DNA of 42,742 nt, taken from a virus. Made by a program: the position numbers and the translations under genes. Position 1 is the first letter of the stretch. Each line of letters opens with the position of its first letter. This document shows, piece after piece, positions 1-42,742 of the stretch. The stretch lies in IMG/VR virus record IMGVR_UViG_3300042445_002836, positions 1 to 42,742 of that record; one strand, 5' to 3'. The notes beneath the pieces are model-generated. The model was given only the letters and a program-made list of their open reading frames with translations. It was not told where the DNA came from and did no database searches.

Positions 1-2936
1 AACCAAGCAATAGGAGTACTTGTTACCCCTGTTAAAGCAGAACCATCTCCTGAGAAAGATCCTGTAAATCCTTGAGTAGCAATAACTGATCCTGTTACTT
101 GGAATTGAGATCCTGATGCAAATACTAAGTTACTTCTAGATCCATCTGCTGTTCCGTTTCCTATTATAAAAGCAGATTGTGCTGATGATGATATGTTGTA
201 CTGTCCTTGAACATGTTGGTAGCTTCCTGATGCTGCTGTGAAATACCCTTCAGCATGTGATCCTGTTGCGTATGCTTGTGTCCACTCTCCTTCTGCATGA
301 GACCATTGTCCTGAAGCTACTGTTTGCCTTCCTTCAGCATGTGCTGCTTCTCCTTCTGCATAAGTTACAGATCCTTCTGCGTGAGCAATAACTCCTGTTG
401 CTGTAGTATTTAGTCCTTCTGCATGTGAATATATCCCTATAGCTGTTGACAGGTATCCCTCTGCATGTGAGTAGTCACCTATCGCATTAGTATTTAATCC
501 TTCAGCATGAGATCCTGTACCGTATGCTGTTGTAATCTCTCCTTCAGCATGTGACCATGAACCTGTTGCTACTGTAAAGAATCCTTCAGCATGTGAGAAA
601 TCTCCTGATGATGTTGTAAGAAGTCCTTCTGCATGTGAAGCATCACCGTAGGATAATGAGCTTGACCCTTCAGCGTGTGATACAAGTCCAAATGATACTG
701 TACTGTACCCTTCTGCATGTGAGTAGTTACCTGTTGCTTTTGAACTAAAGCCTTCAGCATGTGAAGCGTATCCTGATCCTGTTGTATTGTGCCCTTCAGC
801 ATGTGCAAAAGATGCTGATGCTAGTGTATTAAATCCTTCAGCGTGTGAAAAATCTCCTCTTGCGTGTGCGGTGCCTCCTTCCGCATGTGAATAATTTCCT
901 GATGCTTTTGTAGTAGAGCCTTCAGCATGTGAGGCATATCCTGATGCTAATGTAATTACTCCTTCTGCATGTGAGGTTTCCCCTACTGCCTGTGTTTGAT
1001 ACCCTTCTGCATGAGAAGAAGACCCTGATGCTATTGTAAAGAATCCTTCAGCATGTGCTGCCATACCTGAAGCTAGTGATCCTGAGCCTTCTGCATGAGA
1101 ATAGTTTCCTGAAGCTGTTGTGTATAGTCCTTGAGTATGTGAAGCTATTCCGTTTGCTATAGTCCTAAGTCCTTCTGCATGAGATATGTCGCCTACTGCT
1201 GATGTTAAGCTTCCTTCTGCGTGTGAACCTTCTCCTAATGCTATTGTACTTATTCCTTCAGCGTGTGAAGACACTCCTTGTGATAATGTTTGACTTCCTT
1301 CTGCATGTGAATAAGATCCTGATGCTATTGTGGTCTCTCCTTCTGCATGTGAGTAGTCTCCTGAGGCTGTTGTGTAGCCTCCTTCAGTGTGGGATACTGC
1401 TCCTTGTGCTAGGGTATAAGATCCTTCAGCATGTGAATAAAACCCTGATGCTGTACTTGAACTTCCTTCTGCATGTGAACTGTATCCTGATGCTGATGTA
1501 AAGTATCCTTCGGCATGTGAAAAAGAACCGTCAGTACGTGTTTGATTTCCTTCAACATGTGATCCATACCCTACTGTTCTGGTACTTAGTCCTTCTGCAT
1601 GTGATGACTGTCCTTGTGTTATTGTTCTTTCTCCTTCAGCATGTGAATAGTCCCCTATTGCTACTGATCCTGTACCTTCGGCATGTGAAAAGTTTCCAGT
1701 TGCTATATTTGCTAATCCTTGTGAAAGACTTCCTGTTACTCCTAATGAACCTGTTATTAAAGCACTTCCTGTATATGGAAAAGCTGCTACACCTCCGCTG
1801 TTTAAAGCGTAAGAAGCTGTTCCTTGTAGAGAACCTGTTAATCCTTGAGTAGCAATAACTGATCCTGTTACTTGAAATTGAGATCCTGATGCAAGTACTA
1901 GATTTGATCTATTTCCAAATGTTCCGTTTCCTATTATGAAAGCAGACTGTGCTGATGATGTAATGTTAAACTGCCCTTGAACGTGTTGGTAAGATCCTGA
2001 TGATATGGTTTGAAGGCCTTCTACATGTGATGAATTTCCTGATGCAATGGTAGAGTCTCCTTCTGCATGTGAGTAGTTTCCTGATGCTATTGTGTTATAC
2101 CCTTCTGCATGTGATGCTAACCCTATTGCTACTGAGTTAATACCTTCAGCATGTGAGTAAGATCCTGATGCTTGTGTATTCTGTCCTTCAGCGTGTGAGT
2201 ATGTTCCTCTTGCATAAGTAGTATATCCTTCAGCATGTGAAGCATCCCCGATTGCTTCTGTGGTAAATCCTTCGGCATGTGAGTAAGATCCTGATGCTAT
2301 TGTGAAGTATCCTTCAGCATGAGAGTAATCTCCTGATGCAGATGTTTTTCGACCTTCGGCATGTGAGCGATTTCCTACAGCTATTGCTTCACTTCCTTCT
2401 GCATGTGATCCATACCCCTGTGCTATTGTACTAACTCCTTCTGCATGTGAATAAGATCCTGATGATATTGTAGTAATACCTTGAGCATGTGAGTATGTTC
2501 CTCTTGCAGTAGTTTGATATCCTTCAGCATGTGAATAGTTACCTGATGCTGTTGTTTCACTTCCTTCAGCATGAGAGTACGATGCTGATGCTAGTGTATA
2601 ACTTCCTTCAGCATGAGAGTATTGTCCTACTGTTCTTGTATAATTTCCTTCGGCATGTGAATAGTTACCTGATGCTGATGTAGAATTTCCTTCAGCATGA
2701 GAGTACTGTCCTATTACTATATTACCAGTTGGTCCTTGTGATAAAGAACCAGTTATAGCTGTACTGCCGTTTAATTGTGTTGTTCCTGTTACTGTTATAT
2801 TACCTGATACTGTTCCTCCTGTTAGCGGTAAGTATCCTGGTGCTAAAGATGCTGTTGTTGCATAGGAAGCTGTTCCAAATAACGAACCTGTAAATGATGT
2901 AGCCTCTACTGAATCAGCTGTATATTTTTTTGCCAT
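1..2936 (-). CDS. SHAEG-repeat tail fibre (3' end outside window)
   Basis: The frame is open from the ATG at 2934-2936 to the left edge, about 978 codons, with no stop inside the window. The N-terminus starts MAKKYTADSVEATSFTGS and has the LAPGYLPLTGGTVSG module also found in the next fibre gene. The bulk is about 54 repeats of 14 residues of the type ASGxYSHAEGxxT, in two blocks of about 18 and about 36. Each block ends with YQHVQGQ, a non-repeat FIIGNGT segment and GSVIATQG. SHAEG repeats resemble the left-handed beta-roll of YadA-type heads and occur in phage fibres, sometimes before a self-cleaving chaperone domain. The role (long trimeric host-binding fibre) is inferred. Confidence 0.85.
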   Translation of the reverse strand, partial: MAKKYTADSVEATSFTGSLFGTASYATTASLAPGYLPLTGGTVSGNITVTGTTQLNGSTAITGSLSQGPTGNIVIGQYSHAEGNSTSASGNYSHAEGNYTRTVGQYSHAEGSYTLASASYSHAEGSETTASGNYSHAEGYQTTARGTYSHAQGITTISSGSYSHAEGVSTIAQGYGSHAEGSEAIAVGNRSHAEGRKTSASGDYSHAEGYFTIASGSYSHAEGFTTEAIGDASHAEGYTTYARGTYSHAEGQNTQASGSYSHAEGINSVAIGLASHAEGYNTIASGNYSHAEGDSTIASGNSSHVEGLQTISSGSYQHVQGQFNITSSAQSAFIIGNGTFGNRSNLVLASGSQFQVTGSVIATQGLTGSLQGTASYALNSGGVAAFPYTGSALITGSLGVTGSLSQGLANIATGNFSHAEGTGSVAIGDYSHAEGERTITQGQSSHAEGLSTRTVGYGSHVEGNQTRTDGSFSHAEGYFTSASGYSSHAEGSSSTASGFYSHAEGSYTLAQGAVSHTEGGYTTASGDYSHAEGETTIASGSYSHAEGSQTLSQGVSSHAEGISTIALGEGSHAEGSLTSAVGDISHAEGLRTIANGIASHTQGLYTTASGNYSHAEGSGSLASGMAAHAEGFFTIASGSSSHAEGYQTQAVGETSHAEGVITLASGYASHAEGSTTKASGNYSHAEGGTAHARGDFSHAEGFNTLASASFAHAEGHNTTGSGYASHAEGFSSKATGNYSHAEGYSTVSFGLVSHAEGSSSLSYGDASHAEGLLTTSSGDFSHAEGFFTVATGSWSHAEGEITTAYGTGSHAEGLNTNAIGDYSHAEGYLSTAIGIYSHAEGLNTTATGVIAHAEGSVTYAEGEAAHAEGRQTVASGQWSHAEGEWTQAYATGSHAEGYFTAASGSYQHVQGQYNISSSAQSAFIIGNGTADGSRSNLVFASGSQFQVTGSVIATQGFTGSFSGDGSALTGVTSTPIAW
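190..1690 (-). repeat. 42-bp repeat tract, long SHAEG block
   Basis: About 36 tandem copies of a 42-bp unit encode the second SHAEG block. The unit's plus-strand hallmark is CCTTCAGCATGTGA. Copies are degenerate outside this core, and all keep the frame. Edges are approximate. Confidence 0.85.
1830..2030 (-). repeat. Intragenic duplicated block (copy of about 50-250)
   Basis: This roughly 200-bp non-repeat segment is closely matched at about 50-250. Both copies encode GSQFQVTGSVIATQG and FIIGNGT segments. It shows that the whole SHAEG-plus-linker module was duplicated inside the gene. Confidence 0.8.
2005..2715 (-). repeat. 42-bp repeat tract, short SHAEG block
   Basis: About 18 tandem 42-bp units encode the first SHAEG block, about half the length of the other block in the same gene. 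Edges are approximate. Confidence 0.8.
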
Positions 2937-2950
2937 TTTATTTTACTTTA

Positions 2951-5086
2951 TTACCAGTTATTTTGTACTATGTTTACCCATTCGTAAGTTGAAGCTCCTG
3001 TTTGCATTGACATATCTACAAAAGAATTATTTCCTGATGTTCTATATCTTAATGAACCTGCATTTGTTATACCTGCTACTGCTGAATTGTTACTTACTTG
3101 AAAAGAACCTGTTACTGATAAAGAACCAGTAAATTGATGTGTATCATCTAAAGTGTCTCCAAATCTAGTAGATCCTGAAGAGAATGATTCAGTAAAATAT
3201 GTTACAGATGAAGATACTATATATTGCTGTGCTGTTAGATTTCCTGTTACTGTTAAGTCTCCTGATACTGTTCCTCCTGTAAGTGGTAAGTATCCTGGTG
3301 CTAAAGATGCTGTTTGAGCATAAGAAGCTGATACCACACTTCCATTGTAGTAAGATGCTGTTAAAGCATGAGATGCCGTTACTGCTCTTGAAGCTGTTAC
3401 AGTTAATGTATTTGTTGTAGCATTATATGAATATAAAGAACTATCAATATATATTCTATTGTTTATTGTACCATCGCTAAATAATGGATAGTAAGGACCT
3501 GTTCCACCTGTCTGATCTACTACATCTATATATGATGCAGATAATGCATAAGTAGCGTAAGAGCTTGTTGCTGCATAAGAAGCTGATATAGATGTATTTG
3601 AATAAGAAGCAGTAACTGTTCCTAGTAAGTAACTTGCTGTTATTGCGTTTGTTGCAAAAGAAGCAGATATTACACTTCCATTATAGTATGATGCTGTTGC
3701 TGCAAATGAAGCAGAAGTGGCTATAGAAGCTGTATTACTAGATTCTGCAAAAGCTGCTGTTCCTGCTATAGAAGCTGTATTACTAGATTCTGCAAATAAT
3801 GTATAAGATGCTGTTGTTGCTAACCCTACTACATCTGTGTATGAGGCCGATATTGCATAAGATGCTGTAATGGCTGTGGGTGAAACAATTCCTGTTATTC
3901 CTGCCCCGTCTCCTACAAATGTATTTGCTGTTACAGTACCTGTTACTATTAATGATCCTGTAATACTTGCACTTCCAGATAAAGATCCATCCCACTCTGC
4001 TGCTATACCTGTTAACCCAGATCCGTTTCCTGTAAATGATCCGGTATAAGATCCAGTATTAAATGAACCTGTAAATGTATTAAATGCTGTTAATGATGTT
4101 AATGCACTTGTATTAAAATAAGAAGCAGTTGTTGCAAAAGAAGCAGATACTGGGATTGGTGCCCAAGAAGCAGATAATGCTTGAGAGGCGTAAGATGCTG
4201 TTCCTAATAAAGAACTTGTTACAGATGTAGCGTAGATATTTCCTTCTACTTGTAATTTTCCTAGAGTTGGGGTTATAGTTGCAATACCTATATTTCCGCT
4301 TGAACTAATAAACATTCTAGGTGTTACTAGTCCATTTGAGAAAAATCTTATACCATCGTTATATATTACTGACCCTACTGCTGTTGTATTAAATCCTCCT
4401 GTTTTCCAGTGTATTCCATTTGTCGGTACTATGTCAACTCCTGCTGTAGATCGTATTTTACCAGTTACTTCTAATGTTGATGATACTGTTTGGCTACCTG
4501 TTATATCTAAAGATCCTGTTAACTGTACATCCTGTACTAAAGAGTTAACGTATGATGCTGTTTGTGCACTTGTAAATGATCCACTCCAGTATGATGCTGT
4601 TGCAGCAAATGAAGCTGATACTGCATAAGAAGAACTTGCTATCGAACCGCTCCAATATGAAGCTGTACTTGCAAAAGAAGCTGATGTAGCATTTGTTACG
4701 GATCCTGTAAAGAAAGAAGCAGTTACTCCTGTTAATCCTGAACCGTTTCCTGTAAATGATCCTGAGAAAGAACCTGTAAAGTTACTTCCTGATGCTTGAT
4801 ATCCATTTAGGCTTAGTCCTGTTATCTTTGATCCATCTCCTTGTAAAGATCCTGAAAAAGATCCTGATGCTCCTGATGAGAATCTTAAATCTATATTTCC
4901 ACCTTCTACTCTAAGGGATCCTGTAATATCTACACTACCTGTTAATACTCCGTTCCACTGTGAGGAAGCTGTTACGTAAAGTAAACCTGATCCATCTCCG
5001 TAGAATGCAGATGCAGATATTGCACCACTTACGTTAAGTGAGCCTGATATCTGTGTATTATTACTTATGATATGTTCGTTAGCCAT
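2951..5086 (-). CDS. Tail fibre protein rich in TASY and GSGLTG modules
   Basis: The product has 711 residues of low complexity dominated by Ser, Thr, Ala and Gly. It has many copies of ATASYWSGS, SASFAATASYYNGS and SGSFTGNGSGLTG. This composition is typical of beta-structured phage fibres known from uncultured marine T4-like phages. The C-terminal part carries LAPGYLPLTGGTVSGDLTV, shared with the downstream SHAEG fibre, and ends in a non-repetitive tip (STYEWVNIVQNNW). It lies 14 bp upstream of the SHAEG fibre and follows a smaller fibre gene, so it probably builds a segment of the fibre or an alternative fibre. The exact role is not known. Confidence 0.8.
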   Translation of the reverse strand: MANEHIISNNTQISGSLNVSGAISASAFYGDGSGLLYVTASSQWNGVLTGSVDITGSLRVEGGNIDLRFSSGASGSFSGSLQGDGSKITGLSLNGYQASGSNFTGSFSGSFTGNGSGLTGVTASFFTGSVTNATSASFASTASYWSGSIASSSYAVSASFAATASYWSGSFTSAQTASYVNSLVQDVQLTGSLDITGSQTVSSTLEVTGKIRSTAGVDIVPTNGIHWKTGGFNTTAVGSVIYNDGIRFFSNGLVTPRMFISSSGNIGIATITPTLGKLQVEGNIYATSVTSSLLGTASYASQALSASWAPIPVSASFATTASYFNTSALTSLTAFNTFTGSFNTGSYTGSFTGNGSGLTGIAAEWDGSLSGSASITGSLIVTGTVTANTFVGDGAGITGIVSPTAITASYAISASYTDVVGLATTASYTLFAESSNTASIAGTAAFAESSNTASIATSASFAATASYYNGSVISASFATNAITASYLLGTVTASYSNTSISASYAATSSYATYALSASYIDVVDQTGGTGPYYPLFSDGTINNRIYIDSSLYSYNATTNTLTVTASRAVTASHALTASYYNGSVVSASYAQTASLAPGYLPLTGGTVSGDLTVTGNLTAQQYIVSSSVTYFTESFSSGSTRFGDTLDDTHQFTGSLSVTGSFQVSNNSAVAGITNAGSLRYRTSGNNSFVDMSMQTGASTYEWVNIVQNNW

Positions 5087-5099
5087 GTTTTATATTATT

Positions 5100-5735
5100 T
5101 TATACTGGTCTCTTAAATGCTGTTACTAGCATGTTTATTTCAAAATTACCTCCTACTGCATCTACATATAATGAAGCAGATGTTAGAGATGAAGCAACTA
5201 AGCTAAAAGAGCTTGATATTGCATCACCTGTTGCTACTACGTGGTTATCTGTTATACTTGCATTCCCCGATCTATCCCAGCTACCTAGTAATGTACCTAC
5301 TTTCTTTTCGTTTTCAGTAGCAGTTGTTAGTACGTAGTCTGCTTTAAATCCACTATAACCTGCTGAAGCAGATATCGGGAAAGTCATTAAAACATTTGTT
5401 CCTGAGAGACTGCTTGTTGCATAGTGAAATACATTAACACTAGCTGCTGTAGCACTCCCTGTTGATATGGTTAAGGTACTCCCTATAGTTACTCCTTGAA
5501 GTGAAGTACTTCCGGATACAACTGTTAAAGAGCCTGTAATACCTGCACTACCGCTTCTAATTCCATTCCAGTTGGCTGTTGTTATTCCTGTTAACCCTGA
5601 TCCATCTCCTACATAAGATCCAGAAAAAGAACCAGTAAAGGATCCACTTCCTTGAAAAGCACTTCCTGACTGCATTATTATAGATCCTGATACTATTAAA
5701 GGCCCTACTACTGTTAGATTACCGATTGTTGGCAT
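5100..5735 (-). CDS. Short tail fibre protein
   Basis: The product has 211 residues. The N-terminal half has the family modules TGSFSGSYVGDGSGLTGIT and GSLTVVSGS. The C-terminal half (about 105-211) is a compact non-repetitive domain ending FEINMLVTAFKRPV, the likely globular tip. It stands between two larger fibre genes in the same operon. Its close sequence relation to both suggests one assembly or a set of interchangeable fibre parts. No chaperone or enzyme motif is visible. Confidence 0.75.
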   Translation of the reverse strand: MPTIGNLTVVGPLIVSGSIIMQSGSAFQGSGSFTGSFSGSYVGDGSGLTGITTANWNGIRSGSAGITGSLTVVSGSTSLQGVTIGSTLTISTGSATAASVNVFHYATSSLSGTNVLMTFPISASAGYSGFKADYVLTTATENEKKVGTLLGSWDRSGNASITDNHVVATGDAISSSFSLVASSLTSASLYVDAVGGNFEINMLVTAFKRPV

Positions 5736-5760
5736 ATTCTTTTATTTTTATTTTCTACTA

Positions 5761-7566
5761 TTATGGCTTAACTACTACAAGGTCCCAACTCTTATAAAGA
5801 GCTCCAGATGGTAGTGCATTAATTGCTGCTAAATTTCCTGGGGATTGATCAGATTCATTTAATAATCCTGGTAGGAATATCTGTAATGCATTAAATGTTA
5901 ATATTCTATCGCTAAAATCTCCTCTTATTAAAGCATCGTTTGTTCTTCTATTATCTATATAAAGTTGATTTTCTTCATAAACTACATCGTCACGTCCTGT
6001 ATAAGGCCCTAGGTATACATTGTCATAGCCTCCTTTTTCTAACTTAGGACTTCCTGCTTCAAAACCTAAAGCTACATTCCCTCTACCTCTAATAAGGTTC
6101 TTAAAAGCCCCTGTACCTACAACTGTATTGTATGCACCTTCTTCTAAGTTTGATAGGGTTTCTGCACCTATTGATACATCTCCATATCCTTGATTTACTT
6201 TAAATAAAGATAAGTACCCCAAGGCAGTCTCAAAACTCGATTCATTAGCTTTAGTTAACACTAGACTCCCTATCCCTGTTGAGTATTTACCGTTGTTACC
6301 TCCTCCTGCAAGGTACCCTAAATATGATGATTCACCTCCAGCATTCTGACCTGCTGAATAGCCTATTGAGGTAGTGCTGTTATCTGCTCCTGCTCCTGCG
6401 TATGCTCCTAATGCTACACTAGCAGCTGATGTGTTGTTTAGTGTACCTGTCCCTATACCTATTGATGAACCGTCTGGGTTATGTATTTTAATATTTTCAT
6501 CAATGGTTGTAACACCTTTTAAGTTAATAGTCGGTGAAGAACCTGATACAATAAATGATCCTGTTATCTCTCCATTTCCATTTCTAGTACCATCCCATTC
6601 TGAGTTGGCAATAATACCTGTTAACCCTGATCCATCTCCTACAAATGATCCTGAAAATACAGATCCTGATATTGCAGTCATGTTTAGAAATTGAACTGTA
6701 GTAGGTGTTGAACCTGATACAATTAACGATCCTGTTATTTGTGCAAAACCGTTTCTAGTACCGTCCCATTCAGTTGTTACTCCTGTCAATCCTGCTCCGT
6801 TTCCTATGAAAGAACCAGAGAAAACCGATGCAGACACCTGGCTGTGGAAGGTTACTTGACCTGTAGCAAAATCACCTAAAATAAGAGGTGTATCGTCTGG
6901 TGAGTTATTTATGTATAGTTTGTTATTCTGTGTTGGAGTATTTGTAAGAGGTCCTGCTGCATACCCTATGTAGATATTGCCCATTCCTGCTTGTACATTC
7001 TCACCTGTTTGAACTCCTATTGCAGTATTACTATGCCCTGTAGTAAGATTTACTAATGAATAATCCCCTACTGCTACCGTACTACTTACTTGATCTGCAC
7101 TTACAAGAGAATTATCCCCTATCGCTACGTTATCTGTACCTCCTATATCCTGTCCTGCAAGAGCTCCTATTAGTATATTACTTCCAGCAGTTGCTGCTAG
7201 ACCTGCACCAGCTCCTATACTTAGATTTCCTACTGTATCTACTGGTTCAAACCTACCGGCTAGGGTTAGTATACTTCCATCAAAAGTAAGATTTGATTCT
7301 CCTTGAAGTGATGTCCCTCCAGTTGCTGTTAGTACATTATTGTTTTGATTACCATCTATTGTTACTGTTCCTCCTCCTGGTGCTGGTAATTCAACACTGT
7401 GGTATGTTAAAGGGTCTGTATCGTTATCGAACCATAATTTTAACTCTTTTGAAGTAGAGTTAGGTATATTGTGAATGGAACTTGAGAAGTAAACAGAAGA
7501 GAAGTTCTCATCCATTTGTGCATGGGTGAGAGCTGCTCCTAGACTTGTTCTAAATGTTATTGCCAT
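5761..7566 (-). CDS. Tail fibre with YadA-head-like IG repeats
   Basis: The product has 601 residues. The N-terminus MAITFRTSLGAALTHAQMDE matches the start of the next gene upstream (MAIQLRTNKASALTYNEMDR), so this is probably a common attachment domain. Two regions (about 110-215 and 370-530) have repeats such as NVAIGDNSL and SIGAGAGLAATAG, like the left-handed beta-roll of trimeric autotransporter heads. Between them are GDGSGLTG fibre modules. The C-terminus ends LYKSWDLVVVKP. A TATAA-type element lies just before the start. Function as a virion adhesin is inferred. Confidence 0.75.
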   Translation of the reverse strand: MAITFRTSLGAALTHAQMDENFSSVYFSSSIHNIPNSTSKELKLWFDNDTDPLTYHSVELPAPGGGTVTIDGNQNNNVLTATGGTSLQGESNLTFDGSILTLAGRFEPVDTVGNLSIGAGAGLAATAGSNILIGALAGQDIGGTDNVAIGDNSLVSADQVSSTVAVGDYSLVNLTTGHSNTAIGVQTGENVQAGMGNIYIGYAAGPLTNTPTQNNKLYINNSPDDTPLILGDFATGQVTFHSQVSASVFSGSFIGNGAGLTGVTTEWDGTRNGFAQITGSLIVSGSTPTTVQFLNMTAISGSVFSGSFVGDGSGLTGIIANSEWDGTRNGNGEITGSFIVSGSSPTINLKGVTTIDENIKIHNPDGSSIGIGTGTLNNTSAASVALGAYAGAGADNSTTSIGYSAGQNAGGESSYLGYLAGGGNNGKYSTGIGSLVLTKANESSFETALGYLSLFKVNQGYGDVSIGAETLSNLEEGAYNTVVGTGAFKNLIRGRGNVALGFEAGSPKLEKGGYDNVYLGPYTGRDDVVYEENQLYIDNRRTNDALIRGDFSDRILTFNALQIFLPGLLNESDQSPGNLAAINALPSGALYKSWDLVVVKP

Positions 7567-7571
7567 AGTAC

Positions 7572-7580
7572 TTTATTATA
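7572..7580 (-). promoter_or_regulatory. Candidate late promoter element
   Basis: TATAATAAA on the minus strand just before the 601-residue fibre gene. The 13 bp TTATTATAAATAT on the plus strand around it recur exactly at 12583-12595. Confidence 0.35.
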
Positions 7581-7604
7581 AATATCTTCTTTTAATCTTC
7601 TGTT

Positions 7605-9782
7605 TTATGCACCTGTATATATAATGAATGCTAATGCATAATAAGGTGGTCTGTTTTCGTGAGGGAAATTACCTCCTGTAAAATGTATATTTCCCTCATT
7701 AGGAGGTGTTGGGAAATCTTGAGTACCTATTTCGGTATCCCCTGTCTCTAATCCTCTTCCATAATCTCCGTTATCTCTCCAACTTCTTGTGAAACCGTGA
7801 TTGTGTGAAGGCATTTCAGAAGTATGTAACTTAACGTTGTTAAATCCTCCTTTTTCTCCTACTGTATATCCATTTATATCGGCTACCCATTGTATCGTAC
7901 TAATATTAGGTCTATGTGTTACTAGGTTACCTGTTTGTGATAATACTGCTATAGATCCTGGTGGGAATAGTACGTATGGATATCCTGTTGTTACATTAGT
8001 TCCATTTGCAGGTACATAACCTCTGTATAATACGTAATTATCTAGACCTTGATGATACACTAAGAAGTACGATGTATTTGCACTATTACCTACTAGTGAG
8101 TATAGTGCGTATTGTCTGCCAATGTCCGGTGTGCCTGGTGTGCTTTGACCCATATTAGAATTAAAAACCGCTGTGCTAGGGGTAGGATTCGTTACCATAG
8201 AAGTATTACTTACTTTAGTAAACGTTCCTTGTACGTATGAATTCCCTGTATTAAAAGTTAAGTTTGAATTTATAGTAAATGTAGTAAAATCGTATGTTAC
8301 TACCTCATTATTCTTTCCTCCTGCTCCTACAATAAATCTTTCTCTTAAATCTGGAATTGTTACCCCTCCTACCGGTGCTCTACCATCACAGAGTGTCCAA
8401 CCTGCTGGAGGTGCTGTTGGTGACCCTGCCCACATTACAATACCTCCTAGTGGAAAAGTACCTGTAATATATTGAATCTGCCCTATAGAGCCAGCTGTCT
8501 GGCTTACTGTTAATACCCTTGGGTTAGATTCAACACTTGCTGGTACATTTAATATAGTTGCTATATTTCCTACTGTTAGGTTTGTACCTACAGCTGCCGA
8601 TGTTCCTGTTGTTAATGAAAGTCCTACTGCAGCAGTTCCTGTTGTTACTGTATTTCCTTTTACTGTAAAAGAACCTGTTACAATAGTATCTCCGTTTACA
8701 TCTAATTTAGCATTAGGTATTGATTTGTTCATAGAGATATTTCCATATGAATCAATTCTGAATCTCTCTTCTATACCTATATCTCCTGGTGCATGTGGAC
8801 TTGTACTTTGACCTGTTCCTATTGAGAATCCATGTAAGTTACCTTGTCCGCTGAACTGTATATAAGTACGGTAGGATCCGTCAACATCCTGTTGAATTCT
8901 CATTCCGTTACTCAACCAATCTCCTCCTCCAGCTAGCTGTCTAACTGATAGTATTTTTAATGAGTCTACGTTTTGTTGCGGTGTTATTCCAAATTGAGCA
9001 ATAGTTTGAAAGTCTCCTAATAATGTCCCTGTTTGTGCTGTCTGGAATACATGTAGTGCTGCTGACCCTGGTCCAGTTCCTACTCCTAATCTTCCTGCAA
9101 AAAATCCATTACCTTCTGCATGAAAAAGGTGTTGTGGTGAGAAGGTACCTATACCGAATCCGGCTTGTGTAAAGGCTCCGTAATTTGCATTACTCCCTAC
9201 TACAAACCTAATATGCCCTGGGTCTTGAAGTTCAGCAAATTTTCCAGAAGGTGCCCATGATTTTATGTACAGGTTATTATCATTATGGTCATGTCTTCCG
9301 ATAGTTCCCATAAGTGTTGTTCCTTGATAGAAATCTACAGCAGCTCGTCTGTTTGTACCTACTGTAACAGTACTCTCCAGTCTTAATGTGGCTGGGATAG
9401 CGTTTGTACCTTTTGCATGTATTTTTGCATTTGCAGCAGGAAGCGATACTCCTATTCCTAATTGCTGTGCAGTATTGTATAAGAACCCGTTGTCTGCATC
9501 TAGAATAGGATTAGTACTATGTCTGAATTGAATAGTTCTTGGATCTCCTGCTACTACTAGTGTAGGTGTTGCTCCTGTAGTTGGCTGTAGATCAATAGGT
9601 ACAAACCTAGCTGGTCCAAAATCATCTCCTGGTGCAGTATTTAATGTACTACTTCCTGTATACCACAGTTTTAGCATATTACCATTATCTATAGACGCAG
9701 AATAAAAGAAGGAAGAAAAGTTCCTATCCATCTCATTATAGGTAAGTGCTGATGCTTTGTTTGTTCTTAATTGTATTGCCAT
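7605..9782 (-). CDS. Tail fibre with C-terminal phage tail-collar domain
   Basis: The product has 725 residues. The N-terminal anchor MAIQLRTNKASALTYNEMDR is shared with the 601-residue fibre. A tail-collar domain starts near residue 446 (GGIVMWAGS, then PPAGWTLCDG and IPDLRERFIVGAG). The C-terminal tip has SEMPSHNHGF at about 655-664 and ENRPPYYALAFIIYTGA at the end. In T4 gp12 and related fibres, HxH residues like those in SHNHG bind metal in the receptor-binding tip. This is therefore the best candidate for the receptor-binding short fibre. The middle (about 100-360) is beta-rich and unrecognised. Confidence 0.85.
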   Translation of the reverse strand: MAIQLRTNKASALTYNEMDRNFSSFFYSASIDNGNMLKLWYTGSSTLNTAPGDDFGPARFVPIDLQPTTGATPTLVVAGDPRTIQFRHSTNPILDADNGFLYNTAQQLGIGVSLPAANAKIHAKGTNAIPATLRLESTVTVGTNRRAAVDFYQGTTLMGTIGRHDHNDNNLYIKSWAPSGKFAELQDPGHIRFVVGSNANYGAFTQAGFGIGTFSPQHLFHAEGNGFFAGRLGVGTGPGSAALHVFQTAQTGTLLGDFQTIAQFGITPQQNVDSLKILSVRQLAGGGDWLSNGMRIQQDVDGSYRTYIQFSGQGNLHGFSIGTGQSTSPHAPGDIGIEERFRIDSYGNISMNKSIPNAKLDVNGDTIVTGSFTVKGNTVTTGTAAVGLSLTTGTSAAVGTNLTVGNIATILNVPASVESNPRVLTVSQTAGSIGQIQYITGTFPLGGIVMWAGSPTAPPAGWTLCDGRAPVGGVTIPDLRERFIVGAGGKNNEVVTYDFTTFTINSNLTFNTGNSYVQGTFTKVSNTSMVTNPTPSTAVFNSNMGQSTPGTPDIGRQYALYSLVGNSANTSYFLVYHQGLDNYVLYRGYVPANGTNVTTGYPYVLFPPGSIAVLSQTGNLVTHRPNISTIQWVADINGYTVGEKGGFNNVKLHTSEMPSHNHGFTRSWRDNGDYGRGLETGDTEIGTQDFPTPPNEGNIHFTGGNFPHENRPPYYALAFIIYTGA

Positions 9783-9786
9783 ATTA

Positions 9787-9797
9787 CTTATTTTATA
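9787..9797 (-). promoter_or_regulatory. Candidate late promoter element
   Basis: TATAAAATAAG on the minus strand, just before the collar-domain fibre gene. Confidence 0.3.
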
Positions 9798-10866
9798 TAT
9801 CTATTTTTACAATGAAAGTCATATCTGTATTTGCAGATTTTGGTACCGGTTGACCCATTTTACCTACTGCTATTAGTTCATTTGCATCGTTGTATAATCC
9901 GACTGTTGTAATATACGGTTGGAAGTAGCTTCCTGTTACGTTATTATGTAAGTCTCCTGTTGATGAAGCAAGTGTATTTGAATACTCTGTTCCGTCATTA
10001 TAGTATGTTGTTTTTATTGAACTACTTAGTGCTGAGGGATTATATGTGTGGTTAAATTCCGACTCTCTAATCCTACAGTGGTAGTTATGTGTATAAATAG
10101 GATGATTAGATTTCCATCTAACTGTTCCGTCTACATAGTCCATTAGGTAGTTTGCTACAAGCTCGTCTGTGATTATAATCTGACCGTGAGTGTATATTAC
10201 ATTTCCTACATACTTTCTAGGACTAGAACATTTTAAGTATAGGTTACCCTCTCCATCATCTACTATAGTAGATGAATACCCATCTGGTGTATCTAAATAT
10301 TCTCCTCCTGCTGCTGGTGTTTCTTGTACATAGTTACCTTCGTTAGTCAAGTAATCGCTACCAATTATATTACAAGCATTTGGTGTAGATCCGTATATGT
10401 TAAAGAAATCTTCTACGTAATCATCTTCTGCGTTTTCTCTGGCGTAAGAAGAGAGTACATAACTTGAAGAGACTCCTGCTTCAGGAACTATTTCTAGAGA
10501 GAAAGGTTCAATGTGAGTACCTACAATATCTCTTGGCATAGAGTAAACCCCTATATACGAATGTATGTTTCTAGATCCACTAGTGTAAGAGGATTGTAGA
10601 AAGTTGTCATAAGATCCTGTAGTTGTTATACTTCCGCTTTGAAATAAGCTGTAATATAAATGATTTGTACTTTGAAAGATTAATCTCTTGTATGAAATAC
10701 TTTGTATTTCGTTTGTAGGTAAGTAGTAATTTGAAGAACCGGAGATACCTACAAGTGTCTCTATTCTATTTGCGCTATAATCACTACCAGATACTGCCCA
10801 AGATTTTCGGGCAGTGTATGTGGTTATGTAAGCATCTTGCTTGTTTAGTTTTTTGTAAGCACTCAT
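9793..10866 (-). CDS. Virion structural protein, paralogue of the next gene upstream
   Basis: The product has 357 residues and no named domain that I recognise. Its C-terminal 90 residues match the adjacent 344-residue protein: both have an R-SEF-N motif (RIRESEFNHTYNPS here) followed by YITTVGLYNDANELIAVGK. This implies tandem duplication of a structural gene. Its place between the baseplate and fibre genes suggests a baseplate or fibre-attachment component. It lies 3 bp downstream of its paralogue. Confidence 0.65.
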   Translation of the reverse strand: MSAYKKLNKQDAYITTYTARKSWAVSGSDYSANRIETLVGISGSSNYYLPTNEIQSISYKRLIFQSTNHLYYSLFQSGSITTTGSYDNFLQSSYTSGSRNIHSYIGVYSMPRDIVGTHIEPFSLEIVPEAGVSSSYVLSSYARENAEDDYVEDFFNIYGSTPNACNIIGSDYLTNEGNYVQETPAAGGEYLDTPDGYSSTIVDDGEGNLYLKCSSPRKYVGNVIYTHGQIIITDELVANYLMDYVDGTVRWKSNHPIYTHNYHCRIRESEFNHTYNPSALSSSIKTTYYNDGTEYSNTLASSTGDLHNNVTGSYFQPYITTVGLYNDANELIAVGKMGQPVPKSANTDMTFIVKIDI

Positions 10867-10869
10867 TCA

Positions 10870-11904
10870 TTAATAGTCCAACTTGATTCTTACTAATGCT
10901 TCTTTTGTGAAATCCTTTAAGAGTGGTTTAGATAATTTTGCTACTGCTAAAAGGTCATTATTATCGTTATATAGGCCTACTGTTGTTAAATACGCTTGAG
11001 GTGTATTAATCATAATATCATGTCTCAATTCTCCTGAACCTGTAATGTTAGAAGGATTTGTTGAGTAGTTGAATTCACTATTTCTTACTCGAACAAATAT
11101 GTAGTTTGAAGATACTGTTTCTTCTGCTTGTGATTCAAAATATGCTCCTTTAGTGATAGCATTATAAAATTTCTTAATATTCTCTTCATCAGTACCTGGT
11201 GAAGCTGTTCTGGCTGTACCTAAAGCAAGACCTCCATCTACAAAAGCATCATCTAATGCTTCTCCACTAAGAATAATAACTCCTACATCTGGTAAGTACT
11301 TACCATAGCTTCCTCCAGTTGTATTATATCCGTTAGTTGCTGTAGTACCGTTCCAATCCCATGGGTAACCGTTTGAACCACTAATAATATCATATACTCT
11401 TCCTGAGTCTACATATGAGATTGTTGTTAGTGTTTCACTATTATCTGTTAAACGTATTTTAGCAGCACCTGAACCTGAAAGTGTTAGGTTAAAGCTTCCT
11501 GGTAGAAGTTTTTCTTTATACCTAGCTCTATCGATAGAGATTACGTAGATGTAGTCAGAAGACTGTCCTTGAAATGTAAAATTTGTATCTTCATCTCCAA
11601 ATACTAAATTTCTATACTGTCCATATATTGTTGAAGATGGTGATTTACCTGCTGCACCTCCGTTATAGTTTACTGATCCTTTACCGTCTTTATCTCCATA
11701 GGTAATTCCCATTTGCGCTACTGCTGTATCAACTAGGTTTATATCTGTATTGTATATTCTATGAAAATATTCTCCTGTAGAAGCTACTTGAGTAGATGAT
11801 GTGAAAAATGAAGTTAACAGTTTGCTGTTTGTAGACCATAGAGGAGTCACTACTGACTCTGCACTAATGGATATATCTTCTGGATCTAATCTTTTGAATG
11901 ACAT
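10870..11904 (-). CDS. Virion structural protein, paralogue of the next gene downstream
   Basis: The product has 344 residues. The C-terminal RVRNSEFNYSTNPS and YLTTVGLYNDNNDLLAVAK match the 357-residue neighbour, while the N-terminal halves differ (MSFKRLDPEDISISAESVV here). A shared C-terminal fold with divergent N-termini suggests two copies fitted to different positions in the baseplate. No enzymatic motif is visible. Gaps to both neighbours are 3 bp, so it is translated as part of one operon. Confidence 0.65.
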   Translation of the reverse strand: MSFKRLDPEDISISAESVVTPLWSTNSKLLTSFFTSSTQVASTGEYFHRIYNTDINLVDTAVAQMGITYGDKDGKGSVNYNGGAAGKSPSSTIYGQYRNLVFGDEDTNFTFQGQSSDYIYVISIDRARYKEKLLPGSFNLTLSGSGAAKIRLTDNSETLTTISYVDSGRVYDIISGSNGYPWDWNGTTATNGYNTTGGSYGKYLPDVGVIILSGEALDDAFVDGGLALGTARTASPGTDEENIKKFYNAITKGAYFESQAEETVSSNYIFVRVRNSEFNYSTNPSNITGSGELRHDIMINTPQAYLTTVGLYNDNNDLLAVAKLSKPLLKDFTKEALVRIKLDY

Positions 11905-11907
11905 ATG

Positions 11908-12567
11908 TTATTGATTTACTTTTACTATGGTTACTGGGATTGTTAATCTAGCTCCTGAATCTCTACCTATTACTGTAAGTGTTGTTTGAAGTGTTGTATT
12001 AGCTCCGAATAACGTATTGATTGTTGTTGCTGTTATGTTGATAGAAGTACCAATTACTGCTTTAGAAACGTTTGTTCCTAGGGTAGTAGTTGAGTTTAAT
12101 CTTTCAGCCTCTGAGGTATTAATTCCTACCCCGTTGAATGTATTTGTTACTCTAGCATCTGCAATAGTTGCTACATATCCTCCTGCTTCAAAAGTTTGAG
12201 AAGATCCTAAGTAGTTCAGTGTTTGAGGAGTGATAGCAAGTGATGCTCCTTGTTTTAATCTGATGGCTGAGAATCCTAAATCTAGAATTGGTAACTTAGC
12301 TGTTCCTCTTGGAAGAGTTGTAAGCTTATACTTCATGATTTGAGTTTCATCCGGAAATGCTTCCAGTAGTGGCATTTTTTCAATAGCCTCTCCGTAGTAA
12401 GCTGATCCATTTGGATGATTTGGATTGTATAATGTGTAATCAATCTCATCATCTGCTAAAGCAAATTGAGTGATTTTGAAAGAACCATCACCTCTTGCAA
12501 GTAATTCTCTTCCTTTTTTAGTTAAAATTGCATCAACTGTTACAATTGAATTATCTAAGTATCCCAT
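11908..12567 (-). CDS. Virion structural protein with Ig-like C-terminus
   Basis: The product has 219 residues. The N-terminus (MGYLDNSIVTVDAILTKKGR, then KITQFALADDEIDYTLYNP) is a pattern I associate with structural proteins of uncultured T4-like marine phages. The last 90 residues are Thr/Val-rich beta strands (TTLTVIGRDSGARLTIPVTI) compatible with an Ig-like fold. A full early-type promoter lies 22 bp before the start, and a TATAA-type element overlaps it, so this gene can begin its own transcript through the fibre genes. The exact role is unknown. Confidence 0.65.
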   Translation of the reverse strand: MGYLDNSIVTVDAILTKKGRELLARGDGSFKITQFALADDEIDYTLYNPNHPNGSAYYGEAIEKMPLLEAFPDETQIMKYKLTTLPRGTAKLPILDLGFSAIRLKQGASLAITPQTLNYLGSSQTFEAGGYVATIADARVTNTFNGVGINTSEAERLNSTTTLGTNVSKAVIGTSINITATTINTLFGANTTLQTTLTVIGRDSGARLTIPVTIVKVNQ

Positions 12568-12588
12568 TTTATGTTTTTTATCTTATTA

Positions 12589-12619
12589 TAAATATACGTT
12601 TTTTTATTATTTTATACAA
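12589..12619 (-). promoter_or_regulatory. Promoter inside the late operon (TTG-N20-TATATTTA)
   Basis: On the minus strand TTG (12617-12619) is 20 bp from TATATTTA (12589-12596), the same architecture as the early promoters. It lacks their GGTATC extension. It lies upstream of the 219-residue structural gene and the fibre block. Confidence 0.6.
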
Positions 12620-12621
12620 CT

Positions 12622-13845
12622 CTAAGTTATACATAGACTACTGCTACTATGTACTAGTCCGTATTCATCTGTATCAAGTATTTCTTTTGAATCTTTTACC
12701 CATATTTTAGAATTTGTTGAATTTATAATTTTTGCACTTACATTATCTACTTTAAAAATTCGTAAAGGCTTTACTACCATTAGTTTACTGTTTTGAGGTA
12801 AACTCCCTGTAGGTGTATTTAAATATCCTCTTGTAACTGTTAGTACGTTAGGTAAGCCTCCTGTTCCTAATTTAATTCCAACTACTCGTAGCCTTTCTGC
12901 CAACATTGTACCGTCATTGGCTGCTAATATACTTCCTATTTCAATAGAACCTGTTTCTGGTGTAGTATCTAATCCATACTCTAAAGAAGTAACAGTAGCG
13001 TTGTTTGATTGTAGTAGTTTATACTTCGTATATACAAACCCTTCAAAAGAAGGTACTTCCTGGTCTCCTGTAAATAGAAACTCTGATGTTATTCTATCTG
13101 TTAAGGATCTTGAGCATATTGACAAATCTGCTGAAGAGGATGGGTTTTGTTCTCCTACAAAGGTTCTGGCAGTAATAGCAGGTGGAATTCCTTTATAATT
13201 CTGTGCATCTGTTGATGACCCTACATACCTAGCATTACTCCATCCTGTAGATGAGTAACTACTATCCTGTATTTGTGCTGGAGTTGCTGTCTCTTGTAAT
13301 ATTTCTGATAGGTTTGTAGGATTTACTCCTGACCCTACTCTGTCGGATTGTTGTATATATGTAGATGTTCTGTTCTGTAATGCATTACTGATTAGTGGAT
13401 TAAAATCACTATACTCGTATTTTTCATCTTGTACATAAGGTAGGAAAGTAACATTTACCTGATCTTGTCCTAGTCCATTGGCATTGTTCGGAGTTTTATT
13501 AAACTCTTTTGGGGTTATTTCAAAGTAGTAGTAATTACTTGTTGGGCTGTTAAAAGCATTAGCGTATTTAGATCTACTTACTATAGGTAATTCATATAAC
13601 TGTTCATTTACAGCAAACCGTAAACTAGTTGCTGTTAGTAACACATTCTCTAAATCTATTTGATTCAGAGGTGATGTTTGTTGACTCCAATCTTTCCTTG
13701 TAGCAACCGTTACAGTAACTCCTGTTACTATTATTTTAGTGGAGTCTGTAGGGTGTGCTTCGCAGTTTACGTTGATGCGGGCGTCTTTGTTTATATTAGT
13801 AGTATCGTTTGTCTGATGTACAAAGAGAAATGTTGCTATATCCAT
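12622..13845 (-). CDS. Putative virion structural protein
   Basis: The product has 407 residues, is beta-rich, has no signal peptide or membrane segment, and I do not recognise it. It begins MDIATFLFVHQTNDTTNINK. Its place between the large wedge-like protein and the 219-residue structural protein in a co-directional operon supports a baseplate or tail role. It ends only 3 bp beyond the -33 element of the promoter at 12589-12619, so the gene and that promoter are closely packed. Confidence 0.55.
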   Translation of the reverse strand: MDIATFLFVHQTNDTTNINKDARINVNCEAHPTDSTKIIVTGVTVTVATRKDWSQQTSPLNQIDLENVLLTATSLRFAVNEQLYELPIVSRSKYANAFNSPTSNYYYFEITPKEFNKTPNNANGLGQDQVNVTFLPYVQDEKYEYSDFNPLISNALQNRTSTYIQQSDRVGSGVNPTNLSEILQETATPAQIQDSSYSSTGWSNARYVGSSTDAQNYKGIPPAITARTFVGEQNPSSSADLSICSRSLTDRITSEFLFTGDQEVPSFEGFVYTKYKLLQSNNATVTSLEYGLDTTPETGSIEIGSILAANDGTMLAERLRVVGIKLGTGGLPNVLTVTRGYLNTPTGSLPQNSKLMVVKPLRIFKVDNVSAKIINSTNSKIWVKDSKEILDTDEYGLVHSSSSLCIT

Positions 13846-13860
13846 TTTTATGTTATTGTA

Positions 13861-16800
13861 TTAAGGGCCAGTGTATCCATGTAATGTACTGCACACTATT
13901 GCTGTTCCTGTAAAATTATATAAAGGTATTGCTGATGGGTTTGGGTATCCGTTACTGTACGGTAATGCTATATATCCATCACTACACCATCCGTTTATTG
14001 GGTCTCCTGTTCCAAAGGCTCTTAGTTGTTTACCTGAGTTCCATAGCTGTTGAAATGAGTAGCTTGGTTCGCTGGTTATTTTTGTATAGTATACCGAGTT
14101 AGATATAAAAAATCCATTTCCATATGCGGAAGAATTCTCTGTTATGACTGCTCCGGCAGTACATGCTCCATTTGGGGCTGTTTTACCATATGACAGTCCT
14201 ATGTAATCCTGTGCAATTCCGTCTCCTGTTTTTTCAAGTTTAATAACTCTTTCACAAGCACCTGCTACGTTTATTAGCTTTATCCATATAGCTTTTCCTA
14301 GAAAGATAAAATCAAATGGATCTGGTACTGATATCCATGTATTAGGATTTGGTGCAAATTTTGTCCCTACAGTAACTGTTTGAAATTGATAGGTAGCGGT
14401 TGGTAACTCTCCTTCGAAGAATGTTCGGAAATCTACAACTAGTGCTTCATTGGCTGCAGGTCCTGCATATAAATCATATACGGTGTACTCTTGCGGGAGT
14501 ATAAGACATGTATAGAATTGTTTTGTTACGGATCTTGTACAATTAGTATCGTACTTATCGGTTACAGTAACGGTATAGGCGTCTCCTGTTACACCATTAA
14601 ATACGTAAGTAGAGATTCCTGGACCTAGTGTTTCTGGTGCTGTGTTATTCTTCTGTACCGTGTATACTACTTGATTGTTTAAATTCAATGTAAACCAGTT
14701 TGCAAGGTCATAACTTGTTCCAGCTACTATATAACTTGGTGCTGTATCAGGTCCTAGAGAACAGGTTACATTACGGAATCTTACTGTTTCATCACAACCG
14801 AGTTTAGCGTACCCATGTATAATTGTCTCGTCATATTGTGCACCTGTAAAGGTGTATGTAGAAGGTATTGGTGTTCCTTGAGGAGTTGTTCCTAAGTAAT
14901 ATAATGTATTAGGTGGTGCTGATACACCATTTCCTCCAAATAATGGACCTAATGCATATGGAATACCTGGCTGTACTACAAAACTATCGTTAGCTCCTGG
15001 AGTTAGTGTACATAAGTCTGGCGGTGTTCCTTCGTAGAACCTTACATTAAATTGAACTTTTGGCGGAATTGCTTTCTTTAATGTATTACTTCTATTAAGC
15101 TCTCCTGTTGATACTCTAATCGTACTATTTGCTAATTCTCCATCAAACTTTGCTTCTTCTTTATCCTTAAGGTAAGATATTCTTCGTCCTTCTGGGGTAT
15201 CTACTATTTGTTTGTAAGAGGCTATGTATTCAACTACTGATCCAAAAGTATCTCCGTGGTAACCTTCTGCAAAAGCAGTATCGATAGATGATGTATATGT
15301 AAATGCATTATCCATATTTGATCCTGTAATTGTATCTACAGATGCTTTTATAGATTTTGCTTTTGATCTATTTAGTAAATTTGGCTTAATTATTATACCT
15401 GTATCAGCTACTGTTCTAGCAGGTATAAAATCCTTAACCATTTTAAAGATTACATTATCAAAGAATTTGATTAGTCTTACAAAAGCTCTTACATCGTATT
15501 GTGATAAATCTCCTAATATGTCTTCTGCTACTTTATAAAGTCCTTCGTAATCTGGAAGTGTTAAACTACTTGGGTTTCCTATATATTGATCTATATTAAA
15601 TGTAGCTAGATTTGGATCTGCTAATGATTTAGATATAATATACTTATCCACATTATCGGTAGGAGAAAACCCTACTTCAATAACATGTAAATCATCTGTA
15701 TACTTATTATCTCTTTTTACTATAGAAGTATGACTTGATAATGTGTTACCTGGTATAATACTACCTGTATGGTCAATTCGTATTTTATCTAAAGAACTTG
15801 TATAGTATTGGTAGTCTCCGTAAAAAGGTCTTTCGTTTGTATTTCTACCTCCGTATAGTTTTATATCTAATATGTCTGAAGGAATACCGAAACAGTTTAT
15901 AAGTGCTCTTAGACCTCTCTCTGTACCTTTTGTTTTTAGTAAATAAGAAAGGTTATGGTAAATTCTTTTTTGAATCTCTTTTTCATAAGTATCAAAAGAA
16001 GAAGGTTCTATAGGAGTATTAGGTCCTGTTAGTGATCCTGTTAGTGATCCTGTTATATAGAAATTAATATGTTCACTTCCCGATACGTATCCCTGTCCTA
16101 TAAAGCTTGAGAATAAGTCTTCAATAGATTTATTTGAAGTATATAATTTAACTCCAAAATTCTTTAAAGCCTCCCCAACTAAATCTTTAGAGATTCCTTT
16201 ATTCATTCTATTATCAGCATCATACTTATCTGTTACTGCATCTGCATATAACCATAAGTTATCAAAATGCTGACCTATCATATGGATGAATGTCAAGTAA
16301 TTCTCATTATTTGTATCCTCTCTAAGGTAAGATGGTATAGAAAATATTAATGAATTATAATTGGTATTGTCATACGATATTGCTTCTGCAATTTGGTTGG
16401 TATACCAAAGTATTGATTGAGGTGTACTACTTACCTGGTTTTGATATGGTTTCTTAGTATTAGATTTTGGCCAACTAGAACTACCTGATTCGTAATATAA
16501 GAATCTTTCGTAATGATCGAAGTTATTTAACACTCCTTCCATTAACCCTTCAAAATATGTTCTACTTCCTGATATTCCTTGTAAACCTAATGTTCCTTGA
16601 GCACCCGGTATTTGACTGTTTATTGATGATAAGCTAGCAGAATAAGATGTTACTAAGTCTAATTTATACTTAAAGTTTAGTAGTCTTTCTTGAGCTGATG
16701 AGAAGTGTATAAAGTCTTTATAAGAGGTGTGATCGATACTTATATCGACACCTTTCTCGTTAACTAAAGAGAATAGTTGACTATTTGCATTATTTAATGG

Positions 16801-17598
16801 ATAACTAAATAATTCATCATAGTTAAAATACTGGGTAGGTATTATATTCTCATCCTGTATGTCTATGTTGAAATTGGCAGGTTTTAGAGTTGGGAATACT
16901 TCCGGTTCAGGTGTTACCTCAGATTGTACTTCGTATGCGACAGAATCAGCTACTAATTCAACTATCCTTAACTTACTTTTTATTCCGTAAGTAAAAGGTA
17001 ATGGTTCATATAGTTTTACTGTTACTTCTTTCTCTATACCATTATCTAGAGTATCTATATTAATACCGATAAGTAGGTCGTTATCTTCAAAATTTAACCT
17101 AAACTCGTTAAAGAAAGCTTCGCTCTCTAACTTACTTTTTATTACATTAGTAAACCTCTCTAAATCTGTAGGAGATAATGCTAGTGAAGCAAGTTTTAAC
17201 TCTGTTCTATCTGGTGAGATATCTTGTATGTACAGTTCTGCGGCAGAAGTGTCATCTGTAAATAAGTCGTTTAAAAAGTGATACAGTAGTTTAATTCCTC
17301 CGTTACCGTAATCAAAAGAGATACTATCTTGAATAGGGTCTATAGTAAGTACTGATGCTCCTTCTTGTCCTGAAGATTGAGCATTTCCTAATTGTTTGTA
17401 ACCTCTATAATCGTATTCACTAAATAATATATCATCACTAAGGGATAGTAGGTGAAGTTCTACTACATGCTTACTGGTATCAAAAGAACTATTTACCTCA
17501 AAGGAAGAGATTAACTGTGTATCTTCTGTAGAGTATCTCTCAACACCTGCTATGTTCCCTGGTATGTCTCTATTAGCTGTGTACTTTATTTCTGCCAT
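13861..17598 (-). CDS. Large baseplate wedge-like protein with Ig/SprB-like C-terminus
   Basis: The product has 1245 residues. Residues 535-580 have the hallmark KEIQKRIYHNLSYLLKTKGT followed by ERGLRALINCFGIPSDIL. This resembles P2 gpI/gp7-type wedge proteins of contractile tails and injection systems; the family assignment is from memory of that motif. After about residue 880 the sequence changes to Cys-containing beta repeats, including AYTVTVTDKYDTNCT, which resembles SprB or Ig-like repeats of Bacteroidota surface adhesins. The final 75 residues (about 1170-1245) are Gly, Tyr and Ser rich. It may join wedge and host-contact roles. The ATG follows directly on the stop of the upstream gene. 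Confidence 0.65.
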   Translation of the reverse strand: MAEIKYTANRDIPGNIAGVERYSTEDTQLISSFEVNSSFDTSKHVVELHLLSLSDDILFSEYDYRGYKQLGNAQSSGQEGASVLTIDPIQDSISFDYGNGGIKLLYHFLNDLFTDDTSAAELYIQDISPDRTELKLASLALSPTDLERFTNVIKSKLESEAFFNEFRLNFEDNDLLIGINIDTLDNGIEKEVTVKLYEPLPFTYGIKSKLRIVELVADSVAYEVQSEVTPEPEVFPTLKPANFNIDIQDENIIPTQYFNYDELFSYPLNNANSQLFSLVNEKGVDISIDHTSYKDFIHFSSAQERLLNFKYKLDLVTSYSASLSSINSQIPGAQGTLGLQGISGSRTYFEGLMEGVLNNFDHYERFLYYESGSSSWPKSNTKKPYQNQVSSTPQSILWYTNQIAEAISYDNTNYNSLIFSIPSYLREDTNNENYLTFIHMIGQHFDNLWLYADAVTDKYDADNRMNKGISKDLVGEALKNFGVKLYTSNKSIEDLFSSFIGQGYVSGSEHINFYITGSLTGSLTGPNTPIEPSSFDTYEKEIQKRIYHNLSYLLKTKGTERGLRALINCFGIPSDILDIKLYGGRNTNERPFYGDYQYYTSSLDKIRIDHTGSIIPGNTLSSHTSIVKRDNKYTDDLHVIEVGFSPTDNVDKYIISKSLADPNLATFNIDQYIGNPSSLTLPDYEGLYKVAEDILGDLSQYDVRAFVRLIKFFDNVIFKMVKDFIPARTVADTGIIIKPNLLNRSKAKSIKASVDTITGSNMDNAFTYTSSIDTAFAEGYHGDTFGSVVEYIASYKQIVDTPEGRRISYLKDKEEAKFDGELANSTIRVSTGELNRSNTLKKAIPPKVQFNVRFYEGTPPDLCTLTPGANDSFVVQPGIPYALGPLFGGNGVSAPPNTLYYLGTTPQGTPIPSTYTFTGAQYDETIIHGYAKLGCDETVRFRNVTCSLGPDTAPSYIVAGTSYDLANWFTLNLNNQVVYTVQKNNTAPETLGPGISTYVFNGVTGDAYTVTVTDKYDTNCTRSVTKQFYTCLILPQEYTVYDLYAGPAANEALVVDFRTFFEGELPTATYQFQTVTVGTKFAPNPNTWISVPDPFDFIFLGKAIWIKLINVAGACERVIKLEKTGDGIAQDYIGLSYGKTAPNGACTAGAVITENSSAYGNGFFISNSVYYTKITSEPSYSFQQLWNSGKQLRAFGTGDPINGWCSDGYIALPYSNGYPNPSAIPLYNFTGTAIVCSTLHGYTGP

Positions 17599-17937
17599 CT
17601 ACTCTGTTTTTGTTTCTAGGTCAAGAATTTGTTGATTTGCTTGTAATAGTTGAATTCTTAACTGTGCTATTTCATCTAGAAGAGGTTGAATATCTTCTGT
17701 ATCTCTTTCATAAGATATTAATTCTGAACTCTTTTTTATTAAATACTCGTGTGAGTCTTCTTCTCCCTCTATATCAATTACGTAATATAATTTTTCATAC
17801 AACCTGAAGAGTTCTTCTGGTGTATCTGTATCTTCTTCCGGTACTGGTTGAGTGTATGTTTTAAACCCCTTATCAATTACCCTAGAAAATTCTGTCTTAT
17901 TATGGACTGTTTTTATTATTTGAATATCATTAGCCAT
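17599..17937 (-). CDS. Small coiled-coil protein of the baseplate operon
   Basis: The product has 112 residues and is acidic. The C-terminal 40 residues (DEIAQLRIQLLQANQQILDL) form a clear heptad coiled coil. The N-terminus begins MANDIQIIKTVHNKTEF. It overlaps the upstream gene by 8 bp and abuts the large wedge-like gene, so it is tightly co-translated. It may be a small baseplate connector or assembly factor; no family is recognised. Confidence 0.65.
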   Translation of the reverse strand: MANDIQIIKTVHNKTEFSRVIDKGFKTYTQPVPEEDTDTPEELFRLYEKLYYVIDIEGEEDSHEYLIKKSSELISYERDTEDIQPLLDEIAQLRIQLLQANQQILDLETKTE

Positions 17938-19039
17938 TTCTTACTACTTTGAATATGTTTTTATCATCTACTACTGTAGTACTTCCGTCTAACGTCGTCT
18001 TAACTAATATACGATAATATCTTTCAGGTTGCAAGCCATCCATATACACATCAAAGAAAGGTCCTGTTGGATCACAACTAACTTTTGTAAATTGTGTATC
18101 AAAATCAACAATCATTTCTTCTGTATTCTCATCTCTTAATCCCCAGTATGAACCTGATGGAAGAGCGTAGTTTTTTAAATAGACTGAAGAGGTTGTAAAA
18201 GTTCTAACTGGGTATTTGGGTTTTGCAGATATTCTAAATCTCTGTTTTCCTACATCCGGATATTTTCCTTTATTATTTGTTACCCCTATTGTTGAAATAC
18301 TATTTGAAAGAACTGATAAAGATCCTGTAGTATATACACTATCGTCCCACTTAAATTCTAAGAATGGTGGATAGATAGTATTCGTGTCTGCACTGTAGTA
18401 TTTTAACCTAATAGAGGAAGACATATTATACTCTATATCATCGGGGAGTTTTAATAAAAACCCATCATTTACCAGTGTATTGCTGTTTATTAACTGTATT
18501 GCTCTTGTTACATTTATGTTTACATCGTGGGTAGAGTTAATGTTGTGGGATTGTGTAAATTCCATATTAAATCCTGCTGAAGCTGTATACCAGTTACCTC
18601 CTCCTGTAAGTGGGGAATCATAAGAACCTGTAGTATATTGTGCGTATGATCCCAATACCCAAGGGCTAGTTTCTGTTGTCTGTCTATACTTCCAGGATGC
18701 TCCTGTTTTATTAGTTGGATTATCTCCAAATTTACCTATTCCGCTATCCCATGCCCCAGAAACCGGATATGCATACACAGTATATTCTACAGGTAATTCG
18801 TAAGCTTCTGCTAAATACATGTTAAGGCTTGCACTATACCCAGCTGCTCCTACCTTGTTTGCAATCACATCTTTTATATCTACTGTACTGTATTTAGTAA
18901 GTATTCGGTTGGTTTGCCCTGTACCTATTAGGTCTGGATATCCTCCTAGTTCGATTATTTCATCTAAACCTGCGTTTCCTAAAACAGCTTCAGTTGATAT
19001 AAATGTATCTTTTTCCGGGAATATTCTGTATACTGCCAT
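17930..19039 (-). CDS. Beta-rich structural protein of the baseplate operon
   Basis: The product has 369 residues. The N-terminus (MAVYRIFPEKDTFISTEA) and the pattern of polar beta strands with a VTRAIQL segment near residue 180 resemble DNRLRE-type beta-sandwich domains, but this is only a weak likeness. The C-terminal part (QPERYYRILVKTTLDG) looks like a second beta domain. It sits just after the gp6-like wedge gene, 1 bp away, so a baseplate-periphery role is likely. Confidence 0.55.
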   Translation of the reverse strand: MAVYRIFPEKDTFISTEAVLGNAGLDEIIELGGYPDLIGTGQTNRILTKYSTVDIKDVIANKVGAAGYSASLNMYLAEAYELPVEYTVYAYPVSGAWDSGIGKFGDNPTNKTGASWKYRQTTETSPWVLGSYAQYTTGSYDSPLTGGGNWYTASAGFNMEFTQSHNINSTHDVNINVTRAIQLINSNTLVNDGFLLKLPDDIEYNMSSSIRLKYYSADTNTIYPPFLEFKWDDSVYTTGSLSVLSNSISTIGVTNNKGKYPDVGKQRFRISAKPKYPVRTFTTSSVYLKNYALPSGSYWGLRDENTEEMIVDFDTQFTKVSCDPTGPFFDVYMDGLQPERYYRILVKTTLDGSTTVVDDKNIFKVVRNG

Positions 19040-19040
19040 A

Positions 19041-20864
19041 TTATAGTGTTGTTATTCTTCCTTTAATATCTCTATCTAAGTATTTTACTTCAAAAATCAT
19101 AGGATCATAAGAAGGATATACTATATTGTTTTTTGTTGCTCCTTCTACATCGTATGCATATTCTGAGTAGTCTCCTCCTGCTTTGTTAAGTACTCTAACT
19201 TTCTGTACTGTTTGTACTCCTTTCTCTTGATCTAGTAATGTATATATACTTGATAAATTAATTGGCTGGTTAATATTCCATTTAGTAATATTAAAGTAAT
19301 CTTTTAACCTATTCGTACAAGCAAGTAGGACATCTCTACCTGAGTAGTTAGGTCTTACTATTATATCAAAGTCGATTTCTATATTAACTACAAATGCATC
19401 TTTTATGTTTATAGCATCTGTTAATAATACGTACTGTGATAGGTATGTTTTTAAGTTATTATGCAGGTTAGGTGTTGCTTGTATAAGGTTTCCGTTATTA
19501 TTATAAGCTAATGTATAGATAGAAAGTGATAAAGGATTACTATCTATTATACTATCTACTTTAGAATTAGGGTTTGATAACTGGTCTTGAGCTACATATA
19601 CTTTTGCAATTGAACCGTATTTTGACGGTAGTGATAAAGATCTAACGATATAATCCTGTAAAGAAACTGTTCTACCTTGTTCGTTAAAAGATTTAAGAGC
19701 ATTCTGTCTTAATTCCTCTACTGTATCTCCATCTCTACCTCCAGTTGCTGCTTGTGGATTATTAAATACTACAGTATTCTGTCTAGTTGTATTTCCTAAT
19801 GGAAACTTATTTACTACAGTTGTAATTGTATTTCCAGGTACATTAGCTGTTACTCCTCCTCCTACTATGTACCTGATGGTAAGAGTAGTATTGGAAGGAG
19901 CTAATCCATAAGTCTGTGTAACTAAGAAGTTAGAAGGATCATATGCATAGTCAATATTAATATTAAATGGCGTAAGTCCTAATCCTATATTAGTAGGGTC
20001 TGGTGTTAGTATTGTATCTGCAGTTCCTGTTACTCCTGATCCAAATTGTATCTGTAATTGACCTGTAGAGGTAAATCTAGTAACAAATCTTCTCGGTACT
20101 TTCTCTAATGATAATAAGTAAGGAGCTACATTACTGTCTGATGCTCCTATATTAGGTGTATCTTTAAAAATAGTATCTTGTCCTAAGAAAGGTACTTCGT
20201 ACCATGTATTTCCGTCAGCATCTTCTATAGAGTGAATTCCTACTATATCAGTATCATCTACTGTTATTGTTTTAAATTTCTCAACAGTACCAATCACTTG
20301 TGTAATTTGCTTTATTTCTCCTGAATATGCTTTAGCTGTTTTTCTAAGTATAAATTCTGTAGGAATATAGGTAAGTGGATCTAGTTGCGAAACAGCAACT
20401 GATGTTGGATTATACGAACTAGAGAAGCTGAAATCAACTGGTTTATCTATAATAAATTTAGCTTGTCCTGAGGTTGTAGATGCAAGTTCTGTTCCAGCTC
20501 CTAATTGAGGTGCTACTGCCCAGTTTGGTTCTCCGTTTGCTGCTGGCGGTACTGTACATGATACTTCTATATCGACTTCAGAAACTGTTGTTACCTTTGG
20601 TCGATATCCCATCATATAAGCTAAGTTATATAAATTTGCAGGATTTTTAGCGTACTGTAAATATGTTTCTTGTAATTGAGTATCTTGATAGAATGATAAA
20701 ATATCACCTACGTATGCTGCCATTTCTATAAACATCATACCTGGTGATGTAGGAGAAAAGTCATTATAAGCGTCTGGGAAGTAATTCTTTGCGTACTCAG
20801 TTAACTGGGTCTTAAAATCAGTAAAGTCCCTATTTACATATTTTATATCTCTATCTTGAGCCAT
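19041..20864 (-). CDS. Baseplate wedge protein, gp6/J family
   Basis: The product has 607 residues. The N-terminal YVNRDFTDFKTQLTEYAKNY and SPGMMFIEMAAYVGDILSFY (40-59) are typical of gp6/J-like wedge proteins. The J signature GGRDGDTVEELRQNALKSF (375-393), followed by RTVSLQDYIVRSL (398-410), is clear. In T4 gp6 dimers tie the wedges into the baseplate ring around the hub. The ATG overlaps the gp25-like gene's stop by one base (TAATG), as expected for two proteins made in a fixed ratio. Length is close to that of T4 gp6. Confidence 0.9.
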   Translation of the reverse strand: MAQDRDIKYVNRDFTDFKTQLTEYAKNYFPDAYNDFSPTSPGMMFIEMAAYVGDILSFYQDTQLQETYLQYAKNPANLYNLAYMMGYRPKVTTVSEVDIEVSCTVPPAANGEPNWAVAPQLGAGTELASTTSGQAKFIIDKPVDFSFSSSYNPTSVAVSQLDPLTYIPTEFILRKTAKAYSGEIKQITQVIGTVEKFKTITVDDTDIVGIHSIEDADGNTWYEVPFLGQDTIFKDTPNIGASDSNVAPYLLSLEKVPRRFVTRFTSTGQLQIQFGSGVTGTADTILTPDPTNIGLGLTPFNINIDYAYDPSNFLVTQTYGLAPSNTTLTIRYIVGGGVTANVPGNTITTVVNKFPLGNTTRQNTVVFNNPQAATGGRDGDTVEELRQNALKSFNEQGRTVSLQDYIVRSLSLPSKYGSIAKVYVAQDQLSNPNSKVDSIIDSNPLSLSIYTLAYNNNGNLIQATPNLHNNLKTYLSQYVLLTDAINIKDAFVVNIEIDFDIIVRPNYSGRDVLLACTNRLKDYFNITKWNINQPINLSSIYTLLDQEKGVQTVQKVRVLNKAGGDYSEYAYDVEGATKNNIVYPSYDPMIFEVKYLDRDIKGRITTL

Positions 20865-21274
20865 TATTGTTCGAAATTAATTAACAATTCGTCTTGTATA
20901 TTTGTCTGATCTACACTATATTTTATGTAGATTGTTACTGCATGTGTGTCTGGAGATTCTTCAACTAATAGTTGTTCTATTATTATATTTGGAAACCAAT
21001 CAGCTATTCCTCTTCTAACTTCTATTTTGATCTCTTCCTGAGTATCAGGTGTCATCTGGTTGAATAGTAATGCTCTTAGGTTTGTTCCGAAATTTGGATT
21101 TAAGAATCTTTCCTGTCTTCCTGTTAAGAAGAAGTTAATTAAATTAGATTTAAGTGCCTCTTGGGTTGTATACGTAGAGTTAAATACAGCTTTAGAGGAG
21201 AACGGAAGACTAACGCCAACTGCTTTCCTAGGTTGTAAATCTATTGGATGTATTTTCTGTACGTTAAATGCCAT
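20864..21274 (-). CDS. Baseplate wedge protein, gp25/W family
   Basis: The product has 136 residues, the usual length for gp25-like proteins. The family core is present: RFLNPNFGTNLRALLFNQ (56-73), followed by RRGIADWFPNI. gp25 nucleates the sheath at the inner baseplate, beside gp6 and gp53 in T4. It is flanked by one-base TAATG overlaps on both sides and sits next to the gp6-like gene, the conserved order in contractile tails. It was once called a lysozyme in T4, but that activity is not supported by structure. Confidence 0.92.
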   Translation of the reverse strand: MAFNVQKIHPIDLQPRKAVGVSLPFSSKAVFNSTYTTQEALKSNLINFFLTGRQERFLNPNFGTNLRALLFNQMTPDTQEEIKIEVRRGIADWFPNIIIEQLLVEESPDTHAVTIYIKYSVDQTNIQDELLINFEQ

Positions 21275-21693
21275 TATGCTCCAAATCTTTCTTTATCTTT
21301 CTGTACTGATGCCTTGTACACATCTCCTGCTCTCATCATAAAATCAAACTGTGAAATATCTAATCCCGGTTCAGGACCTTGTCTGAAATTCTCTGTTATT
21401 GGGTTCATTCCTAATCCAGGTGCTTGAACCATATCAGATGTAGCACTTACTAGGTTTTGATATTCTCCTTGAGTCATTGAATGTTTTGTCTCATTCATTA
21501 GATCCATAATTGGATTCCCTGTAGGTACTGGTTTTGCAACTATTGGTTTATGTTCTGCATACTTTGTCACATGCTGTACTATAGGAGTTTTAGAGGCAGT
21601 TCTTACATCTTCAGAAAGAACTATTGCTAATTCTTCACGAACCGCTTCTTTTACTGCTTCTTTGATTAATTTTTTTAATAAATCTAACTTCAT
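21274..21693 (-). CDS. Small tail protein, unrecognised
   Basis: The product has 139 residues. The N-terminal 28 residues (MKLDLLKKLIKEAVKEAVRE) are a strongly amphipathic charged helix. The rest is Pro, Met and Gln rich and probably flexible (TGNPIMDLMNETKHSMTQG). Its stop overlaps the gp25-like start. Position between the coiled-coil tail protein and gp25 suggests a baseplate-linked or assembly role. I recognise no family. Confidence 0.65.
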   Translation of the reverse strand: MKLDLLKKLIKEAVKEAVREELAIVLSEDVRTASKTPIVQHVTKYAEHKPIVAKPVPTGNPIMDLMNETKHSMTQGEYQNLVSATSDMVQAPGLGMNPITENFRQGPEPGLDISQFDFMMRAGDVYKASVQKDKERFGA

Positions 21694-21710
21694 ATTAATA
21701 AATAGTTATG

Positions 21711-22829
21711 TTATGGTAATTGATTATCTATTCTAAATTTCAATTCCTCTAGAAGTATATCTGTAGAAGAACTAAAAGATGGCTGTCCTTTTAGTACAAC
21801 TATCCCCCTTCCATCTTTTGCTACAGCAAATCTCCTTGGAGCTACTTTTGGAGAGTTAGGATCTTGTACAACTGCTAAAGTATACCCTCTATAAGTGTAT
21901 TTTGGATCAGGTTGACCTGTTAGTACATCTATAGGTGTCCCTTCTGAACCTGTATTATCTTTTGGCTGTGCGGTTGCTAGTATACTAGCTAAATCTAAAG
22001 TCGTTGCTGTATCGGTACTGCATTGTTGAATTGCAATATCTATTGAATCTAATCTGTTTTTTATATTATCAATAGGCGGTATTATCCCTTCTACTGTTGA
22101 AAGTATTGCTGTACCTTCATTTGTATACTTTTCTACAAGTTTATCTAACTGTATTAACTTATCTGAGTATCTATTAAGGATATTCATAGGAACCCCTAAT
22201 CCTCCTGGACTTCCTGGAGGTATAATTGCTGTCGGGGTTGGAATGTTTTTAATAACAGTAATAGCTACTCTAACTGTACTTGCTATTCTTACTAATTGTC
22301 CTGCTGTACTCTTAAACTTCTGTGCTCTTTTTTGAAAAGCTCCTATATTTTTTGAGAGATTATTTTTAATTTTTATAATCTTTTGAAGTTCTTTTGCATT
22401 TGGACATTCATTCACAAACTTACTTAGTGACTCTAATACTCTTTGCTGTATTTGAGCAATAAGTTTTCCTCTCATTCCCCCTATCTGTACTGCAATTACT
22501 CCTGCAATTCCTTTTGCAGAAGGTCCTGCTGCTTTTAATAGTGCTTTAGTTTCTTCAAGTTTTCTTTTAAGCTCTTTTGCTTTCTTAGCTGCAGCTTCTG
22601 CTTTAGCTTTGTACGCTTCAAATTTTGCTTTTGTTTCGTTAAACTGTGCTTGAGCTGCTTGTGCTTTCTCTAATGCTGCAGATACTTTAGTAAGTCTTCC
22701 TTGAGATGCTGCAAATTTCTTAGCTCTCTCTATACCTTCTTCTGCTTTAGCGAGTTTTTCGTATGCTACTTCTTTTAGAGCAGTTGCTTGAACTTGTAAT
22801 TGTTCTGGTGTTAATTTTGTATCTGCCAT
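21711..22829 (-). CDS. Coiled-coil tail or baseplate protein
   Basis: The product has 372 residues. Residues 15-100 are an Ala, Lys and Glu rich coiled coil (AKAEAAAKKAKELKRKLEE). Residues 115-200 are helical and basic. A separate C-terminal domain (about 305-372, YRGYTLAVVQDPNSPKVAPR, then FAVAKDGRGIVVLKG) is beta-structured. It follows the spike gene with a one-base TAATG overlap. The order suggests a hub or tube-associated protein, but no named family is recognised. Confidence 0.65.
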   Translation of the reverse strand: MADTKLTPEQLQVQATALKEVAYEKLAKAEEGIERAKKFAASQGRLTKVSAALEKAQAAQAQFNETKAKFEAYKAKAEAAAKKAKELKRKLEETKALLKAAGPSAKGIAGVIAVQIGGMRGKLIAQIQQRVLESLSKFVNECPNAKELQKIIKIKNNLSKNIGAFQKRAQKFKSTAGQLVRIASTVRVAITVIKNIPTPTAIIPPGSPGGLGVPMNILNRYSDKLIQLDKLVEKYTNEGTAILSTVEGIIPPIDNIKNRLDSIDIAIQQCSTDTATTLDLASILATAQPKDNTGSEGTPIDVLTGQPDPKYTYRGYTLAVVQDPNSPKVAPRRFAVAKDGRGIVVLKGQPSFSSSTDILLEELKFRIDNQLP

Positions 22830-23968
22830 TACTCTGTGAAGACTTTATTTGATTGAAATTGTTTTATTTGAGTTCGTAAAGACTTCACAACTGCTTGTAG
22901 TTCTGGTCCTGCTGCATTTAACTGTGTTACCGGCCCTCCACTTACTGCAGCGGCTGATGATAATGCAGATGCTACACTGCTTAGTGCATCTAATAGAGAA
23001 TTCATCCAGTTTTCTAACTGTCTTCCTAAGATTACAGGCTCTTTTGTTCTTGCTGTTCTAGCTTTTACCCCTAAGTATATCTGCTTGGCATCTACACACA
23101 TATAGTCTATTGCATCAAAATTTAAAGTTCTTGCATTTAATCCTATGGATTCTTTAGCAGAAATAAAAGCACTATCTTCTTTTGCATTAAAATAAAGTCT
23201 TCCTCCGTTTAAAAGTACTTGATTACCTAAATACTTATCTGAGGTTATCGGCGGTACATCGTAAGAATCTCTTTTTGTATTAATAGATTTAAGAGGTATT
23301 ACATGTTTAGATGTAAAATACAGTGAGTTAAAATCATCATTTATATTCTCCTCTATAGGATCTATTCCGTTATCTGTAACTATTTGTCCGTTACTTATAA
23401 TGATTAGAGGGCTTCCGTTATTTGAATCTCCAATTAATGTAGATTCTGCTCCTTTATTTCCTCCAAACCTTATAGACTGTCCTAATCTACCTTCTATTAA
23501 AGTATCTCCCGGTGCTGCTTGTAGTGGATTTATATTAGCTTCTTCTTTAGCTCCGCCTATTAACCTGTCTTGCCACCCTACTTGTTTAGTATCTGGAGAG
23601 GCATTATGATGTGGGGAGTTCCAAACGTTTACTATTTTAGTCCAGTATTTGACTGTTGCACCAACTGTTCCTTGGCTATTAGCTCCAGGAGCTGATTCTA
23701 TTTGAACCATCTCACCTTCCATAGGAATAACTCTTATTGTCGCACTTCCTTGGTATGCAAATAGTAGAGTATCTATCTCACTTTCATCACCTGCGATTTT
23801 AGCAGCTCTATAGTATACTCCATTTAACATGGACGGATCTTTACAGTTAGGGTCATTTGCAGATAAAATAGTACTAACTACTCTTCCGTATTGATTCCCT
23901 GCTCCTGAACCGCCTGTAGAGCTTCCTGAAGAACCTTTACTGGGTGTAAAATGCGACTTAACTGCCAT
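22829..23968 (-). CDS. Baseplate central spike or hub protein, gp5/VgrG-like
   Basis: The product has 379 residues. A Gly/Ser-rich N-terminus (3-27) leads into an OB-fold-like domain with MLNGVYYRAAKI (48-59) and IRVIPMEGEMVQIESAPGA. Residues 250-300 have short strands (LLNGGRLYFNAKEDSAFISA) like the start of a spike beta-helix. A helical tail follows. These features fit a gp5 C-domain or gpV-like spike; no lysozyme domain is present. It lies between helical tail proteins, in the expected place upstream of the wedge genes. Confidence 0.65.
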   Translation of the reverse strand: MAVKSHFTPSKGSSGSSTGGSGAGNQYGRVVSTILSANDPNCKDPSMLNGVYYRAAKIAGDESEIDTLLFAYQGSATIRVIPMEGEMVQIESAPGANSQGTVGATVKYWTKIVNVWNSPHHNASPDTKQVGWQDRLIGGAKEEANINPLQAAPGDTLIEGRLGQSIRFGGNKGAESTLIGDSNNGSPLIIISNGQIVTDNGIDPIEENINDDFNSLYFTSKHVIPLKSINTKRDSYDVPPITSDKYLGNQVLLNGGRLYFNAKEDSAFISAKESIGLNARTLNFDAIDYMCVDAKQIYLGVKARTARTKEPVILGRQLENWMNSLLDALSSVASALSSAAAVSGGPVTQLNAAGPELQAVVKSLRTQIKQFQSNKVFTE

Positions 23969-24318
23969 TACTCTTCGTCTTTTTTATCTAATTGCTTTCC
24001 AAGCTCTTCGCTCTGTTCCATTAGTTTTGCAAGCTCTTCTGGGTTGAAGAAGTCTGCTTCAGATCCTTTTGCTGTACCTTCTAGTCTTTGAACAAGTGCT
24101 ACCATTTTAATAAGATGTTCATCATTCTTTACTCCAACCTCTAAATACTCTTTTATCATAGGAACAACTAAAGTTGCATCTCCTATGTTCTCAACAAGAG
24201 GTTTCAACTCTCCGATAAGAGCGTTGATTTGTTTTTCTTTATTCTTAGAATTATCGTAAATTTCTTTTAGAACATCAGAAACGGTCTTTTTCCCGAATAT
24301 TGTTGTATCTAATCCCAT
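23968..24318 (-). CDS. Small helical acidic tail-operon protein
   Basis: The product has 116 residues and is nearly all helix, with an acidic, lysine-rich end (EELGKQLDKKDEE). It begins MGLDTTIFGKKTVSDVLKEI. It overlaps the spike gene start by one base. A TATAA-type candidate late element (24325-24333) lies just before its ATG, so it may open the late baseplate transcript. The family is unrecognised; a chaperone or connector for the spike is possible. Confidence 0.6.
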   Translation of the reverse strand: MGLDTTIFGKKTVSDVLKEIYDNSKNKEKQINALIGELKPLVENIGDATLVVPMIKEYLEVGVKNDEHLIKMVALVQRLEGTAKGSEADFFNPEELAKLMEQSEELGKQLDKKDEE

Positions 24319-24324
24319 AGTCTA

Positions 24325-24333
24325 TTTATTATA
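24325..24333 (-). promoter_or_regulatory. Candidate late promoter element
   Basis: TATAATAAA on the minus strand, 7 bp before the ATG of the 116-residue gene, with no TTG at -33. Similar elements lie at 12582-12590, 9787-9797 (TATAAAATAAG), 7572-7580 and 5094-5104. T4 gp55 recognises TATAAATA without a -35. Chance matches in AT-rich DNA are possible. Confidence 0.35.
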
Positions 24334-24351
24334 TAAATATCTGTTTATATC

Positions 24352-25050
24352 TTATTGAATAGAAAATCCTGCATCTTGGTAAGATTTGTATATTTTATAA
24401 AATTCTTCTTTGAGTTTAGATATAACCTTGGTGAGGGTAGGTGTTTCACAGTCAGTCATCTCTCTTATGTAGATGTAGAGAGCTTTCTTTCGAAAAATTT
24501 CTAAATCATGACGTGTTCTAAATAGGGTGAGTATAGCGTCTGCTACTCTTTGATCTTGTTCTTTAGGAAAAAGCTCCTCCATACTGTCGTAACTGCTTTC
24601 TATAAAAAAATTAACTATAGATGCTAAGGCTATTCGTCTTTCAGAATCTGGTGCTCCTTCTGTTTCGTAAGAATCTTCCATTTCTTCAAAAGATCCTACT
24701 TGTTTTAACTTCTTATAATTACGATTATTATAATTTATAAGCCATCTCTTTACTATTGTTTGAAAGTATGAAAACGCTTTAGCGCCATTGGTAGCGTCAA
24801 ATCTATGAAGTTTTTCTTCTACAAGCATACTAACTACATCTAACTTTAAATCCTCTATACTATCTACATCTAAGTAATAAAACTTAAAAGTATGTATAAT
24901 ATTCTCTGCTAGCTTGTAAAGTGGGTGGTATATCTCTTTCTTAAATACCGTATCTCTAAAAACAGGATCAGAGGATGCGTTATATCTTACGATTGCATCC
25001 TCTGTTTCTTGTGTGAAATAGTAATTATCTTTATTTGGTGGTTTTGCCAT
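24352..25050 (-). CDS. Late-transcription sigma factor, gp55-like
   Basis: The product has 232 residues from the ATG at 25048-25050 (MAKPPNKDNYYFTQETEDAI). An in-frame ATG at 25074 would add 8 residues, overlap the upstream gene more deeply and look less likely. The core KAFSYFQTIVKRWLINYNNR (about 91-110) is a sigma region-2-like segment of gp55-type factors. The C-terminus (REMTDCETPTLTKVISKLKE) may be helix-turn-helix-like. In T4, gp55 directs host RNA polymerase to late promoters with a -10-like element only. It is placed just before the structural genes. Confidence 0.8.
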   Translation of the reverse strand: MAKPPNKDNYYFTQETEDAIVRYNASSDPVFRDTVFKKEIYHPLYKLAENIIHTFKFYYLDVDSIEDLKLDVVSMLVEEKLHRFDATNGAKAFSYFQTIVKRWLINYNNRNYKKLKQVGSFEEMEDSYETEGAPDSERRIALASIVNFFIESSYDSMEELFPKEQDQRVADAILTLFRTRHDLEIFRKKALYIYIREMTDCETPTLTKVISKLKEEFYKIYKSYQDAGFSIQ

Positions 25051-25324
25051 ACTCTTCTGGGAGACGGAAATCATTTATTGTATCTTGTATTTCTTTCATA
25101 AAATTAAAGAAAACTCCTACCTCATCATCTGATCTAAATGCTCCTGACTCATCTAATTGTTCAACGTAAATTTTTGATTCACTAATAAGATACGAAACTT
25201 TTCTTAGATAGTCAACTTGGTACTCTAACACATCTTCCTGTTTAATTACTTTACGGTTTAAATTGTAAACCACATAAGTTAGAACTAGAATAATTAATAC
25301 TAAAATTGATAATACTATTTCCAT
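25031..25324 (-). CDS. Small membrane-anchored protein
   Basis: The product has 97 residues. Residues 4-20 (VLSILVLIILVLTYVVY) form one membrane helix. The rest is soluble and helical, ending LPEEYGKTTK. Its 3' end overlaps the sigma factor start by 20 bp, which suggests coupled translation. It sits between the HD hydrolase and the gp55-like gene. Function is unknown. Confidence 0.7.
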   Translation of the reverse strand: MEIVLSILVLIILVLTYVVYNLNRKVIKQEDVLEYQVDYLRKVSYLISESKIYVEQLDESGAFRSDDEVGVFFNFMKEIQDTINDFRLPEEYGKTTK

Positions 25325-25327
25325 TGT

Positions 25328-26065
25328 TTAAATATTTTTTACTAAATTCATTAACCCTTCTGAAGCATTAACTGTTCTACCTGTACTTGCTTTAGTTTTC
25401 TCTGCTTTATTTTCTGTAGAACCTCCTGAGAGTTTCCAATTATCGTATTCTATTTTAGATGCTAAAAAATCTGCATTATGAAGAATATACACTAAATTAG
25501 TTTTAAATTTAGCATCTGGACTAAAAGACATGTAGTAGGGTTTGTTTACATCATCATATAATCCATCATGTAATTTAATAGCTAAGAATTCTCTCTCAGT
25601 TAAAGCTATACCATATTGCTGCAGGGTGAATAAAGAACGGTCTTGTATAAGCATGAAGGTTAAATCCTTATTAGGAGTATACATTTCATTTAATTTATCT
25701 TGTCTCCATTTATCTGTTTGTTGAATATAATTAGGTTTTCCTTTAGAACCTATTTTACCTAAATCATGATTAAGAGCAGCAAAAACTAACTCTTCATCGG
25801 TAAAGTCTATAGAAGTACCCATTTCTTCCCATAGTGCTTTCGTTTTTAAAGCACAATGAACAACACGGTTAACGTGGTCAATATACCCTCCCGGGAAAGC
25901 ATTATGGTAGAAAGTCTTTCCGGAGGCAGGAGCCATAATCATTTCATCGGATAGGTCTAGGTAAAGAGCTTTTAACTTATCCCTACGGTCACCTGTTATA
26001 AAAGTATCTACAATTTTAAGATGCTTCTCCCAATTCTTTTCTATTTGTTCTGCCGAAAGATTCAT
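25328..26065 (-). CDS. HD-domain phosphohydrolase
   Basis: The product has 245 residues. HD-superfamily metal ligands are visible: H64 and H70 (YIDHVNRVVHCAL), HD at 100-101 (AALNHDLGKIG), H166-D167 (KLHDG) and H196/D199 (HNADFLASKIEYD). HD proteins cleave phosphate esters of nucleotides or nucleic acids, so a role in nucleotide metabolism or host signal breakdown is possible. The C-terminal 35 residues are Lys, Ser and Thr rich. Its start overlaps the preceding 57-residue ORF by one base (TAATG). Neighbours are the late sigma and tail genes. The substrate cannot be told from sequence. Confidence 0.85.
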   Translation of the reverse strand: MNLSAEQIEKNWEKHLKIVDTFITGDRRDKLKALYLDLSDEMIMAPASGKTFYHNAFPGGYIDHVNRVVHCALKTKALWEEMGTSIDFTDEELVFAALNHDLGKIGSKGKPNYIQQTDKWRQDKLNEMYTPNKDLTFMLIQDRSLFTLQQYGIALTEREFLAIKLHDGLYDDVNKPYYMSFSPDAKFKTNLVYILHNADFLASKIEYDNWKLSGGSTENKAEKTKASTGRTVNASEGLMNLVKNI

Positions 26066-26238
26066 TAGTCTTGAGATTCTGTATTTAATAAAGTTCTAAG
26101 ATCCCCTATCTTTTCTAGTAATTCCTGTACCTTTTCATACGCTTCTGATTGCTCGTTACGATGAATATGATACCCTATTTTCTTTACTTCGGATTCAAAT
26201 CTCTCTAATTTCTGTGTAAACAAGTCTTTGTTTCTCAT
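26065..26238 (-). CDS. Small helical protein (57 residues)
   Basis: The short ORF starts MRNKDLFTQKLERFESEVKK and ends LLNTESQD. It is charged and predicted to be one or two long helices or a coiled coil. Its stop codon overlaps the HD hydrolase ATG as TAATG, the junction type used throughout the tail operon, which supports its reality. The ATG is at 26236-26238. The family is unrecognised; it could be a small partner of the HD protein. Confidence 0.7.
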   Translation of the reverse strand: MRNKDLFTQKLERFESEVKKIGYHIHRNEQSEAYEKVQELLEKIGDLRTLLNTESQD

Positions 26239-26292
26239 TTTTTTATTTTTAATTTATTAATACTTCTTTATACTTTATAAATCCATATAGGG

Positions 26293-26323
26293 GTAAGGTA
26301 TGAACTTTTTTTTTGGGAAACAA
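26293..26323 (-). promoter_or_regulatory. Degenerate early-type promoter before the HD-sigma operon
   Basis: TTG (26321-26323) is 20 bp from TACCTTAC, which keeps the TA and part of the TTT of the early -7 element but differs at three positions. It could drive the HD hydrolase and late sigma factor weakly or at a different time. This is uncertain. Confidence 0.4.
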
Positions 26324-26326
26324 CTC

Positions 26327-26980
26327 TTACAGTTCGAACATTACTTTTAGCTCTTTTAATACTGTTTTCTTGTTTTCTCCTAGAGTTACCTCTATATAGA
26401 TTGTTGCTGTTCTACCTATAAAGTCTGTAAAAAACGTCATAGACTGCTGAGGTCTGTAAGTATATTTACTGTAAGTAGCGAAATACGTCTTATATGCTGG
26501 GTGATTCACATTTACATTGGGATTGCGTTGAATTGTATATCCTGTTAGGTTCATTATATTTGTCTGCCCTATAAGCTGTGGAAAGGTGTAAGTCTGAGTT
26601 CCGACAGGGATAGGTGTGTTCATTTGATTACTAGACCATAACCCTAAGTAGGAATAAACAGGGTAAGTCCATATTACATTCCCCGGTGTATAGAAGAAAT
26701 TAGAATCAAAACCTACACTTACCAGTGGAATCCCATTGATAACATAGTGAGGATCTAACTCATTTACAGTACCTTTTACAGTAAAATAATTCAATCCAGC
26801 GTGTTTTATATGCCAAACTCCTTGCCCGTCTTGGTAAGTTCCAGGATGACCTTGAGTATCTACCCAAAATTCAGCACCGCAATTACCATTTAAACATACA
26901 TCAGGCTCAATTTCAGGAGTAGAACAACTAAAAACGAATAAAGAAAGTAATAAAAGAAATAAATTTTTCAACTGTTTCAT
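26327..26980 (-). CDS. Phage-encoded lipoprotein
   Basis: The product has 217 residues. The first 19 residues (MKQLKNLFLLLLSLFVFSC) are a type II signal peptide with lipobox VFSC, Cys19 being the likely lipidated residue. The acidic CSTPEIEPD start of the mature protein recalls export signals of Bacteroidota surface lipoproteins. The rest is beta-rich with many aromatics. It has its own promoter (27003-27033). Phage lipoproteins often act in superinfection exclusion or in changing the host surface; that role here is inferred from location and type only. Confidence 0.75.
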   Translation of the reverse strand: MKQLKNLFLLLLSLFVFSCSTPEIEPDVCLNGNCGAEFWVDTQGHPGTYQDGQGVWHIKHAGLNYFTVKGTVNELDPHYVINGIPLVSVGFDSNFFYTPGNVIWTYPVYSYLGLWSSNQMNTPIPVGTQTYTFPQLIGQTNIMNLTGYTIQRNPNVNVNHPAYKTYFATYSKYTYRPQQSMTFFTDFIGRTATIYIEVTLGENKKTVLKELKVMFEL

Positions 26981-27002
26981 AACACTATTTTTTGATTGTA
27001 CC

Positions 27003-27033
27003 TAAATATACGAAGAAAAAAGGGAAGGGGCAA
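27003..27033 (-). promoter_or_regulatory. Early promoter of the lipoprotein gene
   Basis: TTG-N20-TATATTTA on the minus strand, about 23 bp upstream of the lipoprotein ATG. Confidence 0.7.
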
Positions 27034-27126
27034 CTATTTTATAAGTTATTTTCGAAGAATCGCCGCGCAAGATTTTTATATATCCTCCCCAGACACCTGT
27101 TAAGTTCGCAAGATTTCTTATATATT

Positions 27127-27759
27127 CTAATAAATTATACATTCCCCTACAGTAAACAATGCTCCTACCTCACGAATCTTATCAAAAGCCTCAAAAGGAG
27201 TAACTTTAAAAAACTCTCTAGAACCGCCTTTATCGGAAGAAACCCTAACGGAACTAAAATGCTTATGAACAGCTTTTTCTACTCTCATAGCCGTACCCTT
27301 TTTCAAAGGTAAAGCAAATTTCGGAACCCATTCCTCAACCGTGGCTGTAGCGTTTATTGCCGTGACTCTCCTAGGAACGTCATGAATGGTCATTCCTATC
27401 TTAACCAAGGAAGTATACCCGGGATTAACCAGAACGTAAACATACTCGATATCGTCTGTAGACTTCTCTTTTATCTTAGAATTCTCTATACCATGGAAAT
27501 ATCTCCAGGAATAGGTATTGGTATCTTTATCTACTATGCCTTCAGATACCTCTATAAGATATTTTGCCGATAGAAAGGTAAGGAGTTTTTCTGGAGATAC
27601 ATGTCTGTATTTGGATTGTAAAGCAATAAATGCTTCTTTCCATTTCTTACCAACTTTAGGGTAAGCCAAAACAGATTCTGGTGAAGAATCAACAATTGTA
27701 ATCTCTCCTACTAATTCCAAGGACATGGCCTCTGCCATACTAATTTTATCTTTATACAT
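27127..27759 (-). CDS. T5orf172-type GIY-YIG nuclease domain protein
   Basis: The product has 210 residues. The C-terminal half (about 105-190) is a T5orf172/GIY-YIG-like domain: YVYVLVNPGYTSLVKIGMT (106-124), R130/R131 of the PRR motif, AMRVEKAVHKHFSSVRV (157-173, with catalytic-type Glu161) and REFFKV. The N-terminal 100 residues are helical and may bind DNA. Such proteins are free-standing nucleases found in many phages. It is followed by the lipoprotein gene and preceded by a 67-residue membrane protein in the same unit. Activity depends on residues I can only partly confirm. Confidence 0.8.
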   Translation of the reverse strand: MYKDKISMAEAMSLELVGEITIVDSSPESVLAYPKVGKKWKEAFIALQSKYRHVSPEKLLTFLSAKYLIEVSEGIVDKDTNTYSWRYFHGIENSKIKEKSTDDIEYVYVLVNPGYTSLVKIGMTIHDVPRRVTAINATATVEEWVPKFALPLKKGTAMRVEKAVHKHFSSVRVSSDKGGSREFFKVTPFEAFDKIREVGALFTVGECIIY

Positions 27760-27762
27760 AAT

Positions 27763-27966
27763 TTACTCTTTTTGTCCGAAAATAAATGCAAAAAACAGAA
27801 GTACAAGAACTGCAGGCCAACACATCACACATCCCCATATTTCAAGTAAAGTAAACCGGGTGGTAGCCTTTGTGTAGTGAATTGCTATATCTAGCAAGGC
27901 TGCTATAAGCACACCTACCACTAAATACGGTACCGAAAAAATTGTGTTTAAAATAGATACTAACAT
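27763..27966 (-). CDS. Small two-helix membrane protein
   Basis: The product has 67 residues with two hydrophobic stretches (about 9-28 and 44-63) separated by a basic loop (HYTKATTRFTLLE). It lies 3 bp before the T5orf172 gene and is the first gene after the promoter at 27996-28026. Function is unknown; small membrane proteins of phages often alter the host envelope. Confidence 0.65.
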   Translation of the reverse strand: MLVSILNTIFSVPYLVVGVLIAALLDIAIHYTKATTRFTLLEIWGCVMCWPAVLVLLFFAFIFGQKE

Positions 27967-27995
27967 AACCTTTATTTTTAATTGATTTCTATACC

Positions 27996-28026
27996 TAAAT
28001 ATAAGAAGAAAGATTGGTTATAGCAA
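27996..28026 (-). promoter_or_regulatory. Early promoter before the membrane protein and T5orf172 genes
   Basis: TTG-N20-TATATTTA. The TAG stop of the 137-residue gene (28027-28029) directly abuts the TTG. The leader is of the GGTATAGAAATCAATTAAAA type. Confidence 0.8.
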
Positions 28027-28440
28027 CTATTTCTTAAAGAAAAGTTCATAAAACTTAAAAATAATTGCACATTTCTCGTACATCTCTAATTCTTTGTAGA
28101 ATTCAAGCATTTCTTCTAAAGCATATTTAATGGCCTGGGGACCAAATTCATCCTTTAGCTCTTCTACTGTATCTGCCTTTATATCCTTAACCCTCTCAAG
28201 GTAATTTACAAGGCCGTTAAAGTACTTTAGCTTTATATTTTCTCTTACGGAGCCATACCTTTCCTGATATCTATTGGCATACATTTTGTCTATAATGAAG
28301 TAATTCTCCACACCTCTGACAACCATGCCAAAAAGTATGAAGGTATTATCCATCATATCCTCTATCTTGTGTTCTTTGTAAATCTCTTCATCTCCTATGG
28401 AAAATATATTGAAAAGATCATCGCTATTTAGCTTTTTCAT
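28027..28440 (-). CDS. Unrecognised early protein (137 residues)
   Basis: The protein is acidic and largely helical (MKKLNSDDLFNIFSIGDEEI; C-terminus FKFYELFFKK). No known motif is seen. The stop codon touches the next promoter. It has a long leader (about 80 bp) after its promoter at 28530-28561. That leader also holds a CCTTTTAGG inverted repeat. Confidence 0.65.
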   Translation of the reverse strand: MKKLNSDDLFNIFSIGDEEIYKEHKIEDMMDNTFILFGMVVRGVENYFIIDKMYANRYQERYGSVRENIKLKYFNGLVNYLERVKDIKADTVEELKDEFGPQAIKYALEEMLEFYKELEMYEKCAIIFKFYELFFKK

Positions 28441-28529
28441 CTTATATAAATATATACTTAACCTATAACGAAAAATTTTCCGGAAAAAAAACTGGGGGTA
28501 GTTGGAAAATTACCTAAAAGGTTCTATAT

Positions 28530-28561
28530 TAAATATAAGAAACAAATCTGATAAGATACAA
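28530..28561 (-). promoter_or_regulatory. Early promoter of the 137-residue gene
   Basis: TTG-N21-TATATTTA, one base longer in the spacer than every other copy. Confidence 0.6.
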
Positions 28562-28876
28562 CATAAGAGGTAGGTTAGGGGTATAGGTGGTAACCGTGCT
28601 AGGGTTTAGCAGCTATATAGATCAAACTTGAGAGAGAGGACACCTTGGGCAGTAATTCTTCTTCGGAAGGACTAGGATTGGATTGGTTGGGTCCATAACA
28701 ACATCTCTCTTAAAGCTATGTAGTATATATAAATATATACCCCCATACCTCAATTTTCATCAGAAATATACAACTCTATGTGGCTCCGGATACCCGAGTA
28801 GCTACCCGTTGAGGGAACTTAACTATCAAACTTCTCTCAACTTGACCTCACCGTGACATCACCTTGACCACCGGTC
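28562..28876. other. Gene-free region with hairpins and short repeats
   Basis: No ORF above 24 codons is supported. It holds a TGCTA/TAGCA hairpin (28597-28611), a CTTC-TTCG-GAAG hairpin (28658-28669), a TATATAAATATATAC element (about 28729-28743), two ACCCG hexamers 12 bp apart (28792-28809) and 11-bp tandem repeats (28842-28874). A 24-codon minus-strand ORF starting MDPTNPILVLPKKNYCPRCP carries a CxxC motif and may be a gene remnant or a short peptide. Confidence 0.5.
28842..28874. repeat. Three 11-bp direct repeats
   Basis: TTGACCTCACC, GTGACATCACC and TTGACCACCGG follow each other without gaps. One-turn spacing suggests a protein-binding array. They lie just beyond the terminator of the 82-residue gene. 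Confidence 0.6.
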
Positions 28877-28903
28877 AAAAAAAAAGTTAGTCCGAAGACT
28901 AAC
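28877..28903 (-). terminator. Rho-independent terminator with UUCG loop
   Basis: The perfect 7-bp stem GTTAGTC-TTCG-GACTAAC on the minus strand is followed by nine Ts. The TAG stop of the 82-residue gene lies inside the first arm of the stem. It ends the transcript from the promoter at 29176-29206. Confidence 0.92.
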
Positions 28904-29147
28904 CCTTAAAAACTTCTAGGTCCTCAAACCTAATCTTCCTATCTACTCTCTTACCTAGCATGTAAGAATAGGTTTCAAATCTTACTCTACCTATCCTCTC
29001 TACATTCATATGATAGTCCTCCATTACTACTGTACTCCTATCAGATGTTCTAAAGACCTTTGTAATAGATCTTTGATCCCTATCCAGCTTAAAGTAATTG
29101 CCTTTAATCTCGAACTCCACTCCTGCAATAAAATCTTCTCTTGTCAT
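28899..29147 (-). CDS. Unrecognised early protein (82 residues)
   Basis: The protein is basic and beta-rich (MTREDFIAGVEFEIKGNYFK; ends RFEDLEVFKG). No motif is recognised. It is a single-gene unit: its own promoter is at 29176-29206 and a strong terminator overlaps its stop codon, a compact stop-in-stem design. Confidence 0.7.
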   Translation of the reverse strand: MTREDFIAGVEFEIKGNYFKLDRDQRSITKVFRTSDRSTVVMEDYHMNVERIGRVRFETYSYMLGKRVDRKIRFEDLEVFKG

Positions 29148-29175
29148 AATGTATCTTGTTTTAATTATTGATACC

Positions 29176-29206
29176 TAAATATAAGAACTCTTATTGAGGA
29201 TAGCAA
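29176..29206 (-). promoter_or_regulatory. Early promoter of the 82-residue gene
   Basis: TTG-N20-TATATTTA, then GGTATCAATAATTAAAAC, the leader shared by many units here. The spacer has a short CTC-AATAA-GAG inverted repeat. Confidence 0.85.
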
Positions 29207-29214
29207 CTCTTTAA

Positions 29215-29394
29215 CTAACTTTCTTCCTCTAAATCTTCTAGCCACATTCCGAAGTCTTGCTCAAATTGCCCATAAGGATGATTGATTACCTCAGTAAGAT
29301 ACTTATTAAAATACTCTGCAGCTTCTAATTCATTCCATCCACACTCCCTACAAGTGTTTAATATGCTTTGTGGTATTGTGACTTCTATCGTCAT
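29215..29394 (-). CDS. Small acidic protein (59 residues)
   Basis: This short ORF starts MTIEVTIPQSILNTCRECGW and is acidic at the end (MWLEDLEEES). Cys15 and Cys18 form a single CxxC. The ATG overlaps the stop of the upstream gene by four bases (ATGA), strong support for coupled translation. Function is unknown. Confidence 0.7.
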   Translation of the reverse strand: MTIEVTIPQSILNTCRECGWNELEAAEYFNKYLTEVINHPYGQFEQDFGMWLEDLEEES

Positions 29395-29624
29395 ACTATG
29401 ATTACTTTTAATGATTTAATATCTACTGAGACTAATTTATTTTCTACTGTTCTTAAGACTGCTTCATCGTTCTGATCAAACATCTCTACTAGAACTCCTA
29501 CCGTTCTTCTTCCAAAGAACTTATCAACTCCTTCATAGACCATCCCTACCATAGGGGCAGTAGACTTAGGAAGCTTACTAGGAGCTCTTAACTTCCACTT
29601 ACCCTTTATACATTGCTCACTCAT
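29391..29624 (-). CDS. Unrecognised early protein (77 residues)
   Basis: The protein is basic and beta-rich (MSEQCIKGKWKLRAPSKLPK, then FGRRTVGVLVEMF). The compact strand pattern is compatible with an SH3-like fold, but this is only an impression. It starts 1 bp after the 69-residue gene and ends in an ATGA overlap with the next. Confidence 0.65.
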   Translation of the reverse strand: MSEQCIKGKWKLRAPSKLPKSTAPMVGMVYEGVDKFFGRRTVGVLVEMFDQNDEAVLRTVENKLVSVDIKSLKVIIV

Positions 29625-29834
29625 CTAAACTGCCTCACTATCTAATACAGCTTGAACATTCTCTAATGCTATCTTATAACCAAAGTTCATAGCCATCTGC
29701 ATTAATAATATATCCATTGACCCTTGATTAGCTTTTGCAAATGATTCTAGATCTTCTCTCGATTTTGGAGTTGCAACTATTCCTCTCTCTAATCCTTTAA
29801 ACGATGTTTCTAAAAATTGTTTTAAATCTTCCAT
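29625..29834 (-). CDS. Unrecognised helical early protein (69 residues)
   Basis: The first gene of a three-gene unit from the promoter at 29865-29895. It is helical and begins MEDLKQFLETSFKGLERGIV. No family is recognised. Confidence 0.65.
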   Translation of the reverse strand: MEDLKQFLETSFKGLERGIVATPKSREDLESFAKANQGSMDILLMQMAMNFGYKIALENVQAVLDSEAV

Positions 29835-29864
29835 GATGTTATAGTTTTAATTATTAATGATACC

Positions 29865-29895
29865 TAAAGATAAGAAGAAGCCTCCGAAGAGGCAA
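29865..29895 (-). promoter_or_regulatory. Early promoter with hairpin in the spacer
   Basis: TTG-N20-TATCTTTA. A perfect stem-loop GCCTC-TTCG-GAGGC (29880-29893) fills most of the spacer. It can fold in the RNA of the gene upstream, so one 31-bp element may end one transcript and start the next. Confidence 0.85.
29880..29893 (-). terminator. UUCG stem-loop nested in a promoter
   Basis: A 5-bp GC-rich stem with a TTCG loop just after the stop of the 118-residue gene. It is followed by TTCTTCTT, only a moderate U-tract. It may act as a terminator, an attenuator or an mRNA 3'-end stabiliser. Confidence 0.55.
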
Positions 29896-29898
29896 CTT

Positions 29899-30255
29899 TT
29901 ATTCATCATCTCTTTCTTCATCAACTCTCTCTAATTCAACTAAATCATCTGCTTCACCAAAGTCCATAAAGTTATTCTCTAAAGCTTCTCTTAAGTTTTC
30001 CAATTGAAGAGGAACATTAGTTACTTCAATTCTATTATTATAACTTATTTCAAACTCTACTGAATCAAAGTCAACAATATCCGATTCATTATTATCAGCC
30101 CAGCTAATAACTTTATCAATTGCTCTTTCAATATCATCTACTGAAATTACTCTTCCTCCTCCTTCAACTGAATTGATAAGCTTAATAACATCTTCTCTAC
30201 TGAAGATTGAAGATGCTGAATTTTCCACTAACTGTAATACGAATTCTTTTTTCAT
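29899..30255 (-). CDS. Unrecognised acidic early protein (118 residues)
   Basis: The protein is strongly acidic (ends VELERVDEERDDE). The N-terminus MKKEFVLQLVENSASSIFSR has a helical start, with a central helix DDIERAIDKVISWADNN. It is a single-gene unit from its own promoter. No family is recognised; an acidic host-polymerase or DNA-mimic inhibitor is possible but unsupported. Confidence 0.65.
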   Translation of the reverse strand: MKKEFVLQLVENSASSIFSREDVIKLINSVEGGGRVISVDDIERAIDKVISWADNNESDIVDFDSVEFEISYNNRIEVTNVPLQLENLREALENNFMDFGEADDLVELERVDEERDDE

Positions 30256-30296
30256 AATGATTTGTTTTTAATTATTGATTAATTAATTTTGATACC

Positions 30297-30327
30297 TAAA
30301 TATATGAACTAACTTTGTAACTAGCAA
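30297..30327 (-). promoter_or_regulatory. Early promoter of the 118-residue gene
   Basis: TTG-N20-TATATTTA. Its spacer (CTAGTTACAAAGTTAGTTCA) is identical to that of the promoter at 30552-30582. Confidence 0.85.
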
Positions 30328-30334
30328 CTTTATT

Positions 30335-30523
30335 TTAAAAAGATCTTTCCCAATCTCTCTCTTTGACATCATCAATAATGTCCGAAAGTGTTTGACATAA
30401 TTCTTCTTCAAAGTCAACATCATCAAGAGATGTTCCTGCTTCTTTGTACTCTGCAATTAGTTCATCAATCTCTTCAATGAATCTTGCTTTAATCAACTTT
30501 AATTCTTTAAATGCTTTTGCCAT
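30335..30523 (-). CDS. Unrecognised helical acidic protein (62 residues)
   Basis: The protein is all-helical and acidic (MAKAFKELKLIKARFIEEID; ends KERDWERSF). It is a single-gene unit between two near-identical promoters. Confidence 0.65.
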   Translation of the reverse strand: MAKAFKELKLIKARFIEEIDELIAEYKEAGTSLDDVDFEEELCQTLSDIIDDVKERDWERSF

Positions 30524-30551
30524 GATTTTATTTGTTTTAATTATTGATACC

Positions 30552-30582
30552 TAAATATATGAACTAACTTTGTAACTAGCAA
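30552..30582 (-). promoter_or_regulatory. Early promoter of the 62-residue gene
   Basis: TTG-N20-TATATTTA with the GGTATCAATAATTAAAAC leader. Confidence 0.85.
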
Positions 30583-30587
30583 CTATT

Positions 30588-30812
30588 TTATGCAAAAGGA
30601 TCAACATATTTTTTAACCTCATGCTTCATTACTCTATATAGATTTCCATCCACTCCTTGAACAATCATAGAGACTTTGTTTATATTTCCAACTGTTCCAT
30701 AAACTATTCTACGACTTGGAGAATAATTATCATCGTTATTGCTCATAGAGAATTGAACTCTCTCTCCTTGTACAAATGTAACTTCTTTTTGATCTTTGAT
30801 TAATGTAGCCAT
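30588..30812 (-). CDS. Unrecognised small beta-rich protein (74 residues)
   Basis: The strand pattern (VTFVQGERVQFSMSN, IVYGTVGNINKVSMIVQG, LYRVMKHEVKKY) suggests a small barrel like an SH3 or KOW fold, seen in many phage early proteins. It is a single-gene unit. Confidence 0.65.
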   Translation of the reverse strand: MATLIKDQKEVTFVQGERVQFSMSNNDDNYSPSRRIVYGTVGNINKVSMIVQGVDGNLYRVMKHEVKKYVDPFA

Positions 30813-30840
30813 GATTTTATATGTTTTAATTATTGATATC

Positions 30841-30871
30841 TAAATATATGAAATAACTTTGTAACTAGCAA
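30841..30871 (-). promoter_or_regulatory. Early promoter of the 74-residue gene
   Basis: TTG-N20-TATATTTA. The -7 is followed by GATATC instead of GGTATC. Confidence 0.85.
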
Positions 30872-30873
30872 CT

Positions 30874-31284
30874 TTAATCATGACTTTTTTCCAACTCTAT
30901 TAGCTCTTCCCAAAGGTCTTCTACATACCCTCTATCAGCTGAAAACATTAATTGTCTAGTCATTTGATCTTCTAGTCCAACCTTCTCTATTATATGTTGC
31001 ATTGTTTCTCCATCTATCTCCATATGTCTTAACATAGAGATTACTTCTTCTACCATTCCTGGATGTAATTGCATTAACATTGTTTCTTCTTGTATGAAGT
31101 AAGATTTGAAATAACCTTTCTCACACCAACTAATAACTACCTCTCTTTTATCTTCAGTAGTTAATGTTATGGAATTTGTATCATAGACCTCTATAACATC
31201 TGCGAAGTCCAATTCAAATTCTCTTTGTGTGCTATTAGAAGCCTGTACGATGTAGTAGTTTACATCTCTAAATAATTTAGTCAT
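30874..31284 (-). CDS. Unrecognised early protein (136 residues)
   Basis: The first 65 residues are beta-rich (MTKLFRDVNYYIVQASNSTQ). The C-terminal half is helical (GMVEEVISMLRHMEIDGETM) and acidic. It is the second gene after the promoter at 31520-31550, 26 bp behind the first. No family is recognised. Confidence 0.65.
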   Translation of the reverse strand: MTKLFRDVNYYIVQASNSTQREFELDFADVIEVYDTNSITLTTEDKREVVISWCEKGYFKSYFIQEETMLMQLHPGMVEEVISMLRHMEIDGETMQHIIEKVGLEDQMTRQLMFSADRGYVEDLWEELIELEKSHD

Positions 31285-31310
31285 AGTCTTATTTTTTAAA
31301 TTAATATTAA

Positions 31311-31493
31311 TTACTCTTGAACATTACATAAATCCTGAGAAAGAATATAGTCATATAAACAATCCATCTTTCTTACAAAACTTAAATCAGTCAAATAAGA
31401 TCGAGATAAAAAACTCTCTAATACATGATCATCTATTCCTCCTAGATCAACATAACCATAATTCAAATCAAAGTACTCTCTAACTTCTTTCAT
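31311..31493 (-). CDS. Unrecognised early protein (60 residues)
   Basis: It begins MKEVREYFDLNYGYVDLGGI and is helical toward the end (KMDCLYDYILSQDL). It heads a two-gene unit. No known family. Confidence 0.6.
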   Translation of the reverse strand: MKEVREYFDLNYGYVDLGGIDDHVLESFLSRSYLTDLSFVRKMDCLYDYILSQDLCNVQE

Positions 31494-31519
31494 AATATAT
31501 CTTTTTAATTATTGATACC

Positions 31520-31550
31520 TAAATATACGAAATAGATTAGTAACTAGCAA
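31520..31550 (-). promoter_or_regulatory. Early promoter of the 60/136-residue unit
   Basis: TTG-N20-TATATTTA with the standard GGTATCAATAATTAAAA leader. It stands 25 bp downstream of a terminator. Confidence 0.85.
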
Positions 31551-31574
31551 CTATTTCACAAACTATTTTAACCC

Positions 31575-31600
31575 AAAAAGGCCCCTAATAGGAGCCCTTT
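31575..31600 (-). terminator. Rho-independent terminator after the 262-residue gene
   Basis: The minus-strand RNA pairs AAAGG(G)CTCC with GGGGCCTTT around a TATTA loop, with one bulged G, then Ts. It lies 20 bp beyond the gene's stop. Confidence 0.8.
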
Positions 31601-31620
31601 CTTCGATCAATAATTAAAAA

Positions 31621-32409
31621 CTATTCAGCTAAAGTGTGCTGAACAATATCTTTACGTAGTCCATGAACTTGATCAATTATAGAACTAACGTTTACTTTTT
31701 CTTCTTGAGAGGCATTTCCTCCATGAGCCCATTTAAAGACTGCAGTACCTGTCTTTCCTGATTTAGAAATATCAGTTAATCTGATGCTTACTACATTCGG
31801 AGAGTAGTTCCATTTCAATTGAATATTTCTTCCTTTCTCAAAATCAACTCCCTGCCCTTTCAAATCCATTTCAATCTTTTCTTTCTCTAAGAAAGTAATC
31901 AAATTATCAACTCCACTAATCTCTCTTCCTAAATCTTGCATTTCTTTAAACACTGCATTATATTGCTCCTTGAAAGGAAATACAGCTTCATTTGCAGCTT
32001 CAACTATTTCATCATGCTTTTCATGAATAATTCCTGCAATCGTTCCTAACATTTGTAATCTCTTCAACTCCCAAGCATCAACTCCTTTTGTTGAAGTTGT
32101 ATAGTAAGATAAATCAATCCCTGTATAAGATCTTTTATCTTTACCTTCTTCAAAATTCCAATTCTCTCTTAAATAAAGGCTGAATAATTCCTTCTTGTAA
32201 GTAAATTCTGGATGAGCCATTTTAAAATAAACAGACCCTCTAGTTACTTCGACTTCTACATCATATGGAAATACTCCATAAAATCCTACTAAGGCATCTG
32301 ATAAAGCTTTTTGCTCTCTTACATAGATGTCTCCTCTTTTACTTTCTAATGCTTCTTTCTTAACTGTAAGGATTGCTTTTTGATCCTCTAATAAATTTAA
32401 TCTTGTCAT
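31621..32409 (-). CDS. Unrecognised early protein (262 residues)
   Basis: It is helical at the N-terminus (MTRLNLLEDQKAILTVKKEA), beta-rich from about 45 to 100, then a long helical stretch (EAVFPFKEQYNAVFKEMQDL). It is a single-gene unit with its own promoter and terminator and is one of the larger early proteins here. No catalytic motif is visible. Confidence 0.65.
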   Translation of the reverse strand: MTRLNLLEDQKAILTVKKEALESKRGDIYVREQKALSDALVGFYGVFPYDVEVEVTRGSVYFKMAHPEFTYKKELFSLYLRENWNFEEGKDKRSYTGIDLSYYTTSTKGVDAWELKRLQMLGTIAGIIHEKHDEIVEAANEAVFPFKEQYNAVFKEMQDLGREISGVDNLITFLEKEKIEMDLKGQGVDFEKGRNIQLKWNYSPNVVSIRLTDISKSGKTGTAVFKWAHGGNASQEEKVNVSSIIDQVHGLRKDIVQHTLAE

Positions 32410-32437
32410 AATGTTATATGTTTTAATTATTGATACC

Positions 32438-32468
32438 TAAATATACGAACATTAATTTAAACTGGCAA
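32438..32468 (-). promoter_or_regulatory. Early promoter of the 262-residue gene
   Basis: TTG-N20-TATATTTA with the standard leader. Confidence 0.85.
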
Positions 32469-32508
32469 CTATTTTAACAACTTTTTTTAATTTATTTTTA
32501 AGCCCTTT

Positions 32509-32805
32509 TTACAGGGCTTTTAACAATTCTCTTTCAGCATCATTTGAAACTGATTTACTCATTGCTCCGATATTCCACGTTACAATTTCATCTGATGATA
32601 ATGGACGATAATATTTCCAATCGTAAATCGCAAATACTTCCCCTTCATCAGTTTCCATATCCCATTCAAAATTCACTTTGTCATCTCCTGTATTATCGAC
32701 AATCGTCGGATCTCCGAAAGCTTTTGTTAATTGATCAACTGAAGCTCGAATTGTAATTCCGTGAAATGACGTCCCGTCAGTGCTTTGATAAGTTTTTTTT
32801 GCCAT
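32509..32805 (-). CDS. Conserved phage protein of unknown function (98 residues)
   Basis: Motifs SFHGITIRASVDQLTKAFG, DKVNFEWDMETDEGEVFAIY and DWKYYRPL form a pattern I have seen in small proteins from phages of several hosts. No function is known to me. It is a single-gene unit. The stop lies in the loop of a GCCC/GGGC hairpin (32500-32520) that lacks a T-run on this strand. Confidence 0.75.
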   Translation of the reverse strand: MAKKTYQSTDGTSFHGITIRASVDQLTKAFGDPTIVDNTGDDKVNFEWDMETDEGEVFAIYDWKYYRPLSSDEIVTWNIGAMSKSVSNDAERELLKAL

Positions 32806-32833
32806 GATTTTATATGTTTTAATTATTGATATC

Positions 32834-32864
32834 TAAATATATGAACTTTAATTCAATTGAGCAA
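32834..32864 (-). promoter_or_regulatory. Early promoter of the 98-residue gene
   Basis: TTG-N20-TATATTTA. Confidence 0.85.
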
Positions 32865-32872
32865 CTTTTTTA

Positions 32873-33145
32873 TTAATTATTTTTCATTACTGCTTTTAAA
32901 AATTCATCAAGCAAATCTTCATCTGCTCCGAAATATCCCAATTCTTGAAGATTATCATCTTCTAAATCTTTAATAACATCTCCGAATGATTCGTAAGCGT
33001 CAATTTGAAATACTAATTCTCCGAGATTCGAATAATGAGCTCTATATGACAGAGCATCAAAATCTAAATCTTCTTTTCTAATATCGTACAAATCATTCGC
33101 TTGAGAAATTAAAATCGCTTTTGCTTTTTCTAATAATGTTTTCAT
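32873..33145 (-). CDS. Unrecognised acidic early protein (90 residues)
   Basis: It is acidic and helical (MKTLLEKAKAILISQANDLY; DLEDDNLQELGYFGADEDLL). It is a single-gene unit from the hairpin-bearing promoter at 33174-33204. Confidence 0.65.
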   Translation of the reverse strand: MKTLLEKAKAILISQANDLYDIRKEDLDFDALSYRAHYSNLGELVFQIDAYESFGDVIKDLEDDNLQELGYFGADEDLLDEFLKAVMKNN

Positions 33146-33173
33146 GTTTTTATCTGTTTTAATTATTGATATC

Positions 33174-33204
33174 TAAAGATAAGAAATAGCCCCCGAAGGG
33201 GCAA
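33174..33204 (-). promoter_or_regulatory. Early promoter with hairpin in the spacer
   Basis: TTG-N20-TATCTTTA. A perfect GCCCC-TTCG-GGGGC stem-loop (33189-33202) lies in the spacer, the same design as 29865-29895 but with different stem sequence. The -7 is the same TATCTTTA variant. Confidence 0.85.
33189..33202 (-). terminator. UUCG stem-loop nested in a promoter
   Basis: A 5-bp all-GC stem with a TTCG loop, 11 bp beyond the stop of the 102-residue gene, followed by TATTTCTTAT. The stem differs from 29880-29893 while the loop and position are kept, which suggests selection for structure. Confidence 0.55.
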
Positions 33205-33212
33205 CTATTTTA

Positions 33213-33521
33213 CTAGTTATTTTTTAAAAAGTTTTCTTTAACTGAAGTTGGAACATAATAACGATATAGATTTCTACTATCGTTTTTCTTTTTCCATAGA
33301 AATCTTTTATACAGACCTTTTTGAAGTCCACGTCTTAATAAGTCCGCGTATTTTTTATTTGTTTCAATTTGTCTATAACCATATCGAAAATAGTCAAAAA
33401 CATTTTCTTGAATTTCAGTTTCAGTTTGAAAAGGATTTTCGATTAAATACTGAACAATTTGTTTAACTGAATTTCTTGGTTGGTCAAAACCTTTTCCCAT
33501 TAACATAGTTGAATAACCCAT
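33213..33521 (-). CDS. Putative winged-helix-like phage protein (102 residues)
   Basis: The sequence MGYSTMLMGKGFDQPRNSVK, then IVQYLIENPFQTETEIQ and YADLLRRGLQKGLYKR, with a C-terminal LYRYYVP strand, fits a small winged helix. It is a single-gene unit. The DNA-binding role is an inference from the helix pattern. Confidence 0.6.
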   Translation of the reverse strand: MGYSTMLMGKGFDQPRNSVKQIVQYLIENPFQTETEIQENVFDYFRYGYRQIETNKKYADLLRRGLQKGLYKRFLWKKKNDSRNLYRYYVPTSVKENFLKNN

Positions 33522-33549
33522 AGTTTATATTGTTTTAATTATTGATACC

Positions 33550-33580
33550 TAAATATAAGAACTAAAATTTAAACGAGCAA
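33550..33580 (-). promoter_or_regulatory. Early promoter of the 102-residue gene
   Basis: TTG-N20-TATATTTA with the standard leader. Confidence 0.85.
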
Positions 33581-33602
33581 CTTTTTATACAACTTTTTTT
33601 AA

Positions 33603-33728
33603 TTAATTTAAAGATAAATTTGCTTGGGCCATTCTAACAATTAATTCCTGAGGATTAAAGGACATAAAAGAAACTCCTTTTAATTCTACTTCATAGTAGA
33701 TAATTCCTGGTAGTACTATTTTTTTCAT
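33603..33728 (-). CDS. Small protein (41 residues)
   Basis: The short ORF MKKIVLPGIIYYEVELKGVS is followed by a helix (PQELIVRMAQANLSLN). It starts 4 bp after the upstream stop, so it is probably co-translated. The family is unrecognised. Confidence 0.6.
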   Translation of the reverse strand: MKKIVLPGIIYYEVELKGVSFMSFNPQELIVRMAQANLSLN

Positions 33729-33732
33729 ATCT

Positions 33733-34107
33733 CTATTCGTTTAATAAGAAAGCTTTATCTGCCCAAGTCTTAGCATTTACAGCTTTATATTGATTGTGAT
33801 CCATTAGATTTGTATTATAGAACAATTGATTGATTGTTCCTACCTCTACCTTCTCAGCTAACTTCTCATCTAATAAGATTACCTTTGTACCTTTCTTAGC
33901 AAATACTGTTGTCCAATAGTTAGTCCCTTTACCTTTGAACTGGATAGTCTGAAGAGCTCCTTTCTTCCATCTATTAAGAGAAGGTATATCAGAACCTATC
34001 TCTGTAGCTATCATAAAGCCTGCTGGTACTTTTGTAATGGCCTGGAAGATACCCTCTCTATCTCCTATCCAATTTACTACCGTTAAATCTTTGATGTTGT
34101 TTATCAT
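33733..34107 (-). CDS. Unrecognised early protein (124 residues)
   Basis: It has beta-rich and basic segments (MINNIKDLTVVNWIGDREGI; KGKGTNYWTTVFAKKGTKVI) and a C-terminal helix. It is the first gene after the promoter at 34135-34165 and is followed by the 41-residue ORF. No family is recognised. Confidence 0.65.
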   Translation of the reverse strand: MINNIKDLTVVNWIGDREGIFQAITKVPAGFMIATEIGSDIPSLNRWKKGALQTIQFKGKGTNYWTTVFAKKGTKVILLDEKLAEKVEVGTINQLFYNTNLMDHNQYKAVNAKTWADKAFLLNE

Positions 34108-34134
34108 TTTTTCTATGTTTTAATTATTGATACC

Positions 34135-34165
34135 TAAATATACGGACTTTATACATACGGTCCAA
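34135..34165 (-). promoter_or_regulatory. Early promoter, leftward member of a divergent pair
   Basis: TTG-N20-TATATTTA. The spacer holds a GGAC/GTCC inverted repeat. It faces the rightward promoter at 34219-34249 across 53 AT-rich bases. Confidence 0.85.
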
Positions 34166-34218
34166 CTCTTATACGTTATTTATACTCATTATAAATTAAA
34201 AAAAAGTTACTAAAATAG

Positions 34219-34249
34219 TTGCTAGTAACAAAGATCGTTCGTATCTTTA
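34219..34249 (+). promoter_or_regulatory. Rightward early-type promoter (only plus-strand copy)
   Basis: TTG (34219-34221), N20, TATCTTTA (34242-34249), then GGTATG. Spacer and flanks (GTTGCTAGTAACAAAG) are like the leftward copies. AAAGAT/ATCTTT can pair across the -7. It would transcribe 34256 onward, a stretch with no plus-strand gene beyond a 16-codon ORF at its start. Confidence 0.85.
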
Positions 34250-34255
34250 GGTATG

Positions 34256-34420
34256 TTAGAAGGGAATACGGGGCCTGGCTTTGAAAGAGAGTCGGAAGAG
34301 TAGACGGGCCGGTACGCCATGTTCGTTACTTAAAGCAAAGCTTTAACTTAAACTGTTACTTTAACTTAAAGTGATGCTTTAACTGAATATTTTACTTAAA
34401 GGAAAGCTTTAGATAAAAGG
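34256..34420 (+). ncRNA. Predicted rightward non-coding transcript (3' end unknown)
   Basis: The start is inferred from the promoter at 34219-34249. The first part (34270-34320) is far richer in GC than its surroundings, and an 18-bp repeat block follows. Continued transcription would be antisense to the small basic ORF at 34396-34551. No clear rightward terminator is seen, so the end is arbitrary. Confidence 0.45.
34329..34412. repeat. 18-bp repeat block
   Basis: CTTTAACTTAAACTGTTA (34341-34358), CTTTAACTTAAAGTGATG (34359-34376) and CTTTAACTGAATATTTTA (34377-34394) are tandem. They are bracketed by near-identical 18-mers CTTAAAGCAAAGCTTTAA and CTTAAAGGAAAGCTTTAG. Units contain TTTAAnTTAAA-type partial palindromes. 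Confidence 0.75.
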
Positions 34421-34551
34421 AAAGGGCCCTTGTGAGGCCCCTGCTTGGAAGAGGAGTGCTTCTCCTTCCTGGTGTAGGTCTTCTTAGACTTCTGAATGGT
34501 ATGCCGTGAGGCTGCCCATCGCTCTTGCATTGTAATCTGAATCTGTTTCAT
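34396..34551 (-). CDS. Small basic ArfA-like protein (51 codons)
   Basis: It begins MKQIQITMQERWAASRHTIQ and continues KSKKTYTRKEKHSSSKQG. The KKxYxRKxKH stretch recalls the C-terminal end of the active ribosome-rescue factor ArfA (GSYMRKGKHGN in E. coli) and small basic phage proteins with similar ends. A terminator-like hairpin (34422-34442) with a TTTCCTTTT tract lies inside the ORF, about 17 bp before the TAA. The mRNA would often lack a stop codon, which is the known mode of ArfA control. The family assignment is tentative and based on a short motif. Confidence 0.55.
   Translation of the reverse strand: MKQIQITMQERWAASRHTIQKSKKTYTRKEKHSSSKQGPHKGPFLLSKAFL
34415..34442 (-). terminator. 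Terminator-like hairpin inside the small ORF
   Basis: Minus strand AGGGGCC-TCACAAG-GGCCCTT: 7 bp including one G-U pair, then CCTTTT. It lies ahead of the ORF's stop codon. Confidence 0.6.
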
Positions 34552-34561
34552 AGGTATAGGT

Positions 34562-34771
34562 TTAATAAAAATACATATTGTGAACCGTCTGAATAGGAAG
34601 CTTAAATTTCTTACCCACTGAGATATTACTCCATTGGTTCCTATTATACATAGTAGGAGTTACTTCAAGTAAGCACCAAAGAGAAGTTACCGTAAGCAAT
34701 TTAGCCCTCAGTGTAGGAGAATTATTACATGAACAATCCTTTCCTATTACCTTATTTAATTCCTTTACCAT
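34562..34771 (-). CDS. Unrecognised early protein (69 residues)
   Basis: The ATG at 34769-34771 (MVKELNKVIGKDCSCNNSPT) was chosen because the promoter at 34795-34825 lies inside the longer open frame. The longer version (start 34981) would be encoded by the ACGGGT repeats. It begins 24 bp past the -7 and ends 10 bp before the ArfA-like ORF. It has a CSC motif, no recognised family. Confidence 0.65.
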   Translation of the reverse strand: MVKELNKVIGKDCSCNNSPTLRAKLLTVTSLWCLLEVTPTMYNRNQWSNISVGKKFKLPIQTVHNMYFY

Positions 34772-34794
34772 ATGATTATTTGTTTTTATATACC

Positions 34795-34825
34795 TAAAGA
34801 TAAGAACCATAGGCCATATAAGCAA
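34795..34825 (-). promoter_or_regulatory. Early promoter before the 69-residue and ArfA-like genes
   Basis: TTG-N20-TATCTTTA, then GGTATA. Confidence 0.85.
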
Positions 34826-34886
34826 CTCTTTTATAGGCTTTTTACCCCCGAAGGGGATAAGTACCTGGTTTCTACCGGGGAAAGAA

Positions 34887-35020
34887 ACGGGTTCCAAACA
34901 GGTAAAGAGAACGGGTCTCAATTGGGTCACTAGACGGGTAACAAAACGGGTAGCTAGAACGGGTTTGTAACGGGTAACCAATCGGGTTACTAGAGAGTGA
35001 AACGGGGCTATAGAACGGGT
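34887..35020. repeat. ACGGGT hexamer array, block 1
   Basis: Exact ACGGGT at 34887, 34911, 34934, 34946, 34959, 34970 and 35015. One-mismatch forms are at 34898 (ACAGGT), 34982 (TCGGGT) and 35002 (ACGGGG), and 34922 (TTGGGT) differs at two positions. Steps are mostly 11-13 bp, about one helical turn, all in the same direction. Base content differs from the AT-rich surroundings. Confidence 0.9.
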
Positions 35021-35296
35021 ATCTACTATAGGTTTTCCTTATTATAGAAAAAAACTATTAAGGAGACACACCCGCCACATTTTTCCTATCCTTATTTTAC
35101 CTAGCCTTATCCTCTTTCTTACACATCGTATATACTGTACAGTACCTTTTCTTACCTAGTACTCTATGTCTTTATACTCTTTGTATGGTTTTTCTACCCT
35201 TTATGTTTAATCAAAGTCCTTCACCTTTTACTATGTATCTCAGTAGTTCTCTCTATGTCTCTCCTTATATCTCCCGTACGTGATACGTATGTATAA
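35021..35296. other. Pyrimidine-rich gene-free spacer between hexamer blocks
   Basis: The plus strand here is mainly T and C with few purine runs (for example CCTATCCTTATTTTACC). No ORF is supported. A TGTACA palindrome occurs near 35138. Its place between two hexamer blocks suggests a replication origin or control region; no direct proof is visible. Confidence 0.5.
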
Positions 35297-35348
35297 ACGG
35301 GTATCGAACGGGTAGAGAAACGGGTATGGAATGGGTCTATGAATGGGT
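35297..35348. repeat. ACGGGT hexamer array, block 2
   Basis: ACGGGT at 35297, 35308 and 35320, then ATGGGT at 35331 and 35343. Steps are 11-12 bp in the same direction as block 1. The last copy overlaps the 3' end of the 63-residue gene. Confidence 0.9.
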
Positions 35349-35528
35349 CTCTCGCCATCTTTCCAATAGCATTTCTCCTATCTTCATCCTGTCTTCTAGG
35401 CCCTTTAATTCCTTTATTACCTTAGGTGTCTGTTCTCTTTCCTTTAATTGTTCTCTCCTCTTTACTACCTTTCGTATTATATGATTTGAATTAGGATCCT
35501 TTAACTTATTTATTCCCCATACTTCCAT
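35337..35528 (-). CDS. Unrecognised basic helical protein (63 residues)
   Basis: It is highly charged and helical (MEVWGINKLKDPNSNHIIRK, then VVKRREQLKEREQTPK). Basic charge and position beside the hexamer array make a DNA-binding role conceivable, without evidence. Its stop lies inside hexamer block 2. Confidence 0.6.
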   Translation of the reverse strand: MEVWGINKLKDPNSNHIIRKVVKRREQLKEREQTPKVIKELKGLEDRMKIGEMLLERWRETHS

Positions 35529-35529
35529 A

Positions 35530-35781
35530 CTATAGAATAATTGCCTTTACTATATGATAATCACTATTAGTACTGCCGTACATATCATCTACTCTTTCAT
35601 GTGTACCGTAATACCATTCTGTATTTACATCTAAGGCTACATGTATGATTGCTGGAGTATTATTATCTATACCATTTCCTATTACCATATCATTTACTCC
35701 TCCTTCATATCCTTTTGTCATTACCTTTATGTCTTGGTCTTCTATCTTACTTAGACTTTCAATTAGTTCTTTTACGGTCAT
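35530..35781 (-). CDS. Conserved small phage protein (83 residues)
   Basis: The N-terminus MTVKELIESLSKIEDQDIKV followed by GYEGGVNDM is a pattern common in small proteins of many phages, of unknown function. The start overlaps the upstream stop (ATGA). It lies 1 bp before the 63-residue gene. Confidence 0.65.
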   Translation of the reverse strand: MTVKELIESLSKIEDQDIKVMTKGYEGGVNDMVIGNGIDNNTPAIIHVALDVNTEWYYGTHERVDDMYGSTNSDYHIVKAIIL

Positions 35782-35993
35782 ATCTTTTTAATTTGTATTT
35801 GCCAAACTTCTTTTACCTTTATATGTCCATGTTCATCTACCTTACCTATATGTTTTAATAAGGCCATATGACTATTCTTTTTTACTAGAGTGAATGTCTT
35901 TGGATCATAATAGTCTCTAAGGGTAATAATATAACCTATCCTTCTACATATTCTCCAATAAAGATTTCCTATTAGCTTTTTCATATTATTCAT
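35778..35993 (-). CDS. Unrecognised basic protein (71 residues)
   Basis: It is basic (MNNMKKLIGNLYWRICRRIG). A start at the second ATG (35982-35984) would fall 1 bp after the upstream stop, and either start is possible. It ends in an ATGA overlap with the next gene. No family. Confidence 0.6.
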   Translation of the reverse strand: MNNMKKLIGNLYWRICRRIGYIITLRDYYDPKTFTLVKKNSHMALLKHIGKVDEHGHIKVKEVWQIQIKKI

Positions 35994-36174
35994 CCGCTGC
36001 TAAAAATATTGATACTATAAGAGCCATTACCATATACAACCTAACATAGGCCCATTCAATATTTGGTTCAAGAATACTCCATGTCATAAAACATCCTATT
36101 GCATATAATACTATACAAAGTGCTAATGGCAAGGCTATAAAGAACCCTAAATAAATTTCTAAAAACTTTTTCAT
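35986..36174 (-). CDS. Small membrane protein (62 residues)
   Basis: It has two hydrophobic segments (FLEIYLGFFIALPLALCIVL and VRLYMVMALIVSIFLAA). The start at 36172-36174 was chosen because it overlaps the upstream TGA as ATGA; a longer frame opens at 36204. It is probably in the host inner membrane. Confidence 0.65.
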   Translation of the reverse strand: MKKFLEIYLGFFIALPLALCIVLYAIGCFMTWSILEPNIEWAYVRLYMVMALIVSIFLAADE

Positions 36175-36365
36175 ATCTCTTCCAATGTCATTATTGATAT
36201 ACAATGAGGGAAGTTATCATAGTCTCTGAGTATAACAAGGCCCTGAGATTCTACCACCTGTACGGCTATTCCTTCTATAATCCTTCCTACACCTTTTCTA
36301 GAGTTGAAAGCTATTTTAACTCCCTTATACTTTTTCTTATACAATTCAACTTCCTGTATCTTCAT
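36171..36365 (-). CDS. Unrecognised small beta-rich protein (64 residues)
   Basis: The sequence MKIQEVELYKKKYKGVKIAF, then VGRIIEGIAVQVVES and VILRDYD is compatible with a small barrel fold. It overlaps the upstream 51-residue ORF by 20 bp and the next gene by four. Confidence 0.6.
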   Translation of the reverse strand: MKIQEVELYKKKYKGVKIAFNSRKGVGRIIEGIAVQVVESQGLVILRDYDNFPHCISIMTLEEI

Positions 36366-36501
36366 CCTCTATAATTGTTAGTAAGTAATTAACTCCTTGT
36401 TCTGATTTCTTAACCTCTCCTGAGGCTATTAATTCCTCTACCTCTCTGGCTCTTCCATGAGACATAAGAGCAATGGTCTGTTCCATGTATATTACTTTCA
36501 T
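36346..36501 (-). CDS. Small protein (51 residues)
   Basis: This short ORF starts MKVIYMEQTIALMSHGRARE and is helical, ending LTIIEDEDTGS. It starts 1 bp after the stop of the DUF7352-like gene and overlaps the next gene by 20 bp, as expected in this packed operon. Function is unknown. Confidence 0.6.
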   Translation of the reverse strand: MKVIYMEQTIALMSHGRAREVEELIASGEVKKSEQGVNYLLTIIEDEDTGS

Positions 36502-36502
36502 A

Positions 36503-36757
36503 CTATTGTATCATTTCAAATACATGCCACACAAAATATCCTTCCATGTATGTACAAATGTATTTCATATTGTCTTCCACTTCCCATCCTGTACCAACAG
36601 TGGATATAAATCTATCCTCTAATACATTCTCTGGATCTACTAAAGCCCATAGCATTGGTCTCCCATCTTGAATCTGTACTGTAAGTATCTCTGCCCCTTT
36701 TGGAAGCTTCATACTAGCATCTTGTGATCTTAATTCGTACTTGTAAATTGTTTTCAT
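36503..36757 (-). CDS. DUF7352-like phage protein (84 residues)
   Basis: MKTIYKYELRSQDASMKLPK, then AEILTVQIQDGRPMLWALV and DPEN, with a GTG turn, match a small protein found in many phages (DUF7352 type, by memory of the family's pattern). Function is unknown. Its leader contains a GC-rich folded element (36779-36852). Confidence 0.75.
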   Translation of the reverse strand: MKTIYKYELRSQDASMKLPKGAEILTVQIQDGRPMLWALVDPENVLEDRFISTVGTGWEVEDNMKYICTYMEGYFVWHVFEMIQ

Positions 36758-36778
36758 ATAGTTTTTATTTAGATTTTA

Positions 36779-36852
36779 CCTCCAACAACCTGGAGGGTTG
36801 GGAGAAATTGCGCGTGACACCTTCGGTGAGTAGTCTTGCGCCCCCTCCCCTT
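36779..36852 (-). ncRNA. GC-rich structured leader element
   Basis: On the minus strand nested pairings are possible: GGGAG with CTCCC, GCGC with GCGC and CACC-GAA-GGTG, followed by a second hairpin CCTCCA-GGTTGT-TGGAGG. It stands out from the AT-rich genome. It lies between the 32-residue ORF and the DUF7352-like gene. A cis-regulatory RNA, partial terminator or small RNA is possible. Confidence 0.5.
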
Positions 36853-36857
36853 CGTTC

Positions 36858-36956
36858 TTAAATCGAATCAATCTGCTCTTGCGTTAAACTATCTCTCCAT
36901 TCGTTGATGTAAGTCTCTTCCTCATCAAGCAGTACTTGTAATTCTTCTTCTGTCAT
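36858..36956 (-). CDS. Short acidic ORF (32 residues)
   Basis: MTEEELQVLLDEEETYINEW, then RDSLTQEQIDSI. It is very acidic and helical and begins 16 bp after the stop of the previous gene. It is short, so coding is plausible but not certain. Confidence 0.45.
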   Translation of the reverse strand: MTEEELQVLLDEEETYINEWRDSLTQEQIDSI

Positions 36957-36972
36957 AGCTCTTATCCTCTAG

Positions 36973-37149
36973 TTATACAAATACTTCATCAGTACCATCT
37001 ACCAGTATACTAATACCCTGGCATACTACAACGTACTTATCCATTCCATTGTATCGGATCATTTCACATTTAACCTTAGTCTGCTTACCGCTTACTGATA
37101 GTCCATTCATCTTAAACTTATCACCTGCTTTTAAATCTTGTACTTTCAT
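36973..37149 (-). CDS. Small beta-rich protein (58 residues)
   Basis: MKVQDLKAGDKFKMNGLSVS, ending VDGTDEVFV. A longer frame opens at 37221, but its first 24 codons overlap the promoter at 37179-37209, so the ATG at 37147-37149 is preferred. The fold is likely a small barrel. It leads a unit of about nine small genes running to 35337. Confidence 0.7.
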   Translation of the reverse strand: MKVQDLKAGDKFKMNGLSVSGKQTKVKCEMIRYNGMDKYVVVCQGISILVDGTDEVFV

Positions 37150-37178
37150 AACCTTTATTTTTAATTGATTTCTATACC

Positions 37179-37209
37179 TAAATATACGAAAAAAGAGCTG
37201 CGCTAGCAA
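37179..37209 (-). promoter_or_regulatory. Early promoter of the nine-gene unit
   Basis: TTG-N20-TATATTTA with the GGTATAGAAATCAATTAAAA type leader. Confidence 0.85.
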
Positions 37210-37240
37210 CTCTTTTATCAATTATTTTTAATATATTTTA

Positions 37241-38077
37241 CTATTTTATAGTCATCATGAAGTTTCCTCCACCGCTTGTAATATACTGAGGTACTTTAGA
37301 TCCACCTTTTCTCCATGCTTCAATCCATTGTTGTTGCAATAGCATTGGAGTTAATGTTCTCTGCTTTAAAGTATTTGCTTCTGATTCAGCTCTTGCTCTT
37401 GTAAGTGTTGATTGAGCATCTCCTTCTGCTTCTGCTACTTTAATCTTTGCTTCAGCCTCTGCTTGTTTAACTCTATTCTCAGCCATTAAAGCCTTCTGTA
37501 CTGCATTATTCTTAGCATTAATAGCATTCTTGAATGATGTAGGATATTCTAGATTAGTTGTAAATTGATCCAATACAAATCCTTCTGGCTCTAATTGTTT
37601 TCTTAATGTAGCTTTTACTTTATTATCAAATGCTTCTCTACTTGAGATTAATTGATCAGCTGTATAGCCATTGGTAACGATTCTAAATGCTTCTGTTACT
37701 GCTGTCTTAAGGAATCCATTCTCAATACCATCTAAGTCTTTTCTATATTTTGCAAAGATCTGTGTGGCTTTATCTGGATTAATTCTATAGTTGACAATTG
37801 GACTAACATGAAACTCTGATCCATCTTTACTATTCACTACAAATGATCCTTCGTCAGTATACTCTTTATGACGAATATTGATTGGAAATTCAAAGATGTT
37901 TGTTGTGATTGGATTATAAAAGACTGTACCTGTACACTCTGTTACTCCACTTACCCCTCTTCCTGTACCAAACTTGTTTACTTTGATACCAATGTTACCT
38001 GAGTCAATGTTCTCACATGACATGGTTACTGCAAAAACTACTAGGATTAATCCTACTGCTACTAAAATTCTGTTCAT
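37241..38077 (-). CDS. SPFH/prohibitin-like protein
   Basis: The product has 278 residues. The N-terminal helix (NRILVAVGLILVVFAVTMSC) may be a membrane anchor or, with Cys21, a lipoprotein signal. An SPFH/Band 7 domain follows (about 25-180: VFYNPITTNIFEFPINIRHK; DGSEFHVSPIVNYRINPDKA). A coiled coil (190-245: ENRVKQAEAEAKIKVAEAEG) and a Gly-rich end complete it. SPFH proteins scaffold membrane protease complexes and microdomains, and prohibitin-like genes are known in some phages. It is a single-gene unit. Confidence 0.85.
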   Translation of the reverse strand: MNRILVAVGLILVVFAVTMSCENIDSGNIGIKVNKFGTGRGVSGVTECTGTVFYNPITTNIFEFPINIRHKEYTDEGSFVVNSKDGSEFHVSPIVNYRINPDKATQIFAKYRKDLDGIENGFLKTAVTEAFRIVTNGYTADQLISSREAFDNKVKATLRKQLEPEGFVLDQFTTNLEYPTSFKNAINAKNNAVQKALMAENRVKQAEAEAKIKVAEAEGDAQSTLTRARAESEANTLKQRTLTPMLLQQQWIEAWRKGGSKVPQYITSGGGNFMMTIK

Positions 38078-38126
38078 AACTTCTTTGTTTAAATTTGATT
38101 TATAATTAATTGTTTATTATTATACC

Positions 38127-38157
38127 TAAATATATGAAATATATTCTTAGGAGGCAA
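38127..38157 (-). promoter_or_regulatory. Early promoter of the SPFH gene
   Basis: TTG-N20-TATATTTA. The TAG stop of the 129-residue gene (38158-38160) abuts the TTG. Confidence 0.85.
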
Positions 38158-38547
38158 CTATTCTAGCCCTAATTTTTTTCTTTTATCTGTTCTATAACTA
38201 GAATTTTCAATGTTATCTTTAAATAACTTCTTAACTCTACTATAAGATTTACTCCATATTGGAATTACTCCTACATCAGTGATATAATATGGAAATATAA
38301 TAGAGTACTGTGTTTGATAAATGGAAGGATTACTATGATGTCTAATTGTATACCCTTTTACATTAAGAACATATTTGTCATTCCATCTTAAAGTTATTCC
38401 ATTTATAAGATTTTCATTTTCAATTCTATCTAAATAATCTGAGATGTCTTTGTCTGAGATTGGAGATCCTAAATCAAATGCTGTAACAGTTTCTATAATT
38501 CCTAAAACTAATAAGCCTACAATTAATATTACTAATAATACTACCAT
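38158..38547 (-). CDS. Membrane-anchored protein (129 residues)
   Basis: One N-terminal helix (MVVLLVILIVGLLVLGIIET) precedes a soluble basic domain (RIENENLINGITLRWNDKYV; ends TDKRKKLGLE). It is the last gene of the DUF932-led unit. Function is unknown. Confidence 0.65.
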   Translation of the reverse strand: MVVLLVILIVGLLVLGIIETVTAFDLGSPISDKDISDYLDRIENENLINGITLRWNDKYVLNVKGYTIRHHSNPSIYQTQYSIIFPYYITDVGVIPIWSKSYSRVKKLFKDNIENSSYRTDKRKKLGLE

Positions 38548-38549
38548 AA

Positions 38550-38783
38550 CTATTCTTCTTTTTCCTGTTTAACCTCTTCTTTTACTTCTTCCTCAGGCTT
38601 GATTATTTTCATTATATACAATCCTAAGAATCCAAATGCTACAAATACTATTCCAAGTATCAATACTCCTAAGTTGAATAGATAACTATCTGGCCTATTC
38701 AGCAGATACATTCCTAGATCTACTAACTGAACTAATCCTAATCCTAGGAAAAATCCTACTAAAACTTTAATAACTGTCTTCAT
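38550..38783 (-). CDS. Small two-helix membrane protein (77 residues)
   Basis: Hydrophobic segments at about 6-28 and 36-60 (VKVLVGFFLGLGLVQLVDLG) are followed by a charged tail EEEVKEEVKQEKEE. It joins its upstream neighbour by a TAATG overlap. Function is unknown; the charged tail may face the cytoplasm. Confidence 0.7.
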   Translation of the reverse strand: MKTVIKVLVGFFLGLGLVQLVDLGMYLLNRPDSYLFNLGVLILGIVFVAFGFLGLYIMKIIKPEEEVKEEVKQEKEE

Positions 38784-38986
38784 TACTTTGAACTTGAGTT
38801 ATTATTTCTAAATAAAATTCCACATAGGATATTAATTCCTAATGCTTGCCAAAAGCCAATTGGATTAAATCCATCTGCTGCTCCTACTAAAGCGTTATTC
38901 CAAAGCCATTGTGTTGGCCATGCTAATAAAATCGCTACTACAACTAGCATTCCAAATGCTGCTAATACTATTCCTAATTTTTCCAT
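38783..38986 (-). CDS. Small membrane protein with WPTQWLWN motif
   Basis: The product has 67 residues. The helix GIVLAAFGMLVVVAILLAWP is followed by TQWLWNNALVG and IGFWQALGINILCGILF. The WPTxWLWN-x-FWQALG pattern is recurrent in small membrane proteins of many phages, of unknown role. Confidence 0.7.
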   Translation of the reverse strand: MEKLGIVLAAFGMLVVVAILLAWPTQWLWNNALVGAADGFNPIGFWQALGINILCGILFRNNNSSSK

Positions 38987-38988
38987 AA

Positions 38989-39231
38989 CTATAATTCGTT
39001 TTCTGGTGTTCCGGTTAATGAATCTACTTCTACGTATCTTGAATTGACTTGCTCTTTAAGAACCTCTCTAAGGTATTTTACATTATCAACTCCTCCTACT
39101 CCTCTAATCGCTCTCTGAGGATCTTTATAGAGCTTATCATGAGTCTTTCCGTTCTTTTTAATTACTTGAATGTAATTTCCTTTTAAGTCTGCCATCAATT
39201 CCTTTGGTGTTTTTACTTTGCCTTCTGCCAT
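38989..39231 (-). CDS. Unrecognised basic protein (80 residues)
   Basis: It is basic (MAEGKVKTPKELMADLKGNY, then IQVIKKNGKTHDKL) with a helical C-terminal half. It is between a membrane protein gene and the 79-residue gene, 1-2 bp from each. No family. Confidence 0.6.
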   Translation of the reverse strand: MAEGKVKTPKELMADLKGNYIQVIKKNGKTHDKLYKDPQRAIRGVGGVDNVKYLREVLKEQVNSRYVEVDSLTGTPENEL

Positions 39232-39232
39232 T

Positions 39233-39472
39233 TTAGTTTATATAAATTAAATTTCCTTGTTCGTTTTCTATTTTAGTTACTTCCATTTTCTTATCCATAT
39301 AGTCTAGAATAAAACCTCCATGCATTTGGAAGTACATATTAAAGGCCTGATGAAAAGCTTCAAAGGGAGGAGTCATTCTATCCTTATCCTTATGCTCTAG
39401 GTAGTATTGATAGAACCAGCCAAGGTCATATTGGCCAGTTCTTCTCATCTGTAGATATTTCTCTCTATCCAT
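39233..39472 (-). CDS. Unrecognised early protein (79 residues)
   Basis: It is aromatic-rich (MDREKYLQMRRTGQYDLGWF; FHQAFNMYFQMHGGFILDYM). Start overlap TAATG with the DUF932 gene. Function is unknown. Confidence 0.65.
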   Translation of the reverse strand: MDREKYLQMRRTGQYDLGWFYQYYLEHKDKDRMTPPFEAFHQAFNMYFQMHGGFILDYMDKKMEVTKIENEQGNLIYIN

Positions 39473-40296
39473 TAGTTGATCAATGCTGTAGCTAATTTGA
39501 ATAGCTTTTGATTAACCTCTAGATCTTTCTCGAATGATTTAATCTTTCTAACCTTTCTTACTTTAGCACCATTCAATGCTGCTGAATATCCTCCTTGAGT
39601 AATCTTCTCTTGGATTACATTAAATACTTTCCAAAGGTCATTTCCTTTATCAGCATCTCTTGTAGGAGTTAAAACGTCCTGGATAGTCTCTTCATCCCAT
39701 TCAGCATCGATTCTATTTGTTCTCAATTGCATTGCATCGATAGCCAATTGTCTTTGCTCTACCGGAGACAATTCTCTCAACTGCATTTGATTTAAAATCA
39801 TTACCTTATTAGGAAGATCAGCTACTGCTTGTGCTACTACTCCTCTTAATTCTTCGAAGGTATATCCTGTGTGACGTATTCTGAATGCTGAGAATTCCTC
39901 ATCAGCTACTACCAATCCATTTGAACATACCAATCTGTAGATTCCAATTCTAAACTGAAAAGAATTAAATCCATCATGAGAGTTCGTTAAAATGATTCTT
40001 GGAAAAGCATCATCACCATTCTTACCTTTAATCATAAGGTCTGGATTCTGAAATGATACCATGTGCTTTGAGAAGATTGTAGTCTTATCAGACTTTCTAG
40101 CCTTTCTTTGAGAGGCTGTTACTGGAAGCCATCCTAACTTTTCTAAGTCATCGATGATAGTCTCAGTATTAACATGTAAGTATTTACTACTTACTTTATC
40201 GCTTGTTGGCTCTGTAGCAAATGCTACTGGTGCTAAAGCTTTTACTTGATCTTTTGTAAGGTAAGAATCTAAACCTGTAGTGAATTTTGATAACAT
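39472..40296 (-). CDS. DUF932-family phage/plasmid-like protein
   Basis: The product has 274 residues. The core (SNGLVVADEEFSAFRIRHTG, then YTFEELRGVVAQAVADLP) and the following helical region match the DUF932 family common on phages and plasmids. The function is not established. The product starts MLSKFTTGLDSYLTKDQVKA. It heads a six-gene unit that ends with three small membrane proteins. Confidence 0.8.
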   Translation of the reverse strand: MLSKFTTGLDSYLTKDQVKALAPVAFATEPTSDKVSSKYLHVNTETIIDDLEKLGWLPVTASQRKARKSDKTTIFSKHMVSFQNPDLMIKGKNGDDAFPRIILTNSHDGFNSFQFRIGIYRLVCSNGLVVADEEFSAFRIRHTGYTFEELRGVVAQAVADLPNKVMILNQMQLRELSPVEQRQLAIDAMQLRTNRIDAEWDEETIQDVLTPTRDADKGNDLWKVFNVIQEKITQGGYSAALNGAKVRKVRKIKSFEKDLEVNQKLFKLATALIN

Positions 40297-40326
40297 AACT
40301 TTTTGTTTTTAATTGATTTCTATACC

Positions 40327-40357
40327 TAAATATACGAACTAACTTCGTAACTAGCAA
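40327..40357 (-). promoter_or_regulatory. Early promoter of the DUF932 unit
   Basis: TTG-N20-TATATTTA. TACGAA-GTTAG-TTCGTA is a perfect inverted repeat just before and into the -7, a possible operator. Confidence 0.85.
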
Positions 40358-40380
40358 CTAATTCACAAACTTTTTTTAAT

Positions 40381-40635
40381 TTATTTTACAAGGCCTAAAT
40401 TCTTAGCTCTGTAATATCCTACTTCTTTTCCTGTTGCAGGATTTAAGAACATTTGTTTTGTTTTCGGAAGATTATTCTTAATTTTTTCCTTTTTATTGAA
40501 CTCATCTAAGTATTCTTTAGGATATTCGAACTCAGCTTTTATCATTCCATTTACAATACTTGCACCGTTATATGTATAAGTTGACTTAATTCCAGTCTTC
40601 TCACATACAAATACTTTCACATAAGGCTTTATCAT
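40381..40635 (-). CDS. Unrecognised basic protein (84 residues)
   Basis: MIKPYVKVFVCEKTGIKSTY, basic C-terminus (YYRAKNLGLVK). ATGA overlap with the upstream gene. No family. Confidence 0.6.
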   Translation of the reverse strand: MIKPYVKVFVCEKTGIKSTYTYNGASIVNGMIKAEFEYPKEYLDEFNKKEKIKNNLPKTKQMFLNPATGKEVGYYRAKNLGLVK

Positions 40636-40925
40636 GCTTTCAGTTCTTTGATTAGTAAATAAGTATCAATTGCTTCATCTCCCATCTCCCACTCGCTGTA
40701 ATGCTTCAAGCAATTCTCTAGAGCTGTAATCCATTCTCTTTTTGAAAGTGATATTTCAAAAGAAGTCTCCATTCCATCCATAAATATTTCAAATAAGATA
40801 GCTGTCCTCTTCTTACTCTTCATAGCTTCTTCAATACCTTCTCTGATATTGTTTGTCATATCGACTGATCTTTCTCTGAAGATAGATTCTAATTCTTCTA
40901 GAGATTCTATTTCTAATTTTCTCAT
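40632..40925 (-). CDS. Unrecognised helical protein (97 residues)
   Basis: MRKLEIESLEELESIFRERS, mostly helical, acidic at the end. It overlaps both neighbours by four bases (ATGA). It resembles small proteins of T4-like phages in pattern only. Confidence 0.65.
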   Translation of the reverse strand: MRKLEIESLEELESIFRERSVDMTNNIREGIEEAMKSKKRTAILFEIFMDGMETSFEISLSKREWITALENCLKHYSEWEMGDEAIDTYLLIKELKA

Positions 40926-41251
40926 ATACGATTACTATTTGCTTCTGATTTTTGATTGACTGGCATTTTTGGATTAGTTACAATAGTCTCTGTATCCATT
41001 CTAATTACCTCTAGATTAGTCTGAAGGATATAAACTGGGCCGTTATAGTCATACGTTCTAAATTCTATATCATTAAAGCTATCTCCAATACCTGGCTGCT
41101 TTAAAGGCTCAGTTATTCTTCTCTTACCATCGAATGATCTGAATTCATTACAAGTAGTTCTATACCAATTTCCTTTGATACATACTTCTAATACACCTGA
41201 GGTATTAAAATCGTGAATCTTTTTGACTGTAGCGCCTGTCTTTTCTGCCAT
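40922..41251 (-). CDS. Unrecognised early protein (109 residues)
   Basis: MAEKTGATVKKIHDFNTSGV, beta-rich with NWYRTTCNEFRSFDGKRRIT. It is first in a three-gene unit from the promoter at 41275-41305. Confidence 0.65.
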   Translation of the reverse strand: MAEKTGATVKKIHDFNTSGVLEVCIKGNWYRTTCNEFRSFDGKRRITEPLKQPGIGDSFNDIEFRTYDYNGPVYILQTNLEVIRMDTETIVTNPKMPVNQKSEANSNRI

Positions 41252-41274
41252 AACCTTTTTTTAATTTCTATACC

Positions 41275-41305
41275 TAAATATACGAACAAAGATTCGTACT
41301 AGCAA
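41275..41305 (-). promoter_or_regulatory. Early promoter of the 109/97/84-residue unit
   Basis: TTG-N20-TATATTTA. TACGAA-TCTTTG-TTCGTA inverted repeat before the -7. The TAG stop of the 42-residue ORF abuts the TTG. Confidence 0.85.
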
Positions 41306-41434
41306 CTATTTTCCAAACAATTTCCAAAAAGAATTACTGATTGTTTTCTCTCTCAGCTTTTCATTCTGCTCTGATTGCTTTACAAGCTTGTTGGCTACAA
41401 TTCTTTCTCTGGTAGGTTTAGTCTTCTTTTTCAT
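41306..41434 (-). CDS. Small basic protein (42 residues)
   Basis: MKKKTKPTRERIVANKLVKQ, ending FWKLFGK. It overlaps the HNH gene by 17 bp and its stop touches the next promoter. Short but well placed in the unit. Function is unknown. Confidence 0.6.
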   Translation of the reverse strand: MKKKTKPTRERIVANKLVKQSEQNEKLREKTISNSFWKLFGK

Positions 41435-42071
41435 TCCTCTTAAAGTTTTCTGAGATGTATTGTGAACCATCTGTTGGTACTTCATTCCAAAGTCCTAATG
41501 ATTCTAGATGCTCTTTCATTGCATCATCTACCTCCCAATCAAAATCTCTTACTTGTCTGTCTACAGAATCTTCTGCTGCTGCTACTTGCTTGTCGGTAAT
41601 AGGTGATACCGAGTACAGGAAAGAACAATTGTAACACATAAGCTCTATATTAGTAAGCTCATAGTTGACTTTATTCTTATCCTTGAATTGAAGTATCAAA
41701 GGTATTTTATGATCTGTTACTCTCTCTTCATGAAAGCCACATCGATTGCATTCCTCTTTCAAGTACCCTTCAAAGATTAGTCTCTGTTTGATCTTAGCCG
41801 GCTCAAAAGAAGCTACTGATATCTTTCCTTCTATTAATTCCTTAAGGGGTGCTTGTTTGCCTTTGTTAGGAAGATATTTAGGAATACCTATTCCGGCTGG
41901 ATTCTTATGAACCTCCCATAGAGTTATTCCTTCTTCGTTTACATAAGTTCTGGCATACTTCTTATAATGGACAAAGCTGCAACGAAGAAATCGAGCTGCT
42001 CCTCTATTACTCTTAGTATTGTCCATTGCTCTGAGGCAATCATCTTTAGATATAAATTTAGCTGCTGGCAT
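41418..42071 (-). CDS. HNH-like nuclease
   Basis: The product has 217 residues. Zinc-binding CNRC (108-111) and CYNC (146-149) bracket the DHKIPL motif (120-125) and N141, an HNH arrangement. The N-terminal 45 residues (DCLRAMDNTKSNRGAARFLR) look like a helix-turn-helix. Typical of free-standing phage HNH nucleases, often homing or packaging-linked. It stands between the zinc-ribbon gene and the 42-residue ORF. Confidence 0.8.
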   Translation of the reverse strand: MPAAKFISKDDCLRAMDNTKSNRGAARFLRCSFVHYKKYARTYVNEEGITLWEVHKNPAGIGIPKYLPNKGKQAPLKELIEGKISVASFEPAKIKQRLIFEGYLKEECNRCGFHEERVTDHKIPLILQFKDKNKVNYELTNIELMCYNCSFLYSVSPITDKQVAAAEDSVDRQVRDFDWEVDDAMKEHLESLGLWNEVPTDGSQYISENFKRNEKED

Positions 42072-42473
42072 TTAGTCTTCATCTTCGTCTTCTAGATCAT
42101 CTATATCTTCTAGATCTTCTAAGTCTTCTTCTACCTCTTCGATTTCTAAATCATCATCTAAGGCCTTTTCAATAACAGCATCTAATGCTTTAGCATCATC
42201 TGTTACTTCATCTTCGTCATAGTTTAAGATCTCTAATGGAACATTTCTTACTCCTCTTGAAGTATTTTCCATCTCTTGAAGTCTTCTAGCAGTGTCTTGA
42301 TCTAAGATATCAAGCTCTGTTACTGTATAGTCTCCTTCTCCTACTACTCTAATACGTCCTACCTTAGGCTTTACATCTGAGCAGTTAACACAGAAGTCGT
42401 ATCCGTAACTGTCTAATCGGAGCTTTGGCATATCATTGCCACATCTTGTACAAGGAATCATTTCTAAATTCAT
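42072..42473 (-). CDS. DksA/TraR-like zinc-finger protein with acidic tail
   Basis: The product has 133 residues. The N-terminal zinc finger has C8, C11, C28 and C31 (IPCTRCGNDMPKLRLDSYGY), as in the DksA/TraR finger. The C-terminal 45 residues are almost wholly Asp and Glu. DksA-type fingers bind RNA polymerase in the secondary channel, so a role in transcription control is plausible. The tail may bind basic partners. It is first in a three-gene unit. Confidence 0.75.
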   Translation of the reverse strand: MNLEMIPCTRCGNDMPKLRLDSYGYDFCVNCSDVKPKVGRIRVVGEGDYTVTELDILDQDTARRLQEMENTSRGVRNVPLEILNYDEDEVTDDAKALDAVIEKALDDDLEIEEVEEDLEDLEDIDDLEDEDED

Positions 42474-42499
42474 AACCGTTTTTGTTTATTAATTATACC

Positions 42500-42530
42500 T
42501 AAATATAAGAATAAAGATTCGTTCTAGCAA
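42500..42530 (-). promoter_or_regulatory. Early promoter of the zinc-finger/HNH unit
   Basis: TTG-N20-TATATTTA. The TAG stop of the next gene upstream (42531-42533) abuts the TTG. Confidence 0.85.
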
Positions 42531-42742
42531 CTATTTCTTTACTTCTTTTAAGCTAGTTATTACATTCCAAACCTGCTCAGGTGTTTCAAAGTCAACTGTA
42601 ATCATTTTCTTTCCATCTGAGAGATCTATCTTTCCATCCCAATTATCTATTGTAGGGACTTGGTAAAGGTAGTACTGTATTAATGCAAATTGTTCTTTGC
42701 TGAAGTGTATCTTGAATAGATTTTCTATTATTTGTAGGAACT
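42531..42742 (-). CDS. Unrecognised protein, 5' part outside window
   Basis: The frame is open from the right edge (FLQIIENLFKIHFSKEQFAL) to a TAG at 42531-42533. 69 residues are visible, ending NVITSLKEVKK. No motif is recognised. Confidence 0.6.
   Translation of the reverse strand, partial: FLQIIENLFKIHFSKEQFALIQYYLYQVPTIDNWDGKIDLSDGKKMITVDFETPEQVWNVITSLKEVKK

Follow-up and report, generated by a model that had tools for sequence, protein, structure and literature searches.

A split array of ACGGGT direct repeats, arranged in two blocks around a conserved gene-free spacer, was identified in a 42,742-nucleotide viral sequence (IMG/VR record IMGVR_UViG_3300042445_002836, positions 1 to 42,742; hereafter, the window) and recurs with the same architecture in a group of T4-like phages of Bacteroidota. 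Our tentative reading is that a protein would bind the array cooperatively and that the site would most likely serve as a replication origin of the iteron type. The features of the locus, with predicted elements named as such, are as follows.

34217–34254, plus strand: predicted promoter of the non-coding RNA (ncRNA); all genes lie on the other strand
34255–34442, plus strand: conserved ncRNA, with the core GGGGCCTGG-hairpin-CGGAAGAGTAGAC at 34270–34306 and a likely shared terminator at its end
34396–34551, minus strand: small basic ORF, 51 aa (MKQIQITMQERWAASRHTIQKSKKTYTRKEKH...), present in 23 of the 26 array records examined
34562–34771, minus strand: left gene Y (69 aa), in whose place relatives have unrelated genes
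34790–34827, minus strand: phage-type promoter predicted from sequence (AGTTGC, ~20 bp, TATCTTTAGGTAT), pointing away from block 1
34875–35020, plus strand: array block 1, 11 ACGGGT-type direct repeats at 11–13 bp steps, plus a weak CCGGGG unit at 34875
35021–35296, no strand assigned: conserved gene-free spacer, 276 bp, alignable across both motif types and without an RNA fold on either strand
35039–35067, plus strand: TTATTATAGAAAAAAACTATTAAGGAGAC, the part of the spacer with the highest conservation; mostly AT-rich, at a distance of 19 bp from block 1
35117–35125, plus strand: position of a putative DnaA-box-like element; the window has TCTTACACA, with one mismatch, and 8 of 16 loci have TTTTACACA or TTATACACA
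35297–35348, plus strand: array block 2, five direct repeats (3 ACGGGT, 2 ATGGGT) at 11–12 bp steps
35337–35528, minus strand: 63-aa protein, encoded by an ORF whose 3′ end runs into block 2; its conservation does not follow that of the array

Composition of the repeat array

Across 34887–35020 and 35297–35348, a total of 16 ACGGGT-type units (10 exact) were counted, every one on the plus strand. The units of block 1 start at 34887, 34898 (ACAGGT), 34911, 34922 (TTGGGT), 34934, 34946, 34959, 34970, 34982 (TCGGGT), 35003 (ACGGGG), and 35015, and those of block 2 at 35297, 35308, 35320, 35331, and 35343, two of the latter being ATGGGT; all steps measure 11–13 bp, with the sole exception of one 21-bp step at a degenerate unit. 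The window contains 12 copies of ACGGGT where 4.2 are expected, a count reached in none of 100 shuffles, and the longest run of [CT]GGGT at 11–13-bp steps comprises 7 units, compared with a maximum of 2 in 200 dinucleotide shuffles. When all 5-mers of the plus strand of the window were considered, a run of 5 was seen for CGGGT only. The array is real and far outside chance expectation, and the first-pass annotation, which had described about 16 same-direction copies or near variants of ACGGGT at 11–13 bp steps in two blocks, is borne out by a count that the shuffles never match.

Two further properties ascribed to the array at that stage fared less well. Helical-turn spacing had been taken to imply one protein bound along one face of the DNA, which is contradicted by the mean unit step of ~12 bp rather than 10.5 bp: neighboring sites are turned by ~50 degrees around the helix and would, because of this rotation, be arranged as a solenoid and not on one face. 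The spacer had been described as pyrimidine-rich, and it is (66% pyrimidine), but a skew almost as strong extends over the entire flank, where the plus strand is pyrimidine-rich because all genes lie on the minus strand; the bias is therefore specific to the spacer only in part.

Conservation of the array and its motif types in relatives

The window is a fragment of a virus related to Flavobacterium phage vB_FspM_immuto (Immutovirus, 160 kb; hereafter, immuto), which has T4-like head and tail genes; relatives were fetched with a Band_7/phrog_200 protein as the query. In immuto (locus L005), block 1 occupies positions 9602–9765 and block 2, with 8 units, positions 10080–10179, and the spacer is closely alignable with that of the window; in the immuto genome (MW353175; host Flavobacterium sp. 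LMO8), this array region of roughly 600 bp corresponds to 66.3–66.9 kb. The same two-block layout, with ~16–20 units and the blocks 250–300 bp apart, is shared by immuto and by more than 20 relatives from metagenomes, and the conservation of spacing on which the initial description of the array had been staked held in all of these. The common order is ncRNA, small basic ORF, swappable gene, block 1, conserved spacer of 250–300 bp, and block 2. A scan with the spacer core retrieved 8 viral stretches, all 8 with the array, and a scan with the ncRNA retrieved 30 stretches, 28 of them genuine, in which array units lay ~0.5–0.8 kb beyond wherever the sequence sufficed; two seemingly array-less loci from the latter scan proved to contain the array once their sequence was completed. 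Four loci (L090, L092, L284, and L286) were dismissed as chance pattern matches, and a generic scan of viral contigs for CGGGT repeats yielded mostly unrelated repeats.

In one group of relatives, every copy of the unit is WCGGTT, at strict 12-bp steps (12 bp, 62 times; 13 bp, 5 times), instead of ACGGGT at 11–13 bp (11 bp, 51 times; 12 bp, 86; 13 bp, 30). The unit flanks are conserved, with AA ahead of the core and C behind it, giving 12-bp units of approximately AAACGGGTNTCN and AAWCGGTTNNCY; the pattern by which the units were collected biases the core frequencies, and the flanking AA and C positions were not used in the selection. A more distant relative, L291, has TACGGTTT units, mainly at 11-bp steps, and shares the same core along with TTATACACA, and a shorter, CCGGGT version of the array is present in L080 and L082. 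Among five near-complete or large genomes, each has one array, and the motif occurs at background frequency elsewhere; a single array without motif enrichment fits an origin, a centromere, or a packaging site, not a regulon.

The spacer between the blocks

A structured RNA in the spacer was rejected: across 287 alignment columns, the consensus fold amounts to −1.7 and −0.2 kcal/mol for the two strands, and the z-score of −16 obtained for the plus strand is meaningless at energies near zero. The GC content of the spacer (0.32–0.38) is at the genome level, and the spacer as a whole is no more AT-rich than the genome. The TNNTACACAT element in the spacer matches TTWTNCACA exactly at one aligned position in 8 of 16 spacers, with 1–2 mismatches in the others, against a background of 0.07–0.16 per kb in whole genomes, the 16 loci not being independent; an exact element appears again in the divergent L291. 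This putative DnaA-box-like element is suggestive only. The TATCTTTAGG-type promoter is absent from the aligned spacers, and a sigma-70 scan found none there either.

Two kinds of hairpin insert were observed at the locus. A ~45-bp cassette (GTCGAAGACAGAGTA..GAGATACTCTGTTTCTCAATCTACGAT), which resembles a mobile palindromic element, is inserted at differing points of the spacer in immuto (L005 10035–10080) and in L100 (two copies). The second insert (CGCAGACCAAGGAGCCTGCTCAGGCTTCGCCGT and variants) lies inside or at the edge of block 2 in L079, L081/G010, and L100.

Genes and non-coding RNA flanking the array

INDEPENDENCE of neighbours, with the left gene coming from at least 5 unrelated families and the right gene from at least 7, leaves the array in place. 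Because the flanking genes belong to many unrelated families, the array is not the operator of one neighbor, and the earlier suggestion of a regulator platform is not supported for a particular neighbor: a regulated gene would be conserved with its sites, and here the flanking genes are exchanged across relatives while the array persists. Phage and plasmid operator arrays are similar in that multiple identical sites lie beside a promoter, but here it is the spacer that is conserved and not the regulated gene. The AGTTGC-N20-TATCTTTAGGTAT promoter form is also found ahead of the left gene in relatives, and elsewhere without the array as well. Pfam and PHROGs searches of the array neighbors found no function. 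Contig ends are frequent at the locus: of 30 array-bearing contigs, 14 end no more than 1.5 kb from the array, where 3.7 would be expected. The locus is a hotspot of assembly breaks and probably of gene content variation.

The ncRNA stretch (~190 bp) lies ~0.5–0.65 kb from the array and, for most of its length, is nearly identical to that of immuto (L005 ~8977–9180); the ncRNA was also observed in L287–L311 and, in tandem, in L091. In its core (GCCTGG-covarying hairpin-CGGAAGAGTAGAC), both sides of the pairing changed in 16 cells, and none of 500 shuffles scored as high; there was no Rfam match. Besides the array-bearing phages, the ncRNA was detected in some two dozen further AT-rich phage contigs that have no array. 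We therefore treat the two as distinct features, which may act together or independently. The 51-aa basic ORF is absent from phages that have the ncRNA but lack the array, and no other small gene was found to accompany the module; we do not take this to indicate binding to the array.

Search for the binding protein

The 63-residue basic protein encoded next to block 2, initially proposed as a possible binder, was rejected in this role: the gene is present in 9 of 26 array records, and whole genomes carry the array without it, including the near-complete genomes of immuto, G001, and G010. No initiator gene was recognized beside the array, where the flanking genes are swapped, and no partition NTPase, RHH, HTH, or Rep family was detected among 125 immuto proteins at the sensitivity of Pfam; a remote or unrecognized initiator is possible.

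Proteins that differ in step with the array type were sought as well. A few proteins in the ortholog groups of immuto, G010, G001, and G017 are split by array type, and across ~120 ortholog groups there is no genome-wide split matching ACGGGT versus WCGGTT. DUF932 was split by array type in 5 genomes, but this was broken by G033, with a WCGGTT array and a 94% identical DUF932, and by G019, with an ACGGGT array and a DUF932 of 72% identity, and the protein was dropped as a candidate binder. The DpdA and FolE types match the array type in all 6 genomes that could be compared. As partners, DpdA, FolE, and DUF4494 were nevertheless rejected, given that the other two possible splits show similar numbers of strongly split genes (5 versus 3 and 5). 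The screen for co-varying partner proteins, conducted at the domain level as well, produced nothing above background mosaicism, and the DpdA/FolE match is treated as a lead only, with no partner claimed. As to the gene content itself, immuto (18–37 kb) and G010 have in common QueC, QueF, FolE, and DpdA, all 7-deazaguanine DNA-modification genes, whereas G001 (~138–140 kb) and G017 (~115 kb) lack the QueC and QueF of immuto and encode DpdA with 26–29% identity and FolE with ~50% identity.

Function of the array

An origin, a segregation site, and a packaging site had all been put forward in the first-pass annotation; a cis-acting protein-binding array is the best reading of the locus, and the three are not told apart decisively. 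We favor the origin because of the architecture of the array, its uniqueness in the genome, its independence of the neighboring genes, and the array-wide motif switch. Under this scenario, one sequence-specific DNA-binding protein would bind ~16–20 head-to-tail sites, cooperatively along the 12-bp steps, and wind the DNA up as a solenoid. Both occupied blocks, together with the conserved spacer, would be folded into a single nucleoprotein complex; by melting the AT-rich element next to block 1 and assisting in the loading of the phage's own DnaB helicase and DnaG primase, this complex would let phage DNA replication start there. Immuto encodes a DnaB helicase, a DnaG primase, and PolA.

The same-direction repeat cluster typical of iteron-type origins is present well beyond chance, and a conserved element composed mostly of A and T lies next to them, in a spacer whose overall GC content is that of the genome. 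Plasmid iterons usually step by ~18–22 bp and the units of iteron-type origins by ~20–30 bp, longer than the 11–13 bp found here. Single-locus direct repeats, an AT-rich element beside them, and a putative DnaA-box-like element are features that the array shares with iteron-type origins such as oriLambda, plasmid iterons, the RctB sites of Vibrio cholerae ori2, and the ori of the ICP1 satellite PLE; unlike in these, no adjacent initiator gene was recognized and no GC-skew switch was seen, and the array consists of two blocks around a conserved 250–300 bp spacer. The skew, proposed at first pass as a check for an origin, gave no support: in 4 near-complete genomes, the detrended cumulative GC skew does not switch at the array and reaches its maximum 6–8 kb downstream, at the boundary to the late genes, where it is confounded by gene class. 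For the array-wide change of motif between lineages, the ori modules of PLE are similar, and the PLE/ICP1 origin system provides a precedent (PMC8263062; PMC7145576), with co-variation of iterons and initiator domains documented for the PLE ori (PMC8263062).

Among the alternatives, control of transcription, by a regulator that coats the array and acts on the minus-strand promoter or serves as a roadblock or insulator between transcription units, appears unlikely. It would account for the phage-type promoter ~50 bp upstream of which block 1 ends in the window and aligned relatives, and for the position of the array between transcription units, with an intrinsic minus-strand terminator just before block 2 in immuto. 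Yet the gene served by the promoter comes from any of at least 5 families, and promoters of this kind are also present at sites that have no array. The spacer contains no phage-type promoter, and this model leaves block 2 and the conserved spacer without a role. It is quite unlikely that the array is a pac site, a recombination start, or a decoy acting as a sponge for a host DNA-binding protein: the excess of contig ends and the hypervariable gene content around the array point in this direction, but strain variation and repeats also explain contig breaks, the immuto large terminase gene is ~52 kb away, and a sponge would need neither a conserved spacer nor two blocks. Repeats that function in the transcript are very improbable. 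Repeats of regular spacing can function at the RNA level, and there is a conserved ncRNA close by, but the spacer essentially lacks a consensus fold on both strands, the region in immuto lies between a terminator and a promoter pointing away, and the ncRNA appears to stop well before the array.

A centromere-like segregation or positioning site, at which a ParR- or TubR-like protein would wrap the blocks and link the genome with a filament or the host's DNA, is improbable as well. The unit of the type II centromere parC of plasmid R1 is 11 bp and that of the type III centromere tubC is 12 bp; the spacer of parC is several times shorter than that of the array. Split direct-repeat blocks are the layout of both R1 parC, bound by ParR, and tubC of pBtoxis, bound by TubR (PMC5016525). 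The array has helical-scale steps in common with parC, and the strict 12-bp steps of the WCGGTT type would suit a wrapped filament. Against this, a type II system would combine its two blocks with a par promoter between them and ParM and ParR genes, and here no promoter was recognized between the blocks; nor does the array lie upstream of a fixed operon, as tubC does. ParA, ParM, ParR, TubZ/tubulin, TubR, and RHH families were not found among the 125 immuto proteins at Pfam sensitivity, no annotated name is of this kind, and the gene set looks lytic, with little need for partition.

If the array is an origin, it would supply the replication start point and the binding code for a genus-level group of T4-like phages of Bacteroidota, in which we found no origin described, and the availability of a cultured phage-host pair allows direct testing. 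The array-wide motif switch between close relatives offers a natural experiment on the co-evolution of an origin or segregation site with its protein, as proposed for PLE and ICP1. A broader proposal, in which the array, the convergent ncRNA, and the small basic protein would form one undescribed phage replication module whose binding specificity changed across the entire array from one lineage to another, perhaps along with the DNA-modification genes, strikes us as distinctly improbable.

Other repeats in the window

Two additional repeat-containing regions were observed in the window. Another gene-poor intergenic region, at 28440–28900, contains 11-bp repeats (CTCACCTTGAC), with 3 copies at 28836–28869, and long repeats with a 42-bp period occupy positions 371–2705 within a large minus-strand ORF, the product of which is probably a repetitive tail-fibre-like protein.
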